From: Pirellulales bacterium
GTDB lineage: Bacteria > Planctomycetota > Planctomycetia > Pirellulales > JAICIG01
DNA length: 64,000 nt
Assembly (NCBI GenBank): GCA_025927475.1
Contig: JAICLL010000010.1
Location: forward strand, 1-64,000
Direction: 5' to 3'
Both the position numbers and the translations under genes were made by a program. This document shows positions 1 to 64,000 of the stretch, one piece after another. The number at the start of each line of letters is the position of its first letter. Positions within the stretch are counted from its first letter, which is position 1. The notes under the pieces were generated by a model. That model made no database searches. It saw nothing but the letters and a program-made list of their open reading frames with translations, and was not told the origin of the DNA.

Positions 1-303
1 GCCAGCCACTACGCCAGCAGCGACACCAGCCCCGATCTGCCGCCTATGGGCATGCGCATCCGGCTAAAAAAATCGTTCGATACGCGGCCCTACGGTCGCA
101 AGGTGCGCACGATTCTCAAGTGCCTGCAAACCTATGGCGCCATTCTGGCCGACAACGGCGCGCCGTTCTTTCTGACCGGCGCACCGCATAAGAAATGGAA
201 CAACGATGAGTTGGCCGAGCTGACGCGCGTCCGCGATGACCTGCTTTTCAATTCGCTGGAAGTGATGCGGATCGATCCCGATCGTTTAACGGTCGGGCGG
301 TAG
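1..303 (+). CDS. C-terminal fragment of a conserved hypothetical (probably secreted) protein, 5' truncated by window edge
   Basis: Open frame from base 1 continuing into ORF 46..303; SFDTRPYGRKVRTILKCLQTYGAILADNGAPFFLTGAP..WNNDEL resembles the conserved C-terminus of a bacterial secreted hypothetical family. Confidence 0.7.
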   Translation, partial: ASHYASSDTSPDLPPMGMRIRLKKSFDTRPYGRKVRTILKCLQTYGAILADNGAPFFLTGAPHKKWNNDELAELTRVRDDLLFNSLEVMRIDPDRLTVGR

Positions 304-360
304 CGGCCTGACGATCCTGTATCGACGGGTCGAAGAGAGCGTCAGGACGAGCGCGGCAAT

Positions 361-2079
361 TTACGGATGCGCGATCTTCGGCCAATAGGTGTCGAAGTCG
401 AAGTCGGGGCTGTTGTCGCCGTCGTGGCACTCCAGACACGAGCGGCGCTGTGCCTCGCCATCGGCACCCTCGAGCGAAAGATGCATGGCCTGCCGTAGCT
501 TTTCTTGCAGCTTTTCATCGCCGGCCATTTCGGCGGCGATGTGGGCGGCGCCCGGCCCGTGGCAGTTCTCGCAGCCGTTGCCGGCCAGGCCGGGGGTCTT
601 CTCCAGGCTGTCGTAGCCGGTCGTGTAGGGAAGATATTTCTGCGGGTTCCAGCCGGTGGCGTGGCAGCTAATGCACTCGGGGTCGAATTGCCGCGGCGGC
701 TTGGCCTTGGTCAGTGTCTCGGTCGCCAGCGCGTGTGGAGTGTCTTGCCAAATTTCGAAGGCCCGCTGGTGGCAATCGGCGCATTGATCGGAGCCGGCGA
801 ATTTGCCGCGCGGATGCTCGACGCGTCTCAGTCCCAGCCCCTGCCAACCCAGCTCCTTGAGCTGGTCTTGATAGCTGACCATCAGCTCGTCCATCTCCGG
901 CGAGTCGGCAAAGCGATGGTCGAGCGGCACCCGCTGGTATCGCACCGGCGCCTGTTCGTCGTCATACAAGCCCAGCACGATGGCATACATTCCTTTGTGG
1001 CCCACCTCGATGAACTGCGCACCGTCGCCGCCGACTCGCTGCGCCTCGTGCGGAGGTTCTGCCGCGCCATGCGCCGTCACCACCACATCGAACTCGGGGA
1101 ATTTCTCGGCCAGTGCCCGCGATTCTTCCGGCTTGGCATAGGCCAGCAGCACTAGGCGATCGCACCTGGCTTTTTTCAGCTCGGGCAAAACTTGCGCGAG
1201 GGCCTTCTCGGCGGGCATCAATTGCACTTCGTCGTTGGTAAGCTGCTCTTGCAGCGAGTCGCCCAGTACCGAGGTGACGCCCACTTTCAGGCCGCCCGCT
1301 TCAATCACCCGCAAGCGAGGCACAAACCCCGATTCGAAGCCGAACAAGCCGACATTTGCCGAAACAAACGCCTCTCCATTGGCAGCGGTGGCGGTGACGG
1401 CGCCGGTGGGCAGCTTGAGGTCTTCGGCGCCGAAGCCGACCGCCTGATAGCCCATCATGCGGAGGGCTTCGACCGCTTTATCGAACTTGATTTCGGCCTC
1501 GCGGCCGAAACGGCCGATGATGCCGCCGTTGTCCAACGCCACAACCGGCCAACCGCGTGCGTGCAGTTGCTTGAGAAAAGTGTGGCGGCGGCGCAGGCCG
1601 CCCTTTTGGTTTTCCAGACCGGCGCAGCCGCAAGGCTCGATATAGCCGCCCTGCTCGCCGGTGAACACCAGCACCAACTCCGGCTGGGGCCAACCCGCGA
1701 ACAGCTCCCTGCCTGGTGGAATCGGCGTAGCATTGCGCTCATCGGCCGGTGCATCGTCGGCTCCTTGGACCGGCGGCTCGTCGCGCACGTCGGCTCGCGG
1801 GTTTGACTCGGACACTTCGGGAGCAGGGGTATCGGTAGGCGAGCGATCTCCGTGGGCGATTCCCTCGGGGGCGTTACGAGACGGAGCAGATTCACCTCGA
1901 TTCGCAACTCGCGGAACGCCACGGAGTGCGTTCCCTACAGGGGCGTTTTGGTCTGCCGGCGCTTTCGCGGCAGGCTTCTTTTCCGCGGAAGTCCGCGGAG
2001 TGCCCGAATCGCTGCAGGCGGTCAAAACCAAACAGCAAATGCAAATCGCCCCCCACCAGCAGCGTACGCAATCAGCCAT
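361..2079 (-). CDS. Multihaem c-type cytochrome lipoprotein with 5'-nucleotidase/metallophosphatase-like N-terminal region
   Basis: Lipoprotein signal (CLVLTACSDSG), GYIEPCGCAGLENQKGGLRRR, four CXXCH motifs (CADCH, CISCH, CENCH, CLECH). Confidence 0.85.
   Translation of the reverse strand: MADCVRCWWGAICICCLVLTACSDSGTPRTSAEKKPAAKAPADQNAPVGNALRGVPRVANRGESAPSRNAPEGIAHGDRSPTDTPAPEVSESNPRADVRDEPPVQGADDAPADERNATPIPPGRELFAGWPQPELVLVFTGEQGGYIEPCGCAGLENQKGGLRRRHTFLKQLHARGWPVVALDNGGIIGRFGREAEIKFDKAVEALRMMGYQAVGFGAEDLKLPTGAVTATAANGEAFVSANVGLFGFESGFVPRLRVIEAGGLKVGVTSVLGDSLQEQLTNDEVQLMPAEKALAQVLPELKKARCDRLVLLAYAKPEESRALAEKFPEFDVVVTAHGAAEPPHEAQRVGGDGAQFIEVGHKGMYAIVLGLYDDEQAPVRYQRVPLDHRFADSPEMDELMVSYQDQLKELGWQGLGLRRVEHPRGKFAGSDQCADCHQRAFEIWQDTPHALATETLTKAKPPRQFDPECISCHATGWNPQKYLPYTTGYDSLEKTPGLAGNGCENCHGPGAAHIAAEMAGDEKLQEKLRQAMHLSLEGADGEAQRRSCLECHDGDNSPDFDFDTYWPKIAHP
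1859..1940. repeat. Degenerate repeat family A inside the multihaem cytochrome CDS
   Basis: cggaacgccacggagtgcgttccctacag (1912-1940) matches the right arm of 44621-44710; reverse strand translates as NALRGVPRVANRGESAPSRNAPEGI. Confidence 0.75.
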
Positions 2080-2105
2080 ATTGCACTCTCGTGAAAGCCA
2101 ACGGT

Positions 2106-3332
2106 TCAGTCTTCAACGACCGCAAATTTAACCGACAACTTCACGCGGCCCAACTCCGGTTTATTGGTGGGAATGGTCACTTCGGCGAATTTGCCCGTGG
2201 CGCCGCCCATGTGGCTCACCAGCCGGCTGCCGGGCGGGATCTCAAAAATCACCGGGACCAAGGTGGCCGAGCCTTCTTTGACGCTACTGGGTTCGCCGTA
2301 GGTGATCTTCAACACATCGGGATCGGGTTGTTCCGCCTTTTCCAGCTTGAGCCCCTCGCGATGCGGCCCCCGCACCAGCAAGGTCAGCTTCGCCTGCTTG
2401 CCGGCCGAGCGCTTCACCATGCCAATCTCGAGCAGATTGTAATCTTTGTTCCAGCCCTTGCCGATCATCGAGATGGCGCCGGTCACCTGCCCTCGAATAG
2501 GAAGATTGGCCTTGGGAGCATCTTCCAGATTGGTCGTGAGCTGCAGATTCTGGTCGATCGAGCCTAGCGGCAGGCCCGGCTCAAGCTTCACAGTCAACTC
2601 GATGCCGCTTTTGGCGCCCAGAGGCAGATCTTCTTTCGCCAGCGGGGTTAGTTCCACATCAAAGTATTTGGCGGTGGCGGCGTCGCTGAATTGGTGGCCG
2701 GTCACTTGCAAGCCCTCGTCAAAGAAGGCAAACAACCGGGCCTTCACCTCCTCACGCTCCCCACCTTGAACCTTGCTGAGCACCAACTCTCGGGGCACGA
2801 GTTCCAGCGGCCGCACCACTTTGCCCGTAATCACAAACCGCAGTAGCGGATGGGCGGGATCGTTGGTTTGGACGCTGGCGCTTTGACGGAAATAGTCTTC
2901 GTAGGTGTCGACATTCCAGCGCACCACAATCTCGCCGCTTTCGCCCGGAGCCAGTTCTTCCGTTCCCAGGTCGACAAACGTGCATTTGGTGCAACTCACC
3001 TCAGTGCCGACAAAGCGCAAAGGAGCGTTTCCCTCGTTGCGCACGTGGAACACGTGGCGATGGTCGTTCGTCTGGTTCTTTTCAACCCCAAAATCGAACT
3101 CCAGCTCGTCGGCGACAGCCACCGGGTGTCCATCGGTCGGCGGCGGCTCATCGCCGTGCGCCGCGACGGCCGACGCCGAGTCGCCGCTCTCTGGTTCGTA
3201 GGGCCCTTCGGCGGGCAAATCGACCGACAAGCTGCCCCAGCTCCAAAGCGTTCCGGAATGGGCCAGTGAAATCGTCGTGGTGATCAGGACCCCGAAGGCC
3301 ACGACCGCGGCCATCGTCCAAGGAGTTTTCAT
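2106..3332 (-). CDS. DUF1573-family protein
   Basis: Signal peptide; FDFGVEKNQTNDHRHVFHVRNEGNAPLRFVGTEVSCTKCTF..PGESGEIVVRWNVDTYEDYFRQSASVQTNDP is typical of DUF1573; 26 bp from the downstream cytochrome gene. Confidence 0.85.
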   Translation of the reverse strand: MKTPWTMAAVVAFGVLITTTISLAHSGTLWSWGSLSVDLPAEGPYEPESGDSASAVAAHGDEPPPTDGHPVAVADELEFDFGVEKNQTNDHRHVFHVRNEGNAPLRFVGTEVSCTKCTFVDLGTEELAPGESGEIVVRWNVDTYEDYFRQSASVQTNDPAHPLLRFVITGKVVRPLELVPRELVLSKVQGGEREEVKARLFAFFDEGLQVTGHQFSDAATAKYFDVELTPLAKEDLPLGAKSGIELTVKLEPGLPLGSIDQNLQLTTNLEDAPKANLPIRGQVTGAISMIGKGWNKDYNLLEIGMVKRSAGKQAKLTLLVRGPHREGLKLEKAEQPDPDVLKITYGEPSSVKEGSATLVPVIFEIPPGSRLVSHMGGATGKFAEVTIPTNKPELGRVKLSVKFAVVED

Positions 3333-3451
3333 GGGATAACCTCAAGTAGGGGGAATGACCGCGAAATTACCAATGTCCTATTATAATGGCTGGCGCCATG
3401 CGAAGCAGGGTGGTCTCATGATTGAACTGCCGCAAATCAAGCAGGGCGGCT

Positions 3452-5653
3452 TCATGGGTCGTCGGCGTGCTGTTTTGCCAGCGGTCGGATGTCCGCCAGA
3501 ACGTCGCGCGACAGCTTTTGGTCTGCATGGGGTGACAGTTCATGCAGTTGCAGCGCCTCGGCCGCTTGCTCCTGGGCTTCCTTTTGCCGGCCCGCCGCCG
3601 ACAACGCCAAAGCGAGATTCGCTCGGGCGAGCGCGTAGTTGGGATAAAGAGCAACCGCACGCTGATAGTGTTCGACGGCCGCCGTCAGCTCACGCGGTTC
3701 AAGCGTCTGCCGATAAATCGAAAGGTAACCATCGCCGGCCTGACGCCAGGCGGCGCTCAAGAATGGTCGCCGTCTGAGCAGTTCGCTCTGGGCTTCTTTC
3801 CAGATTGCAAGCGCGCGGCGATCACCGCCGCGCTCGAAACGGGCAAAAGCAATGGCAGCCAAGCTCCTCCACGGCTGGTCGGCCAAGGGATCAGCGGCCG
3901 CGGCGGCACGGAGGCTTTGCTCGGCCATGCGCGGTTCTGCTTCGGCCTCGTCCAATCGCATTCGGCAACGCAGCACCGGCCGATAGGCGCTAACATGACA
4001 AACCACCGCCAAAATGACCGCGACCGTCAGCGACCCAATCGCGGCCGCCTGGGGCAGCGAGGCGGATGGCGCTGTGCGGCTGGGGCCCAGGGCGATTGCC
4101 AACAACAGCCACAACGAGCCCGCGACCCCGCCAAAGCCAATGCCGCCTGCCGCCAGCAGGTTCACCAACAGCGCACCCACCGCGATGAACGGCAGGGCTC
4201 GCGGCATTTCGCCGCTGTCGATCCAGCGCCATCCCACCAGCGCGGCGGCGACAACGCTCAGCAAGCCTATCACCAGTAGTTCGATGGGCAGCCCCACCGT
4301 CGCAACGAGGCCGATGAAAAAGGCCAACACAAATCCCGCGGCTGCCCCGGCCAAAATCGCATAGACAGAGGCGTTTGTGGGGCAGATCTCCACGGCTCGC
4401 CTCGCATCGTCGTGAGGAATCGCCGCCGCCGCCCGCGACCGAACCTGCAGAGCGGAGCCTGCAAAAATCGCGACGAGAGCCAGCATCGCCGGCGTACCCG
4501 ACGTCGACCAGATCTCTAACAAAAAATTATGCGGGTCGGCGACGACTTCGCTGGCTTGTGGCAATTTGTACCGCGTATAGAGGTCTTGAAAATTCCCCAA
4601 CCCGCAGCCGAACCAGGGATGATCGCCAATGAGCTTCAGTGCGGCATGCCAATATTGCCAGCGATAACTAAGCGATTTAGCGGCCTCGGAAAAAATCTCC
4701 CGATCGAGCGATTTGCCGCCGAGCACGATCGCCAGCGCAATGACCAGCAAAGTGGCTGCCGCGAAGAACACGGCCCGCGGGACTCGCGCCATCGGTCTGG
4801 CCGCCCTTCGAGATGCGATCGCCACCCCCGCCAGACCAAGCAAACTTGCCAAATAGGCGCTGCGGCTTTTGGTAAGGACCAGGCAAAGCGCAAGCGGCAG
4901 AATCACTGCGGCGGAAACAGCCCCATGCCGGATCGCCGCGGGACGGCTTCCGCGCCGATCGCAGCACGCGATGCCCAATATCATCACCAGCCAGGGAACC
5001 AAAAAGCCGGCCAGGGAATTCGCCAAGGCAAAAGTTGCCATCGGCTCGGTGCTTCGCAGGCGCTGTTCGAACAACATCCGCGCCGGCGATCCCGCCGGGG
5101 CCACCACGCCCGCGGCGCGAAGAACCGCCTCGGGATGCAAGCGGTATTCTTCGCGCATGGCGGGCAGCGAGACGTAAAACTGAAACAGGCCATCGGCAGA
5201 GATCACCAAGGCCACGGCGATCATCGCCGCCACCATCGCTCGTCGTTCGCGGTCGCGAGCGATGAGTTGCCTTAACAGCAGAAAACCCGTCCCCAATCCG
5301 ACAAACTCCCACCAGACGTTGATCGCGGCTCGGGCCCAGCCGCTGCGTAAAGCCAGCAGGGTTCCGAGGGCCTGCCAGGCGAGAAGTGCGATCCAGGCGA
5401 AATCGGCCCGGCCGAATCGGCGGGTTAGCTCGGGGCGAAAGGCGCCGGCCAGCCACCACACCGCGGACAACAACAACGTGAGCATGACCAGCGGCAATCC
5501 ATCGCCGGCCACCGTCGCGGCCGACTCGCTCACCAACAGCGGGCGGGCGACATACACCGCCATCAAAGCGCCCAGCAGTACCGGCCGGAGCAACCCCTCG
5601 GGATGCTCCTCCGCCGCGGTCGTTAAGCTCACTGGCGCAGGCTGCCGCTTCAA
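3452..5653 (-). CDS. O-antigen ligase-like polytopic membrane protein with C-terminal TPR-like region
   Basis: ORF 3452..5743; many TM segments, HPWFGCGLGNFQDLYTRYKLP..VADPHNFLLEIWSTSG motif of O-antigen ligase/Wzy proteins, C-terminal EHYQRAVALYPNYALARANLALAL repeats. Start uncertain (TTG at 5653 would follow the stop of the preceding gene). Confidence 0.8.
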   Translation of the reverse strand: MKRQPAPVSLTTAAEEHPEGLLRPVLLGALMAVYVARPLLVSESAATVAGDGLPLVMLTLLLSAVWWLAGAFRPELTRRFGRADFAWIALLAWQALGTLLALRSGWARAAINVWWEFVGLGTGFLLLRQLIARDRERRAMVAAMIAVALVISADGLFQFYVSLPAMREEYRLHPEAVLRAAGVVAPAGSPARMLFEQRLRSTEPMATFALANSLAGFLVPWLVMILGIACCDRRGSRPAAIRHGAVSAAVILPLALCLVLTKSRSAYLASLLGLAGVAIASRRAARPMARVPRAVFFAAATLLVIALAIVLGGKSLDREIFSEAAKSLSYRWQYWHAALKLIGDHPWFGCGLGNFQDLYTRYKLPQASEVVADPHNFLLEIWSTSGTPAMLALVAIFAGSALQVRSRAAAAIPHDDARRAVEICPTNASVYAILAGAAAGFVLAFFIGLVATVGLPIELLVIGLLSVVAAALVGWRWIDSGEMPRALPFIAVGALLVNLLAAGGIGFGGVAGSLWLLLAIALGPSRTAPSASLPQAAAIGSLTVAVILAVVCHVSAYRPVLRCRMRLDEAEAEPRMAEQSLRAAAAADPLADQPWRSLAAIAFARFERGGDRRALAIWKEAQSELLRRRPFLSAAWRQAGDGYLSIYRQTLEPRELTAAVEHYQRAVALYPNYALARANLALALSAAGRQKEAQEQAAEALQLHELSPHADQKLSRDVLADIRPLAKQHADDP

Positions 5654-5661
5654 AATGATGC

Positions 5662-7320
5662 CTAGGGTTGTTGCTGGCGTTGGAATTCGTCTTCGGCCAG
5701 ACGTCGCGGGCCAGCCCAACGCCGGCTCTTGCCCCCTTGCCATTCTATTCCCATGCTATGCGGGGGCGTGTACCAGATGAGAATCAGCTCGCGCGAGACG
5801 GTGGCGCATTGAAAAGCCTGCAACACGAGCAAACCGGCGACCAGCCACCGCGACGAGCGCCGGGCGAAAGCGATTCGCTCGACGGCCAAGGCCGCGGCCA
5901 CGGGCATCAAAAAATACCAGAGACGGCAAATTTCGCCCCGATTGGCGCCCGACAAGTCGAGCAGCGCCACGATTCCCAGCCACGAAAGCAGCAAAGGATC
6001 GCCTCGACGCCGAGCGACCAGCTCACGCACCTCGGTTCCGCAGCGAATCAGCAAGAAGATGGCCAGCGGCAGGCCCAGCGCCACCGCCAGCTCCAACAAG
6101 TTCACCCCCACCCAGACGCCATAGCTGCAACCGGAGTGAGCATTGAACTCGCGGTTCTTGGCAAGATTGACTTGCCATGTTTCCCAGACCCAATGGCCGC
6201 AGAGGGCGATGATTGCCAGTGGCAGGATCCAGCCAGCCAAAACGGCGGCGATGGATGCCCGGCTCGGGCGAGTTCCTTGGACCGCAGCGATCGCAACCAG
6301 AAGGGCAGCCAGCGCTGCCACGACCAAAAAACAGAGCGAAAAAAGCATTCCGATGCCGACCAGCGCTCCGGCAAAGCCGGCCGCCGGCCAAGAACGGTTT
6401 CGCGCGGCGTAATGACTCAGTGCCCAAATCAACGTGGCAAACGCGGGGTAAACCGTATCGGCAACCGGCGCCAGCAAGCTCGCCACAGGAATCAACAGTA
6501 CCGCCGCGGCCGCCACAATGGCCGCCGATCGGCCATAACGCTGCACCACCAGCCAGGCGATCGGCAGGGGAATCAATAGTCCTAAAAGCCGACTGCCCAA
6601 AGCGACGGTGGTAATGGCGGCATGGTCAGCGGCGGGAGTTTTTCCGACGCCGCCAATTTCGCGCAAGATCCAGGCTACTTCGTGCGGTTCGTGCCGCCAC
6701 ACCAACTCAGAGACCGCGGGATGGGCTTCATAAAACGACATCAGCCAGCGGTAGACAAACACCCATCCCACCGGATTCACGGAAACATGGTTCGGCTCGA
6801 AGGTGGCGATGGTCTTGGCATGATCGCGCAACAGTGTGGCCGGATCGGAAAAGCCATAGCGCGCCGCCGCGCGAGGACCGTAGAACAACACGCCCCACTT
6901 TTGCAGGCTGGTTGGCGCGGTGATCTCCAAGAACAGTTGAAAGCCCGCCCCGAGCACGGTCACTCCGAGCACTGCGGAGATAAAGAACTTGCGAGACGCG
7001 GTTTCGACGCGCGAGAGCGTCCAAAGTACCCAGCCGATCAGCCCGGCGGCGAAAACAGCCGCTGGCAAAAGGGCAATCCACGGGCTGAGCGGCGGATCCC
7101 AGGGACCCAGCCGGCCCCAATGCCATTCGCCGGGCACACCGAGCGGAAACCATTGGCCGATAAACGCGACCGTGAAAAGCGCCGTCGCCCCCGCCGCGCT
7201 GGCCAACAAAAGCCCGTGGCCAAGCGCGAACCAAGATTTCGTCCGCTCGCGCCCGCCGCTGTTCGGCGAGGTTCCCAATGAGGTGCGTTCGCTCGCGGCT
7301 TGGTTCATAGTCGGTCTCAA
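5662..7320 (-). CDS. Polytopic membrane protein (GT39-like), paralogue of the adjacent gene
   Basis: Long hydrophobic ORF in operon context; co-linear similarity to 7317..8969. Confidence 0.8.
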   Translation of the reverse strand: MRPTMNQAASERTSLGTSPNSGGRERTKSWFALGHGLLLASAAGATALFTVAFIGQWFPLGVPGEWHWGRLGPWDPPLSPWIALLPAAVFAAGLIGWVLWTLSRVETASRKFFISAVLGVTVLGAGFQLFLEITAPTSLQKWGVLFYGPRAAARYGFSDPATLLRDHAKTIATFEPNHVSVNPVGWVFVYRWLMSFYEAHPAVSELVWRHEPHEVAWILREIGGVGKTPAADHAAITTVALGSRLLGLLIPLPIAWLVVQRYGRSAAIVAAAAVLLIPVASLLAPVADTVYPAFATLIWALSHYAARNRSWPAAGFAGALVGIGMLFSLCFLVVAALAALLVAIAAVQGTRPSRASIAAVLAGWILPLAIIALCGHWVWETWQVNLAKNREFNAHSGCSYGVWVGVNLLELAVALGLPLAIFLLIRCGTEVRELVARRRGDPLLLSWLGIVALLDLSGANRGEICRLWYFLMPVAAALAVERIAFARRSSRWLVAGLLVLQAFQCATVSRELILIWYTPPHSMGIEWQGGKSRRWAGPRRLAEDEFQRQQQP

Positions 7321-8969
7321 TTGCTCTTGCTTTCCCGCCTGCGGCGGAACTCGTCTTCAGTCAAGCGGCGCAGCGTCGCCCACTGGCCGTTTCCCTTATC
7401 CAGATATGCTTGCAAGGTACTGTGCGCCGGCCAAGGGCTGACCAAGAGCAATTCGCGCGAAAGGACGGTGCACTCGGCGGCCTGAAGCAGCAGCAGGCAC
7501 ACCACCAAGCCCCGTGCATTTTGAGCGCCCCAACGCAACGGCTCAATGGCCAAGACAGCCCCGACCGGCATGAGAAACAACCACAGCCGAGCGACTTCTC
7601 CTATGTTCACTCCGGCTAGATCGAGCAGAGCGATGATCGCCAACCACGCCGCCAGCAGCGGATCAACCAGACGTCGGGAGCGCACCGAGCACAACGCCTC
7701 GATGGCGCGGGCTGCCAACAACACCGTAGCGGGAATGCCTAGCGCGACGGCAAGCTCCAGCAGATTCACGCCAACCCAAATCGCATAAGAACATCCGCTG
7801 TACAGGTTGAACTCATGGTTTTTCGCAAGGTTGACTTGCCAGGTTTCCCAAAAGCGATGTCCGCAAACCGCAATCGCAGCCAGCGGCAATAGGCAACCGG
7901 TGCATGCCGCAGCCACGGAGGCCGCAGTCGGGCGGCTGCCTTGACGGGCACACAAAACGACCATCAGCGCCGCCAGCGCGCCGGCGACGACAAAACAAAG
8001 CGAGAATAACATGCCCGCGCCGACCAGTACGCTAGCCGCCCCGGCCGCTGGCCAAGAGCCATTGCGAACGCTATAGTAGCTCAGCGCCCAGATCATAGTG
8101 GCAATCGTGGGATAGACCGTGTCGACGTTCGGCGCCAACAAGCTAGCCACGGGAATCAACAGCGAAAAGGCCGCGGCGGCGACGGCCGCCGCGCGGCCAG
8201 AGCGCTGCGCCACCAGCCAGGCAATGGGCAGCGGAAGCAGCAACGCCAGGAAGCGACTGCCGAACGCCACCGTAGTAATGGTCGCGTGGTCTGCCGCCGA
8301 AACTCCTCCCACTCCGCCGAGCTCGCGCAATATCCAAGCAATCTCTTGCGGTTCACGTCGCCAGATCATTTCGGCAACGCCCGGATGCGACTCGTAGAAT
8401 GTCATCAGCGACCGGTAGGTGAAGATCCATCCTACCGGATTGGCCGAAGCATGGCTCGGCCCGATCGTGGCGACCTGCTGAGCATGACGTCGCAAAACAT
8501 CGTGCGGCCCGGAAAAATCATGCCTCGCGGTCTCACGAAACCCGTAATACAACAAGCCCCACTTCCGCAATCCGATGGGAGCAGTAATTTCCAGAAACAA
8601 CTGAAAGCCGGCGCCCAGCAGAATCACGCCCACGATGGCCAGCGTGAAAAATCGCCGCGAACCCTGCTCGACACGACTCAGCGTCCAATGCACCCATGCC
8701 ACCAGCCCCGCCGCGAAGCAGGCCGCCGGAAGCAGCGCCGGCCACGACGTGATCGGCGGGTCCCACGCATCGAGCCTACCCCAATGCCATTGGCCGGGCA
8801 CGCCCAACGGAAACCAGCGACCGATGAACGCCACGAGGAACGCGGCTGTGGCCAGCGTTGCGATCCACAACAGCCATCGCGGACCCCCGTCAGACGACGG
8901 CGCTGTGCAAAGCTCCGCGCGGCAGACGGCGGCAGTGGCCGGCAATGGTTGCGTGGTCGCGTCGTTCAT
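7317..8969 (-). CDS. Polytopic membrane protein (GT39-like), tandem paralogue
   Basis: In-frame part of ORF 7317..10178 starting at MNDATTQPLP (CAT 8967-8969); ATGA overlap with 5662..7320 gene; the ORF upstream of 8969 is only a shadow of the glycosyltransferase gene. Confidence 0.8.
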   Translation of the reverse strand: MNDATTQPLPATAAVCRAELCTAPSSDGGPRWLLWIATLATAAFLVAFIGRWFPLGVPGQWHWGRLDAWDPPITSWPALLPAACFAAGLVAWVHWTLSRVEQGSRRFFTLAIVGVILLGAGFQLFLEITAPIGLRKWGLLYYGFRETARHDFSGPHDVLRRHAQQVATIGPSHASANPVGWIFTYRSLMTFYESHPGVAEMIWRREPQEIAWILRELGGVGGVSAADHATITTVAFGSRFLALLLPLPIAWLVAQRSGRAAAVAAAAFSLLIPVASLLAPNVDTVYPTIATMIWALSYYSVRNGSWPAAGAASVLVGAGMLFSLCFVVAGALAALMVVLCARQGSRPTAASVAAACTGCLLPLAAIAVCGHRFWETWQVNLAKNHEFNLYSGCSYAIWVGVNLLELAVALGIPATVLLAARAIEALCSVRSRRLVDPLLAAWLAIIALLDLAGVNIGEVARLWLFLMPVGAVLAIEPLRWGAQNARGLVVCLLLLQAAECTVLSRELLLVSPWPAHSTLQAYLDKGNGQWATLRRLTEDEFRRRRESKSN

Positions 8970-10108
8970 CACTCGTCTCGCTGACGTTTTCGACCGGTCG
9001 TCTCGAGAATCGCAATCAGTGTCAATACGCAGACCACCAGCAAAACTACAATCCAAGCTCCGCCTTCGTCGACCTGGTGCAGCAACAAACCGCCCAGCCC
9101 GCACGTGGCCGTGGTCAGGTAAATGGTCAACACCGCCTGACCTTTGGTCATGCCCATTTCGACCAGCCGATGCGAGAAGTGACTCTTGTCGCCCTCGAAC
9201 GGACTGCGACGCTGGCGGAGCCGAATCCAGACGACGGTCACTGTATCGTACAGCGGAACCGCCAAAATGCACAAAGGGGCCAGAATGGTGTGCGGCGGCA
9301 AGTCGCCCCCGGTAAACGTGGCCATGCTGGTGGCGGTGGCCAGGCAGAACCCGAGGAAATAGCTGCCGGCGTCGCCCATAAACAGCTTCGCCGGAGGGCG
9401 GTTGTGCCACAAAAAACCCAGCAGCGAACCGGCCAGCACCAGCAGAAACCCGCTCACAAAAAGCTGCGGCTGGTGCGTGATCGGGCTGGGCGTTGTCAGC
9501 AGCACCGCGGCCAACATCGCCGCCGCAATGGCCGCCACGCCGGCCGACAGCCCGTCCATGTTGTCGAGCATGTTGAACGAGTTGACCAGGCCCACGATCC
9601 AAATCACGCTGAGTAGGCCCGTCAGCCAAACGGATGGCAGAAACAGCGACAACCGCCAGCCTTCCCACCAACTGACCAAGACGGCGGCGACCAAAGCCTG
9701 CGTGGCCAGGCGCAGCCGCCAATCGAGGCCTCGGCGGTCGTCGATCAGCCCCAATGCCACCAAAGCCGTGGCGCACGCCAACAAGAACCAGAGTCGCGGC
9801 GCTTGCTGCTGCAAGCCGCCGACGTGCTTGGCAACCAGCGGCGGCAATGTCCACCCGCCGGGCAGCACAAAAACGCCCGGCGCGGTTTCCGTGGCATTGG
9901 CCAACATCAGGTGCCCGGCGGCAAACGGCAGCACCATGCCAAGCCAAATGGCCAGCCCGCCGCCCAGCGGGGTTGGCGTGGTGTGCACCTTGCGATGTCC
10001 GGGCCGGTCGACCAGCCCCACGTGCGGCGCTAGACGCCGGATCGCGGCAGCGGCCGCCGCCGACACAACGAGGCTCGGCACGATTGCCCCTAGCAGAAGC
10101 CAGCTCAC
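8969..10108 (-). CDS. MraY/WecA-family undecaprenyl-phosphate sugar-1-phosphate transferase
   Basis: DRPGHRKVHTTPTPLGGG, LGLIDDRRGLDWRLRLATQ, NSFNMLDNMDGLSAG, GDAGSYFLGF motifs; GTG start at 10108 gives a GTGA overlap with the upstream gene stop (10105); ORF extends to 10141. Confidence 0.9.
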   Translation of the reverse strand: MSWLLLGAIVPSLVVSAAAAAAIRRLAPHVGLVDRPGHRKVHTTPTPLGGGLAIWLGMVLPFAAGHLMLANATETAPGVFVLPGGWTLPPLVAKHVGGLQQQAPRLWFLLACATALVALGLIDDRRGLDWRLRLATQALVAAVLVSWWEGWRLSLFLPSVWLTGLLSVIWIVGLVNSFNMLDNMDGLSAGVAAIAAAMLAAVLLTTPSPITHQPQLFVSGFLLVLAGSLLGFLWHNRPPAKLFMGDAGSYFLGFCLATATSMATFTGGDLPPHTILAPLCILAVPLYDTVTVVWIRLRQRRSPFEGDKSHFSHRLVEMGMTKGQAVLTIYLTTATCGLGGLLLHQVDEGGAWIVVLLVVCVLTLIAILETTGRKRQRDE

Positions 10109-10653
10109 CGAGGGCTGCCCTCCCGCGTGCGTCGCTGCCAATCGTCGCGGACGCGGCTGAAGAACGCCTGAAAATCATCGCGGCGATAATCGGGATAGGT
10201 CCATTCGCGCGGTTGCCAGCGTCCGCCGCGGAAATACAGCGTCACTTCGGCATAGATGCCGCGCCCAAGGTAGAGGCGGTGTGAATGGTCTTTGGTCGAG
10301 GCCAGCACCAGCTTGGCGGCCGTCAAGTAGCCGGGGTCGAGATTCAAAGGCCGCGGCTCGGGCCAGGCAGACGCCCGGGCGTATTCTTCTTCCCAGGCAT
10401 TGGTTTGCAGTTTCACATCGATCAATTGTTCGGGCGGCATGGGCCGTTCAAACACCAGGAATTGTTTGAGCAACCCGCTGCCCATCGTGCTCTGGTAATA
10501 ATCGGTTTCGGTGAAGGCAAAGGCTTCGCTGCGATCGGCGATCGGTCCCCAGGCCGCCGCGCTTTGCTGGGCCGCCCATTGCAAGGCGTCTTCATAGCGG
10601 CTGACGGCCGCCAGTAAGAACGGTACGGGGGGGTGTGGAGCGGGCTGGCCCAT
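10105..10653 (-). CDS. DUF4416 family protein
   Basis: MGQPAPHPPVPFLLAAVSRYEDALQ..FAFTETDYYQSTMGSGLLKQFLVFERPMPPEQLIDVKLQTNAWE..RPLNLDPGYLTAAKLVLASTKDHSHRLYLGRGIYAEVTL; start at CAT 10651-10653. Confidence 0.85.
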   Translation of the reverse strand: MGQPAPHPPVPFLLAAVSRYEDALQWAAQQSAAAWGPIADRSEAFAFTETDYYQSTMGSGLLKQFLVFERPMPPEQLIDVKLQTNAWEEEYARASAWPEPRPLNLDPGYLTAAKLVLASTKDHSHRLYLGRGIYAEVTLYFRGGRWQPREWTYPDYRRDDFQAFFSRVRDDWQRRTREGSPR

Positions 10654-10719
10654 GCAATCAATAATAATCGAATTAGCTGCAAAAAGAACGAGTTGCGGCT
10701 TTGGCGCGGCAGGTCCATA

Positions 10720-11736
10720 ATGGGGCAGATTCTTCTGCAACCATGGACTGAGGGGAGCAAGATGCTGAGCCAAGGCCGTTTGGATCCGGAATTGGATTGG
10801 GTGAAAGAATTGCGGCTTGACCGGTTTACTCCGGCCTACAGCACGCCGAGCGGTGCGCTCTTTCGACTGGATGCGATCAAACTGCTATCCACATTGCCTA
10901 GCAATAGCGTTGATTTGGTGCTTACATCGCCTCCGTTCGCTTTGACTCGTAAAAAGGAATATGGCAACGAGCCGCTTGAACTCTACATCAGCTGGTTCAT
11001 GCCGTTTTGTGCGGAGATCAAGCGAGTATTAAAGCCGACCGGTAGTTTTGTGCTCGACATCGGAGGGGCGTGGAAGCCTGGTGTCCCGGTGCGTAGCGTC
11101 TACCATTTCGAGCTCGCCGTACGGCTGGCGAAAGATTTCCACCTCGCCCAAGAGTTTTACTGGTACAATCCATCCAGGCTCCCGACGCCCGCCGAATGGG
11201 TGACGGTTCGTCGGTTGAGGGTCAAAGACGCTGTGAACATGGTTTGGTGGTTCTCGAAGACGGAATGGCCCAAAGCAGACAACCGCCGCGTTCTTCAACC
11301 CTATAGTGAAAGCATGAAAGGGCTTATCAAGCACGGCTATAAGGCGATGAAACGTCCGTCGGGGCACGACATCTCTACGAAGTTCCAACGCGACAACGGG
11401 GGCGCCATTCCACCGAACCTGATTTCGATCGCGAACACAGAATCCAACAGCGCGTATTTGCGCGCGTGCCGAGATCGGGGCATCAAGCCGCATCCGGCGC
11501 GATACCCGGAGCAACTGGTCAAGTTCTTCATCGACTTTCTCACCGACCGGGGCGACCTTATCGTGGATCCGTTCGCTGGCAGCAATGTGACCGGCTCAGT
11601 CAGTAACCAACATGGTCGGCGATGGCTTGCCTCGGAAATTGAACCGAAATATGTGGAAGGATCGATGATTCGCTTCGAATGTGGGCCGCTATTCGATAAG
11701 CTATCGTCATCAACTGCGAACTCGCAAAGGGGCTAA
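10720..11736 (+). CDS. DNA methyltransferase (SPPF-type, probably N4-cytosine, beta-class motif order)
   Basis: VDLVLTSPPFALTRKKEYGN catalytic motif followed C-terminally by DPFAGSNVTGSVSNQHGRRWLASEIEPKYV SAM-binding motif; ORF 10633..11736, likely start 10720 or 10762. Confidence 0.9.
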   Translation: MGQILLQPWTEGSKMLSQGRLDPELDWVKELRLDRFTPAYSTPSGALFRLDAIKLLSTLPSNSVDLVLTSPPFALTRKKEYGNEPLELYISWFMPFCAEIKRVLKPTGSFVLDIGGAWKPGVPVRSVYHFELAVRLAKDFHLAQEFYWYNPSRLPTPAEWVTVRRLRVKDAVNMVWWFSKTEWPKADNRRVLQPYSESMKGLIKHGYKAMKRPSGHDISTKFQRDNGGAIPPNLISIANTESNSAYLRACRDRGIKPHPARYPEQLVKFFIDFLTDRGDLIVDPFAGSNVTGSVSNQHGRRWLASEIEPKYVEGSMIRFECGPLFDKLSSSTANSQRG

Positions 11737-11742
11737 CGAAGA

Positions 11743-12777
11743 GTGCGTGGTACTCCGTTCCGCCGGCTCGTCGACGCATTCGTTGATCAGCTTGAACGAT
11801 CGAGCGCGACAGTCATCCGGGCCCGCGAAGTCGACAGCGATCGGCCAGCACGCTTGCGCGTGATCTCGGCCTCAGGAATGACGGATTGTATTTTATTTCT
11901 CTGGACTGTCACCGGCGGCGGGGGCGGGCCGGAAGTCCGTCCAGCCAATGAGCGCCGGATCCAGATGACGGGGGTGGCCGGCATTCCACTTGAGCCGGGT
12001 TCACGAACCTTGTTGGGCGGATGGAGCGAGGAATTCGGCGCATACAGTTTTTGGGACCCACGTAGGCACGCGCGATCAAGAAGCCGGTCGCCCAGCTTGC
12101 AGGTTACGGCGGAGACGCTCGACATGGCCGGACAGGCTGGCATTGCGACCTACCTTCGCCCAGCGGATCTCGGACGCGAGGTCGTTGTGGCTTTAGCGCC
12201 CGCGTCGTTGCTTTGGTACGTCGAGCATGGCTTGCCACTACATAACGCCGAAGAAGATGCGCTGGCGGCAGGCGAATTGGCGGACGCAACCCCGGACGAG
12301 GAACGGAATTTCATCGATGACTCGCAGACGCCATCACAAGCAGCGCGCCGATACGACCTTGTAGAAACCATGAGGCCATATCGAGACGCCAGGTTCCGGC
12401 GGCAAGTGCTCCATGCATATCGGTTCCGATGCACGGTCTGCCGCTACGCGCTCAAACTGGTAGACGCGGCACATATCGTTCCGGTGTCTTTCCCGGAATC
12501 GACTGATGCTGTGACGAACGGCTTAGCTCTTTGCAGGCTGCATCACGCCGCGTACGATGGTGGTCTTCTCGGCATTCGGTCTGATTTTTCGCTACTCATC
12601 AACCACGATGTCGAGCGTCGGCTCACCGATCTTCGGCTGAGTAGCGGCCTAGCAGATTTTAAGGAGCGATTGCCCGAGCGTATAACGCCCCCGATGTCGA
12701 TCGAGGCAAGACCGACGCCGATGAACCTAATCCTCGGATTGCGCGCCCGGCGGTGGCCGACTTCGCTGATCGCATGA
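11743..12777 (+). CDS. HNH endonuclease, probable cognate restriction enzyme
   Basis: GTG start 6 bp after the methyltransferase stop; CTVCRYALKLVDAAHIVPVSFPESTDAVTNGLALCRLHHAAYDGGLL HNH motif. Confidence 0.85.
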   Translation: MRGTPFRRLVDAFVDQLERSSATVIRAREVDSDRPARLRVISASGMTDCILFLWTVTGGGGGPEVRPANERRIQMTGVAGIPLEPGSRTLLGGWSEEFGAYSFWDPRRHARSRSRSPSLQVTAETLDMAGQAGIATYLRPADLGREVVVALAPASLLWYVEHGLPLHNAEEDALAAGELADATPDEERNFIDDSQTPSQAARRYDLVETMRPYRDARFRRQVLHAYRFRCTVCRYALKLVDAAHIVPVSFPESTDAVTNGLALCRLHHAAYDGGLLGIRSDFSLLINHDVERRLTDLRLSSGLADFKERLPERITPPMSIEARPTPMNLILGLRARRWPTSLIA

Positions 12778-12934
12778 GCGAGAAGACCCCCGGAAATCGA
12801 GCACGCAACTTTTTGATTCGCCTGACCTTACCATTTCCCCGGGCTTTCGGACTTGCCACGAGTGCCCCGATCCTTTACCAATACGTCGATTCTTGGGATG
12901 ATGGTCTAAGAATCGCGTTTTTTCTGAGTACGTA

Positions 12935-13408
12935 GTGCCGTTTATGATCGACGTTCACGAGCCGGCTGACGTAGCCGGCGCGACCCTGCTTCGCCCCTGC
13001 CCGGCTGCCGATGAGTTCGAGTTCGTCGGGCGGCATTTGCTGGCCAGCTACGTGGGCTGCGACGCCGCGGCCTTGGCCGATGAAACGGCCTTGCTGGCCG
13101 CCATGAAAGCCGCCGTCAAGGCCTCGGGCGCCACGCTCATCAGCAGCGTGCAGCATTCGTTCACGCCCTCGGGCATGACCGCCGTGATGCTGCTGTCGGA
13201 GAGCCACGCCAGCATCCACACCTATCCCGAACACCGGGCCTGCTTTGTCGATTTGTTTACCTGCGGTCGCAGTTGCAGCGCTGAACGGTTCGACGCGGTG
13301 ATGTGCAAATACCTCAAGCCGACCCGCGTCGATCGCCGGACCATCTTACGTCACGGAGCCGCCGACGGCCGCCTCTCGGACGATCGGTTCAACGAGTGGG
13401 CGGCATAA
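12935..13408 (+). CDS. speD: S-adenosylmethionine decarboxylase proenzyme
   Basis: VGRHLLASYVGCD..SGATLISSVQHSFTPSGMTAVMLLSESHASIHTYPEHRACFVDLFTCG including ESH processing site. Confidence 0.95.
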   Translation: MPFMIDVHEPADVAGATLLRPCPAADEFEFVGRHLLASYVGCDAAALADETALLAAMKAAVKASGATLISSVQHSFTPSGMTAVMLLSESHASIHTYPEHRACFVDLFTCGRSCSAERFDAVMCKYLKPTRVDRRTILRHGAADGRLSDDRFNEWAA

Positions 13409-13432
13409 CGTCGCCTTTCGCCGGAGCGAACC

Positions 13433-13577
13433 TAAATGACCTTGCACGATCGTGGGAATGCGGAACCTGGAAGCCCGACGCGTAAGCGAGGGGGGTGGAC
13501 CGGTTTTTCCCTCGCTAACGCGTCGGGCTTCCACATCGGGGGCGTCTCATCCTGATATTGGCCTCCACGGTCATTTA
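13433..13577. repeat. Nested inverted repeats in speD-speE spacer (family B)
   Basis: Outer taaatgacc (13433-13441)/ggtcattta (13569-13577); inner ggaagcccgacgcgtaagcgaggg (13469-13492)/ccctcgctaacgcgtcgggcttcc (13509-13532). Confidence 0.85.
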
Positions 13578-13588
13578 GCGACTCCCGA

Positions 13589-13646
13589 CGGCACAAGGGC
13601 CGGGGCTACCGAGTTCACCACCCGGCCACAAGGGCCGGGCCTACCG
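13589..13646. repeat. Repeat family E (ccggccacaagggccggggctaccg), two copies in speD-speE spacer
   Basis: cggcacaagggccggggctaccg (13589-13611) and ccggccacaagggccgggcctaccg (13622-13646). Confidence 0.8.
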
Positions 13647-13663
13647 AAATCGCATATTCACTG

Positions 13664-14731
13664 ATGATGGATCGTTCGCTCTCGCCGCCGACGCGGCCTT
13701 ATCCGCTGCCGCCGCTGCCGCCCAACCGGTTTTACGTCGATCGTGTCGATCCGGCCAGCGTGGGCGATGGCGCGCTGGTGCTGGTCGAAGATTCCGACGC
13801 CTTCGACCGCTATCATTACCGCCTCAAGCAGGTGGCCTACCAAGGTCGGACGGCTTTCCAGAATGTTCTGATTGCCGACACCTATAACTTTGGCCGCGTG
13901 CTGGTGCTCGACGGCGCCATTCAAAGCTCCAGCGACGATGAAAAGCTGTATCACGAACTGCTGGTGCAACCGGCCATGCTGCGGCATCCCGATCCGCGCC
14001 AGGTGCTGATCATCGGCGGCGGCGAAGGGGCGACGCTGCGCGAGGCGCTCGTCCACCGCTCGGTGCAGTCGGCCACGATGGTCGATCTCGATCGCGAGGT
14101 GGTCGAGCTGTGCCGCGAGCACCTGCGGCGCTGGCATCAGGGGGCTTTTGACGATCCGCGCGCCCGGCTGGTGTTCGACGATGGCCGCAAGTTTGTGGCC
14201 GCCGCCGACGATCTCTACGACGTGGTGATCATCGACGTGGTCGATATGCTCGACAACGGGCCAGCCCAGGCGCTCTACACACGGCAGTTTTACGAGCTGC
14301 TGCGAGGCCGCTTGCGGCCCGGCGGCCTGCTGGTGGTGCAGGGTCTCGAGTTTTCGTTCCTTGATGACAAGCAACACGTCGCTCTCTCGCGCACGTTGCG
14401 GGCGGTTTTTGCGGAAGTACATAGCTACCGGGTACATGTGCCCTCGTTCTTGGCATCGTGGGGCTTTTTGATGGCGTCCGATTGGTTCGCCCCGAGCGAG
14501 TGGAGCGCCAGCGATATCGATCGGGCGATTGTCGCCAAACTCGGCACGCAGTGGTTGAACCATCTGACGGGCGATTTCCTTAAAAGCTGCTTCACTCACT
14601 GTAAGGAAACGCAGTTTCTGCTCTCGCTGCCGGGACCGATTCTGGAGGACGACGTGCCGTTCCTTCCGCCACCCGATATCGAAGACGTCGAACCCGACGC
14701 GGCGCAATTTCCGATTCTTCCCACGCAGTGA
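13664..14731 (+). CDS. speE: Spermidine synthase
   Basis: LIIGGGEGATLREALVHRSVQSATMVDLDREVVELCREHL..DPRARLVFDDGRKFV..YDVVIIDVVD; downstream of speD. Confidence 0.93.
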   Translation: MMDRSLSPPTRPYPLPPLPPNRFYVDRVDPASVGDGALVLVEDSDAFDRYHYRLKQVAYQGRTAFQNVLIADTYNFGRVLVLDGAIQSSSDDEKLYHELLVQPAMLRHPDPRQVLIIGGGEGATLREALVHRSVQSATMVDLDREVVELCREHLRRWHQGAFDDPRARLVFDDGRKFVAAADDLYDVVIIDVVDMLDNGPAQALYTRQFYELLRGRLRPGGLLVVQGLEFSFLDDKQHVALSRTLRAVFAEVHSYRVHVPSFLASWGFLMASDWFAPSEWSASDIDRAIVAKLGTQWLNHLTGDFLKSCFTHCKETQFLLSLPGPILEDDVPFLPPPDIEDVEPDAAQFPILPTQ

Positions 14732-15642
14732 ACCGCGAGCTTTCGCCAGGCGAAAGGCGATTTGGTATGGCCGACACCGGCGGGCCCACGAGCGGCGCAG
14801 CGGCCCAGGAAGCCGCCCATGCCTTGCGCATTCGGTTCGGTGAAGCGCAGGCGAGCGAGCGATCGGTCGTGCGCACGTTTCACGATCCGTATGTGCGCGA
14901 GGCGGTCAGCAAGCCCTTGGGCGTCGATGAAGTGCTGGCTACCGCTGCCCTAGCAAGTCCGCCGCTCGATCGGCTCGATTTTCTGTTTTTGCCCAGCGGC
15001 TCGGCCTCACCCATTGAACTGCAACGACGGGCCGAAGCCTGGATGAACGACCCGGCGTTTTCTCCCGCCGCGCCCACCATCGACCTGGTGCTGCAAAGCG
15101 ATCGGGTGTTGTGGCGGCCGGGTCGGGCGGTGCTGCTGGGCACAAGCCGCCGAATGCCCGAAATGCTGGCCGGGCTGGTCGATTTTTCTTTTTATGAAAG
15201 CGAACTACGTCGCCTGGAGCAAGAGCTGCAAGACGCCTGGGCGACCGCCGAAGCCGATGTTCTCTTGACGCACGGAATCGGCCGCGCGTCGCTGGCCCGG
15301 CAAGAGCATGTCAATCAGATGACTCGCAGTACGGCCTTGCGGCGGATCCGCTTCGCGCGGCTTTCGCCCCATCTCGAAAAGGCCCCGGCCACGCTGCCGG
15401 GCGCCGGTCGGCGGCTGGCCACCGAGTTGGCTATGCAAGCCGAAGTCGCCGAGCGCTTGAAGTATATCGACGACCGCTTAGAGGTCTTCGAAGACCTGTA
15501 TGAATTGGCCAACGACCGGCTCAGCGAATTTCGTTACTTCAGCCGAGAGTATCGGCTGGAGGCCTGGATCGTCGTGCTGTTGGTGTTCGAGTCGCTGCTG
15601 ATCATCGGCGAGCTGGCGATTTCTTGGTATCTATCGGAGTAG
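14728..15642 (+). CDS. Hypothetical protein, possibly RMD1/YagE-like (DUF155)
   Basis: C-terminal YIDDRLEVFEDLYELANDRLSEFRYFSREYRLEAWIVVLLVFESLLIIGELAISWYL matches the RMD1-like helix + TM layout; GTG 14728 overlaps the speE stop, alternative ATG 14767. Confidence 0.7.
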   Translation: MNRELSPGERRFGMADTGGPTSGAAAQEAAHALRIRFGEAQASERSVVRTFHDPYVREAVSKPLGVDEVLATAALASPPLDRLDFLFLPSGSASPIELQRRAEAWMNDPAFSPAAPTIDLVLQSDRVLWRPGRAVLLGTSRRMPEMLAGLVDFSFYESELRRLEQELQDAWATAEADVLLTHGIGRASLARQEHVNQMTRSTALRRIRFARLSPHLEKAPATLPGAGRRLATELAMQAEVAERLKYIDDRLEVFEDLYELANDRLSEFRYFSREYRLEAWIVVLLVFESLLIIGELAISWYLSE

Positions 15643-15648
15643 GGCGGC

Positions 15649-15909
15649 TTATCGCATTCGTACCCCGGCCTCTTGGACATCGCCGAGGGCTTTTTCTTCG
15701 TCGGCGGCGTTGGCGATGCGGTTCAACTCTGCCCGGGCTTGCTGGCGAGAGACTCCATAACGCGAGGCATAGGCATCGACCGCCTGCGGGGTGTAGGCGC
15801 GGCCCATTGATTGGGGCTTGACCTTTTCCGGCGTTTCACAGCCGCCTGCCATTGCCGCTGCGAAGCCAACCACCATTGCCGCGCCGCGGCGGCGATACCA
15901 AGTACTCAT
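15649..15909 (-). CDS. Small hypothetical lipoprotein
   Basis: Signal with lipobox-like AMAGGCE, 86 aa. Confidence 0.55.
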   Translation of the reverse strand: MSTWYRRRGAAMVVGFAAAMAGGCETPEKVKPQSMGRAYTPQAVDAYASRYGVSRQQARAELNRIANAADEEKALGDVQEAGVRMR

Positions 15910-16045
15910 GGTTTCTCCTGGTCACCCTCGGGAAGTGGGCGGCGATCATAGCGGCATCGTCCCCGGGGGCCAAGCCAGATTGTCGCAGTGAGTGACCCGC
16001 GATGCCCCGGCAGGGCCGCCGGGGCATCGCGGGCACTACGAGAGG

Positions 16046-16261
16046 CTAGCCCGTGCAGGCCAACTGGGCAGTCTGGACGCTGGGATCCCAGTTTTGGCGG
16101 TCTTGCTCCAGACGCTGAAAGACCTCTTGGCGGTGAATGGGCACTTCGGCGGGACCGTCGAAGCCCAGCCTGACCTTGTCGCCCCGGACTTCCAGGACCG
16201 TGACGGTGATGTTGCCGTCGATGACGATTTGCTCTCCACGAGTGCGAGATAGAACGAGCAT
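16046..16261 (-). CDS. csrA: Carbon storage regulator CsrA
   Basis: MLVLSRTRGEQIVIDGNITVTVLEVRGDKVRLGFDGPAEVPIHRQEVFQRL. Confidence 0.97.
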   Translation of the reverse strand: MLVLSRTRGEQIVIDGNITVTVLEVRGDKVRLGFDGPAEVPIHRQEVFQRLEQDRQNWDPSVQTAQLACTG

Positions 16262-16449
16262 GAGTTTCCCTACCCTTTGCCTGGTACGGCGGTTACGAAC
16301 GGAATAAATTCCGTCCTACGTAAAAAAAGACGCGACTGCCCGATGCGCCGTTACCAGACTCATGCCGGTTGGCCCAAGACTCATGCCGGTTGGCCCAGAC
16401 TTATGTGGGTCGGCAGAGTGTTGCTCGATCGTGAAGCATCATCGGTGAA

Positions 16450-16487
16450 CAAAAAAACCTCTGTCGCGCCGCGGGGGCACGCAGAGG
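16450..16487 (-). terminator. Putative rho-independent terminator (minus strand)
   Basis: Minus strand reads CCTCTGCGTGCC-CCCGC-GGCGCGACAGAGG followed by TTTTTTT. Confidence 0.55.
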
Positions 16488-16590
16488 CCGTCACAACCTT
16501 TGGTCATTGTCCGCCTTGAACAAGGCCGCCCGAGAAAGTACCTAGAGTAAAACGAGGCGTCAAGAGCAGTTTTTGGGTTTATGGCTCTTC

Positions 16591-16926
16591 CGCAGAATCT
16601 GTGGATAGCTTTCGCACTGGTTCGCAGCGCGACCCTGCGTTTTCTGAGGGATGGCCGGGCAAATAAATGAGGTGCTGACTGACGAGTAAAGAACCCTGGC
16701 CCGCTATAGCGGGCCAGGGCCAAGCGAGTCATTTACCCGGAGCGGACCTGGCTATCCCTTGTCAGGTTGCTCGCCAGCAGAGCCCGACTCCGTTTCACCT
16801 ATCCGCCGATCATTCTACCACGAGTTATTGATGTTCAAATCGCCGCGCCATTTATTTGCCCGGCCAATGCCTGAAAAAAACGCATCCCGGCGCGGTTATA
16901 CGCCGGAATCACCCACAGATTCTGCG
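16591..16926. repeat. Inverted-repeat element (about 79-nt arms, central perfect 26-nt palindrome)
   Basis: Arm ends CGCAGAATCTGTGG (16591-16604) and TGGCCGGGCAAATAAATG (16652-16669) recur as exact reverse complements at 16913-16926 and 16849-16866; centre CCCTGGCCCGCTATAGCGGGCCAGGG at 16694-16719. Confidence 0.8.
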
Positions 16927-16956
16927 CAGGAGCCGGGTTTTTTGTAGCCGGGTGCT

Positions 16957-19900
16957 TTACGTCTCCGAAGGCGCCGGCTCCGCCTCGCGATGCACGCCAA
17001 TCTGGTCAACGCCGTCGCCGTCCCAGTCGCCCACGACGGGCCGATGGTCGGCGTCGCCTAAGTTATGGTGCTGGTCGTGCTCGTCGAGGGCGCCATCGTG
17101 GTTGATGTCGATGTGCCACTGGCCGTCGCGATAAACGCCCAGTTCGTCGACGCCGTCGCCATCGAAATCGCCCACCACCGGACGGTCGCCCTTTTGCCCC
17201 ATGCGCAGCGAAATGTCGTGCGGGCCGCGCTTGCCGTCGCCGTCGACATCGAGAATCCAATGGCCGTCGTGGAAGACGCCGATCGAGTCGACGCCGGTGC
17301 CCGTCCAGTCGCCGGTGACCGGAATATCGTCGAACGTGCCGAAGTGAAACACGTGGTCGATCAGGTCTGCTCGCAAAGCGCCGCCGCGGGTGCGCTTCAT
17401 CTGGCGATAGCCGTGGGTGGCTTCGGTCGGTTCGGGCGGCAGGTTCTTATGGCCGGCGGCGGCATTGCCCGGCTCGGGCAGTCCCGGTTCCTTCTGCACC
17501 GCCCGTGGATCGCCGGCCCAGGCAGGACCATAAATGCCGATGTCGGTCTTGCCGTCGCCGTCCCAATCGCCGGTCACCGGCTTGTCGTCGCGGTTGCCTA
17601 GCCGCGCCCACAGATCGCCTTCGTCCCAGATGCCGTTGCCGTTCAGGTCGATGAACCACTCGCCATCTTTGAACACGCCCACGTCGGTCAGGCCGTCGCC
17701 ATCGAAGTCGCCGGTGACAGGCGTGCCGCCCAGTTTGCCGAAGACCAGCTTGCGGGCCTCCTCGGCCTGGGGATGCTGCGGATGCAAGGTCCACAGACCA
17801 TCACGCATGCGGGCGTTGTACCAGGCGGCCACGTCTGCCCGCATGCGAACCGTTTGCATGGCGCCGCCGAGTGCCGCTCGGTCGCCGCGGGCCATGCCGG
17901 CATCGATTACGCTCAGGTGCCAGGTGATGCCCGACACCGGAGAGCTGCCGAAGATGTACGGCGAGACGGCGGGCGAGGCCACCGGCTGGGCGATGGCAGG
18001 CGGCGTCGCCGGCAACACCGGCGCATTGGCGGCGAGCTGCGTGGGCGGATTGGGCGTCTCGGGGTTGGGAACCGGCGGTGTCGGCTGCGCCAGCAGAATC
18101 TCGCTGAAGTTGTTGTTGAGCGACGCGGCGCCGTTGCTGACCGGGATGCGCACAATTGCGTCGTGGTCGGCGCCGATGGACTGCACCAACGCATCGGAGG
18201 CCGAAACGCCGGCGCTCGGCACGCCGGCTTGAATCAACGTGGGACTGATCGCCAGACCGCCCAGCGTGCCGGCCTGGTCAATGCCGTCGATGTATCCATC
18301 GGGATGCACCTTGAGCACCGAATACAGCCCCGGCGGCAAGCCGCTGAACTGGTAAAAGCCATTGGCGTCGGTGGTCGTTTCGATGCGGTTGCCCGACCGA
18401 TCGAGCAGCGGCATACCGGTGGCGTCGGCCAGCAGCAGCGTGACGCCGGGCACCGGTGGATCACCGGGCACGCGCACGCCGTCGCGCAGGCTCGGCAGAT
18501 TGGCCAGAATGCCCGGTAGGTCTTGCGTGGGGTTGGCGGTGGTAATCGGCGGGCCATCGACAAACACAAACCCCGAGATGGTGCTGGGCGGCACCAGGCA
18601 GAAATTGTAACCGACGCCGATGACGCCGCTGTCGAGGTCGATGCCGGTGGTCTGGCCCTCGCCGGTGATCTGTCCGCCGGCGCTGCCCACGTGCTGGTCG
18701 CTATAAAAATATCCGGCGGGCGTGATTTCGCGCACGCCGTAGATGCCCGGATGCATGCCGCTGAACACGTATTGCCCGGCGGCGTCCGTCAGGGTGCTGC
18801 CGATGACGGTGTTGCCCGCGCCGAGCAATTGAATGGTCACGCCGGCCAGCGGCGGGTCGCTGGGCGTTGTCTCACAATCGCCATAGATTTCGAGCTTGAC
18901 GAAGCCGGCGATGCTGACGGGCAGGGCCTCGCAAAAATCGTAGCCCGTGGCGGCGGCGCCCGAACCCAGCGTGGCACCGGTGACATCGTTGAGACTGGCG
19001 ATGGCGCCGCCCGCCGTGCCCACATGCGCGTCGTCGTCAAAGTATCCGGCGGGCGTGATTTTGTGGACGCTATAGACGCCTGGCATCAAACCGCTAAAGG
19101 TATACACGCCGTTGGCGTCGGTCACCGCGGTGGCGATGACGTTGTCCGATGCGTCCCGCAGTTGCACCGTCACGCCTTGCAGCGGCGGAGCGTTGGGGTT
19201 CACATCGCAGTCGCCGTTGACGTCCACGTGTACGACGCCGCTGAGGCTGGCGGGCAAGCCCTCGCAAAAATCGTAGTTGAGGCCCTCGACGCCTGAAGTC
19301 AGCACCACGTTGCCGAGCGTCGAGACATCGACCATCGTTCCGCCGGCGCTGCCCACGTGGTTATCCGCGGCGAAGTAACCGGCGGGCGTTACGACATGCA
19401 CGCCGTAGGTGGCGGGCGGAAGCCCCGCGAAGTCATATTCACCCTGGGCATTGGTCGAGGTGGTTTTCAGCACCGCGCCATTGGCGTCGAGCAACTGCAC
19501 CGTGACGCCCGCAATCGGTGTGGCATTCGGATCGGTCTGGCAGTCGCCGTTCACGTCGGTGCGCACATGCCCGCTGATGCCGACGGGCAGGGCTTCGCAA
19601 AAGTCGTAGTCCAGTCCGTGGACGCCCGAAGTCAGCACCACGTTGCCGAGCGTCGAGATATCGACCATCGTTCCGCCGGCGCTGCCCACATGGTCGTCGG
19701 CGGCGAAATACCCGGCGGGCGTTACGACATGCACGCCGTAGGTGCTCGGCGGAAGTCCTTGAAAGGTGTATTCGCCGTTGGCGTCGGTGGACGTAGTCTT
19801 CAGCACGGTGCCATTCGCGTCGAGCAACTGCACCGTGACGCCGGCGATCGGCGTGGCATTCGGATCGGTCTGGCAGTCGCCGTTCACGTCGGTGCGCACA

Positions 19901-21708
19901 TGCCCGCTGATGCTGACGGGCAGCGCTTCGCAGAAATCATAGTTGAGGCCGTTGGCCCCCGAAGTCAGCACCACGCTGCCGAGCGTCGAGATATCGACCA
20001 TCGTTCCACCGGCGCTGCCCACGTGGTCGTCGGCGGCGAAATATCCGGCGGGCGTTACGGCATGCACGCCGTAGGTGCTCGGCGGCAACCCTTGGAAGTG
20101 ATATTCGCCGTTGGTGTCGGTGGTGGTGGTCTTCAGCACGTTGCCATTGGCGTCGAGCAACTGCATGACGACGCCCGCAATGGGCAACGCATTCGGATCG
20201 GTTTGGCAGTCGCCATCGACGTCGGTGCGCACATGCCCGCTGATGCTGACGGGCAACGCTTCGCAAAAGTCGTAATTGATGCCGACGATGGCCGAGGTGA
20301 GCTTGATGCCGGCAATGTTGTTCAGATCGACCAGCGTGCCACCGGCGCTGCCCACATGATCGTCGTCGTCAAAGTAGCCCGGCGGGGTTTGCTTGCGAAC
20401 GGCGTACGTGCCCGGCGCCAGGTTGGCGAATGAGTAATATCCCGCGGCGTCGGTGGCGGTGGTCGCCAGCACGTTGCCTTTGGCGTCGAGCAACTGCACC
20501 GTGACGCCCGCGATGGGCGTGGCGTTGGGATCGGTTTGGCAATCGCCGCCGTTGTCGGTGCGCACATGGCCGCTGATCGAGTTGGGCAGGGCCTGCGAAA
20601 AGTCGTTGTGTACGACGTCTTCGCCGCCGAGCACCACGATGCCGACGAGCGTGTGGGCATCGAGCGACGTGCCATTCGTCACGCCGACCACATTGCCCGG
20701 CGAAGAGCCGACGGCAAAATATCCGACCGGCTGCGTCTCGACAATTTCGTACTGGCCCGGCAGCACGCCGGTGATTTTATAGTGGCCGTTGGCGTCGGTG
20801 GTGGCAGAGACGCCGGTGGGCACGTAGCTGGCGCCGTTGTAGCTGAGCAGCGAGAGTTGCGCCGCGGGAATGCCGCCTTCGCCCGGCTGCTGCACGTTGT
20901 CCAGATTGGGATCGACATACACGGTGCCTTCGAGCGTGATCGGCAACGGCGTCTGCTGGCCGCCGGTAAACGTGCCCGCCGTGTAGACGGGCCGCGAAAC
21001 ACTGTTGGGCTGCGATTGCCCCGGCACATAACCGCCGAGATAGCTGTCGTCTGGCAGCGGCAGGCCGCTGGCTTGTTGCGCCGGGTCGAAGGCGTCTTGA
21101 AACGTGCCGGCTGCGGTAAACGGCTGGTAGTGCGGCGCGGCGAAGGCGCCGGTCAACGTCGAGCCTTCCAGTTCTTTGCCGTTGACCGTGGCGTCGGCGC
21201 CGTTGTGGCCCATGTCGTCGACGTCGACGGTGAAGATCACTTGCTTGCCCGCGGTGAAGCCGGCAAAGTTGAGGACCAATTGGGTACCGCCATTGACCAC
21301 CGATTGCGAGGTGACTTGCACGCCGTCGCTGGAGACCACATCGAGCGGCGAGGCGCCATAGACCCCGGGCGAGCCTGTCGCGGTGTTAAAAAACGGATCG
21401 CCCGGCTGAGCCAGCGGGTTGCCATGCGGATCGGTCGTGATGGTGAGCTGCTGCAGTTCGGTGCCGGCCGCCCCGCCGCTCCACGTGACGGTGAAGGCGT
21501 TGGGGACCGAGTCGTTGCCACTGGCGGGATCGAAATAAACCGCTCCGAAGTGGATGTCGGCGGCCATGAGAAACCGCTCTTCGATCCGCTCGAAACGGCA
21601 GATGCGCCAGCGGCGCGTATCGCTGACGACCGGCGCCGTGTGGCGATCCGCCGAGCGGGCCGTCGATCGTCCGCCCCGCCGCTTCGCAGTCTTATGAGCT
21701 ACAGCCAC
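16957..21708 (-). CDS. Large surface protein: LEPR-like N-terminus, Cna-B/SdrD-like repeats, C-terminal FG-GAP/Ca-binding-like DGDG repeats
   Basis: FERIEERFLMAADI, six ~112-aa ISGHVRTDVNGDCQTDPNATPIAGVTVQLLDANG..YDFCEALP units, GDFDGDGLTDVGVFKDGEWFIDLNGNG repeats. ORF 16957..21828; GTG at 21708 with GGGAGA upstream is a likely start. Confidence 0.88.
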   Translation of the reverse strand: MAVAHKTAKRRGGRSTARSADRHTAPVVSDTRRWRICRFERIEERFLMAADIHFGAVYFDPASGNDSVPNAFTVTWSGGAAGTELQQLTITTDPHGNPLAQPGDPFFNTATGSPGVYGASPLDVVSSDGVQVTSQSVVNGGTQLVLNFAGFTAGKQVIFTVDVDDMGHNGADATVNGKELEGSTLTGAFAAPHYQPFTAAGTFQDAFDPAQQASGLPLPDDSYLGGYVPGQSQPNSVSRPVYTAGTFTGGQQTPLPITLEGTVYVDPNLDNVQQPGEGGIPAAQLSLLSYNGASYVPTGVSATTDANGHYKITGVLPGQYEIVETQPVGYFAVGSSPGNVVGVTNGTSLDAHTLVGIVVLGGEDVVHNDFSQALPNSISGHVRTDNGGDCQTDPNATPIAGVTVQLLDAKGNVLATTATDAAGYYSFANLAPGTYAVRKQTPPGYFDDDDHVGSAGGTLVDLNNIAGIKLTSAIVGINYDFCEALPVSISGHVRTDVDGDCQTDPNALPIAGVVMQLLDANGNVLKTTTTDTNGEYHFQGLPPSTYGVHAVTPAGYFAADDHVGSAGGTMVDISTLGSVVLTSGANGLNYDFCEALPVSISGHVRTDVNGDCQTDPNATPIAGVTVQLLDANGTVLKTTSTDANGEYTFQGLPPSTYGVHVVTPAGYFAADDHVGSAGGTMVDISTLGNVVLTSGVHGLDYDFCEALPVGISGHVRTDVNGDCQTDPNATPIAGVTVQLLDANGAVLKTTSTNAQGEYDFAGLPPATYGVHVVTPAGYFAADNHVGSAGGTMVDVSTLGNVVLTSGVEGLNYDFCEGLPASLSGVVHVDVNGDCDVNPNAPPLQGVTVQLRDASDNVIATAVTDANGVYTFSGLMPGVYSVHKITPAGYFDDDAHVGTAGGAIASLNDVTGATLGSGAAATGYDFCEALPVSIAGFVKLEIYGDCETTPSDPPLAGVTIQLLGAGNTVIGSTLTDAAGQYVFSGMHPGIYGVREITPAGYFYSDQHVGSAGGQITGEGQTTGIDLDSGVIGVGYNFCLVPPSTISGFVFVDGPPITTANPTQDLPGILANLPSLRDGVRVPGDPPVPGVTLLLADATGMPLLDRSGNRIETTTDANGFYQFSGLPPGLYSVLKVHPDGYIDGIDQAGTLGGLAISPTLIQAGVPSAGVSASDALVQSIGADHDAIVRIPVSNGAASLNNNFSEILLAQPTPPVPNPETPNPPTQLAANAPVLPATPPAIAQPVASPAVSPYIFGSSPVSGITWHLSVIDAGMARGDRAALGGAMQTVRMRADVAAWYNARMRDGLWTLHPQHPQAEEARKLVFGKLGGTPVTGDFDGDGLTDVGVFKDGEWFIDLNGNGIWDEGDLWARLGNRDDKPVTGDWDGDGKTDIGIYGPAWAGDPRAVQKEPGLPEPGNAAAGHKNLPPEPTEATHGYRQMKRTRGGALRADLIDHVFHFGTFDDIPVTGDWTGTGVDSIGVFHDGHWILDVDGDGKRGPHDISLRMGQKGDRPVVGDFDGDGVDELGVYRDGQWHIDINHDGALDEHDQHHNLGDADHRPVVGDWDGDGVDQIGVHREAEPAPSET
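18561..20600 (-). repeat. Tandem coding repeats of about 336 bp encoding Cna-B-like domains
   Basis: Homologous ..gcttcgcaaaa..cgtag.. boundary recurs near 18917, 19253, 19577, 19913, 20249, 20585. Confidence 0.85.
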
Positions 21709-21755
21709 AAACGTTTCTCCCGTATCCCGGCACTTCGAGGCCGGCTGCGACGCTT

Positions 21756-21889
21756 CTGTAGGGAACGGACACCGTGCCGTTCCGCGTGGGGCGGCGCGAC
21801 GTCGCACCGCGCTCTGGCGGAATGCCAAGGAGCGTCCGAATGACGTCTAGTCGCAGTTTACGGAACGGCACGAGGTCCGTTCCCTACAG
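21756..21889. repeat. Palindromic repeat family A (ctgtagggaacg...cgttccctacag), intergenic copy
   Basis: Starts ctgtagggaacggacaccgtgccgttccgcgtggggcggcgcgacgtcg and ends cggaacggcacgaggtccgttccctacag. Confidence 0.85.
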
Positions 21890-21947
21890 ACTTGTCGTAC
21901 ACCTGCCCTCGCTCCCTGAATCCTGAATCCCGAATCCCGACCCCTGC

Positions 21948-22979
21948 TTACTTCTTTCTGGCCGCTTGCCGCACCGGCTCGGTCCACGAATGCTCGCCGA
22001 GTTTCCAGAGCCGCACGGTGGTGTCGAAGCTGCCCGAAGCCAGCACGCCGCGCGCGGTGTTCCACGCCAGGCACGAAACCGAGCCGGCGTGCCCGATCAA
22101 CTCCAACGGCTCATTGCCGCTGGCCAGGTCCCAAACGCGAATCAGATTGGCGCTGCTGCCCACCGCCAATTTGCCCTCACCGCAGAACGACAAGGCCAGA
22201 GTTTTGCCGGGCCGGCTGGGCAGCTCGCGCGAAAGTTCGCCGCTGGCCGTGTCATACATTCGCACGAAGCGGCCGTCACCGCCGCAGGCCAACTGCCGCC
22301 CATCGGCCGAAAACGCCAACGCGCGAATTCGCTGCCGGTCGGCGTCGAGGTCGCGCAGCAGCTTGCCTTCGGGCAATTGCCACAGGCGAATCCGGCCGTT
22401 GCGTCCCGCGACCGCCAGCAGCTTGCCGTCGGGCGAAAGAGCCAATGCCCGATTGTCGATGCTCGGCGCCGCAAGCTGCCGAAGCAATTTGCCGGTGCGG
22501 CCATCGATCACTTGCACTTGCTCGCCAAAGCCGGCGGCGGCCAAGATGGCGCCGTCGCTGCTATAAGCCAGTGCGTAGATGGCGTGAGTGAGCGGAGGCG
22601 GCTTGGTCCAGGGCTTACCGGTTTTGAGGTCCCAGAGCGTGATCGAGCGGTCTTCGCCGGCTGACGCCAAACGATGTGCAGCGGCGTCGAAGGCCAGCGC
22701 TCGCACCCAATCGGTATGATCGCACAGCTCGCGGATGAGGCTGCCGTCGTCGAGGTTCCAGAGCCTTACCACATGATCGTCGCCACCGGTGGCCAGCGTG
22801 CGTCCCTCGGCGTCGATGGCCACCGCGGTGACCACCGGCACGGCGCCTTTGGTCAGATGCTCTCGCGGCATCAGAATCTGGTCGGCGGTGAGCCGGTAGA
22901 CCGACTGAGCGCGGACTGGGCCGCAGCAAGCGAGGCACGCCAGCGTTACACCGATCGTGCGAAGAGACATCTGGGGCAC
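21948..22979 (-). CDS. WD40-repeat protein with signal peptide
   Basis: Repeated HxxxVxxLAFSxDGxxLAxGxxDxxVRLWxL units. Confidence 0.9.
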   Translation of the reverse strand: MPQMSLRTIGVTLACLACCGPVRAQSVYRLTADQILMPREHLTKGAVPVVTAVAIDAEGRTLATGGDDHVVRLWNLDDGSLIRELCDHTDWVRALAFDAAAHRLASAGEDRSITLWDLKTGKPWTKPPPLTHAIYALAYSSDGAILAAAGFGEQVQVIDGRTGKLLRQLAAPSIDNRALALSPDGKLLAVAGRNGRIRLWQLPEGKLLRDLDADRQRIRALAFSADGRQLACGGDGRFVRMYDTASGELSRELPSRPGKTLALSFCGEGKLAVGSSANLIRVWDLASGNEPLELIGHAGSVSCLAWNTARGVLASGSFDTTVRLWKLGEHSWTEPVRQAARKK

Positions 22980-23162
22980 GATGTTCGTCCTTGAACCCGA
23001 TCATCCGGCGGGCGCACATGTCTGCGTCCGCGCCGCGCGTAGCGGCGCAATCGTTTATCGGTTCAAAAGAAGACCCAACATCAGGCGAATCGCCAGAGTT
23101 TTCCGGTTAGGCCGAGTTGCCAAGCTGCGTAGGGGGTAGGGAGATGGCCCGCAACGAACTGC

Positions 23163-23444
23163 CTATTGCGCGCCGCCGGCAGTTGCGGGCGTGCTGGTCG
23201 CGGAGCGCTGCTGAATCTGCTCAAGGGTTTGCCCCAGACGTTTCCGGCCTCCGCCGGCTGGCTTTGAAGGGGTCGGCTCGGCGGAGAGCAGCGGCTTGGG
23301 CTGACGAAGCACCGCCAGCAACTGCGGGCTGATGTCTTCGCCATCGACGGGCGTGCCGAGTTGCTCGACCGCGTCGGAAAAGCCCAGAAGAACGGCCCGC
23401 TTTACGTTTTCACGCACCCAGCCGTAAAAGCCCAACTTACTCAT
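23163..23444 (-). CDS. Small hypothetical protein
   Basis: MSKLGFYGWVRENVKRAVLLGFSDAVEQLGTPVDG..; ATG at 23444 preceded by GGCGGCAAG RBS-like sequence inside ORF 23163..23645. Confidence 0.65.
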   Translation of the reverse strand: MSKLGFYGWVRENVKRAVLLGFSDAVEQLGTPVDGEDISPQLLAVLRQPKPLLSAEPTPSKPAGGGRKRLGQTLEQIQQRSATSTPATAGGAQ

Positions 23445-23589
23445 CTTGCCGCCTCCTGCTGCAACGGATACCACAACCTGAACGGCACGGACACGGTTGT
23501 CCGTGCGGCCGCCGATAGTAGCGGCGCGGCGAGTGCCGGCAAAGGTCATTTTCGCCAGCAGCGTGAGGGCCTCACCGAGCGTATGAGAT

Positions 23590-24648
23590 TCAACCTGCCG
23601 GCGCCTTGGCGGTGTCTCTGCGAACCACCGATTCGCAACGCCCAAATATCATTCGACCGGCGCTGGTTTGCAACACGCTGGTGACCGCAACTTTCACCAG
23701 CTTATTCAAATGTTCGCGGCCCCCCTCGACAACGATCATGGTGCCATCGTCCAGATAGCCGATGCCCTGACCCGGCTCTTCGCCCGGCTTGACCAATTGC
23801 ACTTCGAGCGATTCGCCGGGCAGAAAAATTGGCTTGAGCGCATTGGCCAGATCGTTCAAATTGATCACATCGACGCCGTGCAGCCGTGCCACTTTGTTCA
23901 GGTTGTAATCGTTGGTCACCACCTTGCCGTCGAGATGCTTGGCCAGCAGCACCAGCTTCAGGTCGACCGGTTGACCTTCGAACTCGGGCAGATTGCGGTC
24001 GAAAATCTGCAAGTCGATGCCGGGGTTCGAGCGAAGGCGGTTGAGAATGTCGAGCCCGCGGCGGCCGCGGCTGCGGCGCAGCCGGTCGGAGCTGTCGGCG
24101 ATGCCTTGCAGCTCGCCCAGCACGAACCGAGGCATAATCAACTGGCTGTCGAGCACTTTGGTCTCGACCACGTCGGCAATGCGGCCGTCGATCACCACGC
24201 TGGTGTCGAGCACGAACGGTTTGAGTCCCTTGACCTCCTTCGAGAACTCGACATAGGGGATGACAAAGCGAAAGTCGTTGCGCGTCTGCATCAACAGGCT
24301 GATGCAGGTGTAGCAAAGCACCAAGGCCATCACCAGCCGTATGCACTCGCGGGGCCAGGGAGCAAGCGGCATGACGGGCGACAGCGCCAGCCCCACCACA
24401 TACGACAGAAACAGCCCCACGATCAGCCCAAAATAGACTGACGAAATCACGTCGAGCGGCTTGCGCGGCGAGAGCGTATCAACCGCCACCACCAGCGACG
24501 AAACCAGCAAAATGCCGACGAACACGGCCCAGGGCAGCCAAACCGGCTGCCCGGGCATCTGGTCGGACTGGACCAGCGACACGGCCACGCCTCCTGCCAC
24601 CAGGAAAAACAGCGACCGCAAAACAATCAAAGACACCGGCGATTTCAT
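23590..24648 (-). CDS. PIN/TRAM domain membrane protein (YacL-like)
   Basis: N-terminal TM helices, FVLDTSVVIDGRIADVVET..PRFVLGELQGIADSSD..RGRRGLDILNRL..VVTNDYNLNKVA..GIGYLDDGTMIVVEGG; start at MKSPVSLIV (24648). Confidence 0.9.
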   Translation of the reverse strand: MKSPVSLIVLRSLFFLVAGGVAVSLVQSDQMPGQPVWLPWAVFVGILLVSSLVVAVDTLSPRKPLDVISSVYFGLIVGLFLSYVVGLALSPVMPLAPWPRECIRLVMALVLCYTCISLLMQTRNDFRFVIPYVEFSKEVKGLKPFVLDTSVVIDGRIADVVETKVLDSQLIMPRFVLGELQGIADSSDRLRRSRGRRGLDILNRLRSNPGIDLQIFDRNLPEFEGQPVDLKLVLLAKHLDGKVVTNDYNLNKVARLHGVDVINLNDLANALKPIFLPGESLEVQLVKPGEEPGQGIGYLDDGTMIVVEGGREHLNKLVKVAVTSVLQTSAGRMIFGRCESVVRRDTAKAPAG

Positions 24649-24792
24649 CAAGTCCCCGTCCCGTAACGAAGTGCCGAGGCAATCCCTCCACGCGATGGGA
24701 ATTATACCATCCCCATGGGCGGGTGCCCAGGAACCGCCCGTGCGGGTAGTGATACTATTTCGCACGGAATGGGCAAACCGACATCGGGTAGT

Positions 24793-25323
24793 CTACCATC
24801 TTTTTCTGGAACGCCTTAGCCGTCGTGGCGCGGGTTGACCATTCGGCGTAGGCGGGGCGGCTATCGCCTGCTCGCGTGTAACCCTGATTAAAAGCGGCAT
24901 GCTCGTTAACCGCTTTTCATCCACAAGAACATGAATCCAAAAAAGACCGCCGTCCACGACTCCGATCGACTGGTGTATTCGTAAGTTGATGCCGCCTTGC
25001 GCCGGCTCCGATAAGGTCAAAATTTGTTCGTAACCAGTTTTTTTGGATCCTGATGGCGATTCGACAACCAGGCGAATTGAGTGTTCGCCAGGAGAGTCTC
25101 CGCTTTTGAGAATTACGACCGACCAAACGTCAACAGACAAGCGGTTTTCTTTGGAAGGAAAATCTGGCGGGGTGGACGGATCAATTACGGCAGTAATACT
25201 GTCGATGATCCGCACGGGGGTCAAGCAGCCGTCCTTGCCCTCGATCACCGATTCGCAAAAGACGGCCGCAGCAACGTACGGGCCGCGCTTGGGCCTTGGT
25301 CTTTGTGGTCGTTTCTTTGCCAT
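24793..25323 (-). CDS. Conserved hypothetical beta-sandwich-like protein, third gene of a toxin-antitoxin-like operon
   Basis: 176 aa ORF starting 5 bp after the HTH gene stop, same strand; GPYVAAAVFCESVIEGKDGCLTPVRIIDS.. Confidence 0.75.
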   Translation of the reverse strand: MAKKRPQRPRPKRGPYVAAAVFCESVIEGKDGCLTPVRIIDSITAVIDPSTPPDFPSKENRLSVDVWSVVILKSGDSPGEHSIRLVVESPSGSKKTGYEQILTLSEPAQGGINLRIHQSIGVVDGGLFWIHVLVDEKRLTSMPLLIRVTREQAIAAPPTPNGQPAPRRLRRSRKRW

Positions 25324-25328
25324 CGGAA

Positions 25329-25757
25329 TTAGCCAGCTACTTTGAACTGAATCGTCTCCACGCGGTTCACGCTTGTTGAGGCCAGTCGTTGCTGTTCGGT
25401 TTCGCTCGCAACCGTCGGGGTGCTTCCAGTAACTGCTTCGATGCGGGCATGAGGAACCGCTGTCACCGCTGGCGCATTACTGACATGAATAGGCCCATAG
25501 GACGAGTGATATGCGAGACCAAGCACCGCAAATGCATCGGCCACCGTGCGCACCGTCTTGTTTGCTTCGCCATCAAGCATTTGCGTAACCCACCCTTTTG
25601 TCTTTCCTAGACGAGCAGCGAGCTCGGCGCGGCTCACGCCGAATTTCTTCATGGCTTCTTCAAGTTTCTGCGTAACGTCGAAGATGGCGCGCTCCTGCTG
25701 AAAGAGGCGCATGTTGACCGGATCTGAGACGTATTCTTCAACAAGCGTCTTGGTCAT
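25329..25757 (-). CDS. XRE-family HTH protein, HigA-like antitoxin with long C-terminal extension
   Basis: KFGVSRAELAARLGKTKGWVTQMLDGEANKTVRTVADAFAVLG HTH; ATG at 25757 gives a 4-nt ATGA overlap with the upstream gene. Confidence 0.8.
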   Translation of the reverse strand: MTKTLVEEYVSDPVNMRLFQQERAIFDVTQKLEEAMKKFGVSRAELAARLGKTKGWVTQMLDGEANKTVRTVADAFAVLGLAYHSSYGPIHVSNAPAVTAVPHARIEAVTGSTPTVASETEQQRLASTSVNRVETIQFKVAG

Positions 25758-26215
25758 CGCTTCTTCTTTCTTGATAGCTGTGTCCTCTGCCAATACTCCA
25801 CTTCGATCGACTGTGCGCGGTGCACTTCGCTTTGCGGCCAGTCTCCTAACCCCTTTCGGGCGCCCGGTTTAACAAAGCCATGCGTAACAATCCAGGCGTT
25901 TCCATCGCGAAAGCAAGGGAATCGGATCTGGATGTTCGCGACTTCGTGTCTAAAGGCCCAAAGATTTCCCATCTCTTTCTTAAAACGCTTGTCGGGCATC
26001 TCAGCAGGGCCATAATTCGCCATGTGCTGAAACAGAATCAAAAACCTCGCTTGTGCACTCGCTTGTGGCTCGTCGGCGCCCTTTTCGCGAATCTGCTTGC
26101 AATCGACGTCGAAGAACAACTTCGCGGGAATCTTGCCCGATTGCAGCACTGCGAACTCGACGGTACCCCAGGCGCCGCTGGCCGCGATAAAAGTTGGGCG
26201 CGCGATCTTAGCCAT
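25754..26215 (-). CDS. HigB/RelE-like (phage Gp49-like) putative toxin
   Basis: MANYGPAEMPDKRFKKEMGNLWAFRHEVANIQIRFPCFRDGNAWIVTHGFVKPGARKG fits HigB-like toxins; adjacent to XRE gene. Confidence 0.7.
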   Translation of the reverse strand: MAKIARPTFIAASGAWGTVEFAVLQSGKIPAKLFFDVDCKQIREKGADEPQASAQARFLILFQHMANYGPAEMPDKRFKKEMGNLWAFRHEVANIQIRFPCFRDGNAWIVTHGFVKPGARKGLGDWPQSEVHRAQSIEVEYWQRTQLSRKKKR

Positions 26216-26411
26216 CTATAGTTTAGCTTTCTCTAAACCGATGTCAACGCTTTGGCGACCCCAAGTCCCGAGTTCCAGTGGCGTGGATCACAGCCCCTCC
26301 CTGCGCACTCCTCCAGACAGGTAGCTGGAGAGCGACCCCTCCGCATTGGGGGGCGCAGCGACCTTATAAGCCGCGCAAGGGGAGGTGCCCCTACTTCGAG
26401 TTGAGGTGCGC

Positions 26412-27551
26412 CTACTTCGAGTTCTCGTAGGTTGGTCCGTTGATGTCCGAGTCGGCCAGCACCAGGTGTTCGACGGTCAGCTTCGGTTCGGCACTGTTGC
26501 CGTCGGCCCGCGCGGTCTGTGGCGTATAGCGCACGTATTTGCGCTTGAAGGGGTCGAAGAACGCGTCGCCCTTTTGCAAGATCGGCCGATACTCAGCCAT
26601 TTCGCCGAACCAGGCCGGGCCGAGTACCTGGGCTGGAATCCAGTGGCCTTTGCCGTGCGCGTCGAGCAGATAGAACTCGGGGTAGTTGTGCCCCTCAACC
26701 CATACGCTGCGGGCCACCACGCCCGACAGCCGGCACATGCTGACAAACAGCGCGCTCATCTCTTCGCAATCGCCGCAATGCTGCTCCAGCGCGAACAGCG
26801 CGCCGCGGAAATCGCCGTTTTCAAAATCGACGTTGTCCCGCGTCCATTGCCAAAAGCCTTTGACCATTTCCCACGGGCCGTCGGCCACATGCTGCTTTTC
26901 CAGTTCGGCGGCCAGGCTGACGATCTTAGGATGCTTCATTTCCAGCCCCGGCGGCTGACGCGCGTATTGATCGCGGATGTCGGCGGGCGGCCCTTTGGAA
27001 AAATCGAGCGTCTCGCCCGGCAACGTGAATTCCATGCGCCAGCGGGTGATTTCATAGAGCAGCTCGACCGAGGCCGATTCGCCGGCCTCGATGCGGGGAA
27101 CCTGGAACTTCATCGTGGCGCATTGGCCGCGCTTGACCTGTTCGCGATATTTGCCGCCTTCGGTGTATTTGCGGCTGAGCAGACGCACCTTTTGCTCATA
27201 CCAATCCATGGGAATGGGCGCGACGACCACCACGTTTTTGCAGGCCGCCTCTTTGGGCGCCTCGACGCGCACCACCAGTTTGAACTGGTAGGTTCGCGGC
27301 GCCGAAAGCTCGATGGCCGGATCGGTCGCAGGCCGCGCCGCCGGCCCGCCCGCGGCGGGTGCGGCTGCTTCTCGATCGGCGGCGACGCCGTTGGGCGTAC
27401 CGGCAGCCGTCGAGAGCGAAGCCGACGACTCACGCGCGGCCAGCTTGGCAACCGGCGCCGACCGCTTCTCGGCAGCTTCGTCCGCGCCGGCGGAGCCGAT
27501 GGCCACGATCGTCAGAGTAGTCGCCGTCAGCCAAAGATGATGAGAGCGCAT
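26412..27551 (-). CDS. Transglutaminase-like domain protein, secreted
   Basis: HCGDCEEMSALFVSMCRLSGVVARSVWVEGHNYPEFYLLDAHGKGHWIPAQ. Confidence 0.85.
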   Translation of the reverse strand: MRSHHLWLTATTLTIVAIGSAGADEAAEKRSAPVAKLAARESSASLSTAAGTPNGVAADREAAAPAAGGPAARPATDPAIELSAPRTYQFKLVVRVEAPKEAACKNVVVVAPIPMDWYEQKVRLLSRKYTEGGKYREQVKRGQCATMKFQVPRIEAGESASVELLYEITRWRMEFTLPGETLDFSKGPPADIRDQYARQPPGLEMKHPKIVSLAAELEKQHVADGPWEMVKGFWQWTRDNVDFENGDFRGALFALEQHCGDCEEMSALFVSMCRLSGVVARSVWVEGHNYPEFYLLDAHGKGHWIPAQVLGPAWFGEMAEYRPILQKGDAFFDPFKRKYVRYTPQTARADGNSAEPKLTVEHLVLADSDINGPTYENSK

Positions 27552-27677
27552 GAGCCATTCTCCCGCGTATGCCGCACCAAAGGGTTGCGAGTATTCTGCT
27601 TAATGTAGATAGTATGTTCGCACCAGGGCCGCCTGTCAAAAATCGGGCGGTTTTCGAGCGAAAGCTGAGCTGAACCG

Positions 27678-28130
27678 ATGATTGTAGACCTGATTTCTCA
27701 CGCCTCACGCTACGGATCGCTGCATCCGGGCTTTGCCGCCGCGTGGCGCTGGCTCGCCGAGACCGACCTGCCTCGCTCGAGCACCGGGCGGCACGAGATC
27801 GATGGCCCACGGTTGTTCGCGCTTGTCAACCGCGATCCGGCCAAGGGGCGGCAGGCGGCTCGCCTGGAATCGCACCGCCGCTATATCGACATCCAACTGA
27901 CGCTGGCGGGTAACGAGGAAATCGGCTATCGGCCGGTGACCGAATGTTCGGCGCCCGAGGTTCCGTTTTTGCCCGACAACGACGTGGCGTTTTACGCCGA
28001 GCGGCCCGATTCGTGGCTGGCGCTGCCGCCGGGCAGGTTTGCCATTTTCTTTCCCCACGACGCTCACGCGCCGCTGGCGGGCGTCGGCGAGCCGCATAAA
28101 GTGGTGGTTAAAGTGGCGGTGGATTGGTAG
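27678..28130 (+). CDS. YhcH/YjgK/YiaL family protein
   Basis: MIVDLISHASRY..LESHRRYIDIQLTLAGNEEIGYRP..FAIFFPHDAHAPL..HKVVVKVAV. Confidence 0.93.
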   Translation: MIVDLISHASRYGSLHPGFAAAWRWLAETDLPRSSTGRHEIDGPRLFALVNRDPAKGRQAARLESHRRYIDIQLTLAGNEEIGYRPVTECSAPEVPFLPDNDVAFYAERPDSWLALPPGRFAIFFPHDAHAPLAGVGEPHKVVVKVAVDW

Positions 28131-28131
28131 C

Positions 28132-29679
28132 TCACTCGCCCGGTCCATTATCGGCGGGCAGGTCGATGTACCGTGGCTGCCGCGATTGGTAAAGCTGGTG
28201 ATAGCCGAAGTCGCCGATGTGCTCGAACTGCCGGATGTCGTCGGGCGAGAGCCGGCAACGCTCGGCCAACCGGTCCCACGTGCAACCCGCCGGCAAGACG
28301 GCAAATACTTCGACGGGCCGATCCTGTGGATCAAGGGGCAGGCCGTGATAGATCGGCAGCCCGATGTATTCGAAATAATAGGCCACGTCGAGATGATCTT
28401 CTTTGGCGTAACAAATCACATAGGCCATCTGCTCGATGTGACGATCGGCCAGCCAATCGGCCAGCTCCGAAGGCCGGAAGTCGGCGGCGTAATAGTTGTA
28501 ATAGCCGTCTTGCACGGGCCAGCGGCTGTGAGCCGCCACCTGCCGGCGCCGCTCGTCAAGTCGGCGCGGGTAGCTCAGTAAGGCGGGGGCCAGCGCCAGG
28601 CCCAGCAGCGAGCAACCGCCTACGGCCAGCCATTCCTCCCGCGCCGCCGGCCAGCGCCGCTGCAATGGCGCGGCGAGCTCGGCAAGCGACCAACCCGCCG
28701 CCAACGCCAAAAGCGGCAGCAGCGGGCAATAGTTGCGCTCGAAGGGGCTGATTCGCAGGGCGCCGCTAAGCACAAACGCGCCGCACACGACGGCGCCCAC
28801 CAGCAACGGCGCCGCCGCGCCGCCGCGGGCACTGGCGGTGCGCGCGCGAAAACCCCAGCAAACCATGCCCGCGGCCGCGAAGGGCGCCAACCACCATGCA
28901 TCGTGCATGGCGGGCGAGAAGAAGTTTTCCAGCAACCTTTGGACATTCGACCAAGAGCCCGGCGATGCGCGCCGACTCACCTCGGCAATCTGGCTGGCGA
29001 TCGGCAGATAGGCCAACAGCGCCAGCAGGCCCGCCGCCGCCCAACAGGCCGCGTCGGCCGCCAGCGCCCGCGCATTCTTGCCAGTTCGTAGCCAGCACTC
29101 GGCGAGGGCCGCGATCGCCAGCGGCGCAAAAAACAGCAGATTGGTGGGCATGACATAAAGGAACGCCGCACCCACCAAGGCAATGGCCAGACGGCGTCTC
29201 CATGCCGAAGCATCGGGCGGCGGCAGCGCCAAATTGGCCAGCCAGGCCATCAGGCACATCGATAGTCCATAGCCGCGCACCTGGATCGTGTGAATCAAGA
29301 ACATCTGGTTCAAGCCCAGCAGGGCCGTGGTCAGCACGGCGGCCACCAGCCCGATGCGGCGCAGCGCCAAGCGAAACACCCAAGCCAGCGTGGCGATGGT
29401 GAAAACGAGCGACGGCAATCGCAGCACCAGGTTGCTGTCGGAGAGACAATAAAACGGCCACAGCACCAGCGAATAGAACACGTGGTTGTTGGCCAGCGAG
29501 TAATCAGTGACGATGAACCGCGGCCCCTGAGCGACGAACGTGATCACCGTATAGATCTCGTCGTGCCAAAGATCAAGATTCAGCTTGCTGGCGGTGATCG
29601 CGATGGGCGCCGCCGCCGACAGAATAAACCACTGCCACGTCCGGATGCGCGGCGACGGCGCAGATTCACGAAAAGGCAT
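28132..29679 (-). CDS. Polytopic membrane protein, glycosyltransferase family 39-like
   Basis: WHDEIYTVITFVAQGPRFIVTDYSLANNHVFYSLVLWPF with many TM segments. Confidence 0.75.
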   Translation of the reverse strand: MPFRESAPSPRIRTWQWFILSAAAPIAITASKLNLDLWHDEIYTVITFVAQGPRFIVTDYSLANNHVFYSLVLWPFYCLSDSNLVLRLPSLVFTIATLAWVFRLALRRIGLVAAVLTTALLGLNQMFLIHTIQVRGYGLSMCLMAWLANLALPPPDASAWRRRLAIALVGAAFLYVMPTNLLFFAPLAIAALAECWLRTGKNARALAADAACWAAAGLLALLAYLPIASQIAEVSRRASPGSWSNVQRLLENFFSPAMHDAWWLAPFAAAGMVCWGFRARTASARGGAAAPLLVGAVVCGAFVLSGALRISPFERNYCPLLPLLALAAGWSLAELAAPLQRRWPAAREEWLAVGGCSLLGLALAPALLSYPRRLDERRRQVAAHSRWPVQDGYYNYYAADFRPSELADWLADRHIEQMAYVICYAKEDHLDVAYYFEYIGLPIYHGLPLDPQDRPVEVFAVLPAGCTWDRLAERCRLSPDDIRQFEHIGDFGYHQLYQSRQPRYIDLPADNGPGE

Positions 29680-29793
29680 TTGATGTCAGCGATTCGAGGG
29701 AAGAATTGCCGCTGAACAGTCTACGGCATAGATTCATTCGGCTGGTGGCGGTAGACTAAAAATGAACCATGGTCTTGATATCCGAGGTGCTTT

Positions 29794-30987
29794 GTGGAAG
29801 CGAAAATCAAGGGTTTGACGCTGAAACGCTTCAAGAGTTTTGTCAATGAGCACATCGACTTCGACAACCCTACATTTCTGGTCGGTCCGAATGGGTCGGG
29901 CAAGAGTAATCTACTCGACGCGATCGCATTCCTATCCGAAACAATGACGCTACCGCTTGAGTCAGCCATTGCCAAACGCGGTGGTTTTGCCGCACTCCGG
30001 CACCGATCGCGTACCGGCGTTGATCACGATTGCATGGGGCTGGGTGTCGATTTCGGACGCTTAAGCAACGAAATCGCGAGCGCCCACTACGCCTTTGTGG
30101 CGCGCGCGGTTGGCGACCAAGTCTCCGTTGAGCGTGAACAATGCTTGATCTCGCGGCCGGATGGTGCGCGATGCTGGTTCGATCAATCATCGGGAATTGT
30201 TCGCTCGAATGTCGGGAGTATGGCGCCCACGGCTCGTCGATCCGGTCTGGCGCTACCGACGATCGGGAGCGATTCCTTATTCTTTGATGTTTTCGATTCG
30301 CTGCGGCGTGCCTGCGTATATTCTATCGAACCCTCGCGGATGCGCGAGCCACAAAACCGAAACGGGCAATCGGCAGTGCGCCGCGACGGGAGCGAAACCG
30401 CCAACATCCTAGCAGACCTTCAAACTCATGAACCGGAAAACTTGGACCAGATTATTGAACTGCTCGCAGTGGCCACGCCCGGGCTACTCGATGTTCGCGC
30501 GCAAGACTGTGCGGGGACCAATGACATCGTGTTTCAGCAACGGCTTTCGGCGACTGAAGTAATGAAGCTGGGCGGCCTGCAGATGTCTGACGGGACGCTT
30601 CGGATCTTAGCTCTGCTCGCAGCCGCGTTTCAGCGTTGCCCGCCCTCCCTTCTGGCAATCGAGGAACCTGAGGTTACGATCCATCCCGGTGCGATGGGCG
30701 TCTTGCTCGACGCCCTGTCGCATGCCATGGCACGGATGCAAATACTGGTTGCCACCCATAGTGTCGAGCTTCTCGACAGCAAATGGATCGAGGATCGTCA
30801 TTTGCGTATTATCACGTGGGAAGAGGGTCGGTCAACCATCGCACGAGTCGCGCCTGCCTCGCGCGAGGCGTTGGAACGGCGGATTGCCGGCGCTGGTGAA
30901 CTCTTGCGATCCAACGCCTTAGATGCGGCGCCGCTGCCGTTGCCAGCGTCCCCCGATTCAACTTTGCTGTTTGACGAAGCAATCTGA
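29794..30987 (+). CDS. AAA ATPase (ABC/OLD/RecF-like)
   Basis: Walker A FLVGPNGSGKSNLLDAI, Walker B SLLAIEEPEVTIHPGAMGVLLDAL, VATHSVELLDS. Confidence 0.92.
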   Translation: MEAKIKGLTLKRFKSFVNEHIDFDNPTFLVGPNGSGKSNLLDAIAFLSETMTLPLESAIAKRGGFAALRHRSRTGVDHDCMGLGVDFGRLSNEIASAHYAFVARAVGDQVSVEREQCLISRPDGARCWFDQSSGIVRSNVGSMAPTARRSGLALPTIGSDSLFFDVFDSLRRACVYSIEPSRMREPQNRNGQSAVRRDGSETANILADLQTHEPENLDQIIELLAVATPGLLDVRAQDCAGTNDIVFQQRLSATEVMKLGGLQMSDGTLRILALLAAAFQRCPPSLLAIEEPEVTIHPGAMGVLLDALSHAMARMQILVATHSVELLDSKWIEDRHLRIITWEEGRSTIARVAPASREALERRIAGAGELLRSNALDAAPLPLPASPDSTLLFDEAI

Positions 30988-30997
30988 GTAGGCCGCG

Positions 30998-31624
30998 ATG
31001 CCCATTTATCCGATCGTCGAAGGGGCCGGCGAAATCACAGCGGTTCCCGTCTTGCTCCGCCGTTTACGGGACGCGTCCGAAATCTACACGATCGACATTG
31101 GCAAGCCGATTCAACGAAAGAGGTCGGAACTGGTGCAAGAGGCGAGCTTACGGCGCGCGGTGGCGCTGGCGTTACTTAAGCCTGCCTGCGAAGCAGTGCT
31201 CATTCTCTTCGATGCTGACAACGATTGCCCCAAAGCTTTAGCTCCAAAACTGTGTCAATGGGCGCAGGCCGAAGCGCGCACAATTCCCTGCGCGGTGGTA
31301 CTTGCAAACCGCGAATACGAAGCTTGGTTTCTGGCGTCGCTTGAATCGTTGCGCGGCCACCGCGGGATTCGCGCCGATGCTCAATCGTTCATTGATCCTG
31401 AATCGCGACGGGGTGCAAAAGAGCAATTGCGGTCGCACATGGCTCCAGGCAAAAGCTACAAAGAAACCACCGATCAGGCTGCAATGAGCCAACTCTTCGA
31501 CATGAGACTAACATTTTCGCGCAGCCGCTCATTCCGCAGGCTTGTGAAAGCCTTTGGCGAACTAACTAGCGCGATGGGACATCGCCTTGACCAGTGGCCG
31601 CCCATGAACTGGAAGCCATCATGA
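30998..31624 (+). CDS. DUF4276-like (TOPRIM-like) protein, partner of AAA ATPase
   Basis: MPIYPIVEGAGEITAVPVLLRRL..VLILFDADNDCPKALAPKLCQ..VVLANREYEAWFLASLESLRG; 10 bp after ATPase stop. Confidence 0.82.
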   Translation: MPIYPIVEGAGEITAVPVLLRRLRDASEIYTIDIGKPIQRKRSELVQEASLRRAVALALLKPACEAVLILFDADNDCPKALAPKLCQWAQAEARTIPCAVVLANREYEAWFLASLESLRGHRGIRADAQSFIDPESRRGAKEQLRSHMAPGKSYKETTDQAAMSQLFDMRLTFSRSRSFRRLVKAFGELTSAMGHRLDQWPPMNWKPS

Positions 31625-31645
31625 AACCAAAGGTGACCTCTATGG

Positions 31646-34600
31646 TTACCGATTGAACAAGAACGCGGGACTGTTCAACAGCGCCCAAGCGACGTCCTGG
31701 GCTCCGAGCAACCGATAGGCGTCGGGCTGTTTGGCCGATTCCGCGGCGATGGCCTGCAGACGCAATAGCTCGGGATCGAGCGAGCGATAATGCCGCGCCA
31801 GTTCGGCTTTTTGTTCCGGCGTGCGCGCGTCGGGGGCGACGGCCAGAATCGCCGCGATCGCCGCGGGCGGGCCTTGCAGGTGCAACGGCTGCTTCGAGGT
31901 CGTAAGCGAAATTCGGAAACGGCCAATCGTGTGCTGGCCGCCAAATTGCTGCGGCAACGCGATGGTCAGCGACGTGCCGCCCTCAGCGCCCACCTCGCCC
32001 ACGGTCTCGAAGATCGCCGTGTGCGCCTGGCCGAACTTGGGCATGACGGCCCAACCGCTCGACCCCTGCTCGTTGCCATCGGTCGCCAGCGAAGCGGGGA
32101 AACCGTTCTGGGCGAAATCGGCCTGGCCATTCCGCAACGGCACCAGCCTGGCCGCCGCGGCATCGCCCGCCGGACCCGCCGTCAGCTTGACTTCGTTCAA
32201 CACAAAGTTGCCGTTGGGCGCCCGGCCCGGCCCCTTGGCGGGCAGGCTGTCGTCGGGCAGGACCTCGATGCGCAGACCCGTTATGCCGGTCACCGCGGTA
32301 GTGGCCGTAAGCGCATAGATATCGGTCGCCGGTGCTTTGCCGCTGACGAGCACCGAGCCATCCGGCTGCTTGGCAAGCGTGGCGCCGCCGGCCGACGACA
32401 AGCTGGCCGCGTCGAGCACGGTCCACACAGCCGGCGATTGGTTCTGCTCCCATTCGGCCTGCCGCTTGGGCAGCATGTCGCGCTCGTAGGCCGCCAGTTC
32501 GGCGACGTGCTTCTCTTGCTCGATCTTTTCGGCCTGGATGGTTTCCAGCGCCGCTTGCACTTCCGTTTCGCTGGGCGGACGGCAAAGAATCGACAGGAAG
32601 ATGCTCTCGATCACTTTGGCATCGTCTTTTTCGGCGGCCACCGTTTTGGCAATGTGGTTGTTGCCGTCGGAAATGGCCCGCGCGATCGTCGGCCCGTTGA
32701 CCAGATTGAGCGCCTGGCCCAGCATCACGCCGGTGCTGCGCTCGCATTCGCACGCGCTCTCGCGCGGCGGTTTGCCAAACAGATTCAAGAAACCGTCTTC
32801 GGTTTGAATGCCGCTGTCGGGCAACTGCGTAGCCAGGAAGTCAGCCGGCACGCCGGGCAAATGAATCTGGCTGCCGGTGGCCCGATGCACCGCGTCGTAC
32901 AGCGTCTCGGCGGTCAATCGCCGAGCCAGTGCGTGCGAATAGTTGATCTCGTCGTCCTGGTTCCACTCGTTGGTGACAATCGAGTGCTGGTAAACGCGTG
33001 ATTTGAGAATGGTGCGGAAAAGCTGCTGCACGTCGAAGCCGCTGTCGACAAACTGCGCCGTCAGCCAATCGAGCAGCTCGGGGTTGGTGGGCGGATTGCC
33101 GGCGCGGATGTCGTCGAGCGGTTCGATAATGCCGGCGCCCAGCAAATAGCCCCAGACGCGGTTGACATAGCTTTTGGCGAAGTAAGGATTCTGCTTGGCG
33201 GTGATCCAGCGGGCGAGTTGCTCGCGGCGAGAGGCGTCGCCGGCGTTTTGGCCTGGATAGCTGTAGGGGAACTCCGGTGCGGCGACCTGCCCGGTGCGAA
33301 TATGGTTCACGTCGCCGCCGTTTTTGTCGTAAACCACTTCAACCAAGGGCAGCGGCCGCTCGACGGCGGTGCCGCCGATGTTGCGGCCGGCGAATTCAGG
33401 GGCGGGCTTGCGGCCCACCTGGGCGAAATACGCCGCCAGGTGGTAATATTGGTCCTGCGTCCAACGCTCGAACGGATGATCGTGGCACTTGTTGCAGTTG
33501 AACCGCACCGCCAAGAACAACTGCGTGGTGTTCTCCATCGTATCGCCCGGATCGCGGAGCACCTTGTAATAGGCCGCCGGGGGATTGTCGAGCGTCGATC
33601 CGCTGGCCGTCAGCACCGTGTAAACAAACTCGTCATAAGGCATGTTGCTCGAAACGGCCTGCTGAATCCAGTTGCGAAACGCCCACGCGCCCTCCTCGCC
33701 CAGAAACTTGCGGTTGACCTGCAACAGATCGGCCCATTTGTTGGTCCAGTTTTCGACATAGTCCGGGCTGCCCACCAGGCGATCGATCAGCTCGTCTCGC
33801 TTCACGCGCGTGTCGCGCGTGTCGGCCAGAAAGGCTTTGACCTGGTCAATGGTCGGCGGCAGTCCGATGGTGTCGAGATAAACGCGGCGCAGAAACTCAG
33901 CGTCGCCGGCCAGGTCGCTGGGCAGAATCTTGACCTGCTTCAGCTTGTTGTAGACCAGCTCATCGATGTGGTTGTTGACGGGCGTTTCACGCCAGGCAAA
34001 GCCGCTGCGGTCGCCCATCACGATGACGGTGGTGGCTGCGTAAGCGCCTTCATAGCGCGCGAGCATGGCGGCCTCGCCGCGGCGGGCGGCGGTGGCCAGG
34101 CCCTGCTTGTCGATTTCGACCTTTTCGCTCGAACTGCTCTCGATGAATGCCTCGGCCGTCACGTCGCGCACCTGGCCATCACTGTAAGTGGCCAGCACGG
34201 CCATCTGTTGCCGCATGCCCGGCAGCGGCATCACGGGGTTCTTGGGATAGACTTCGATGCTGCTGACGCGCGGGCTCTCCAGATCGAGCTTGACGCCATC
34301 GGCGATCCAGGCCCGCAGCAATTCGTAATACGGTTCGCCGCGGCGCATGAGCACGCCGCCCGCGTGCGGCGCCACGCCCGACGGCTTGAGGAGCATCAGG
34401 CTCTGGTCGGGGGCGGCCCGGTTGAAGCGCCGCCCGGCCAGATCGTCGGTCAGGGCGCGATGATCAAACAGCGGATCGTAGCCGCGCAGCGACAGCTTGA
34501 AGCCGTTCTTGCCCTGAGCCGAGCCATGGCAGGTGCCGGCGTTGCAGCCTAGCTTCGACATCGCCGGCTGTACGTCGCGGACAAAGCTCACCGCATAGGG

Positions 34601-34966
34601 ATCTTTCTGGCCGCTCACTTTCACCGGCACGACGACGGTTTGCCCGGCCAGCTCGAAGCGAATCTCGCCGCTGCCGTCGGCTTTGGGCCGCACGATTCCG
34701 GTGGGCGACAGGCTGACGATCGCCTCGGGCGCCAGCGGCTCAGCCAATCGCGTCACATCGACACGCTCGCCGGTATTCAGCTCGCCGGTCAACAGCAACT
34801 GGCGATAGTCGTAGGGGTGCTTCAGCTCGACCGCGGCCGGCAGGGCTTCGATTCGCACCAACGTCCGGCCTTCGGGCAATTGCTCCGGTTTGCGGCCAGC
34901 GGCTTCCTCGGCCCAGGCCGGTGCGAGCAGCGTGGCGATGATCAGGAGGGGTACGACGTGTTTCAT
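31646..34966 (-). CDS. DUF1549/DUF1553 planctomycete protein (PSCyt2-like)
   Basis: SKLGCNAGTCHGSAQGKNGFKLSLRGYDP, RRVYLDTIGLPPTIDQVKAFL, NKCHDHPFERWTQDQYYHLAAYF, NRVWGYLLGAGIIEP; start MKHVVPLL at 34966. Confidence 0.93.
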   Translation of the reverse strand: MKHVVPLLIIATLLAPAWAEEAAGRKPEQLPEGRTLVRIEALPAAVELKHPYDYRQLLLTGELNTGERVDVTRLAEPLAPEAIVSLSPTGIVRPKADGSGEIRFELAGQTVVVPVKVSGQKDPYAVSFVRDVQPAMSKLGCNAGTCHGSAQGKNGFKLSLRGYDPLFDHRALTDDLAGRRFNRAAPDQSLMLLKPSGVAPHAGGVLMRRGEPYYELLRAWIADGVKLDLESPRVSSIEVYPKNPVMPLPGMRQQMAVLATYSDGQVRDVTAEAFIESSSSEKVEIDKQGLATAARRGEAAMLARYEGAYAATTVIVMGDRSGFAWRETPVNNHIDELVYNKLKQVKILPSDLAGDAEFLRRVYLDTIGLPPTIDQVKAFLADTRDTRVKRDELIDRLVGSPDYVENWTNKWADLLQVNRKFLGEEGAWAFRNWIQQAVSSNMPYDEFVYTVLTASGSTLDNPPAAYYKVLRDPGDTMENTTQLFLAVRFNCNKCHDHPFERWTQDQYYHLAAYFAQVGRKPAPEFAGRNIGGTAVERPLPLVEVVYDKNGGDVNHIRTGQVAAPEFPYSYPGQNAGDASRREQLARWITAKQNPYFAKSYVNRVWGYLLGAGIIEPLDDIRAGNPPTNPELLDWLTAQFVDSGFDVQQLFRTILKSRVYQHSIVTNEWNQDDEINYSHALARRLTAETLYDAVHRATGSQIHLPGVPADFLATQLPDSGIQTEDGFLNLFGKPPRESACECERSTGVMLGQALNLVNGPTIARAISDGNNHIAKTVAAEKDDAKVIESIFLSILCRPPSETEVQAALETIQAEKIEQEKHVAELAAYERDMLPKRQAEWEQNQSPAVWTVLDAASLSSAGGATLAKQPDGSVLVSGKAPATDIYALTATTAVTGITGLRIEVLPDDSLPAKGPGRAPNGNFVLNEVKLTAGPAGDAAAARLVPLRNGQADFAQNGFPASLATDGNEQGSSGWAVMPKFGQAHTAIFETVGEVGAEGGTSLTIALPQQFGGQHTIGRFRISLTTSKQPLHLQGPPAAIAAILAVAPDARTPEQKAELARHYRSLDPELLRLQAIAAESAKQPDAYRLLGAQDVAWALLNSPAFLFNR

Positions 34967-35014
34967 CTTGGTGTTCCCAATTGCATGAAGCACACTCCGT
35001 GTGCCTTAACGTAA

Positions 35015-35181
35015 GGTAGTAGGCACACTTCGTGTGCCGCAACTTTTACCGCATCGAGTCGGTTGTGTCGCCTGATCGTGAAACCTGCTCGATATCACTT
35101 GCTGGTCGCAACTTCTCTCCCGTTCTCTGCAGGTGGGCGCGTCGAGGTCAGAAGTTGCGGCACACGGAGTGTGCCTACTAC
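35015..35181. repeat. Long-range inverted repeat, family D (gtagtaggcacactccgtgtgccgcaactt)
   Basis: 35015-35045 ggtagtaggcacacttcgtgtgccgcaactt pairs with 35152-35181 aagttgcggcacacggagtgtgcctactac. Confidence 0.8.
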
Positions 35182-35191
35182 TGAGCCGGAT

Positions 35192-36619
35192 CTACTTTGC
35201 CGCCACCTCGGTGGTTAGGGGCACCGGCACAAACTCTTTCAACAAGGTTCCGTTTTCGGGATCGAACAATCTCACTTTGCCGTCAAAACCCGCCACGGCC
35301 AACGCTTTGCCATCGGGCCGATAGGCGACCGAATATATCGCCCCATACTGGTCGGCGAATTTCCGCACGGTTTTGCCGTCGGCTTCGTTCAAGATGCGCA
35401 CTTCGCCGTGACCGTCGTTGCTGCTGCCGACGGCCACCTTCGTGCCGTCGGGACTGTACTCGGCGGCAAAAATGCGGCCCGGCACCGCTTCGGCATTGAA
35501 CCGCGTGATGCGATTGAAATCATCGCCGATCTGCCGGGCCTGCGTGCGGTACATCTTGTAGATCTTCGGCACGCCATCGGAGCCGCCAATCAGCAACTCG
35601 TCGCTCTTGGCGTTGCGGCGCACAACGATCAATCCGCCCTTCAGGGCGCCCGGCGTGATGCTGGTAATGTTGTCCTCAAATCGCTGCGTGGCCACGTCGG
35701 TCAGCTTCATCGAGCCGTCGCGACTGACCGAAACCAGGTGCGAGTTGTCGCTCGAAAAGGCGGTGTCGAGCACCCAGTCGCTGTGCGCGCCCTGATAGAG
35801 CACCTGTTTGCCGGTTGCCGCGTCGATCGCCCGCAACGTGTTGTCTCCGCAGCCGAAGGCCACCTTCGTCCCGTCCGACGACCAACTGGCGCCGTAAACC
35901 GTGTCGTAAGTGACGGGCACGGAAAGCAGCAGCTTCCGCTCGGCGACGTCCCAGATTTGCACTTCGCCAAAACGGCCCGGCGAGCCGCCCGTGACCGCCA
36001 GCCGCTTGCCGTCGGGCGAGAACGTGGCCGACTCGATGCGCTCCGACATGCCCACCAGCCGCGCCACCAGCGCCCCGCCGTCGGCCTGGTGCAGCAGCAC
36101 CTCGTGATAGCCCGACACGGCCAGCAGCGCGCCATCGGGCGAAAACTCCAACGAGGTAATCACCGGCGTTTGGTGGTAGACCGGCGGATGCTCCCTGTCG
36201 ACCGCGCCCTCAGCCGCGGCGGGCGTGTCGTCGCCCGCCCCCTCGGCCACCCAGCGCTTAATCAGCTCGATGGCCTCCGGCGCCAGCGGCTCTTTGCCCT
36301 TGGGCATCAGCGGCGGCGTTTCGCCGTCGGGCACGATTTGGCTGATCAAAAAGCTTTCGTCCGGCTGGGCGGCGACAAAGGCCGGCTCTTCGCTATCGCC
36401 GCCTTTTTGCATCAGCGCGACGCTGGTCATATCGAACCCGCCCGACCGCTTGGCCGGTTGATGGCAGCCTTGGCAATGCTCCTGGAAGATCGGGCGGATC
36501 TGTTTGTAGTAGCTCACCTTGGCCGGGGCGTCTTCGGCTCGCGCAGCGACTGCGGCCAGAACGATGACCGCAATGGCAAGGTAACCCTGGCCCTGGCGGC
36601 CGGCGGACGAACGGACCAT
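35192..36619 (-). CDS. WD40-repeat protein with N-terminal cytochrome c (PSCyt1-like) domain
   Basis: YYKQIRPIFQEHCQGCHQPAKRSGGFDMTSVALMQKGGD plus WD40 units. Confidence 0.92.
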   Translation of the reverse strand: MVRSSAGRQGQGYLAIAVIVLAAVAARAEDAPAKVSYYKQIRPIFQEHCQGCHQPAKRSGGFDMTSVALMQKGGDSEEPAFVAAQPDESFLISQIVPDGETPPLMPKGKEPLAPEAIELIKRWVAEGAGDDTPAAAEGAVDREHPPVYHQTPVITSLEFSPDGALLAVSGYHEVLLHQADGGALVARLVGMSERIESATFSPDGKRLAVTGGSPGRFGEVQIWDVAERKLLLSVPVTYDTVYGASWSSDGTKVAFGCGDNTLRAIDAATGKQVLYQGAHSDWVLDTAFSSDNSHLVSVSRDGSMKLTDVATQRFEDNITSITPGALKGGLIVVRRNAKSDELLIGGSDGVPKIYKMYRTQARQIGDDFNRITRFNAEAVPGRIFAAEYSPDGTKVAVGSSNDGHGEVRILNEADGKTVRKFADQYGAIYSVAYRPDGKALAVAGFDGKVRLFDPENGTLLKEFVPVPLTTEVAAK

Positions 36620-36806
36620 GCTTTCACCGTGAGCTGGTTCGAATAATTCAGGCAGGACCCGCCGCCCTGTCTGCGGCGGGCAAATGGAGGTCGCGGCAGC
36701 CGCTCCTTAAAGCTCGCGGTTGCCGTCCCATCAATATAGATGAATCCATAGCCGGTTGGCAAGGAAATTCCCACATCGGCGATCCGACGCTTATAATGTT
36801 TCTCCC

Positions 36807-37091
36807 ATGAGCCGGCGGTTGCAATTCAGCCTGAGCGTTGTCCTGGTGGTGATAGCCGCCGTCGCTGTCGGCTGTGCGATTTGGATCAGGCTGCCGCTTG
36901 AAATACGATTCGCCATCGGGGCTGGCGCCGCAGGATGCTTGTTCGCGGCGATGGAAGTGTTGGGCTGGCTAGGCATCCCAGACTGGATCGTTGGAGTATC
37001 GAAATCACGCCCGCGGCACTTCATCCGGTGGAACCATCGCCTGAGAAATCTGCATGACGACAACAATCACGATTCATCCGCCCCACCTTGA
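36807..37091 (+). CDS. Small membrane hypothetical protein
   Basis: MSRRLQFSLSVVLVVIAAVAVGCAIWIRLPLEIRFAIGAGAAGCLFAAMEVLGWLGI; two TM-like segments. Confidence 0.5.
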   Translation: MSRRLQFSLSVVLVVIAAVAVGCAIWIRLPLEIRFAIGAGAAGCLFAAMEVLGWLGIPDWIVGVSKSRPRHFIRWNHRLRNLHDDNNHDSSAPP

Positions 37092-37175
37092 GGGACATCG
37101 CGATCCAACCGTCCCGCTTGCCCTAATCCTTGAACTCCGAACCCTGACCCCCGAATCCCGAATCCTGACTCCTCT

Positions 37176-39041
37176 TTAAATGTATCCCGTCTCAACCAGC
37201 TTCGTGTACGTCGTCAGTCCGGCGATCAGCATGAAGAATACGCCGGCGAAGAACAGCGCGATCCGCACAAACCAGCCGGGCCGCAGTTCACGCGGCAGCA
37301 ACGTCAGGTTCACCGCCAATGCGTGCCAACAACTGAAGCCCAGGGCATAATTAAAGATGTTGGTGGCGATGGCCATCAGGTGTTTGCCGGGAATAAAGAT
37401 CAATACCACGATGCCAAACAGGGCGTAGCAGCAGAGCACCGTGAAATAAAGCTTGCCGATGTGCTTGGGATCGACCTGGCGCAAGCGCACGCTCGCGGTC
37501 CAAAACACGTCGAGCCAGCGGCGGATGACGCCGTCGGCCGTGCTGGCCATGGTCGGCGCTAACACCAACACGCCGCAGAACAGCGTCATGAACTGAAACA
37601 CCTGGCCCCAGGTGGCGCCCGATACGCTGCCGACGTGCTGGCCGACGCTCTGGGCCGTCATGCCGGCGGCCGTCCAGGTGGCGGCGTCGGTGCCGCGCGG
37701 CAGAAATTGCACCGAGAGCATGCTCGGCAATCCCAGGCCGATAAAGCACGCCGGCATCCACACCACAAGCTGGTCGCGCATCACGTGCCGATACCACCGC
37801 CGCCAGCGCGGCAAGGTTTCGGCATCGACGCGAAAGACGCAGCCGACGTGCGAGAGCTGAAACTTATGGCCGCCCACCACGCTGGGAATCGCTCCCACCA
37901 GGTGCCCCATGCCCCAGCCCTGATCGCGCGTGTAGTTGCTCAGGGGCGTGTTCGACAGACCGCCTTGCCCGGAAATGGCCACCATCATGCACAGCAGTGC
38001 GACGATGCTGAGGTCGACTTTGGGCATGCCCCGCCCCTGAACTAAGGACACGAAGATATTGTCCACGTTGTCGCCATCGCGAATGCCGTCGCCATCGAGG
38101 TCGACAAACTTATCTGGTCTGCCATCGCCGTCGATGTCGGCGTAGCTTTCGTTCACGCCGTCGCCGTCTTCGTCGATCGTGGGTTGCAGACGTTTTTCCG
38201 GAGTCGCATCCAATCGCCCGTCGCCGTCCCAGTCTTCGCCGGCATCGAGCACGCCGTTGCCGTTGAGGTCTTCACCGCGAACCACCGGCACGTTGCCAAA
38301 CTTAAAAAACCCGCTGGCGATTTCGGTCCAGGTGCCCCACTGCGAATATCCGATGGCCAGAGTCAACAAGAACCCAAACACCGTGACGATCTTGAACGAC
38401 ATCACGGCCTTGAGCGAGTTGTACACTTTGCCGCCGAAAATGAGCGGCACCAAAGCCAACAGGAAAACCGCGCTGCCCAACAGGTTCAACGCCGTCTTAT
38501 CGGTCAGGCCGATGCCCAAAAGATGGTTGGCCACTGCCGTCGATTCGGGGTTCGGCATACGGCCGTGATTCATCAAGGCGAACAGCGGCGTGGCGGCGCT
38601 GGTGGCCAGGTAAGGGAAGATCGAGCCGCAGTCCAACAGCAGGTAGACCAGCAGCCAGAACCGCGGGCCAGGCAGCGTGCGAAACTTGCCCGTGAAAATC
38701 GGTTCGCCGCAATACAGCGTGTAGCGGCTGATCTCCATGTTGTAGACCACCTGAAACAAGATGCTGAGGGTGGCCAGCCAAAGCAGCGAGCCGCCATAGC
38801 GGGCGGTGAGCAGGGGGCCGGTGAGCCACTCGCCGCCGCCGATGGCGGCCCCGCCCATCAGCAAGCCGGGGCCGAGCATGGCAAACCACTTTTTCCAGGT
38901 GAAATGGGGGGCGTCGGCCAACTCGCCGGTCGTCCAGCGAGGCATGGCGGCCGCCCCCGGATGCGGAGCGACCAAGGCCGCCGTCGGGCGGGGCTGCGGC
39001 TTCTCGATCGTGGCGGCGCTGGATTCGTTCGTGGTTTCCAT
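37176..39041 (-). CDS. Nramp-like (SLC11-related) transporter with acidic DxDGDG insertion
   Basis: MLGPGLLMGGAAIGGGEWLTGPLLTARYGGSLLWLATLSI, ~11 TM; insertion NGNGVLDAGEDWDGDGRLD..DEDGDGVNESYADIDGDGRPDKFVDLDGDGIRDGDN. Confidence 0.82.
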   Translation of the reverse strand: METTNESSAATIEKPQPRPTAALVAPHPGAAAMPRWTTGELADAPHFTWKKWFAMLGPGLLMGGAAIGGGEWLTGPLLTARYGGSLLWLATLSILFQVVYNMEISRYTLYCGEPIFTGKFRTLPGPRFWLLVYLLLDCGSIFPYLATSAATPLFALMNHGRMPNPESTAVANHLLGIGLTDKTALNLLGSAVFLLALVPLIFGGKVYNSLKAVMSFKIVTVFGFLLTLAIGYSQWGTWTEIASGFFKFGNVPVVRGEDLNGNGVLDAGEDWDGDGRLDATPEKRLQPTIDEDGDGVNESYADIDGDGRPDKFVDLDGDGIRDGDNVDNIFVSLVQGRGMPKVDLSIVALLCMMVAISGQGGLSNTPLSNYTRDQGWGMGHLVGAIPSVVGGHKFQLSHVGCVFRVDAETLPRWRRWYRHVMRDQLVVWMPACFIGLGLPSMLSVQFLPRGTDAATWTAAGMTAQSVGQHVGSVSGATWGQVFQFMTLFCGVLVLAPTMASTADGVIRRWLDVFWTASVRLRQVDPKHIGKLYFTVLCCYALFGIVVLIFIPGKHLMAIATNIFNYALGFSCWHALAVNLTLLPRELRPGWFVRIALFFAGVFFMLIAGLTTYTKLVETGYI

Positions 39042-39165
39042 GATTCTCCGTGGGCGGTCCGAAGACGTTCAGTCCGGCGCTGGTGCTACTTGATAATGCC
39101 AACAATCGGGCGGCTCTGCAAGCAACCGCCCGTGGGGTGTGTTGCTCTCCGGGGGCATCAGGCCA

Positions 39166-39247
39166 TGTGGCACAGCCGCCCTCGGCTGTGAAGTCCACCG
39201 CCGGAGGCGGCGTTGACCGGGCCACAGCCGAGGGCGGCTGTGCCACA
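39166..39247. repeat. Perfect inverted repeat, family C (tgtggcacagccgccctcggctgtg)
   Basis: 25-nt arms 39166-39190 and 39223-39247 are exact reverse complements. Confidence 0.9.
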
Positions 39248-39456
39248 GGGGTTGGCAGATGACCAACAACAACACATGGTTAGGACAAACGGTTAGGGCA
39301 CTACTCATGCAGTGGCGTGGCCTCAGCGAAACGATCTGGCAGCGTTTGCCCGGCTTCGCTACACTGCCCAGCCCTTGCGTAGGCCGCCGAGGCGTTGCGC
39401 GACACGCGCGCAAGCCACGACGGTTACGCACTCGATACTGGCACACGGAGGCGCCG

Positions 39457-40812
39457 ATGTCATTACGCCCGCTGCGATTCATCCACACCAGCGATTGGCG
39501 CCTCGAACGGCCCATCTCGGGCGTGACCGAAGCGCCCGATGCGCTGCGTTCGCTGCTGTGCGAGGCCCCATACCTGGCGGCGCAGCGCGTGGTCGATGCG
39601 GCCATCGCCGAGAACGTCGATTTTCTGTTGCTGGCCGGCGACATCCTCGATGTCGAGCTGGCCGGCCCGCTGGGCATCGCTTTCCTCACGCGGCAATTCG
39701 CGCGGCTGCGTGAGCGGCAGATTGCCGTCTATTGGGCTGGTGGAAAAACCGATCATCCTTCGCGGTGGCCCGCCACCATCGAGCTGCCCGACAACGTGCG
39801 CCGCTTCTCGCCGCGACGTCCGGAAGAAATCGTTCATCTGCGCGGCGAGACTCCGCTGGCCCGCATCGCGGGAATCAGCCGGCATCGCTCGCGCCGCGTG
39901 CGGGCTGAAGATTTTTGGCCCGATGCCGACGGCTTGCCGGCAATTGCCCTGGCCCACGGACCGGTCGATCGGGTCGCGCTGGCCGGGCGGGCCATGACCT
40001 ATTGGGCGCTCGGCGGAAAGCACGCCGCGACCACGCTGTTCGATTCGCCGCATGTCGCTCATTATTGCGGTTCGCCGCAGGGCCGGCGACCGAAAGAAAC
40101 CGGCGCCCGCGGCTGCACGCTGATCGAAATTGATGACGCTGCCCGAGTGCACACTCGCTTGCTGCCGACCGATGTGGTGCGGTGGCGGCAGCAGCGAATC
40201 GCCATCGGCCCGGCGACGACGCGCGAATCGCTCGAATGCGAGCTGGCCGAAGCGGCGCTGGCCATCACCGGCGGAGCGGCGCTGGCCATCACCGATGGTA
40301 TCGAGACTGTAACGCCGGCCACCAGGGCCGGCGCCACCGCGCTGGATTCTGCTGTGCCGGCCACAAGGACCGGGGCTACCGGGATCTCGAGTGCCATCAG
40401 TGCCTGGCTGGTGTCGTGGACCATCGCCGGACATGGGCCGCTGATCGCCGAGCTGCGGCATGGTCCGCTCGCCACCGAATTGCTGACCACGCTGCGACGC
40501 CAGTTTGGTCAGACAACGCCGGCCGTGTGGAGCGTGGGCCTCGAACTCGAAGCGGCGGCCGCGGTGCCGCACGGCTGGTTCGAGCGCGATTCGCTGTTGG
40601 GCGATTATCTGCGGTCGTTGGCCGAGCTGGAAACCGACGACGGAGCCGCCCTGTTCAGCAACCGTCTGGCAAGCTTGCTCGACGATTCGCAGCGAACGGG
40701 CATAGGGGCGTGCGTGCTGGCCGAGACCAGCCCGACGGAACGCTTGCGCGTCTTACAAAAAGCCGCGGCCCTAGGCGCCGAGTTGATCGGCAGCGAGGAG
40801 ACGAAGCTGTGA
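39457..40812 (+). CDS. Metallophosphoesterase, SbcD/YhaO-like DNA exonuclease
   Basis: RFIHTSDWRLERPISG..NVDFLLLAGDILDVE; downstream GTGA-coupled SbcC/YhaN-like gene; start ATG 39457 (ORF extends to 39259 through a repeat). Confidence 0.85.
   Translation: MSLRPLRFIHTSDWRLERPISGVTEAPDALRSLLCEAPYLAAQRVVDAAIAENVDFLLLAGDILDVELAGPLGIAFLTRQFARLRERQIAVYWAGGKTDHPSRWPATIELPDNVRRFSPRRPEEIVHLRGETPLARIAGISRHRSRRVRAEDFWPDADGLPAIALAHGPVDRVALAGRAMTYWALGGKHAATTLFDSPHVAHYCGSPQGRRPKETGARGCTLIEIDDAARVHTRLLPTDVVRWRQQRIAIGPATTRESLECELAEAALAITGGAALAITDGIETVTPATRAGATALDSAVPATRTGATGISSAISAWLVSWTIAGHGPLIAELRHGPLATELLTTLRRQFGQTTPAVWSVGLELEAAAAVPHGWFERDSLLGDYLRSLAELETDDGAALFSNRLASLLDDSQRTGIGACVLAETSPTERLRVLQKAAALGAELIGSEETKL
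40315..40381. repeat. Repeat family E, two copies inside the YhaO-like CDS
   Basis: ccggccaccagggccggcgccaccg (40315-40339) and ccggccacaaggaccggggctaccg (40357-40381); translated as PATRAGATALDSAVPATRTGATGI. Confidence 0.8.
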
Positions 40813-43800
40813 GAATCGAATCTCTGCACATCGACGGTTTTGGAGTCTGGCACGCCCTGCAGCTCGACGCTTTGGCCGATCGGATTACCGTCTTCTATGG
40901 TCCCAACGAGGCAGGCAAGACCACCCTGCTGCAGTTCGTGCGCACGATATTGTACGGCTTTTCGCCGCAGCGTCGCGTGCGTTACTTGCCGCCCTTGCAC
41001 GGCGGGCGGCCCGGCGGCGCGCTGACTCTGCGCGGGCCGGCGGGACTGCTGACGGTGTCGCGGCATGCCACGGGCGCCCCGCACGAACACCCGCTCGGCG
41101 AGCTGCGCATCTCGACGCCCGCCGGCACGATCGAAGGCGATCAGGCGCTCGGCGGACTGTTGGGCGGCATCGACGAGACGACGTTCAATCATGTCTTCGC
41201 CGTCGGGCTGCGCGAAATGCAAGAGCTGGGCACGCTCAGCGATTCCGCCGCCGCCGAACTGCTCTATCAGTTGTCGACCGGCCTGAACGGCGTTCCGCTG
41301 GCTGAGGTTCTCAATGAACTTGCCGCCTCGCGCGAGCGGCTGCTGGCCGGCGGGCGACCTTGCCAGATCGAAACCCTGCTCGAGCGCCGCGACAAGCTGA
41401 AGACTGAAATCGACGAACTTCGCGGCCTGGTGCATCGGCAGGCCGCGCTCACGCACGAACATGCCGAGCTAAGCCGCGCCATGGCCGAGCGGGAAACTTG
41501 CCGCGCCGAGTTGGAGCAGCAGGCCCGCGTGATCGAGGCGGCCGTTACCGTGCGAGTGGCTTGGCGACAACGAGCCGCCGTGGCCCATGAGCTTGCGGAC
41601 TTGCCCCAGTTCACGCCGGTTCCGCCCGACGCGCTCAGCCGGCTTGACGCGATTGACGGTCGTCTGGCCCAAGGCCGCCAGCGAATGGCCCGCTTGCTGC
41701 GATCTCGCAAAGCGGCTCGCAGGCGAATCGCCTCGTTGCCGTTCAACCATCGGCTTGCTCAATGTGCCCCGCGCATCGAGGCATTGGCCGAGCAAGAAGG
41801 TTGGCTCACCACCTTGGAGAGCCAGGTCGAACAGCTTGCCGGCGAAACCGCTACGCTCGAAACCGAGCTGTCCGATCATAAACAGGCGCTGGGGTTGGCC
41901 GCCGGTGACGGCGCCGGCGACCTACCCCAAGCCGCCGCGCGCCTGTCCGGGCTGCGGCCCGCGGCGCGGGCAGCACGCGAGCCGCAGACGCGGATGAAGG
42001 CCGCCCGAGCCGAACTCGTCGAAGCGCAAGAGCAGGCCGACAAGCTCGCCGCGCAAATCCGCGCCGCTTTGAGTCCTACGCAAAACAAAGAGCTGGCGCC
42101 GGCCTTGGAACGAGCGGGCAACCTGGTGGCGCGGTTGCGCCGCCGCGTGCAGCTCGACGAGCGGCTCGATGAGCTCTCGCGCCACGAGAACGAGCTGGCC
42201 GAGCAAGGGCGGCAACTACTCGACCGGCAACTTCTGCCTGGCTGGGTATTGATCGCTTTAGGCGGTGTCTTCGCAATGGGAACCGTGCTCATTCTGGCGG
42301 CCGTTTTCACGCCGGCGGCGATCGTCGGTCATGCCGGCTGGGCGCTGGCCACGTTGGGCGCCCTGGGAGCGGCGGGTGCGGCTGCCGGCAAATTCATGCT
42401 CGAACGCACGGCGGCGATGCAGTTGGACGTTTGCCAGAAGCAAGCGGCCATGCTCACCGCCCAGACCAAGCAGTTGAAACAAGAACGCGACGCTGCCGAT
42501 GCCGAACTGCCGCGCGGGGGCGGCCCGCTGCTCACGCGCCTGCAAACCGCCGAAAAAGAACTGGCCTCGCTCGAAGAGCTGCTGGGCATCGACTCGCAGC
42601 GCCAGGCGGCAACGAAGGCCGCCGCCGCCGCGCAGAGCCGCATCGACGCCGCGCGGTCCGATCGCCGCGTCGCCCGCCGCCGCTGGCGAAAGGCTTTGCG
42701 CTCGGCCGGGCTGCCTGATCATCTTGCGCCATCGCAAGCCGGGCACTTTGCCTCGCGCCGCCGGCAGCTTGCTCCGCTGGAAGAGCGACTGGCGCGGCAA
42801 CGGCAAGAGTTGAACGAGCGAAGGCGCGAACTCGATACACTCCGCGGCCGCATCCAGCAACTGCTGGCCGACGTCGGCCTGGAAGGCATCGAAGCGCGGG
42901 CCACCGAACATTTGAACCAGCTCTGCCAAGCGCTGGCCGAGCATCAAACCGTCGCCGCCCGGCGCGACGAGCTGAAGCAACGGGCCGATCGCCTGCGCCG
43001 CCGGCATGTGAAAACCACTCGCGCCGTGCGCCGCGCCGAAAAACGACGCCGGCAATTGCTGGAATCGTTGGGCGTCGAGAGCGAGGCGGTCTTGCGTGCT
43101 CGGGCCGCCGAGCAAAGCCGCCGCCAGTCGTTGGTCGAAAGCGTCGAGCAACTCACGCACGAGATCGCCGCGGCGCTGGGCGGCCGCTTGAGCGAAACCG
43201 ATGTGGCGGTTTGGCTCGACAGCGAACACGCCGACGAACTCGAAGCCCGCTGGGACGAACTGGCGGGCCGCATTCAGGCCATCGGCCACGAGCTGCAGGC
43301 GCAGTTTGAGCACCGCGGGCGGCTGGCCCACGAGCTGCAAACGCTGGCCGACGACCGCCGGCCGGGCGAGCACGCGCTGGCGCTGGCCGAGGTCGAGCAG
43401 CAACTGCGCGACGCGGTCGAGCGCTGGCGGATGCTGGCGGTCACCGAGTTGACGCTCGACGCCGTCCGCCGCACCTACGAGACCGAGCGGCAGCCCGAAG
43501 CGCTGGCCGACGCCTCGAACTATCTGCAACGGCTGACCGAGGGCCGCTACACGCGCGTCTGGACCCCGCTGGGAGAGCGCGCGCTGCGCGTCGACGACGC
43601 CGAGGGCAATTCGCTGCCGGTCGAGGTGCTCAGCCGCGGCACACGCGAACAGGTCTTTTTGAGTTTGCGACTCGCGCTCGTGGCGGCCTATGCGCGCCGC
43701 GGCATCCACCTGCCGCTGGTGCTCGACGACGTGCTGGTGAACTTCGACGCCAGGCGAGCCAAGGCGGCGGCCGCGGCATTGCGCGATTTCGCCGCCGACG

Positions 43801-44426
43801 GGCATCAGGTGCTGGTCTTTACCTGCCACGAGCATCTCTGCAAAGTTTTTAAGAGCCTGAAGATTGTCACACATCACCTGCCGGCCAACGAAGATTCAGA
43901 GCCAGTGACGGTGGCCTACGCCCGGCCCGAAACCGAGCCGCCGGCGGAGGCCCCGCCCGCCGAGGAAAACGCGCCGGCGGCGGTCGGCTGGCGGCCCGAG
44001 TCGCCCGCGGGACCGCTCTTGCACATCGAAGATTCCCCCGACGGCGCCGGCGGCCCGACGTTATCGATGCCGCGCCCGCGCCGCCGCCGCCGGTCGCCCG
44101 GCGAGATCAACCAGGAACTCGCGGCGGCTGCCGAAGCCGATCGCGCCACCGCGCCGCATCCGGTCACGATTGTCCGCGGAGAGCTGCCGCCGCAATTGTT
44201 CGCCGGCATCCTGGGATGGGACGAAATCGAGCAGGATGGCGACGGCGAAGTCGCGGCTTCATCGCCTGCCGAAACCGCCACCGACGACGCCGCTGAGCGA
44301 AGCGCCTCTTGGCACGTTGCCTCGGAAGACGACGATTTGGCAGCCGACCAGCGGCTCTACTTCGATTCCGACGACTGGCGAACCGTCGAGGTCGACGACG
44401 AGCCGGACGACCACCAGGCGGCATAG
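40809..44426 (+). CDS. SbcC/YhaN-like AAA ATPase with coiled coils
   Basis: VRIESLHIDGFGVWHALQLDALADRITVFYGPNEAGKTTLLQFVRTILYGF Walker A; LSRGTREQVFLSLRLALV signature; LPLVLDDVLVNFD Walker B; GTG start at 40809 overlaps YhaO stop. Confidence 0.9.
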   Translation: MRIESLHIDGFGVWHALQLDALADRITVFYGPNEAGKTTLLQFVRTILYGFSPQRRVRYLPPLHGGRPGGALTLRGPAGLLTVSRHATGAPHEHPLGELRISTPAGTIEGDQALGGLLGGIDETTFNHVFAVGLREMQELGTLSDSAAAELLYQLSTGLNGVPLAEVLNELAASRERLLAGGRPCQIETLLERRDKLKTEIDELRGLVHRQAALTHEHAELSRAMAERETCRAELEQQARVIEAAVTVRVAWRQRAAVAHELADLPQFTPVPPDALSRLDAIDGRLAQGRQRMARLLRSRKAARRRIASLPFNHRLAQCAPRIEALAEQEGWLTTLESQVEQLAGETATLETELSDHKQALGLAAGDGAGDLPQAAARLSGLRPAARAAREPQTRMKAARAELVEAQEQADKLAAQIRAALSPTQNKELAPALERAGNLVARLRRRVQLDERLDELSRHENELAEQGRQLLDRQLLPGWVLIALGGVFAMGTVLILAAVFTPAAIVGHAGWALATLGALGAAGAAAGKFMLERTAAMQLDVCQKQAAMLTAQTKQLKQERDAADAELPRGGGPLLTRLQTAEKELASLEELLGIDSQRQAATKAAAAAQSRIDAARSDRRVARRRWRKALRSAGLPDHLAPSQAGHFASRRRQLAPLEERLARQRQELNERRRELDTLRGRIQQLLADVGLEGIEARATEHLNQLCQALAEHQTVAARRDELKQRADRLRRRHVKTTRAVRRAEKRRRQLLESLGVESEAVLRARAAEQSRRQSLVESVEQLTHEIAAALGGRLSETDVAVWLDSEHADELEARWDELAGRIQAIGHELQAQFEHRGRLAHELQTLADDRRPGEHALALAEVEQQLRDAVERWRMLAVTELTLDAVRRTYETERQPEALADASNYLQRLTEGRYTRVWTPLGERALRVDDAEGNSLPVEVLSRGTREQVFLSLRLALVAAYARRGIHLPLVLDDVLVNFDARRAKAAAAALRDFAADGHQVLVFTCHEHLCKVFKSLKIVTHHLPANEDSEPVTVAYARPETEPPAEAPPAEENAPAAVGWRPESPAGPLLHIEDSPDGAGGPTLSMPRPRRRRRSPGEINQELAAAAEADRATAPHPVTIVRGELPPQLFAGILGWDEIEQDGDGEVAASSPAETATDDAAERSASWHVASEDDDLAADQRLYFDSDDWRTVEVDDEPDDHQAA

Positions 44427-44620
44427 TTGATGGCCGCGTACTCCGCCGTTTTCCACGCGGCGAGCGCAGCCGTGGGATGGCCATCACAACTCAACGACGG
44501 GGCGGCACTGGTGGCTGGGGCAGAGGCTTGCCGACGCCCCGGCTCGCATCAACGTTGGGTGGGCCGAGCGCAGCGAATCCCCGTCGGCATCAAGTTAAAC
44601 AGGTGACCCGCCTGTTTGCT

Positions 44621-44710
44621 CTGTAGGGAACGCCCTCCGTGGTGTTCCGCGTGGGGCGGCGCGACGTCGAATCGCAGCTCCCGGAACGCCACAGAGGGCG
44701 TTCCCTACAG
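44621..44710. repeat. Palindromic repeat family A, intergenic copy
   Basis: ctgtagggaacgccctccgtggtgttccgcgtggggcggcgcgacgtcg...cccggaacgccacagagggcgttccctacag. Confidence 0.9.
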
Positions 44711-44754
44711 ACGTTTCGCGGTGGAAATCACCCTAACATGGTGCGTATCGGTGA

Positions 44755-46353
44755 TCACTCCCAACCGTAGCCGCGGCCCCAATGATGGCCGCCCGTCTCC
44801 GGGGCGCTGCCGGGTGTCATGCCGGGCGCCGCTCCCCAGTCGCTCGACTGTGCCTCCGCGTACGCGCCCCAGCCGCCGTAGCTGACCGTCGAATAATACG
44901 GTGTGGCCGCATACGCCCATTGCGAATCGGCGTACGAAACGCTGTTAAACGCTTCGACCAGGAAGTAGGAACCCGAGCCTGGTTGCAAGCCCGTGATCGT
45001 CACGCTGCTGGTCGTCGCGCTCACGGTGCCGAGCAATACGACGCTGTAGCCGTTCGACCAGTAAATGTTGTAACCGGTGGCTTGCGGCTCGGCGTTCCAG
45101 CTCAGCGCGACGCTGGTTGAAGAAGTCGCATGCGCCGACACGCGCGGCGCGGTGACCGCTTGCACCGCCGGGGCGGGCATCGTCAGACTCACAACCGACG
45201 AATCGGCGACCGACGTCGAGTTGTAGGCTTCCACCTCGAACGACTCGCTGGCGCCCGGCGTCAGGCCGGTCACCTGCACCGCGGTCGTCGTGGCGCTGAC
45301 CGTTCCCAGCAGCACGGCCTGGCCTCCGTTGATCTGGTACACCCGGTAGCCTTGCGTGCCGGAAGACGCCGTCCACGAGAGCTGCGCCACCGTGGTCGAA
45401 ACCGCGCTGGCGGTCAACGAAGGGGCAGTCAGACCGGGAGCCGGTGTCGGTGTCGGTGTCGGAGTCGGAGTCGGCGACGGTTGGCTTGTCGCCGGGCTGA
45501 TCACCTGATCGTTCTTGTTGACCACATCCTGCACGACGTACTGCGTGCCGTTGGGTCCGGTAATCGTCGACTCGTGCCCCTCGGCCAGGTCGGCGATTTC
45601 GCCGTTGAGTTGGAAATCGTACCAGCCCATCGTGCTGTAATTGACGTTCGGGTCAGTGACCGCTTCGGCCAATTCGTGCGAGCTGACCGACGTCAACTCG
45701 TCAAAGGCCGAGGCGAACCCCTGCGACGACGCCGTGGGATTGGGCGAGCCGGGCGCCGGCATCACGGCGTAGTGAATCACATTGCCGCCATCGGCAAACG
45801 CGCCGTGATAGCCCAAGAACGAAGTCTGGCTGGTGGCCGAGCCCATCTGCACCACCACGCCCGGCTCGACGTACACCATATAGAGGCGGTTGGCGTCGGG
45901 CGCCTGCAGCCCCGAGCCGGAGCTGGCGATCAGCGTTTTCAGGTCCGACTGAATCTGGGCGTCGGTCAGATCGGCGCTCTTGTTGATGCTGACGTTATCG
46001 ACGACGCCGGTGCTGGCGGCGCCGCGGCCCACGCCATAGCCGGCGTTGTCGAGCATGTCCATGTACGAACCGCCGACCAGCGCTGAAAGGTATTGGTCGG
46101 TGTTCTTGGCCTGCGTTTGCAGCGAGGAATTGGTTCCCCAGTCGGACCCCAGGTAAACGGCCTGGGCTTCGACATTGGCCAGCAACTCGCCGCCCTGATA
46201 CGTAACGGTCAACAGCTCGCGTGATTCCAGCGGCTCAAAGCGCCCGGCGGCCGGCCGCTTGCGCTGTGCCCTGCGAAGATGTTTCTGCTTTAGTCCTACC
46301 GCCCCCGAGGCGGCCTGCCGCCCACGCCACAAACCTGAAAATCGACCTTTCAC
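44755..46353 (-). CDS. Surface/secreted protein: LEPR-like N-terminus, EXORDIUM-like HELAE domain, fibronectin III repeats
   Basis: RFEPLESRELLTVTYQGG; SSHELAEAVTDPNVNYSTMGWYDFQLNGEIADLAEGHE; PTPTPTPTPTPAPG linker; two FnIII-like units (YRVYQINGGQAVLLGTVSATTTAVQVTGLTPGASESFEVEAYNS). Confidence 0.85.
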   Translation of the reverse strand: MKGRFSGLWRGRQAASGAVGLKQKHLRRAQRKRPAAGRFEPLESRELLTVTYQGGELLANVEAQAVYLGSDWGTNSSLQTQAKNTDQYLSALVGGSYMDMLDNAGYGVGRGAASTGVVDNVSINKSADLTDAQIQSDLKTLIASSGSGLQAPDANRLYMVYVEPGVVVQMGSATSQTSFLGYHGAFADGGNVIHYAVMPAPGSPNPTASSQGFASAFDELTSVSSHELAEAVTDPNVNYSTMGWYDFQLNGEIADLAEGHESTITGPNGTQYVVQDVVNKNDQVISPATSQPSPTPTPTPTPTPAPGLTAPSLTASAVSTTVAQLSWTASSGTQGYRVYQINGGQAVLLGTVSATTTAVQVTGLTPGASESFEVEAYNSTSVADSSVVSLTMPAPAVQAVTAPRVSAHATSSTSVALSWNAEPQATGYNIYWSNGYSVVLLGTVSATTSSVTITGLQPGSGSYFLVEAFNSVSYADSQWAYAATPYYSTVSYGGWGAYAEAQSSDWGAAPGMTPGSAPETGGHHWGRGYGWE

Positions 46354-46503
46354 AGGTTGAAAGCTCCGTCTTGGACAAGGAAATGAGGTGTACTGCCCCC
46401 GGGCCGAGCGGCGTCTCGAAGCCGTCTCCCGTGCTTCCCATTTAAGGAAAAGGCAACAAGCGGGTCAAGTAAATTGGATATCGGCATTTCGTAGTTTTCG
46501 AGG

Positions 46504-49500
46504 CTATTGTGAAATTCGATCACGGAAGGCGGGGCGCCAGCTCGAACGAAGGGCCGACCAGAGGCCGCCGACCATCACGGCCAGACCCAGCGCACTGGGC
46601 TGCAAAAAGAGCCACCAGCAGAGGCCGGCCATGACCACCAAAAGCTGCGGCCAGCGGCGCCAGGCGTCTCGCACGATGGGTTGCCGCAGGGCGGCCAGGG
46701 CCAGCAGGCCGCAAGCCGCGATCAGCGCGGTGACTGCCAGCCGTGGCCACTGGCTGCCCAGCGATCTTCGCCGCCAACTTGCCGCCGGCGACGCTCCGCG
46801 GAAATGGTAATGCGCCGCTTGAGATTCGAGACGATCTTCGCGCAACAGTAGCCGAGCCGGCACAGGCTCGGCGGGCGAAGCGGCCAGCGATCGAACCAGT
46901 TTCTCGCCGCCCAGACGCTCCGCCGCACGGAGCACGTCATCACTGGGCAACGCGGCTTTGCCGCGCGTCGCAAGTCCGCGCTGCGTTTGGTGGGCGGCGA
47001 TCAAGCGCCGCGCCCACGGCCGCAGCCACGCCGTCAGTTCCTCGGCCGGCGTGGTGGCGACCATCTCTTGCGGCAGATCGATCAAGGCCGTCAGCGCGTT
47101 GGCTCGCACCTGGTCGCACATCGCGGCATCGCAACGGGCGGCCCCTTCGAGCTCCACCATTTCGCCGGGCGGAGCGGCGACGGTCCATAAGGTCTCGTGC
47201 ACCGGCAGATCGCCCAGCCGCACCGGCGGAAGTTGCGGCGGCAAAGGTTTGCCGGCCGGGCCAGACACCATCACCTCAATGCGTTGCGGCAAACGGGCCG
47301 AATGCAGCGGCAACCGCCACTGGCCTTCGCCCGTGCTGATGGGCGCAGCGGCCACGCCTTCAATCCAAACTTCGAGCAGTTGCCACTCGGGCGACAACTG
47401 CAAGGGGCAAGTGGCTCGTCCGCCCGGCTCCACGTCGAACACCGCGACGGCCCGCCACGCGCCCTCTTCGCAGGCCGCGCCCACATCGGCCAGGCGCACT
47501 CGGGCCACGTCGGTCACCTGGCTCGCCGTGGAGAGCGTGGCTTGGGGATTGTCGCCCACCGCGCGGTACACATTGAATTTCTCGGGCGACACACCGCCTT
47601 CAGCCAGCAACTCGGGCAGCGGCGCAGCCACCAGTTGGGCCGTGTCCCACGAGACCGACTCCAGGCCGACCTGAAGGGGCAATGCCAAAAAGCGTTCGAC
47701 TTCCGGCAACTGCGGCGCGATGTCGGGCGCCGCAATCGGATCGCCCGGCGACGACTTCAGTGGACCTGCGATTCTCAAGCGGATTGGTCCCTGCCACGGC
47801 GATCGCGGGCGCACGATAAGCTGCTTGCCATTTTTGCCCGGTTGGTCGCAGATCTCGGCGGTCGCCGCGGGCGTCATCTCAAAGGGCCCTTGCCAGTTCG
47901 TGGGCAGGTCGAAGCGCAGGGCATCGAGCGATCCCTCCTCGACCGTCAGCCGAAGGTCGCAAGCGGCCACCCACGACTGATCGATCAATTGCAGCGACAC
48001 GAGCTGGCTGGCCAGGTCGACACGCGGCTGGTTGGCGGCGATGTTCAACGTTGCGCCATCGTCGCCGCTGGCGCTGTAGGCCGCAACCAGCCGGCCGAGG
48101 CGGCGATTCGTCGGCTCGGCGACTGGTTCGGCAACCTCGGCCAGGCCGTGAATGCCCGAGATGGTCACCAGCACCGAAGGTTGGCGATAGATGCGCACGG
48201 AACGATCTAAAATCTCGGCCCGTTCACTGGTCACCGCGGGATCTCCCGGCTCGATCGTCAGCCTGGGCAGCGGCATCCGCCCCTCAGGCGGCGCGGGCAG
48301 CCAGCCTTGCAGCAGCAGCCGTTGCGCGCCGGTGACGCGGCGGTTGAGAAACAGCGTGACCACGCCCGCATCGTCGCGCCCCCAGTGGGCGAGGCGTTCG
48401 ACGCCGTCTTCTTGCAAAGAAAGACGGTCGATCCGCAATTCCGGCGGCACGACCAGGCGGTGCTCGAAGACAAAGCCGGCAGTCGTCCGCAACTGGGCGT
48501 CGTATTCCACCAGCGCGCCTGCCCGATCGAAGCTCAGCCCAAGCTTTTCCTTAATGGTGCTCTGCGGTTCGCGCGGTCGGGTCGCCAGGCTCCACTCGGT
48601 TTGAACTTCCGGGAGGCGATAGGCCAAGGCATCGCGCAGCACTGCCGCATCGGCGCCGCCCCACTGCGAGGCGAATTCGGCGGGCGGCAATCCTTCGAGC
48701 CGCTCGTCGTTGTGAATGTCGTACTCCAGTCCCGAATCGACGGTCACCGCCAGCCAGCGTTTGGCATGTCGGGCGCCCAGAGCCTGAAACATCGGCAGCC
48801 GCAGATTGCCGACGCCCGAACTGCCAGTCAACAGCCACGACAGGTTAAGCGAAAGCCGCTCGCCGACGGGCGACGCCAGATCGAGTTGTACAAGCTGGGG
48901 GCTATTGGGCGTCAGCGGATCGCCCGGCGAAATGCGCTCGGAAAACTCCGGGAAGGTATCTTCCTCGCCCGGGATACGCCAAAGCCGGTGATCGGCAGCC
49001 AGCTCGACGCGCCGCAGCTCGCCGCTGGCAACCTGGTAGTTCAACCGCGCATCGAGCACCACCGAACCGGGTTGAACCTTCAGCCATAGCAGTTCTTCGA
49101 CTTCGACCACGGGCGCTTCGGCCGAAAGCCGCTGATTCCAACGCACCACCAAACGCGGCGCCGGCCCCAAGTCGACCGATACACCTCGGCCCTCGCCGAG
49201 CTCGTGGATCGCGCCTAGGGCGCCCGGAACCTCGACAGGCATGGCTTCCGCCGGGGCAATCAGCTCCAGCCGCGATGATGGCACGCGCGGCGCCGACAAT
49301 TCAAAACTGCTCGATTCCCCTTCATCGACCGTCTTGGGCCGCAACCGAAATCGCAAGGGAAAATCGCCAGGCTCCGGCGCCGCGCACAGCAGCGAGGCGC
49401 CCGCTTCATCCCAAACCAGTTCGATGGGTTGACCGTCGAGCGTCGCCGAATCGGGAACGACCGTCGCCTGCGAACGGTCCAGCGGAAGGCGAACCAGCGA

Positions 49501-52500
49501 CTCGCCCTCAAAAACGTGCAGATCATATTCGACCACCAAATCGCTCACGTCCATTCGGACCGGGTTTTCCCCGTGGTCCAAAGTACACCGGTAGCGGGCA
49601 GCTTTGATGAGCCATCCGCTCGGCTGCTCGGCGGCCATGCCCGCATAGCGCCGCAGCGCTTGCAGCAGATCGGTCGGCACCTGGTAAGGCGCGTTGGGCT
49701 GGCCCTCGGCGTCGACGGGGATGAAAACCCGATGGACCTGTTTTTCCGTAGCCTCCGCCCCCGTAGCCTCCGCCCCCGTGGCCTTGGCCGCCGCGGCCGG
49801 CAGGTCATCTGCGGCGCCGCACGTCGAACTGAAAACGAAGATCGCCAGCAGCAGCGTCGAGGCAATGGCCGCAGACCGCACCGCCGAAGTCGAACGGTCG
49901 TCGCTTAAGATGTTTGTGTGCGACCTGGTGCGCGGAGTTGGGCGAACGATATTGCCGATCAACGAAACCAGCGCGCCCAGCCAGGCTCCCGAGGCCAGCG
50001 GCGCCAAAGCGGACGGCAGCCACAGCGCGGCGATTGCGGCCGCGCCGCCCAACACCACCCACCTCTGCGGACGGCGATTCCGCCAGCTCAACCCGATGCC
50101 TGCGACCATCGCGGCGATGGCCCAGCGGGCTGTTTCCAGAGCGCCGTGATGGACAAACCAAATCTCTGTCTCCGCCCCGGCATCCCATGCCATCCGATAT
50201 GCGTTCCAAGCCGCGGGGCGATGCTTGCTTTCAGCTCCTGGAAAATCCAGACCGGCCGCCGTCGCGCCTTGCCAAGGCGCAGGCGCTGGCTCCGTCGATA
50301 GGTGATTTGCCATCACCTCTCCCGGCGAATTCACCAGGCGGGCCAGCGACTGCCAGTCGTCGCTGCGCTGTGGATCGAAAGGCCGCTCACCTGCCGCGCG
50401 GCCTAACGGACCAAACAGCCGCTGACACCAGTGCCGCCGCGCGGGATCGTCCGCTTCTCCCCAAACGCGGTACTCGGGCGGTACGGTTACCTTCCAGCCG
50501 CGCGACATCACCGGCAAGTTGATCTCGGGCCACGCTCCCTGACAACGGCCGACGAGCCCCAGCGGCTGATTCGGCGAAGCATATTCGATCGACAGCAGCG
50601 GAAACTCGTGCTGGCGCGGCAACGCCACGCGCAGCTCGTCGCCCACTTCTTCAGGACGAACGTCCTGGCCATCGATCCGAACGGCAAACATTTCGGCGCC
50701 GGGGGGCAGACGCAATTGGCAATAAGTTTGTCCCTTGTTCTGCACGTAAAGCACCGCGGTATGCGACGCGCGGCCCGACAAAGCTAGTTGCGATCGAAGC
50801 TGCAAATCCCACACGACGGCGCCGCGCCGATCTTGCGCGGCGCGGCGCAGCACGGCGGCGGGCGCGGCCGCACCAAGTTCCACCAGCGGATCGTACCGAT
50901 AGACGGCGCACGATTGCGCTGGATCGAGCCGAAGGGCATCGTCGCCGCCGACCGGCACAATCGGCAGCGGAGCAAGCCGATCGGCGGCGTCGATTTCGGG
51001 GATGGGTCCGTCGGCGCCGATCCGCAGCACCGCCTGCTGGCTGGTGGCGCCGTCGAGCGCGGCCACGCTGATGGCGACTTCGCCATCCCAGGCGCTTTCG
51101 CGGCGGGCCCTCAACTCGAAGGGCTTCTCGCTGGGATGCGTCAGCCGCAACTCCCAAGTTTCGCCGTGATCGACCGCCGCGCCCGCGATGCGCCGCGCCG
51201 CCAAGGGGCCAACATCCGGCGCCGTCTCCCAGTGGGGCGGCGCCGGACGCGGCTGGCTGAAACGAACCAGCACACGATCGAGCTTTGCGCCATCCGGTTT
51301 GCAGCGAATGGCGTAGCGTTCGGTCATGCTTGTCTCGGCGAGCAACGCATCGACGACGATTTCCGCCGAATAGCGAGGGGCCCGCGCTTTTAACGCCGCG
51401 GCCCAACCGGGCGGAGCGGCCGCCAGATCGATCCAGGCATCCGGCGGCAAATCGGCCACCAGTTGCCGCTGCGAATCGGACAAATCGTCTGCACGCAACA
51501 TGCGAGGTTGTTCGACTCCCTCCAGGCGAAGCTGATAGGGTCCATCCGGGGTCAGCGAGAGCAATTGATCGGTCAATGCCGCGTCGCGGAACTCCACCAT
51601 CCGCAAGCTGGCGTCGGTAAAGAAATCGTCGAGCGTGACGGCGCGCCGCCCGCCGATGCGCAATTTCAGCGGCCGGGCCGGCGAGAGCGGCTCGGCCAAC
51701 TGCACGACGAGCGAGCGGGCGTCGTCGGTGTCTTCGACGGTCCAAGTCGAGACCGCGCCGGGCGGTTCCGACACCACTGAGTCGACCTGCCAGCCCTCGC
51801 CCACCTTGGCCGAGAGCACAAAGTTCTCGCCTTCCGCCAGTTCGAACCAGCCATGATAATCGGCCTGGCACGAATCGCCCGAGAGCGAAATGCTGGTTGC
51901 GGTGGACAGCGTCGCGCGGGGCTTGCGCCAGCGAAACAGCACCTTTGCCGAGGCGTCGGCGGAAAACAATTGCAAATCGAACGTGTCGCTGGCACGGGCC
52001 GAAACCACCGGACCCGACTTTGACTGGCGGCAACGCAGCGGCAGCAACTGCGCCAGCGACAACGGCGCCGGCGCCACCAGGCTGGCACTGCCTTCTTGCC
52101 AAACCACTCCCTGCACACGGATGCGCGGCAGCGTCCAGCTTTGATCGAGCACCAGCGGCGCAATCGCCGTCACCAAAACGGTTCGACCAGGACCGAGCAG
52201 CGGCTCGGCAAACTCCAGCACCGCGCGACTCGCGCCGGCGGCCTGGCCCTGCGAATCCGACCAGTTGACGTGCGCACCGGCTTGCTGCGCGGCGACCAGC
52301 CGCAGCCCGCGATCAAGTTCCAGCTCCAGGCGGCGGAGAGGCTCGTGGTGTACATCGAGCCGGAGCTGCGCGGTGACTTCCAGCCCGCCCGGAGTAAACC
52401 GGTAGTCGACGTGTTCCTGCAACAAGGTGAGCCGGCGATGGCGACTTTGGGCTTCGTCGGGCACAACGGTCAACGACGTCTCCGTCCGCCCGCCCAACTC

Positions 52501-53208
52501 GAACTGCCAGCGATGCTGGTCGTCCGCCGGGCTGTCGCCGGCCAACACGCCGGCCGACATCGCCGGTGTTTGTCCAGGCGGCAGGTCGAGCTGCATTCGC
52601 GCGACCGCGGCGCGCGGCAACTCGAACAGAAACCGCAGCGAGCCATCCGGCTCACGCCGCCCCGCCAGCGACCATCGCAAGATCAGCGTGCCCGTACCTT
52701 CGACGAGCACCGAGAACCGACCGTCCGCATCGACGCCCGCCACCGCCTGGGTGTCGCTGGAAGCGTGCCACACAACGTCTTCGACAACCAGCCCCAACGG
52801 GCTTAGCGGCAAAAACACCGGCGTGTTTTGCATCGCTGAGATCTCAAAGCGAGCTTCTCCCGCCAGGCGATCGCGGCTGTCCAGCGCCGCTTCGTAGGCA
52901 GCCGCGGTAATGCGGGCGGCTCCCGCCGCCGGCTTTCCCAAAGGCACTGAATTCGCCGCCTCGATGAGTCGATCGAATTCGCCTTGATCCACCGGCAAAT
53001 AGGAGACATTGCCCTTGGGCCATTCTTCGGGCCGATCTGCCGGCACAAAATAGCGGCGATATTCAAGCGGGGGTCGCTGAGCTGGCTCCGCCGCGTGTAC
53101 GGCTGCGGAGAGCAAGCTGACAAAAGACAACCCCAGGAGCACGCGCAGCATGCCGCAACGAGTTTGTGCCGCTCGGTGAACCATTCTTTCAATCTGCGAC
53201 GTTATCAT
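46504..53208 (-). CDS. Giant (~2234 aa) secreted/membrane-anchored beta-rich hypothetical protein, probable fusion of two modules
   Basis: Continuous ORF; start ATG 53208 gives ATGA overlap with the upstream gene; signal peptide, internal TM block, C-terminal TM block. Confidence 0.85.
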   Translation of the reverse strand: MITSQIERMVHRAAQTRCGMLRVLLGLSFVSLLSAAVHAAEPAQRPPLEYRRYFVPADRPEEWPKGNVSYLPVDQGEFDRLIEAANSVPLGKPAAGAARITAAAYEAALDSRDRLAGEARFEISAMQNTPVFLPLSPLGLVVEDVVWHASSDTQAVAGVDADGRFSVLVEGTGTLILRWSLAGRREPDGSLRFLFELPRAAVARMQLDLPPGQTPAMSAGVLAGDSPADDQHRWQFELGGRTETSLTVVPDEAQSRHRRLTLLQEHVDYRFTPGGLEVTAQLRLDVHHEPLRRLELELDRGLRLVAAQQAGAHVNWSDSQGQAAGASRAVLEFAEPLLGPGRTVLVTAIAPLVLDQSWTLPRIRVQGVVWQEGSASLVAPAPLSLAQLLPLRCRQSKSGPVVSARASDTFDLQLFSADASAKVLFRWRKPRATLSTATSISLSGDSCQADYHGWFELAEGENFVLSAKVGEGWQVDSVVSEPPGAVSTWTVEDTDDARSLVVQLAEPLSPARPLKLRIGGRRAVTLDDFFTDASLRMVEFRDAALTDQLLSLTPDGPYQLRLEGVEQPRMLRADDLSDSQRQLVADLPPDAWIDLAAAPPGWAAALKARAPRYSAEIVVDALLAETSMTERYAIRCKPDGAKLDRVLVRFSQPRPAPPHWETAPDVGPLAARRIAGAAVDHGETWELRLTHPSEKPFELRARRESAWDGEVAISVAALDGATSQQAVLRIGADGPIPEIDAADRLAPLPIVPVGGDDALRLDPAQSCAVYRYDPLVELGAAAPAAVLRRAAQDRRGAVVWDLQLRSQLALSGRASHTAVLYVQNKGQTYCQLRLPPGAEMFAVRIDGQDVRPEEVGDELRVALPRQHEFPLLSIEYASPNQPLGLVGRCQGAWPEINLPVMSRGWKVTVPPEYRVWGEADDPARRHWCQRLFGPLGRAAGERPFDPQRSDDWQSLARLVNSPGEVMANHLSTEPAPAPWQGATAAGLDFPGAESKHRPAAWNAYRMAWDAGAETEIWFVHHGALETARWAIAAMVAGIGLSWRNRRPQRWVVLGGAAAIAALWLPSALAPLASGAWLGALVSLIGNIVRPTPRTRSHTNILSDDRSTSAVRSAAIASTLLLAIFVFSSTCGAADDLPAAAAKATGAEATGAEATEKQVHRVFIPVDAEGQPNAPYQVPTDLLQALRRYAGMAAEQPSGWLIKAARYRCTLDHGENPVRMDVSDLVVEYDLHVFEGESLVRLPLDRSQATVVPDSATLDGQPIELVWDEAGASLLCAAPEPGDFPLRFRLRPKTVDEGESSSFELSAPRVPSSRLELIAPAEAMPVEVPGALGAIHELGEGRGVSVDLGPAPRLVVRWNQRLSAEAPVVEVEELLWLKVQPGSVVLDARLNYQVASGELRRVELAADHRLWRIPGEEDTFPEFSERISPGDPLTPNSPQLVQLDLASPVGERLSLNLSWLLTGSSGVGNLRLPMFQALGARHAKRWLAVTVDSGLEYDIHNDERLEGLPPAEFASQWGGADAAVLRDALAYRLPEVQTEWSLATRPREPQSTIKEKLGLSFDRAGALVEYDAQLRTTAGFVFEHRLVVPPELRIDRLSLQEDGVERLAHWGRDDAGVVTLFLNRRVTGAQRLLLQGWLPAPPEGRMPLPRLTIEPGDPAVTSERAEILDRSVRIYRQPSVLVTISGIHGLAEVAEPVAEPTNRRLGRLVAAYSASGDDGATLNIAANQPRVDLASQLVSLQLIDQSWVAACDLRLTVEEGSLDALRFDLPTNWQGPFEMTPAATAEICDQPGKNGKQLIVRPRSPWQGPIRLRIAGPLKSSPGDPIAAPDIAPQLPEVERFLALPLQVGLESVSWDTAQLVAAPLPELLAEGGVSPEKFNVYRAVGDNPQATLSTASQVTDVARVRLADVGAACEEGAWRAVAVFDVEPGGRATCPLQLSPEWQLLEVWIEGVAAAPISTGEGQWRLPLHSARLPQRIEVMVSGPAGKPLPPQLPPVRLGDLPVHETLWTVAAPPGEMVELEGAARCDAAMCDQVRANALTALIDLPQEMVATTPAEELTAWLRPWARRLIAAHQTQRGLATRGKAALPSDDVLRAAERLGGEKLVRSLAASPAEPVPARLLLREDRLESQAAHYHFRGASPAASWRRRSLGSQWPRLAVTALIAACGLLALAALRQPIVRDAWRRWPQLLVVMAGLCWWLFLQPSALGLAVMVGGLWSALRSSWRPAFRDRISQ

Positions 53209-56200
53209 GGCGCCGCCTCGGGCATGTGCGCTTCGACCACCACCGCCGCGGTCTCCGTCGACACCGGTCCCGCGGCGCCAGCCGGACGCGCTTGCGTGTG
53301 CGTCGAGGCGGGACGAACAATCGAACTCGATCCGCTTCGGTAAGGCGCCGCCGGTCGCTGAGGGCGTGCGAATCCTCGTTCGAGCAGCACGGCCAGCAGC
53401 GACAACAAACCACCAAACACCGCGGCCTGCAGCCAAAGCAGCGCCCCATCGGGCCGGAGCGCGGCCGCAGAGAGCACGGTAACGCCCGCAACGAACAGCC
53501 AGGCCGGCCGCCGCGTCGCCGGCCAATAGAGCCAAATCAATCCCAACGCCAACACCACGCCCGACGCCATCAGCACCAGCCACGACCGGCGGACCGTCCA
53601 GATTTCGCATGAGTCGAGCGGTTCGATGCTGCTGAAAAGGTAGCGATTGCCGGCGGTTGAGGCGAAACGATCGTCGTTGGCCGCGCCCACCCAGTCGTCC
53701 AATTCACGGCGGTCGATCGAGGCGCGGCGCGACCACGCCAAGCCATGCCGCTGCCAGACGAATTCGGGCGTCCAGCCGGCCGGTCCCGAAAGCAATAATT
53801 CATCGGAGGGCAAGATCAGCCGCCAAAAGGCGCGGCGCGTGTTCACCTGGCCCAGCAATCGCGGCAACTCCAGCGGCTGCCGGCCGCGCTGAGCCGCCCG
53901 CCAGGGAGTTTCATACGTCAGCTCAAGGGTGTATTGACGCGCCGCCGGCAGCCCGATCGTCCGCTCATCGCCGCGCTCGCTGACGTCGCGCGTGATTTCG
54001 CGGCGTGCGGCGTTTGCTGTGGTCAGCCAGTAGCGGGCGCCGGCCGCGTCTGCCGGCAAGCGCAGCGCGATGTTGCGGCCCGGAGTCGAAAAACGAAACA
54101 CCGCGCGGTCCTGGCGCGCGTGCTCGGAAACGATCGTCTCGATCAACGCCCGTTCGATGATCACTGACTGGGCCCTCTCCTGCTCATCGCGCCGTACGGC
54201 CAACAGCAACTCGGGCGCGGCGCTCGTCGCCACAAATCGCATTGTGGCCCTCGGCTCGGCGGAAGCTCGCTCGGCCGCCGCAGCGACGGCGGCGCTCAGG
54301 CCATCGCCGCCCACCACTTCATCGGCCGCGGCCCAAATCTTTCCCAGCGGCTTGACGTGCAATCCCGGCGGACATGTCACCGTCGCCTCGTTCGACGAAC
54401 ATGCATCAGCCGGCGCGAGCAGCGGAATCTCAAGCCGAACCGTCGTCATGGGCGGCACCTCCACCATCGCCTCACTCTTCCAAACGTAAGAAGTGCTCAG
54501 CTCGAAATCGCCCAACCGGGCTTCCGGCAACCGGACTCGCAACCGTGCGCCACTGGCGTCGTCCGGCGCCATCCGCACATACTCGGTTTCCAAAGGTTCG
54601 CCGTCTAACATCACTGCGATCGGTCCAGTCTGCGCCAGCGCCTCGGGCGCCTCGAGCAACACCGCTTCGGCCGGCTCGTTGGCAACGTGGTAGGCGAAAC
54701 GCTGCTCGACCTTCGCCGCCGCCGACAAAGTCACCTGCGATTGCACACGGACCGAGACGGTGCGCTCGGCCAGCCGCAAATCGGCCACGAACCGCGCGTC
54801 GGGGTCGTCGATGCGATAGGCCAGGTGCGCCTTCCGCGGCGGTTGCCCGTCATCGGCCGACGCATCGCCCGCCGACGCGGACGGCGGCTTCGGCATCAGC
54901 CGGTCCATGGCGCCGGCACGCGGCGTCAGCAGCACATTGTCGTCGGGCACGATGGTCAGTTCGCCCTCGCCGAACGAATCGGCAATCGCACGGGGGAAGC
55001 GGACCTCCAGCGAGCGCGCGTCGGGCTCCAGTGGACGGCGGGCTTTGAAAGTCAACTCGACCTCGCCCGTTGCCGCCTGTTGCAGCGGCACCAACCGCGA
55101 GTTGCCTTGGCCCGCCACTAGTCCGGCCGATTTCACCACGCCGGGCGGGCCGAGCGTCGTTTCATCCAGCGTCCAGTCGGCCAGATCGAGCTCGATGGCA
55201 AACACCTTCGCCCCGGCCACGTGGTATTTGAACGTGGCATCGAGCAGCAACTGCCGCGGCTCGACTTGCAGCCGAAACGAAGGATCGACCGAGGTGCGCG
55301 TCGGCAATGGTGCAATCTTCGCCGGCAGCGAATAGGGCTGGCCGTAATAAACAAATTCCGCGACCACGTCGTCGCGAGGCATCTCGGCGGGCAAGTCTTC
55401 CGATTGTTGCACGCCTTGCCGCGCGCCAAACGTCACTTGCCAGTCGTCTTTCACCTGCACCGCCAGGTAGCCATACTGCCGCACGGCCCCCAACACTTCA
55501 AAGCCCCCCAGCTCGAACGAGCCGCCCCGCGTGACGTCGTGCCCTTGATCGGTCACCAGCTTCACCAGCACCGGTCCCGAGGTCTTCGCTTTCAAACGCA
55601 CCTCGACCACCTGCGGCTCGTGCTCGGCGGCGTCGGCGGCCTCGACCGGCACGATGGTGTAATCGGCGGCGCTCTCGGGCAGCAGCGTGGCGCCCCGAGG
55701 CAAACGCACTTTGAAATTGCCAAATTCGCGGCCAAAGGCATTGACGCGCAGCGTGGCCGACGTGCGAATGCCTCGCCCGTCGATCTTCGCCACCACCTGA
55801 CCATCGACCGAAAGAACCGCGGGCGCCTCGACCCGGGCCTGGTCGGGCCGTTGCCAGGCGATCGAAAAATCGCCCGACAGCCCGGTGACTTGAAATTCGG
55901 TGGCCGCTTCGAGCCGCCGCGTCTCGACCAGCACCGAGTCTTTCGAAACCTCGCCGGCAGCTTCGCTCAACGGCACCGTCAGCTTCAACTGCGAAGTCAC
56001 AGCCCGCGGCGCGTTGATCCGCAGTACGCTACGTCCCGCCTGGCGCTCGACCGGCGCCAGCGCGTGCAAGACAACTCGCCGCGGCTTTTCGGTCGTGCCG
56101 CGAAACCACGCGGCGTATTCATGGCTGGCGGTCTCGTAATCGAGCAAATGCTGCCCCTCGCCTTCGATCTCGGCGGGCCGATCGAGCACCAGTCCGCCAA

Positions 56201-56729
56201 GCCGCAAAGGCACACGCACCCAGTTCTCATCGCTGGCGTCGATTTCCAGTTCAATCTCGAGCACCGCGTGATCTCGTTCAACGGTTCCACGAGCCGCCAG
56301 GTTTTTCAGCCGATAGCGAGGGCGAGTGATCCCCGCCGCTCCGCCCTCGGGGGCCAGCAGCGCACGCCGGATTTCTTCCAGCGTGTGGTTGATCAGCGGC
56401 ACATATTTTCCCTCGGCGTCGAGCACATACAGGATGTCGGGCTCGGCCCGTTCGACCGCTTGGCCACGGGCGGCGGGCTTTTCGGTTTCCGCATCTTTGC
56501 CGGGCTTGGCCGGCGACGCCGATGGCTGCGCGCGCGACTCGCCGCCCCCGCTCAGGAGAGCCACAGCAATCACTGCCAGAGCGCATCGACCGGATGACAA
56601 AATCAAGGGCTTCTCTCTGCACTGGTCTACGACAGCCGGCGGCTGTCTTCTGCCCGACAGACGGCAATTTGCGCAATTGCGGCGCGCCGTCAGCGCCAAT
56701 CGTGGGAAATGACAGTGCCAAGGCGGCAC
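53205..56729 (-). CDS. Large (~1100-1174 aa) secreted beta-rich hypothetical protein with C-terminal TM block
   Basis: Continuous ORF, LSSGRCALAVIAVALLSGGGESRAQ signal-like, C-terminal TM helices; exact start uncertain. Confidence 0.82.
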   Translation of the reverse strand: MPPWHCHFPRLALTARRNCANCRLSGRRQPPAVVDQCREKPLILSSGRCALAVIAVALLSGGGESRAQPSASPAKPGKDAETEKPAARGQAVERAEPDILYVLDAEGKYVPLINHTLEEIRRALLAPEGGAAGITRPRYRLKNLAARGTVERDHAVLEIELEIDASDENWVRVPLRLGGLVLDRPAEIEGEGQHLLDYETASHEYAAWFRGTTEKPRRVVLHALAPVERQAGRSVLRINAPRAVTSQLKLTVPLSEAAGEVSKDSVLVETRRLEAATEFQVTGLSGDFSIAWQRPDQARVEAPAVLSVDGQVVAKIDGRGIRTSATLRVNAFGREFGNFKVRLPRGATLLPESAADYTIVPVEAADAAEHEPQVVEVRLKAKTSGPVLVKLVTDQGHDVTRGGSFELGGFEVLGAVRQYGYLAVQVKDDWQVTFGARQGVQQSEDLPAEMPRDDVVAEFVYYGQPYSLPAKIAPLPTRTSVDPSFRLQVEPRQLLLDATFKYHVAGAKVFAIELDLADWTLDETTLGPPGVVKSAGLVAGQGNSRLVPLQQAATGEVELTFKARRPLEPDARSLEVRFPRAIADSFGEGELTIVPDDNVLLTPRAGAMDRLMPKPPSASAGDASADDGQPPRKAHLAYRIDDPDARFVADLRLAERTVSVRVQSQVTLSAAAKVEQRFAYHVANEPAEAVLLEAPEALAQTGPIAVMLDGEPLETEYVRMAPDDASGARLRVRLPEARLGDFELSTSYVWKSEAMVEVPPMTTVRLEIPLLAPADACSSNEATVTCPPGLHVKPLGKIWAAADEVVGGDGLSAAVAAAAERASAEPRATMRFVATSAAPELLLAVRRDEQERAQSVIIERALIETIVSEHARQDRAVFRFSTPGRNIALRLPADAAGARYWLTTANAARREITRDVSERGDERTIGLPAARQYTLELTYETPWRAAQRGRQPLELPRLLGQVNTRRAFWRLILPSDELLLSGPAGWTPEFVWQRHGLAWSRRASIDRRELDDWVGAANDDRFASTAGNRYLFSSIEPLDSCEIWTVRRSWLVLMASGVVLALGLIWLYWPATRRPAWLFVAGVTVLSAAALRPDGALLWLQAAVFGGLLSLLAVLLERGFARPQRPAAPYRSGSSSIVRPASTHTQARPAGAAGPVSTETAAVVVEAHMPEAAP

Positions 56730-57048
56730 TATCCTGCCAGTCTACCTAGTCGTTTCGGCCGGTTAAAGCCACCGCCCTTCCCGGCGGTGTCTTCATCGCG
56801 AGTTGGTCGCTCACACCAACCCGAAGCGTAAAGCGAGGAACTGGCCGGTTTCTGCCGCGCCTCACTGCCGGCAACCGGCGGAACGGCGCCATTGCTTGCG
56901 AAGAACAAGGGATCTGCCCGCCGCGGGTCTGTCTCAACTGCTCTGCCCACTTGGCTTTGCAGCAATGCCAAAACGCATCGGCGTTGACTGATGCAAGCGC
57001 CCCGAGGTCGCTTTGCCGGGGCCCGCCGCCCCGACTCGCATGGAACTT

Positions 57049-57301
57049 GGCCCTCTCCCTGTTTTGTACCAAACAAGTGGCTTGGGTGATTGCACAGGCA
57101 CCGGGCCAACGCGGAATGACAAAAGGTGGCTGACAGAAAAATGGGAGACTTGGGCTCGGCCCCGATTGGTCGGCGCCGCTCGCGGTAGTTTTCTGTCATC
57201 AATTTTTCTATCGCTCGATCGGCTGCGCGAAGCGATCCCCCCACACGTGGCCTCCGAAATCCGGCCCTCTCCCTGTTTTGTACCAGATGAGTGGCTTGGG
57301 T
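57049..57301. repeat. 39-nt direct repeats flanking a segment with inner 10-nt inverted repeat
   Basis: ggccctctccctgttttgtaccaaacaagtggcttgggt (57049-57087) recurs at 57263-57301 with 3 mismatches; inner tgacagaaaa (57131-57140) / ttttctgtca (57189-57198). Confidence 0.75.
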
Positions 57302-57505
57302 AGTTTTCAGCCTGTTTTTTGCCCATTATAATCAAATAGCCCATTCCGGCGGCGCTGGAAATTGGCTTAGGGCTACGTAGACAAGCATCGCGATGCGATT
57401 GAAGCAGAGATCCGCGAGAACGACGGGTCATAACGATGGCCAGGATCTTCGCCGACCAACACATCTACCATGAACAGTCGGGCTGGACGTTTTGCCGCCC
57501 ATCAA

Positions 57506-57880
57506 ATGAACCCGCCATACACGACCACGGCGCCTGTCAGCCTCAATCGTCGTGGGCGGGCAGCCCGCTTCGCGTTGCGGGCGGCCGCCGCCACATCCAT
57601 CGGCTTCATCAGCGGGACGATAGGTTACGCCGTGTTTTCGGAACGCATGTCGGCAGTTCAGGCGGCGTGGGCTGACGCGGGCTTGCTAATTTATTATCGC
57701 GCCTTTGGCTACACCGAGTTCTGTCTGTGGAGCGTTTATGCCACCTGCTTTGGCCTGCTCGCGCGGCGAGCCTCGGGCCGGCTTGTCGCCGCGCTCGTCG
57801 CATGGCTGGCAACGGTCTGCGCGGCGACTACCTGCGCTGGCGCTTCGAGGATCTTGATTCGGGCGGTGTCGAGCGGGTAA
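57506..57880 (+). CDS. Putative small membrane protein
   Basis: Hydrophobic segments SIGFISGTIGYAVF, LVAALVAWLATVCAATTCAG; no recognisable family. Confidence 0.4.
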   Translation: MNPPYTTTAPVSLNRRGRAARFALRAAAATSIGFISGTIGYAVFSERMSAVQAAWADAGLLIYYRAFGYTEFCLWSVYATCFGLLARRASGRLVAALVAWLATVCAATTCAGASRILIRAVSSG

Positions 57881-58139
57881 GCCATGAAACGAGCCAGATC
57901 CGGCGCGGAACTGCTGCCCCGAAGGGGCGAAATAGAAAAGCCAGAGGCATTCGCCTCTGTTGTTCGACGCATCTCTGGATCGGCCCGCCCACTGCCGGCT
58001 TGGGCGGCGGTGAAATTGGATTCGCCTTTTTGGGCGTGAGGCGACTATAATCTTTCAGAGAGGTTCGACCCGCCTGCATCGGGAAAGCTGCCTCCCCGCC
58101 TGAGCTTTCCTTGGTTTCTTTCGCCCACGAACGCTTCGC

Positions 58140-59255
58140 GTGACCGATCGTTTTGCCACCGCCCTTGGCCTGACCCTGTTGCTGGCATGTCTGCCCGGCT
58201 GCGAAAAGCCGGAGGAAATCCGGCATTACACAATTCCCAAGCCGGAAGCGATCGACCAATTGGCGGGGGGGACGGCTGAACCTGCCGGGCCGGCTGAGGC
58301 AGCCGAGCCCAGCCGCATGCTGGCCGCCGCGGTGCTGCGGCCCGAGCGAGCCTGGTTTTTTAAGCTGACCGGCGCGGTCGACGCCGTCGCCGCGCAAGAG
58401 GCCGCCTTCCGAGCGTTTCTCAAATCGCTCCGCTTCGGCGACGACGACTCGCCCCCCGATTGGACGCTGCCCGAGGGCTGGAGCCAGCGGCCCGCCAGCG
58501 GGATGCGCTATGCGACGCTCGAAATCGACGCGGAGCAGCCGCTGGAGGTCTCGGTGACCACGTTGGGCCGCGAAGGCGACGACGCGGACTATCTGTTGGC
58601 CAACGTCAACCGCTGGCGGGGCCAGATGGGCCTGGCCGACTTCGACGCCAATCAATTGGAGTCTGAAACCGAGCAGATTGCGATCGAGGGCGGCGCCGCG
58701 ACGCTGGTCGACCTGGTGGGACACATGAAGCCGGGCGGGCCAATGATGTCAGGCGGGGCCGCTCCGTTTGCTTCCGGCGGGCCTCGAAGCCAGAGCGGCC
58801 CCTCGCCGCTCGATCACGATAGCAAACCCCGGCCTTCCGCACCCAGCGGCGCGCAGGGCTTGCAATATGAGACGCCCGAAGGCTGGAACGAAGAGCCGGC
58901 CAGCGGCTTCCGCCTGGCCAGTTTCCAGGTGTCCGCGGGCGAGCAGAAGGCGGAGATTTCGGTGGTCGTGGCCGGCGGAGATTTGCTGGCCAACGTCAAC
59001 CGCTGGCGCGGGCAGATCGGGCTGAAGGCCACCACCCAGGACGAGCTTGATCGCGAGGCTCAGCAGATCGACGTGGGAGGGCGGAAGGGAACCTATGTCG
59101 AATTGACCGGCGAAAAGAAGACCACCCTGGCCGTGGTCGTCGACGCGGCGGGCCGAACCTGGTTTATCACGTTGAAAGGCGACAACGATCTTGCCCGACG
59201 CGAAGCCGGCAAGTTTCAAAACTTTGTGCATTCATTGAACATTTCAGAGCCTTAA
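58140..59255 (+). CDS. Lipoprotein with duplicated domain, upstream of cytochrome c biogenesis gene
   Basis: LGLTLLLACLPGCEKPEE lipobox; two copies of LLANVNRWRGQ(M/I)GL units; GTG start. Confidence 0.75.
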   Translation: MTDRFATALGLTLLLACLPGCEKPEEIRHYTIPKPEAIDQLAGGTAEPAGPAEAAEPSRMLAAAVLRPERAWFFKLTGAVDAVAAQEAAFRAFLKSLRFGDDDSPPDWTLPEGWSQRPASGMRYATLEIDAEQPLEVSVTTLGREGDDADYLLANVNRWRGQMGLADFDANQLESETEQIAIEGGAATLVDLVGHMKPGGPMMSGGAAPFASGGPRSQSGPSPLDHDSKPRPSAPSGAQGLQYETPEGWNEEPASGFRLASFQVSAGEQKAEISVVVAGGDLLANVNRWRGQIGLKATTQDELDREAQQIDVGGRKGTYVELTGEKKTTLAVVVDAAGRTWFITLKGDNDLARREAGKFQNFVHSLNISEP

Positions 59256-59325
59256 GTCGGACACCCGGACGGACAAAGCACGGGCGCCAGGTGATTGACT
59301 GAGCCAAAGCCAAGGAGCGGAGATC

Positions 59326-62300
59326 ATGGGGGAGAGCAAACCGGAAGCGACGACGTCCGGCGGCGACCGATTCACGATTGAAGGCCACAGCGAGCCACTG
59401 GCCCTTGGTCCGCTTGTTGCGCGGTTGCTGGCGCCTTTGGCATCTTTGAAGGTGACGGTGGCTACCTTCGCGTTGGCGATTTTCCTGATTTTCGCCGGCA
59501 CGCTGGCCCAGGTCGACCAAGACATTTGGGTGGTGATGGGCCAGTATTTTCGGACGCCGATCGCCAAGATTCCCTTGCAGATTTTTGTGCCGCGATCGAT
59601 TCCTCTGTCCGGCTGGTTTTACTTTCCCGGCGGCTTCACGATCGGCTCGGTGATGTTGGCCAACCTTTTGGCGGCGCACGCGATGCGATTCAAGCCGCAA
59701 GCGCGCGGCCTGCGGTTGTTGGTGGGCGGAGCGGTGATTGCCGCAGGCGTGGCGGTGACATGGGGTGTCATTCACAGCGGCAGCATTGAGGGCGTGCCAC
59801 TGAAGAGCTGGAGCACACTGTGGAGCTATTACAACCTAGGAGTCGCAGCTTTCGCCGCAGCCGCGGGTATCTCAGCGGCGGGACGCGATCGTTCGCAACG
59901 CATTGAGCGCTGGACGTTGGCCGGGCTGGCGGTGGTGCTGGCCCTCATCGCCGCCGGACTGTACCTGGCCGGCGATTCGGCGCGTCCCAGCGATGCGTCG
60001 CTGCGCATCTTGTGGCAATTGACCAAAGGCTGGCTCGCCGGGCTGGTGTTGCTCGCCGGCTGCAGCCTGCTCTTCCGCAAGCGGGCGGGCGTGGTGCTCC
60101 TGCACGGCGGGGTGGCCCTCATGATGATCAATGAACTGATCGTCTATGGGTTGCACGAAGAAGGACAAATGCACATTCGCGAAGGGCAAACCGCCAATTT
60201 CGTGCAGGACATTCGCTCATTGGAGTTGGCAGCCATCGACCGTTCGCACCCAGACCACGACGATGTGGTGGCCATCCCGCAGTCGAGGCTTCCGCTCGGT
60301 GAGCGGATTGAATTGCCTGAATTGCCCTTTGACGTCGAGCTGGTCAAATTCCTGCAGAACACCGACGCGCCGCGGCGGCGGGAATCGGACGAGAAGTCGC
60401 CCGCCGATGCCGGCGCCGGCCGCGAGGTGGTGCTCGACGAGCGGCGGCCCACGTCAGGCGCCGATGCCAGTGGCAAAATCGACATGTCGGCCGCCTATGT
60501 CAAGCTGACTGATAAGGGCGACTCCGCGCGGTCGCTGGGCACCTATCTCTTGAGTTTGTGGCAAGGAGACGACGCGCCCGAGCGGGTTACGGTCGACGGC
60601 AAAACCTACGATTTATTCCTGCGCTTCAAACGTACCTACAAGCCATATGCTATGCACTTAGATGACGTGCGCTTCGACAAATACATGGGAACGAATACAC
60701 CCATGAATTATTCGTCGCAGATCCACCTGAAAGACCCGACGCGCGCGGTCGACCGCGATGTGAAAATCTGGATGAATAATCCGCTGCGGTACGCTGGCGA
60801 AACTTTTTACCAATCGAGCGTCGACCAGGACGAACGCGGCACCGGACTTCAGGTGGTGAAGAACACCGGCTGGATGATTCCCTATGTGGCATGCATGATC
60901 ATCGTGACGGGCATGGTTTCGCATTTTCGAGGTACGCTCACGCGATTTTTGCGGCGGGCAGGCGGCGGGCAGGCGGCGGCGTTCACTGCGGCCGCGGTTA
61001 TCTCTTCGGCGAGCGGCAACCCCGCCGCAACAGCCGCGGCGGCTTTGCAGGAGCGAAAGCGCCGCCCGCGAGCAAACGATTCCAAGTCGCCTCTGCCTCA
61101 GTCGGCGCAGCCGGCTTCCGTGCTGGTGCGTTTTGCGCCGTTGGCACTGGTCGGTGTCTGCGCCCTGTGGATCGCCGGCAAGGCGCGACTGCCCGAGGCC
61201 GGCGGAAAGATGGACCTGGTTGCGTTTGGCGAGTTACCGGTTGTTTATCAAGGCCGCCCAAAACCCTTTGATACGCTGGCACGCAATACGCTGCGCATCA
61301 TTTCGAAGCGAGAGTATTTTGCCAATCCGGCCGGTGAAAAGCGCCCGGCCATCGAATGGCTTCTCGATGTGATCAGCGAAAAGCCCGAGGCGTTGCAGCA
61401 CAAGGTCTTTCGTATTGAAAACCTGGAACTGCTCGATACGCTCGGCTTGGAGCGCCGTCCGGGGGCGTGGCGCTACTCGATTGAAGAATTCCGCGGGCGC
61501 TTGGATGAGTTCGACAAGCAAGTGCGCCTAGCCATGCGCGTGGATGAATCGAAGCTCAGCACGTATCAACGTAAGGTGATCGAGTTGAATGATCATTTGC
61601 GGGTTTATAGCCTCCTGGTTACGTCGTTCCGGTTGCCGCACATTAGCCGCGAAGAGCCGGCGAAGGACCTCTTGGCGGCCGTCCAACAGCAGCGCGAGAT
61701 GCGCCGCCTGCCGCTGCCGCTGGTCTTGCCGCCCGAGCAAGAAGAAGGCGAATGGCAGCCCTTCACCATGGCCTGGACGCGTGCCTTCGCTAAAGCCAAC
61801 CTGATGGGCCAGGACGCCGATCCCGCGACACTCGCACTGACCGATGTCCTGCGCGAATATGCCGCTGGCCGCGCGCAGGCGTTCAATCGCGGCATCGCCG
61901 AATATCATGCGCTGCTGGAGCAATCGCCTTATCGCGAGCGGCTCGTGCAGGATCCGGCGCACCGCGTAGACCTGCGAAAGATTCGCGTTGAAACGTTCTA
62001 CAATTATTTCGATCCGCTCTGGCTCTGCACGTTACTGTATGTGGTGGGCTTTCTGCTCACTGCGGTAGGTTGGCTGGGCTGGCCACAGCTCTGGCGGCGT
62101 TCGAGCTTCTGGCTACTGCTGTTGGCATGGTTGCTTCATTTGGCGGCGCTGCTGTTTCGAATTTATATTTCCGGACGCGGTCCCGTCACCAACCTCTATT
62201 CGTCGGCGGTCTTCATTGCCTGGGGGACGGTGGGGCTGGGGCTCGTGCTGGAATGGTTCTCGCGCTTGGGCATCGGCAACGCCGTGGGCGCGCTCGCCGG

Positions 62301-62916
62301 GTTCGGCGCGCTGGTGATCGCCTACTGCCTGTCGGGCGATGGCGATACGTTTACCGTGCTGCAGGCGGTGCTCGACACCAATTTTTGGCTCTGGACGCAC
62401 GTCACCTGTGTCAGCTTCGGCTACGCCGCGACGTATGTGGCCGGACTATTAGGGCTGGTCTATGTGCTGGGCGGCGTCTTTACCACCGCGTTCGACCGCG
62501 GTACGGCAAAGGAACTGGCACGCATGGTCTACGGCATTGTTTGCTTTGCGATCTTGTTCAGCTTTTTCGGCACGGTGCTGGGGGGGTTATGGGCCGACGA
62601 TTCTTGGGGCCGCTTCTGGGGCTGGGATCCCAAGGAAAACGGGGCGCTGATCATCGTGCTCTGGAACGCCTTGGTGCTGCACGCCCGCTGGGACGGCATG
62701 ATCAAAGACCGCGGGCTGGCGCTGTTGGCCGTAGCCGGAAACATTTGCGTCAGTTGGTCTTGGTTTGGCGTGAACCAATTGGGTAAGGGCTTGCATTCCT
62801 ACGGCTTTACCGAAGGCATCGCGCTGGCGCTGGCTTTGTTCGTGATCAGTCAGTTGGCCGTCATCGTCATCGGCCTGACGCCCAAGCGGCTGTGGCGCAG
62901 CAATGCGGCCGCGTAA
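59326..62916 (+). CDS. ccsBA: Fused cytochrome c biogenesis protein CcsB-CcsA (ResB-ResC)
   Basis: ResB-like N-terminus (LASLKVTVATFALAIFLIFAGTLAQVDQDIW), CcsA WWD-type motif WGRFWGWDPKENGALIIVLWNALVLHARW. Confidence 0.93.
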   Translation: MGESKPEATTSGGDRFTIEGHSEPLALGPLVARLLAPLASLKVTVATFALAIFLIFAGTLAQVDQDIWVVMGQYFRTPIAKIPLQIFVPRSIPLSGWFYFPGGFTIGSVMLANLLAAHAMRFKPQARGLRLLVGGAVIAAGVAVTWGVIHSGSIEGVPLKSWSTLWSYYNLGVAAFAAAAGISAAGRDRSQRIERWTLAGLAVVLALIAAGLYLAGDSARPSDASLRILWQLTKGWLAGLVLLAGCSLLFRKRAGVVLLHGGVALMMINELIVYGLHEEGQMHIREGQTANFVQDIRSLELAAIDRSHPDHDDVVAIPQSRLPLGERIELPELPFDVELVKFLQNTDAPRRRESDEKSPADAGAGREVVLDERRPTSGADASGKIDMSAAYVKLTDKGDSARSLGTYLLSLWQGDDAPERVTVDGKTYDLFLRFKRTYKPYAMHLDDVRFDKYMGTNTPMNYSSQIHLKDPTRAVDRDVKIWMNNPLRYAGETFYQSSVDQDERGTGLQVVKNTGWMIPYVACMIIVTGMVSHFRGTLTRFLRRAGGGQAAAFTAAAVISSASGNPAATAAAALQERKRRPRANDSKSPLPQSAQPASVLVRFAPLALVGVCALWIAGKARLPEAGGKMDLVAFGELPVVYQGRPKPFDTLARNTLRIISKREYFANPAGEKRPAIEWLLDVISEKPEALQHKVFRIENLELLDTLGLERRPGAWRYSIEEFRGRLDEFDKQVRLAMRVDESKLSTYQRKVIELNDHLRVYSLLVTSFRLPHISREEPAKDLLAAVQQQREMRRLPLPLVLPPEQEEGEWQPFTMAWTRAFAKANLMGQDADPATLALTDVLREYAAGRAQAFNRGIAEYHALLEQSPYRERLVQDPAHRVDLRKIRVETFYNYFDPLWLCTLLYVVGFLLTAVGWLGWPQLWRRSSFWLLLLAWLLHLAALLFRIYISGRGPVTNLYSSAVFIAWGTVGLGLVLEWFSRLGIGNAVGALAGFGALVIAYCLSGDGDTFTVLQAVLDTNFWLWTHVTCVSFGYAATYVAGLLGLVYVLGGVFTTAFDRGTAKELARMVYGIVCFAILFSFFGTVLGGLWADDSWGRFWGWDPKENGALIIVLWNALVLHARWDGMIKDRGLALLAVAGNICVSWSWFGVNQLGKGLHSYGFTEGIALALALFVISQLAVIVIGLTPKRLWRSNAAA

Positions 62917-63091
62917 GCCAGACGACGCGGCGGGGGTAGTGGTTTTAGCCCTGCCCTTGTTCCGGGCAGCTAGGAAATTGCAGGGGTATCACTACCAGAC
63001 GGGCGCCTTGGTGGAGTTTTAGCGCGACGCGCGATACAATCATCTTCGACAGTGACCCTACTCGCGGAAAGCGTTCCCTTGGAGGTCGCGC

Positions 63092-63196
63092 TTGGCGTCC
63101 AAGAAAAAGGGCAAGAAGAAACGAGGGCCCAAAGTTCGAGGGCTTTTGGGGCCCGCGGGCGAGCCAAAAATGCCGAGGCCTCGCGATGATCGATAA
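63092..63196 (+). CDS. Possible short basic leader peptide overlapping downstream gene
   Basis: GGAGG followed by TTG start: (M)ASKKKGKKKRGPKVRGLLGPAGEPKMPRPRDDR*, overlapping ATG at 63186. Confidence 0.3.
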   Translation: MASKKKGKKKRGPKVRGLLGPAGEPKMPRPRDDR

Positions 63197-63797
63197 ACGC
63201 CGGCGCCGACAGCCGAAACCAAGTGCAGATGCCGATGCAGGCGAGATCGAATCGCTTTATCAAGAACTTCTCCGGGCTTTTTACCAAGCAGGAGACCGCC
63301 GGCGAGCGCGGTCGGTGGCCAAACTGTTGGAAAAGGCGCTCGCCAGCCACTCCGAGTGGAATGGCAGCATTCGGTTTCACGAAATCCAGTCGCTCATGGC
63401 TGAGTTGCGCGGTGACTGGCGCGAGGCGATCGAACATCGTCATGTCGAGATCCGAAGAATCCTGGAACTACATTGCCTGACGCGGACCACGCCCAGTTGG
63501 GAATTCGTCGAGCGGCAATACGGCGCGAACGACGTGAGTGACCGCCTCGATTTACTGGCCATTCTTTACGACAACGCCGGCGATCTGGAACGCGCGATCG
63601 AAACCCTGCACGAATCGAGGCAGTATTGCGAGGCTCAACAGATCTCTTTCGATGGGCAAGACTTGCTCGACGAATTCGAGGCGATGCAAAAAAAGACCAC
63701 CAATGGCTCTTCGGCCGCGGCTGCCAAACGGCTTGCGGATTCCAACCGGGCACGTTATCGCAAAGCTAAATCCGGCGGAGCCCGGATCACCCGCTGA
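63186..63797 (+). CDS. Hypothetical helical/TPR-like protein
   Basis: 203 aa ORF, AIEHRHVEIRRILEL..LDLLAILYDNAGDLERAIETLHESRQYCEAQ. Confidence 0.7.
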   Translation: MIDKRRRRQPKPSADADAGEIESLYQELLRAFYQAGDRRRARSVAKLLEKALASHSEWNGSIRFHEIQSLMAELRGDWREAIEHRHVEIRRILELHCLTRTTPSWEFVERQYGANDVSDRLDLLAILYDNAGDLERAIETLHESRQYCEAQQISFDGQDLLDEFEAMQKKTTNGSSAAAAKRLADSNRARYRKAKSGGARITR

Positions 63798-63866
63798 CGT
63801 TCGGGATGGCGGCGGATACTTCGGCTGGCCATTCCGGTTTGTGCCCGCGGCAGCTATTCTGAGAAT

Positions 63867-64000
63867 ATGAACGCCAATCGCCCCTTCGTGGGCAGCCTTG
63901 CCCCCGATTTTCATTTGCCTTGCACGCCGCATCCCGAGACCGGCGAGGAACAGGTCGCGCTGGCCGATTACCGGGGCCGCTGGCTGGGGCTGATCTTTTA
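63867..64000 (+). CDS. Redoxin/AhpC-TSA-like protein, N-terminal fragment (truncated by window end)
   Basis: MNANRPFVGSLAPDFHLPCTPHPETGEEQVALADYRGRWLGLIF open to window end; APDFxLP..DYRGRW typical of thioredoxin-fold redoxins. Confidence 0.8.
   Translation, partial: MNANRPFVGSLAPDFHLPCTPHPETGEEQVALADYRGRWLGLIF

What the first reader, a model, noticed from the sequence alone, without database searches (positions are those of the whole stretch)
16591..16926. Unassigned ~336-bp inverted-repeat element with central perfect 26-nt palindrome
Two ~79-nt arms are inverted copies with exactly conserved ends (CGCAGAATCTGTGG and TGGCCGGGCAAATAAATG) but a diverged middle. Between them is CCCTGGCCCGCTATAGCGGGCCAGGG. 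It contains no convincing CDS and lies between csrA and the giant surface protein. It could be a MITE, a paired structured RNA, or a recombination/attachment site. Conserved ends with a variable interior suggest selection on the ends.
Basis: seen in the sequence. Interest (0 to 1): 0.72.

Follow-up and report, generated by a model that had tools for sequence, protein, structure and literature searches.

The report
Transposon remnant carrying conserved small-RNA gene
The odd inverted repeat is a 352-base relic of a bacterial jumping gene of the ISL3 type, and inside it sits a small-RNA gene of a widespread, apparently undescribed family that turns up at the ends of at least five unrelated kinds of jumping genes in many bacterial phyla.

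Summary
Its true limits are 16583-16934: 22-nt terminal inverted repeats (91%), a 7/8 match of 8-bp flanking direct repeats (GGGTTTAT/GGGTTTTT), and no CDS. The ends match those of ISL3-family insertion sequences in relatives, so this is a non-autonomous ISL3-type (MITE-like) element.

The unexpected part is inside. Read on the minus strand (about 16805-16688), the interior is a small structured-RNA gene. The "perfect 26-nt palindrome" is its intrinsic-terminator hairpin (T-run TTCTTT). A covariance model of its three-helix domain found 40 of 196 genomes of the order, five copies in the window's own genome, and about 70 loci in Acidobacteriota, Lentisphaerota, Verrucomicrobiota, desulfobacteria, Bacteroidota and others. 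Covariation is strong (105 double-changed cells against 31 shuffled). G-U far exceeds A-C, which fixes the strand. No Rfam 15 family matches.

Of 103 distinct copies, 63 have a transposase-type gene (ISL3, IS21, IS110, rve-type, ExeA-like AAA, DUF1670) within 1.5 kb, against 1 of 64 more distant windows. In complete ISL3 elements the RNA lies between transposase and terminal repeat, 184-208 bp from the end; here it is 214 bp.

Expression and function are not shown. My best guess is control of the element's own transcription.

The parts
16583..16934 (.). Whole element (352 bp), ISL3-type non-autonomous/MITE-like element
16575..16582 (.). Left flanking 8-bp direct repeat GGGTTTAT
   Evidence: read; 7/8 match to 16935-16942; ISL3-like 8-bp duplication
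16935..16942 (.). Right flanking 8-bp direct repeat GGGTTTTT
   Evidence: read
16583..16604 (+). Terminal inverted repeat GGCTCTTCCGCAGAATCTGTGG (end nearest the RNA 3' side)
   Evidence: matches ends of ISL3 elements L034, L039, L041, L193, L055
16913..16934 (-). Terminal inverted repeat GGCTCCTGCGCAGAATCTGTGG
16636..16669 (+). Inward-facing subterminal motif TGCGTTTTCTGAGGGATGGCCGGGCAAATAAATG; diverged member of the conserved TTTTnnAGGCAT motif downstream of the RNA
16849..16884 (-). Inverted copy of the same subterminal motif, upstream of the RNA; the duplication makes the element palindromic
16688..16805 (-). Small structured-RNA gene, about 118 nt (start and end inferred)
16812..16817 (-). 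Extended -10 box TGg-TAGAAT; a -35-like TTTGAA lies at 16834-16839 with a 16-nt spacer
   Evidence: family-wide conservation of TAnnnT at this position; not found by the generic promoter scan
16744..16803 (-). Conserved three-helix domain (P1, internal loop GAAACGGA/AAGGGATA, P2 16783-16788/16761-16766, P3 16776-16779/16768-16771)
   Evidence: model R1, 74.5 bits; covariation
16694..16719 (-). 26-nt palindrome = terminator hairpin of the RNA, followed on the - strand by TTCTTT (16693-16688)
16655..16740 (-). P4: CATTTACCCGG (16730-16740) pairs with CCGGGCAAATAAATG (16655-16669) around the terminator hairpin
   Evidence: pairing read from the sequence; fold of the isolated stretch pairs part of it; same layout in other copies

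Best explanation
The locus is a transposase-less ISL3-type element that was inserted between csrA and the giant surface-protein gene. It is most simply an internal-deletion and inverted-end-duplication derivative of an ISL3 insertion sequence. It carries a promoter / structured RNA / terminator unit on its minus strand, and the palindrome is the terminator hairpin. Shown: the ISL3-like ends, the near-duplicated 8-bp target, the conserved and covarying RNA domain with its strand, the terminator at a fixed distance in the family, and the RNA's place inside or beside several unrelated insertion-sequence families. Inferred: that it is transcribed, and that in intact elements it regulates the element. 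The RNA lies beside the transposase gene, antisense or divergent in most families, and is bounded by terminators, so the likeliest role is dampening transcription of the transposase, by antisense action, collision or insulation, or through a host factor bound to the conserved internal loop. In this window the unit is an orphan, and its P1 helix is partly decayed.
For: ISL3 transposases (PF01610, E about 1e-72) carry the same ends in relatives. In complete ISL3 elements the RNA is inside the terminal repeats, 184-208 bp from one end, with the transposase on its other side; here the distance is 214 bp. 8-bp duplications flank the MITE relatives in G064 (CAAATGAA twice, CGATATTG twice). RNA: 94.8% paired with 17 double changes in 9 sequences; 95.6% paired with 105 double-changed cells against 30.7 shuffled and at most 19 when slid in 35. 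An A-G to G-A exchange across the internal loop occurs in 86 of 88. G-U 78 against A-C 42, or 72 against 19 without one weak pair. Terminator on the RNA strand in 29/34 of the set taken as Pirellulales and 55/92 overall, against 14 on the other strand and 3 shuffled, clustered at 118-138 nt. -10-like TAnnnT conserved. Transposase within 1.5 kb in 63/103 against 1/64.
Against: The full element is single-copy in its genome. The target duplication has one mismatch. The generic scan found neither a consensus promoter nor this terminator in the window, and the T-run is weak. The orientation of the RNA relative to the transposase differs between families (divergent in ISL3, convergent in IS21/IS3/IS110, co-directional in other rve/ExeA/DUF1670), which argues against one simple antisense mechanism. 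40 of 103 copies, one of them in a Bacteroidota plasmid near repL, have no recognised transposase nearby. No expression data.
Confidence: 0.68

Rival explanations
1. The conserved unit acts as DNA: a subterminal recognition or cruciform site for transposases or another recombinase, with no RNA function.
For: The motif TTTTnnAGGCAT always faces the RNA, upstream or downstream (75 of 108 loci, 1 in the wrong orientation), as a DNA end signal would. The structures are palindromic.
Against: G-U greatly exceeds A-C, which polarises the structure to one strand. A -10 box and a terminator are conserved on that same strand. Unrelated transposase families share the unit.
Confidence: 0.15
2. A host regulatory RNA or riboswitch not tied to mobile elements; the insertion-sequence context is accidental.
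For: 40 of 103 copies have no recognised transposase within 1.5 kb. Aptamer-like conserved internal loop.
Against: 63/103 against 1/64 association; patchy, multi-copy distribution across phyla; no conserved downstream gene; located inside terminal repeats.
Confidence: 0.08
3. A sponge RNA for CsrA, suggested by the neighbouring csrA gene and the two conserved GGA motifs in the internal loop.
Against: The internal loop covaries A-G to G-A, giving GCGGA in about a quarter of copies, which breaks ANGGA. The context of other copies is transposases.
Confidence: 0.04
4. The conserved stretch is protein coding on the other strand (tail GYPSPGCSSAEPDSVSP of transposases).
For: In IS21 and several rve elements the antisense frame is open through the domain.
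Against: Compensatory changes, single-base insertions in P2 (C155, L155) and lack of an open frame in ISL3/MITE copies including the window.
Confidence: 0.03

Closest known systems
ISL3-family insertion sequences and their MITEs
   Same: Terminal repeat of the GGCTCTTCCGCAGAATCTGTGG type, 8-bp target duplication, transposase PF01610 in relatives with the same ends
   Different: No transposase here; both ends derive from the RNA-side end; carries a structured-RNA gene not recorded, to my knowledge, for ISL3
RNA-OUT of IS10 and other IS-borne antisense sRNAs (from memory)
   Same: Small stable-looking RNA with its own promoter near an IS end, often opposite to the transposase gene
   Different: Known cases are specific to one IS; this one has a conserved three-helix domain and is shared by unrelated families and phyla
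IS110 bridge RNA / IS1111 seekRNA
   Same: Structured non-coding RNA next to IS110 transposases in some copies
   Different: Found also with ISL3, IS21, rve and ExeA-type elements, so it cannot be an IS110-specific guide
IscB/TnpB omega RNAs (HEARO, IS605-orfB motifs)
   Same: Transposon-associated structured RNA present in many phyla
   Different: No Rfam match to those models; no IscB or TnpB among the neighbours seen
Transposase-resistance, Solibacter-1 and Soil-1 motifs (PMC2864571)
   Same: Candidate structured RNAs in soil bacteria or near transposases
   Different: They carry no Rfam accession in that table and their consensus could not be read here, so identity with one of them is untested

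Membership tests
ISL3-type non-autonomous element (MITE) | Terminal inverted repeats matching an ISL3 element | tested here: met
   0-3 mismatches over 22-24 nt to a shared end consensus that also fits ends of ISL3 elements with PF01610 transposases
ISL3-type non-autonomous element (MITE) | 8-bp target-site duplication | tested here: met
   GGGTTTAT/GGGTTTTT, 7/8; exact 8-bp duplications in relatives
ISL3-type non-autonomous element (MITE) | No transposase, short | tested here: met
   352 bp, no CDS
ISL3-type non-autonomous element (MITE) | Multiple copies in the genome | tested here: not met
   Only partial copies in G000; about 30 inner-arm motif matches, many in complete MITEs with different ends, in G064
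ISL3-type non-autonomous element (MITE) | Mobilised by an ISL3 transposase | not testable with these tools
   One partial ISL3 transposase gene in the genome, at a contig end
Structured non-coding RNA gene | Compensatory base changes in proposed helices | tested here: met
Structured non-coding RNA gene | Own promoter and terminator | tested here: inconclusive
   Conserved across the family; not called by the generic scan in the window
Structured non-coding RNA gene | Transcribed | not testable with these tools
   No RNA-seq available
Any Rfam 15 family | Match above gathering score | tested here: not met
   (up to E = 5 in 16 loci)
Riboswitch (cis-regulatory) | Consistent downstream gene on the same strand | tested here: not met
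IS110 bridge RNA | Restricted to IS110 transposases | tested here: not met

The most novel reading that the evidence does not exclude
A previously unrecognised RNA family is a shared accessory of unrelated bacterial transposons (ISL3, IS21, IS110, rve-type, ExeA-type), acquired repeatedly because it performs one general task for them, such as recruiting a host factor or insulating transposase transcription.
Probability: 0.5. Interest if true: 0.87.

Novelty: new variant of a known kind. Interest (0 to 1): 0.72.

Why it matters
Transposon-associated RNAs known so far (RNA-OUT, bridge RNA, omega RNA) each belong to one transposase type. An RNA domain under clear structural selection that recurs at the ends of mechanistically unrelated insertion sequences, in many phyla, points to a general need of these elements that, as far as I could find, has not been named. 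It is compact, easy to transcribe and mutate, and present in many sequenced bacteria, so the question can be tested directly. For annotation, it explains a class of 'mystery' inverted-repeat intergenic elements in planctomycetes.

Tried and rejected
Att site, REP and group II intron: no support; Rfam was negative even at lax thresholds. IS110 bridge RNA: suggested early by the copy that begins just past an IS110 transposase ORF in G036, rejected when other transposase families appeared. CsrA sponge: rejected by loop covariation. Inward-facing terminators at the element ends as a general insulation device: hairpins abut the conserved T-run in 48 of 77 ends against 39.8 expected from shuffles, so inconclusive; in the window both arms do score as inward terminators. 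A first transposase count (73/103) was inflated by antisense translation of the RNA itself and was redone with the RNA masked. Literature searches found no description.

Full report
OBSERVATION. The element is slightly longer than stated, 16583-16934. Its ends are GGCTCTTCCGCAGAATCTGTGG and, inverted, GGCTCCTGCGCAGAATCTGTGG, and the bases just outside are GGGTTTAT and GGGTTTTT, a 7/8 match of an 8-bp direct repeat. Both strands fold far better than shuffles. No convincing CDS lies inside.

THE ENDS ARE ISL3-TYPE. DNA search of the own genome and 57 relatives found copies of the ends. In G024 and G036 the same end sequence borders genes for ISL3 transposases (PF01610, E about 1e-72). The own genome has one ISL3 transposase fragment ending at such a sequence. 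In G064 about 30 matches to the inner-arm motif belong largely to complete palindromic elements with the ends GGTTCATCCGAC; some have exact 8-bp target duplications (CAAATGAA, CGATATTG) and some contain the RNA described below. That ISL3 elements make 8-bp duplications is recalled from the literature, not tested here.

THE INTERIOR IS AN RNA GENE. The most conserved part across genomes was not the arms but 16744-16803. Read on the minus strand, nearly every copy has the same order: a -10-like TAnnnT box, about 7 nt, a three-helix domain CCGG-TGAARCGGA-P2-CTC-P3-A-P2'-AAGGRATAN-CCGG, then a GC-rich hairpin, in most planctomycete copies with a T-run. A covariance model of the domain (R1) gave five copies in the own genome, 40 of 196 genomes of the order, 25 of 296 of the phylum, and about 70 loci in a named-genome collection, including Acidobacteriota, Lentisphaerota, Verrucomicrobiota, Desulfobulbus, Hydrogenedentes, Bacteroidota, Calditrichota and Nitrospinota records, plus an acidobacterial and a Bacteroidota plasmid. 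Many of these are MAG contigs, so single assignments may be wrong. The pattern used would give roughly 15 chance hits in that collection (own estimate), but the loci counted here are those confirmed by the model.

STRUCTURE IS UNDER SELECTION, ON ONE STRAND. In 35 aligned copies 95.6% of cells pair, with 105 double-changed cells (shuffled mean 30.7; at most 19 when partners are slid). The alignment was fitted to the model, so the counts lean towards it; the smaller starting alignment, made without the structure, gives the same picture. The variable purine of the internal loop exchanges with its opposite, A-G 61 against G-A 25, with 2 exceptions, and the base before the loop pairs with its partner in 71 of 80. 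G-U pairs number 78 and A-C 42; without one weakly paired position, 72 and 19. That asymmetry says the structure is used on the window's minus strand. A hairpin plus T-run follows on that strand in 55 of 92 loci (29 of 34 of the set taken as Pirellulales), against 14 on the other strand and 3 after shuffling, mostly at 118-138 nt. The generic scan did not list it, nor a consensus promoter, so for the window alone these signals are inferred from the family. The window copy's P1 helix is partly mismatched.

NOT IN RFAM. No family of Rfam 15 matches the window, 11 planctomycete loci or 16 diverse loci, even at lax thresholds. A 2010 survey lists three candidate motifs without Rfam accession (Solibacter-1, Soil-1, transposase-resistance; PMC2864571) whose sequences I could not read; identity with one of them remains possible.

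MOBILE-ELEMENT CONTEXT. With the RNA masked, 63 of 103 distinct copies have a transposase-type gene within 1.5 kb, against 1 of 64 windows 1.5-4.8 kb away. The families are rve-type (28), IS110 (10), IS21 (8), ExeA-like AAA (8), ISL3 (7) and DUF1670 (2). Pfam identities were checked for IS21, ISL3, IS110 and the AAA protein; the rve-type and DUF1670 labels rest on my reading of the sequences. The probes were chosen from the near windows, so the contrast is somewhat favourable. The RNA sits between istA and istB in some IS21 elements, convergent with the 3' ends of IS3/IS110 genes, directly after other rve, ExeA and DUF1670 genes, and divergent from ISL3 genes. In complete ISL3 elements it lies inside the terminal repeats, 184-208 bp from one end; in the window the distance is 214 bp.

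MECHANISM. Established by sequence: an ISL3-type element without transposase, carrying a conserved RNA gene. Inferred: the RNA is made, and in intact elements it restrains or insulates transposase expression, or binds a host factor through the invariant internal loop. I give about 0.45 to a role in controlling the element's own expression, 0.3 to a host-factor role, and the rest to DNA-level or other roles. A CsrA sponge (csrA is next door) is disfavoured because the loop exchange destroys the ANGGA motif in about a quarter of copies.

NOVELTY. The MITE alone would be ordinary. The RNA family and its sharing among unrelated transposons appear undescribed in the sources I could search, hence a new variant of a known kind (transposon-associated structured RNA), with a chance of being more.

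Noticed in passing
16356-16417: Two exact and one diverged tandem copies of a 21-nt unit (AGACTCATGCCGGTTGGCCCA) between csrA and the element.
   Followed up: no
16884-16909 (-) and 16623-16639 (+): Both arms hold inward-pointing terminator-like hairpins; the right one may now terminate the giant surface-protein gene that ends at 16957.
   Followed up: partly
G064 (loci L113-L136): About 30 inner-arm motif matches, many in complete palindromic MITEs with ends GGTTCATCCGAC and 8-bp duplications, a few carrying the RNA: a good system for empty-site and copy-number analysis.
   Followed up: partly
L286:3979-4057: A copy of the RNA in a 9.5-kb Bacteroidota plasmid (NZ_CP120686.1) between repL and a small ORF before parA, with no transposase nearby.
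   Followed up: partly
L054, L058, L060, L067, L062, L068, L177: In IS21 and several rve elements the frame antisense to the RNA stays open and would add a tail like GYPSPGCSSAEPDSVSP to the transposase.
   Followed up: partly
L083 (G000:C24): Downstream of an RNA copy there is an inverted repeat GCCCGGATTATTCATCAGCCCA...CGAAGCGCAAGCGAGG, apparently another dispersed repeat.
   Followed up: no
L200: Two divergent copies of the RNA 250 bp apart, each next to an IS3-type transposase gene, in a Bacteroidota MAG.
   Followed up: no
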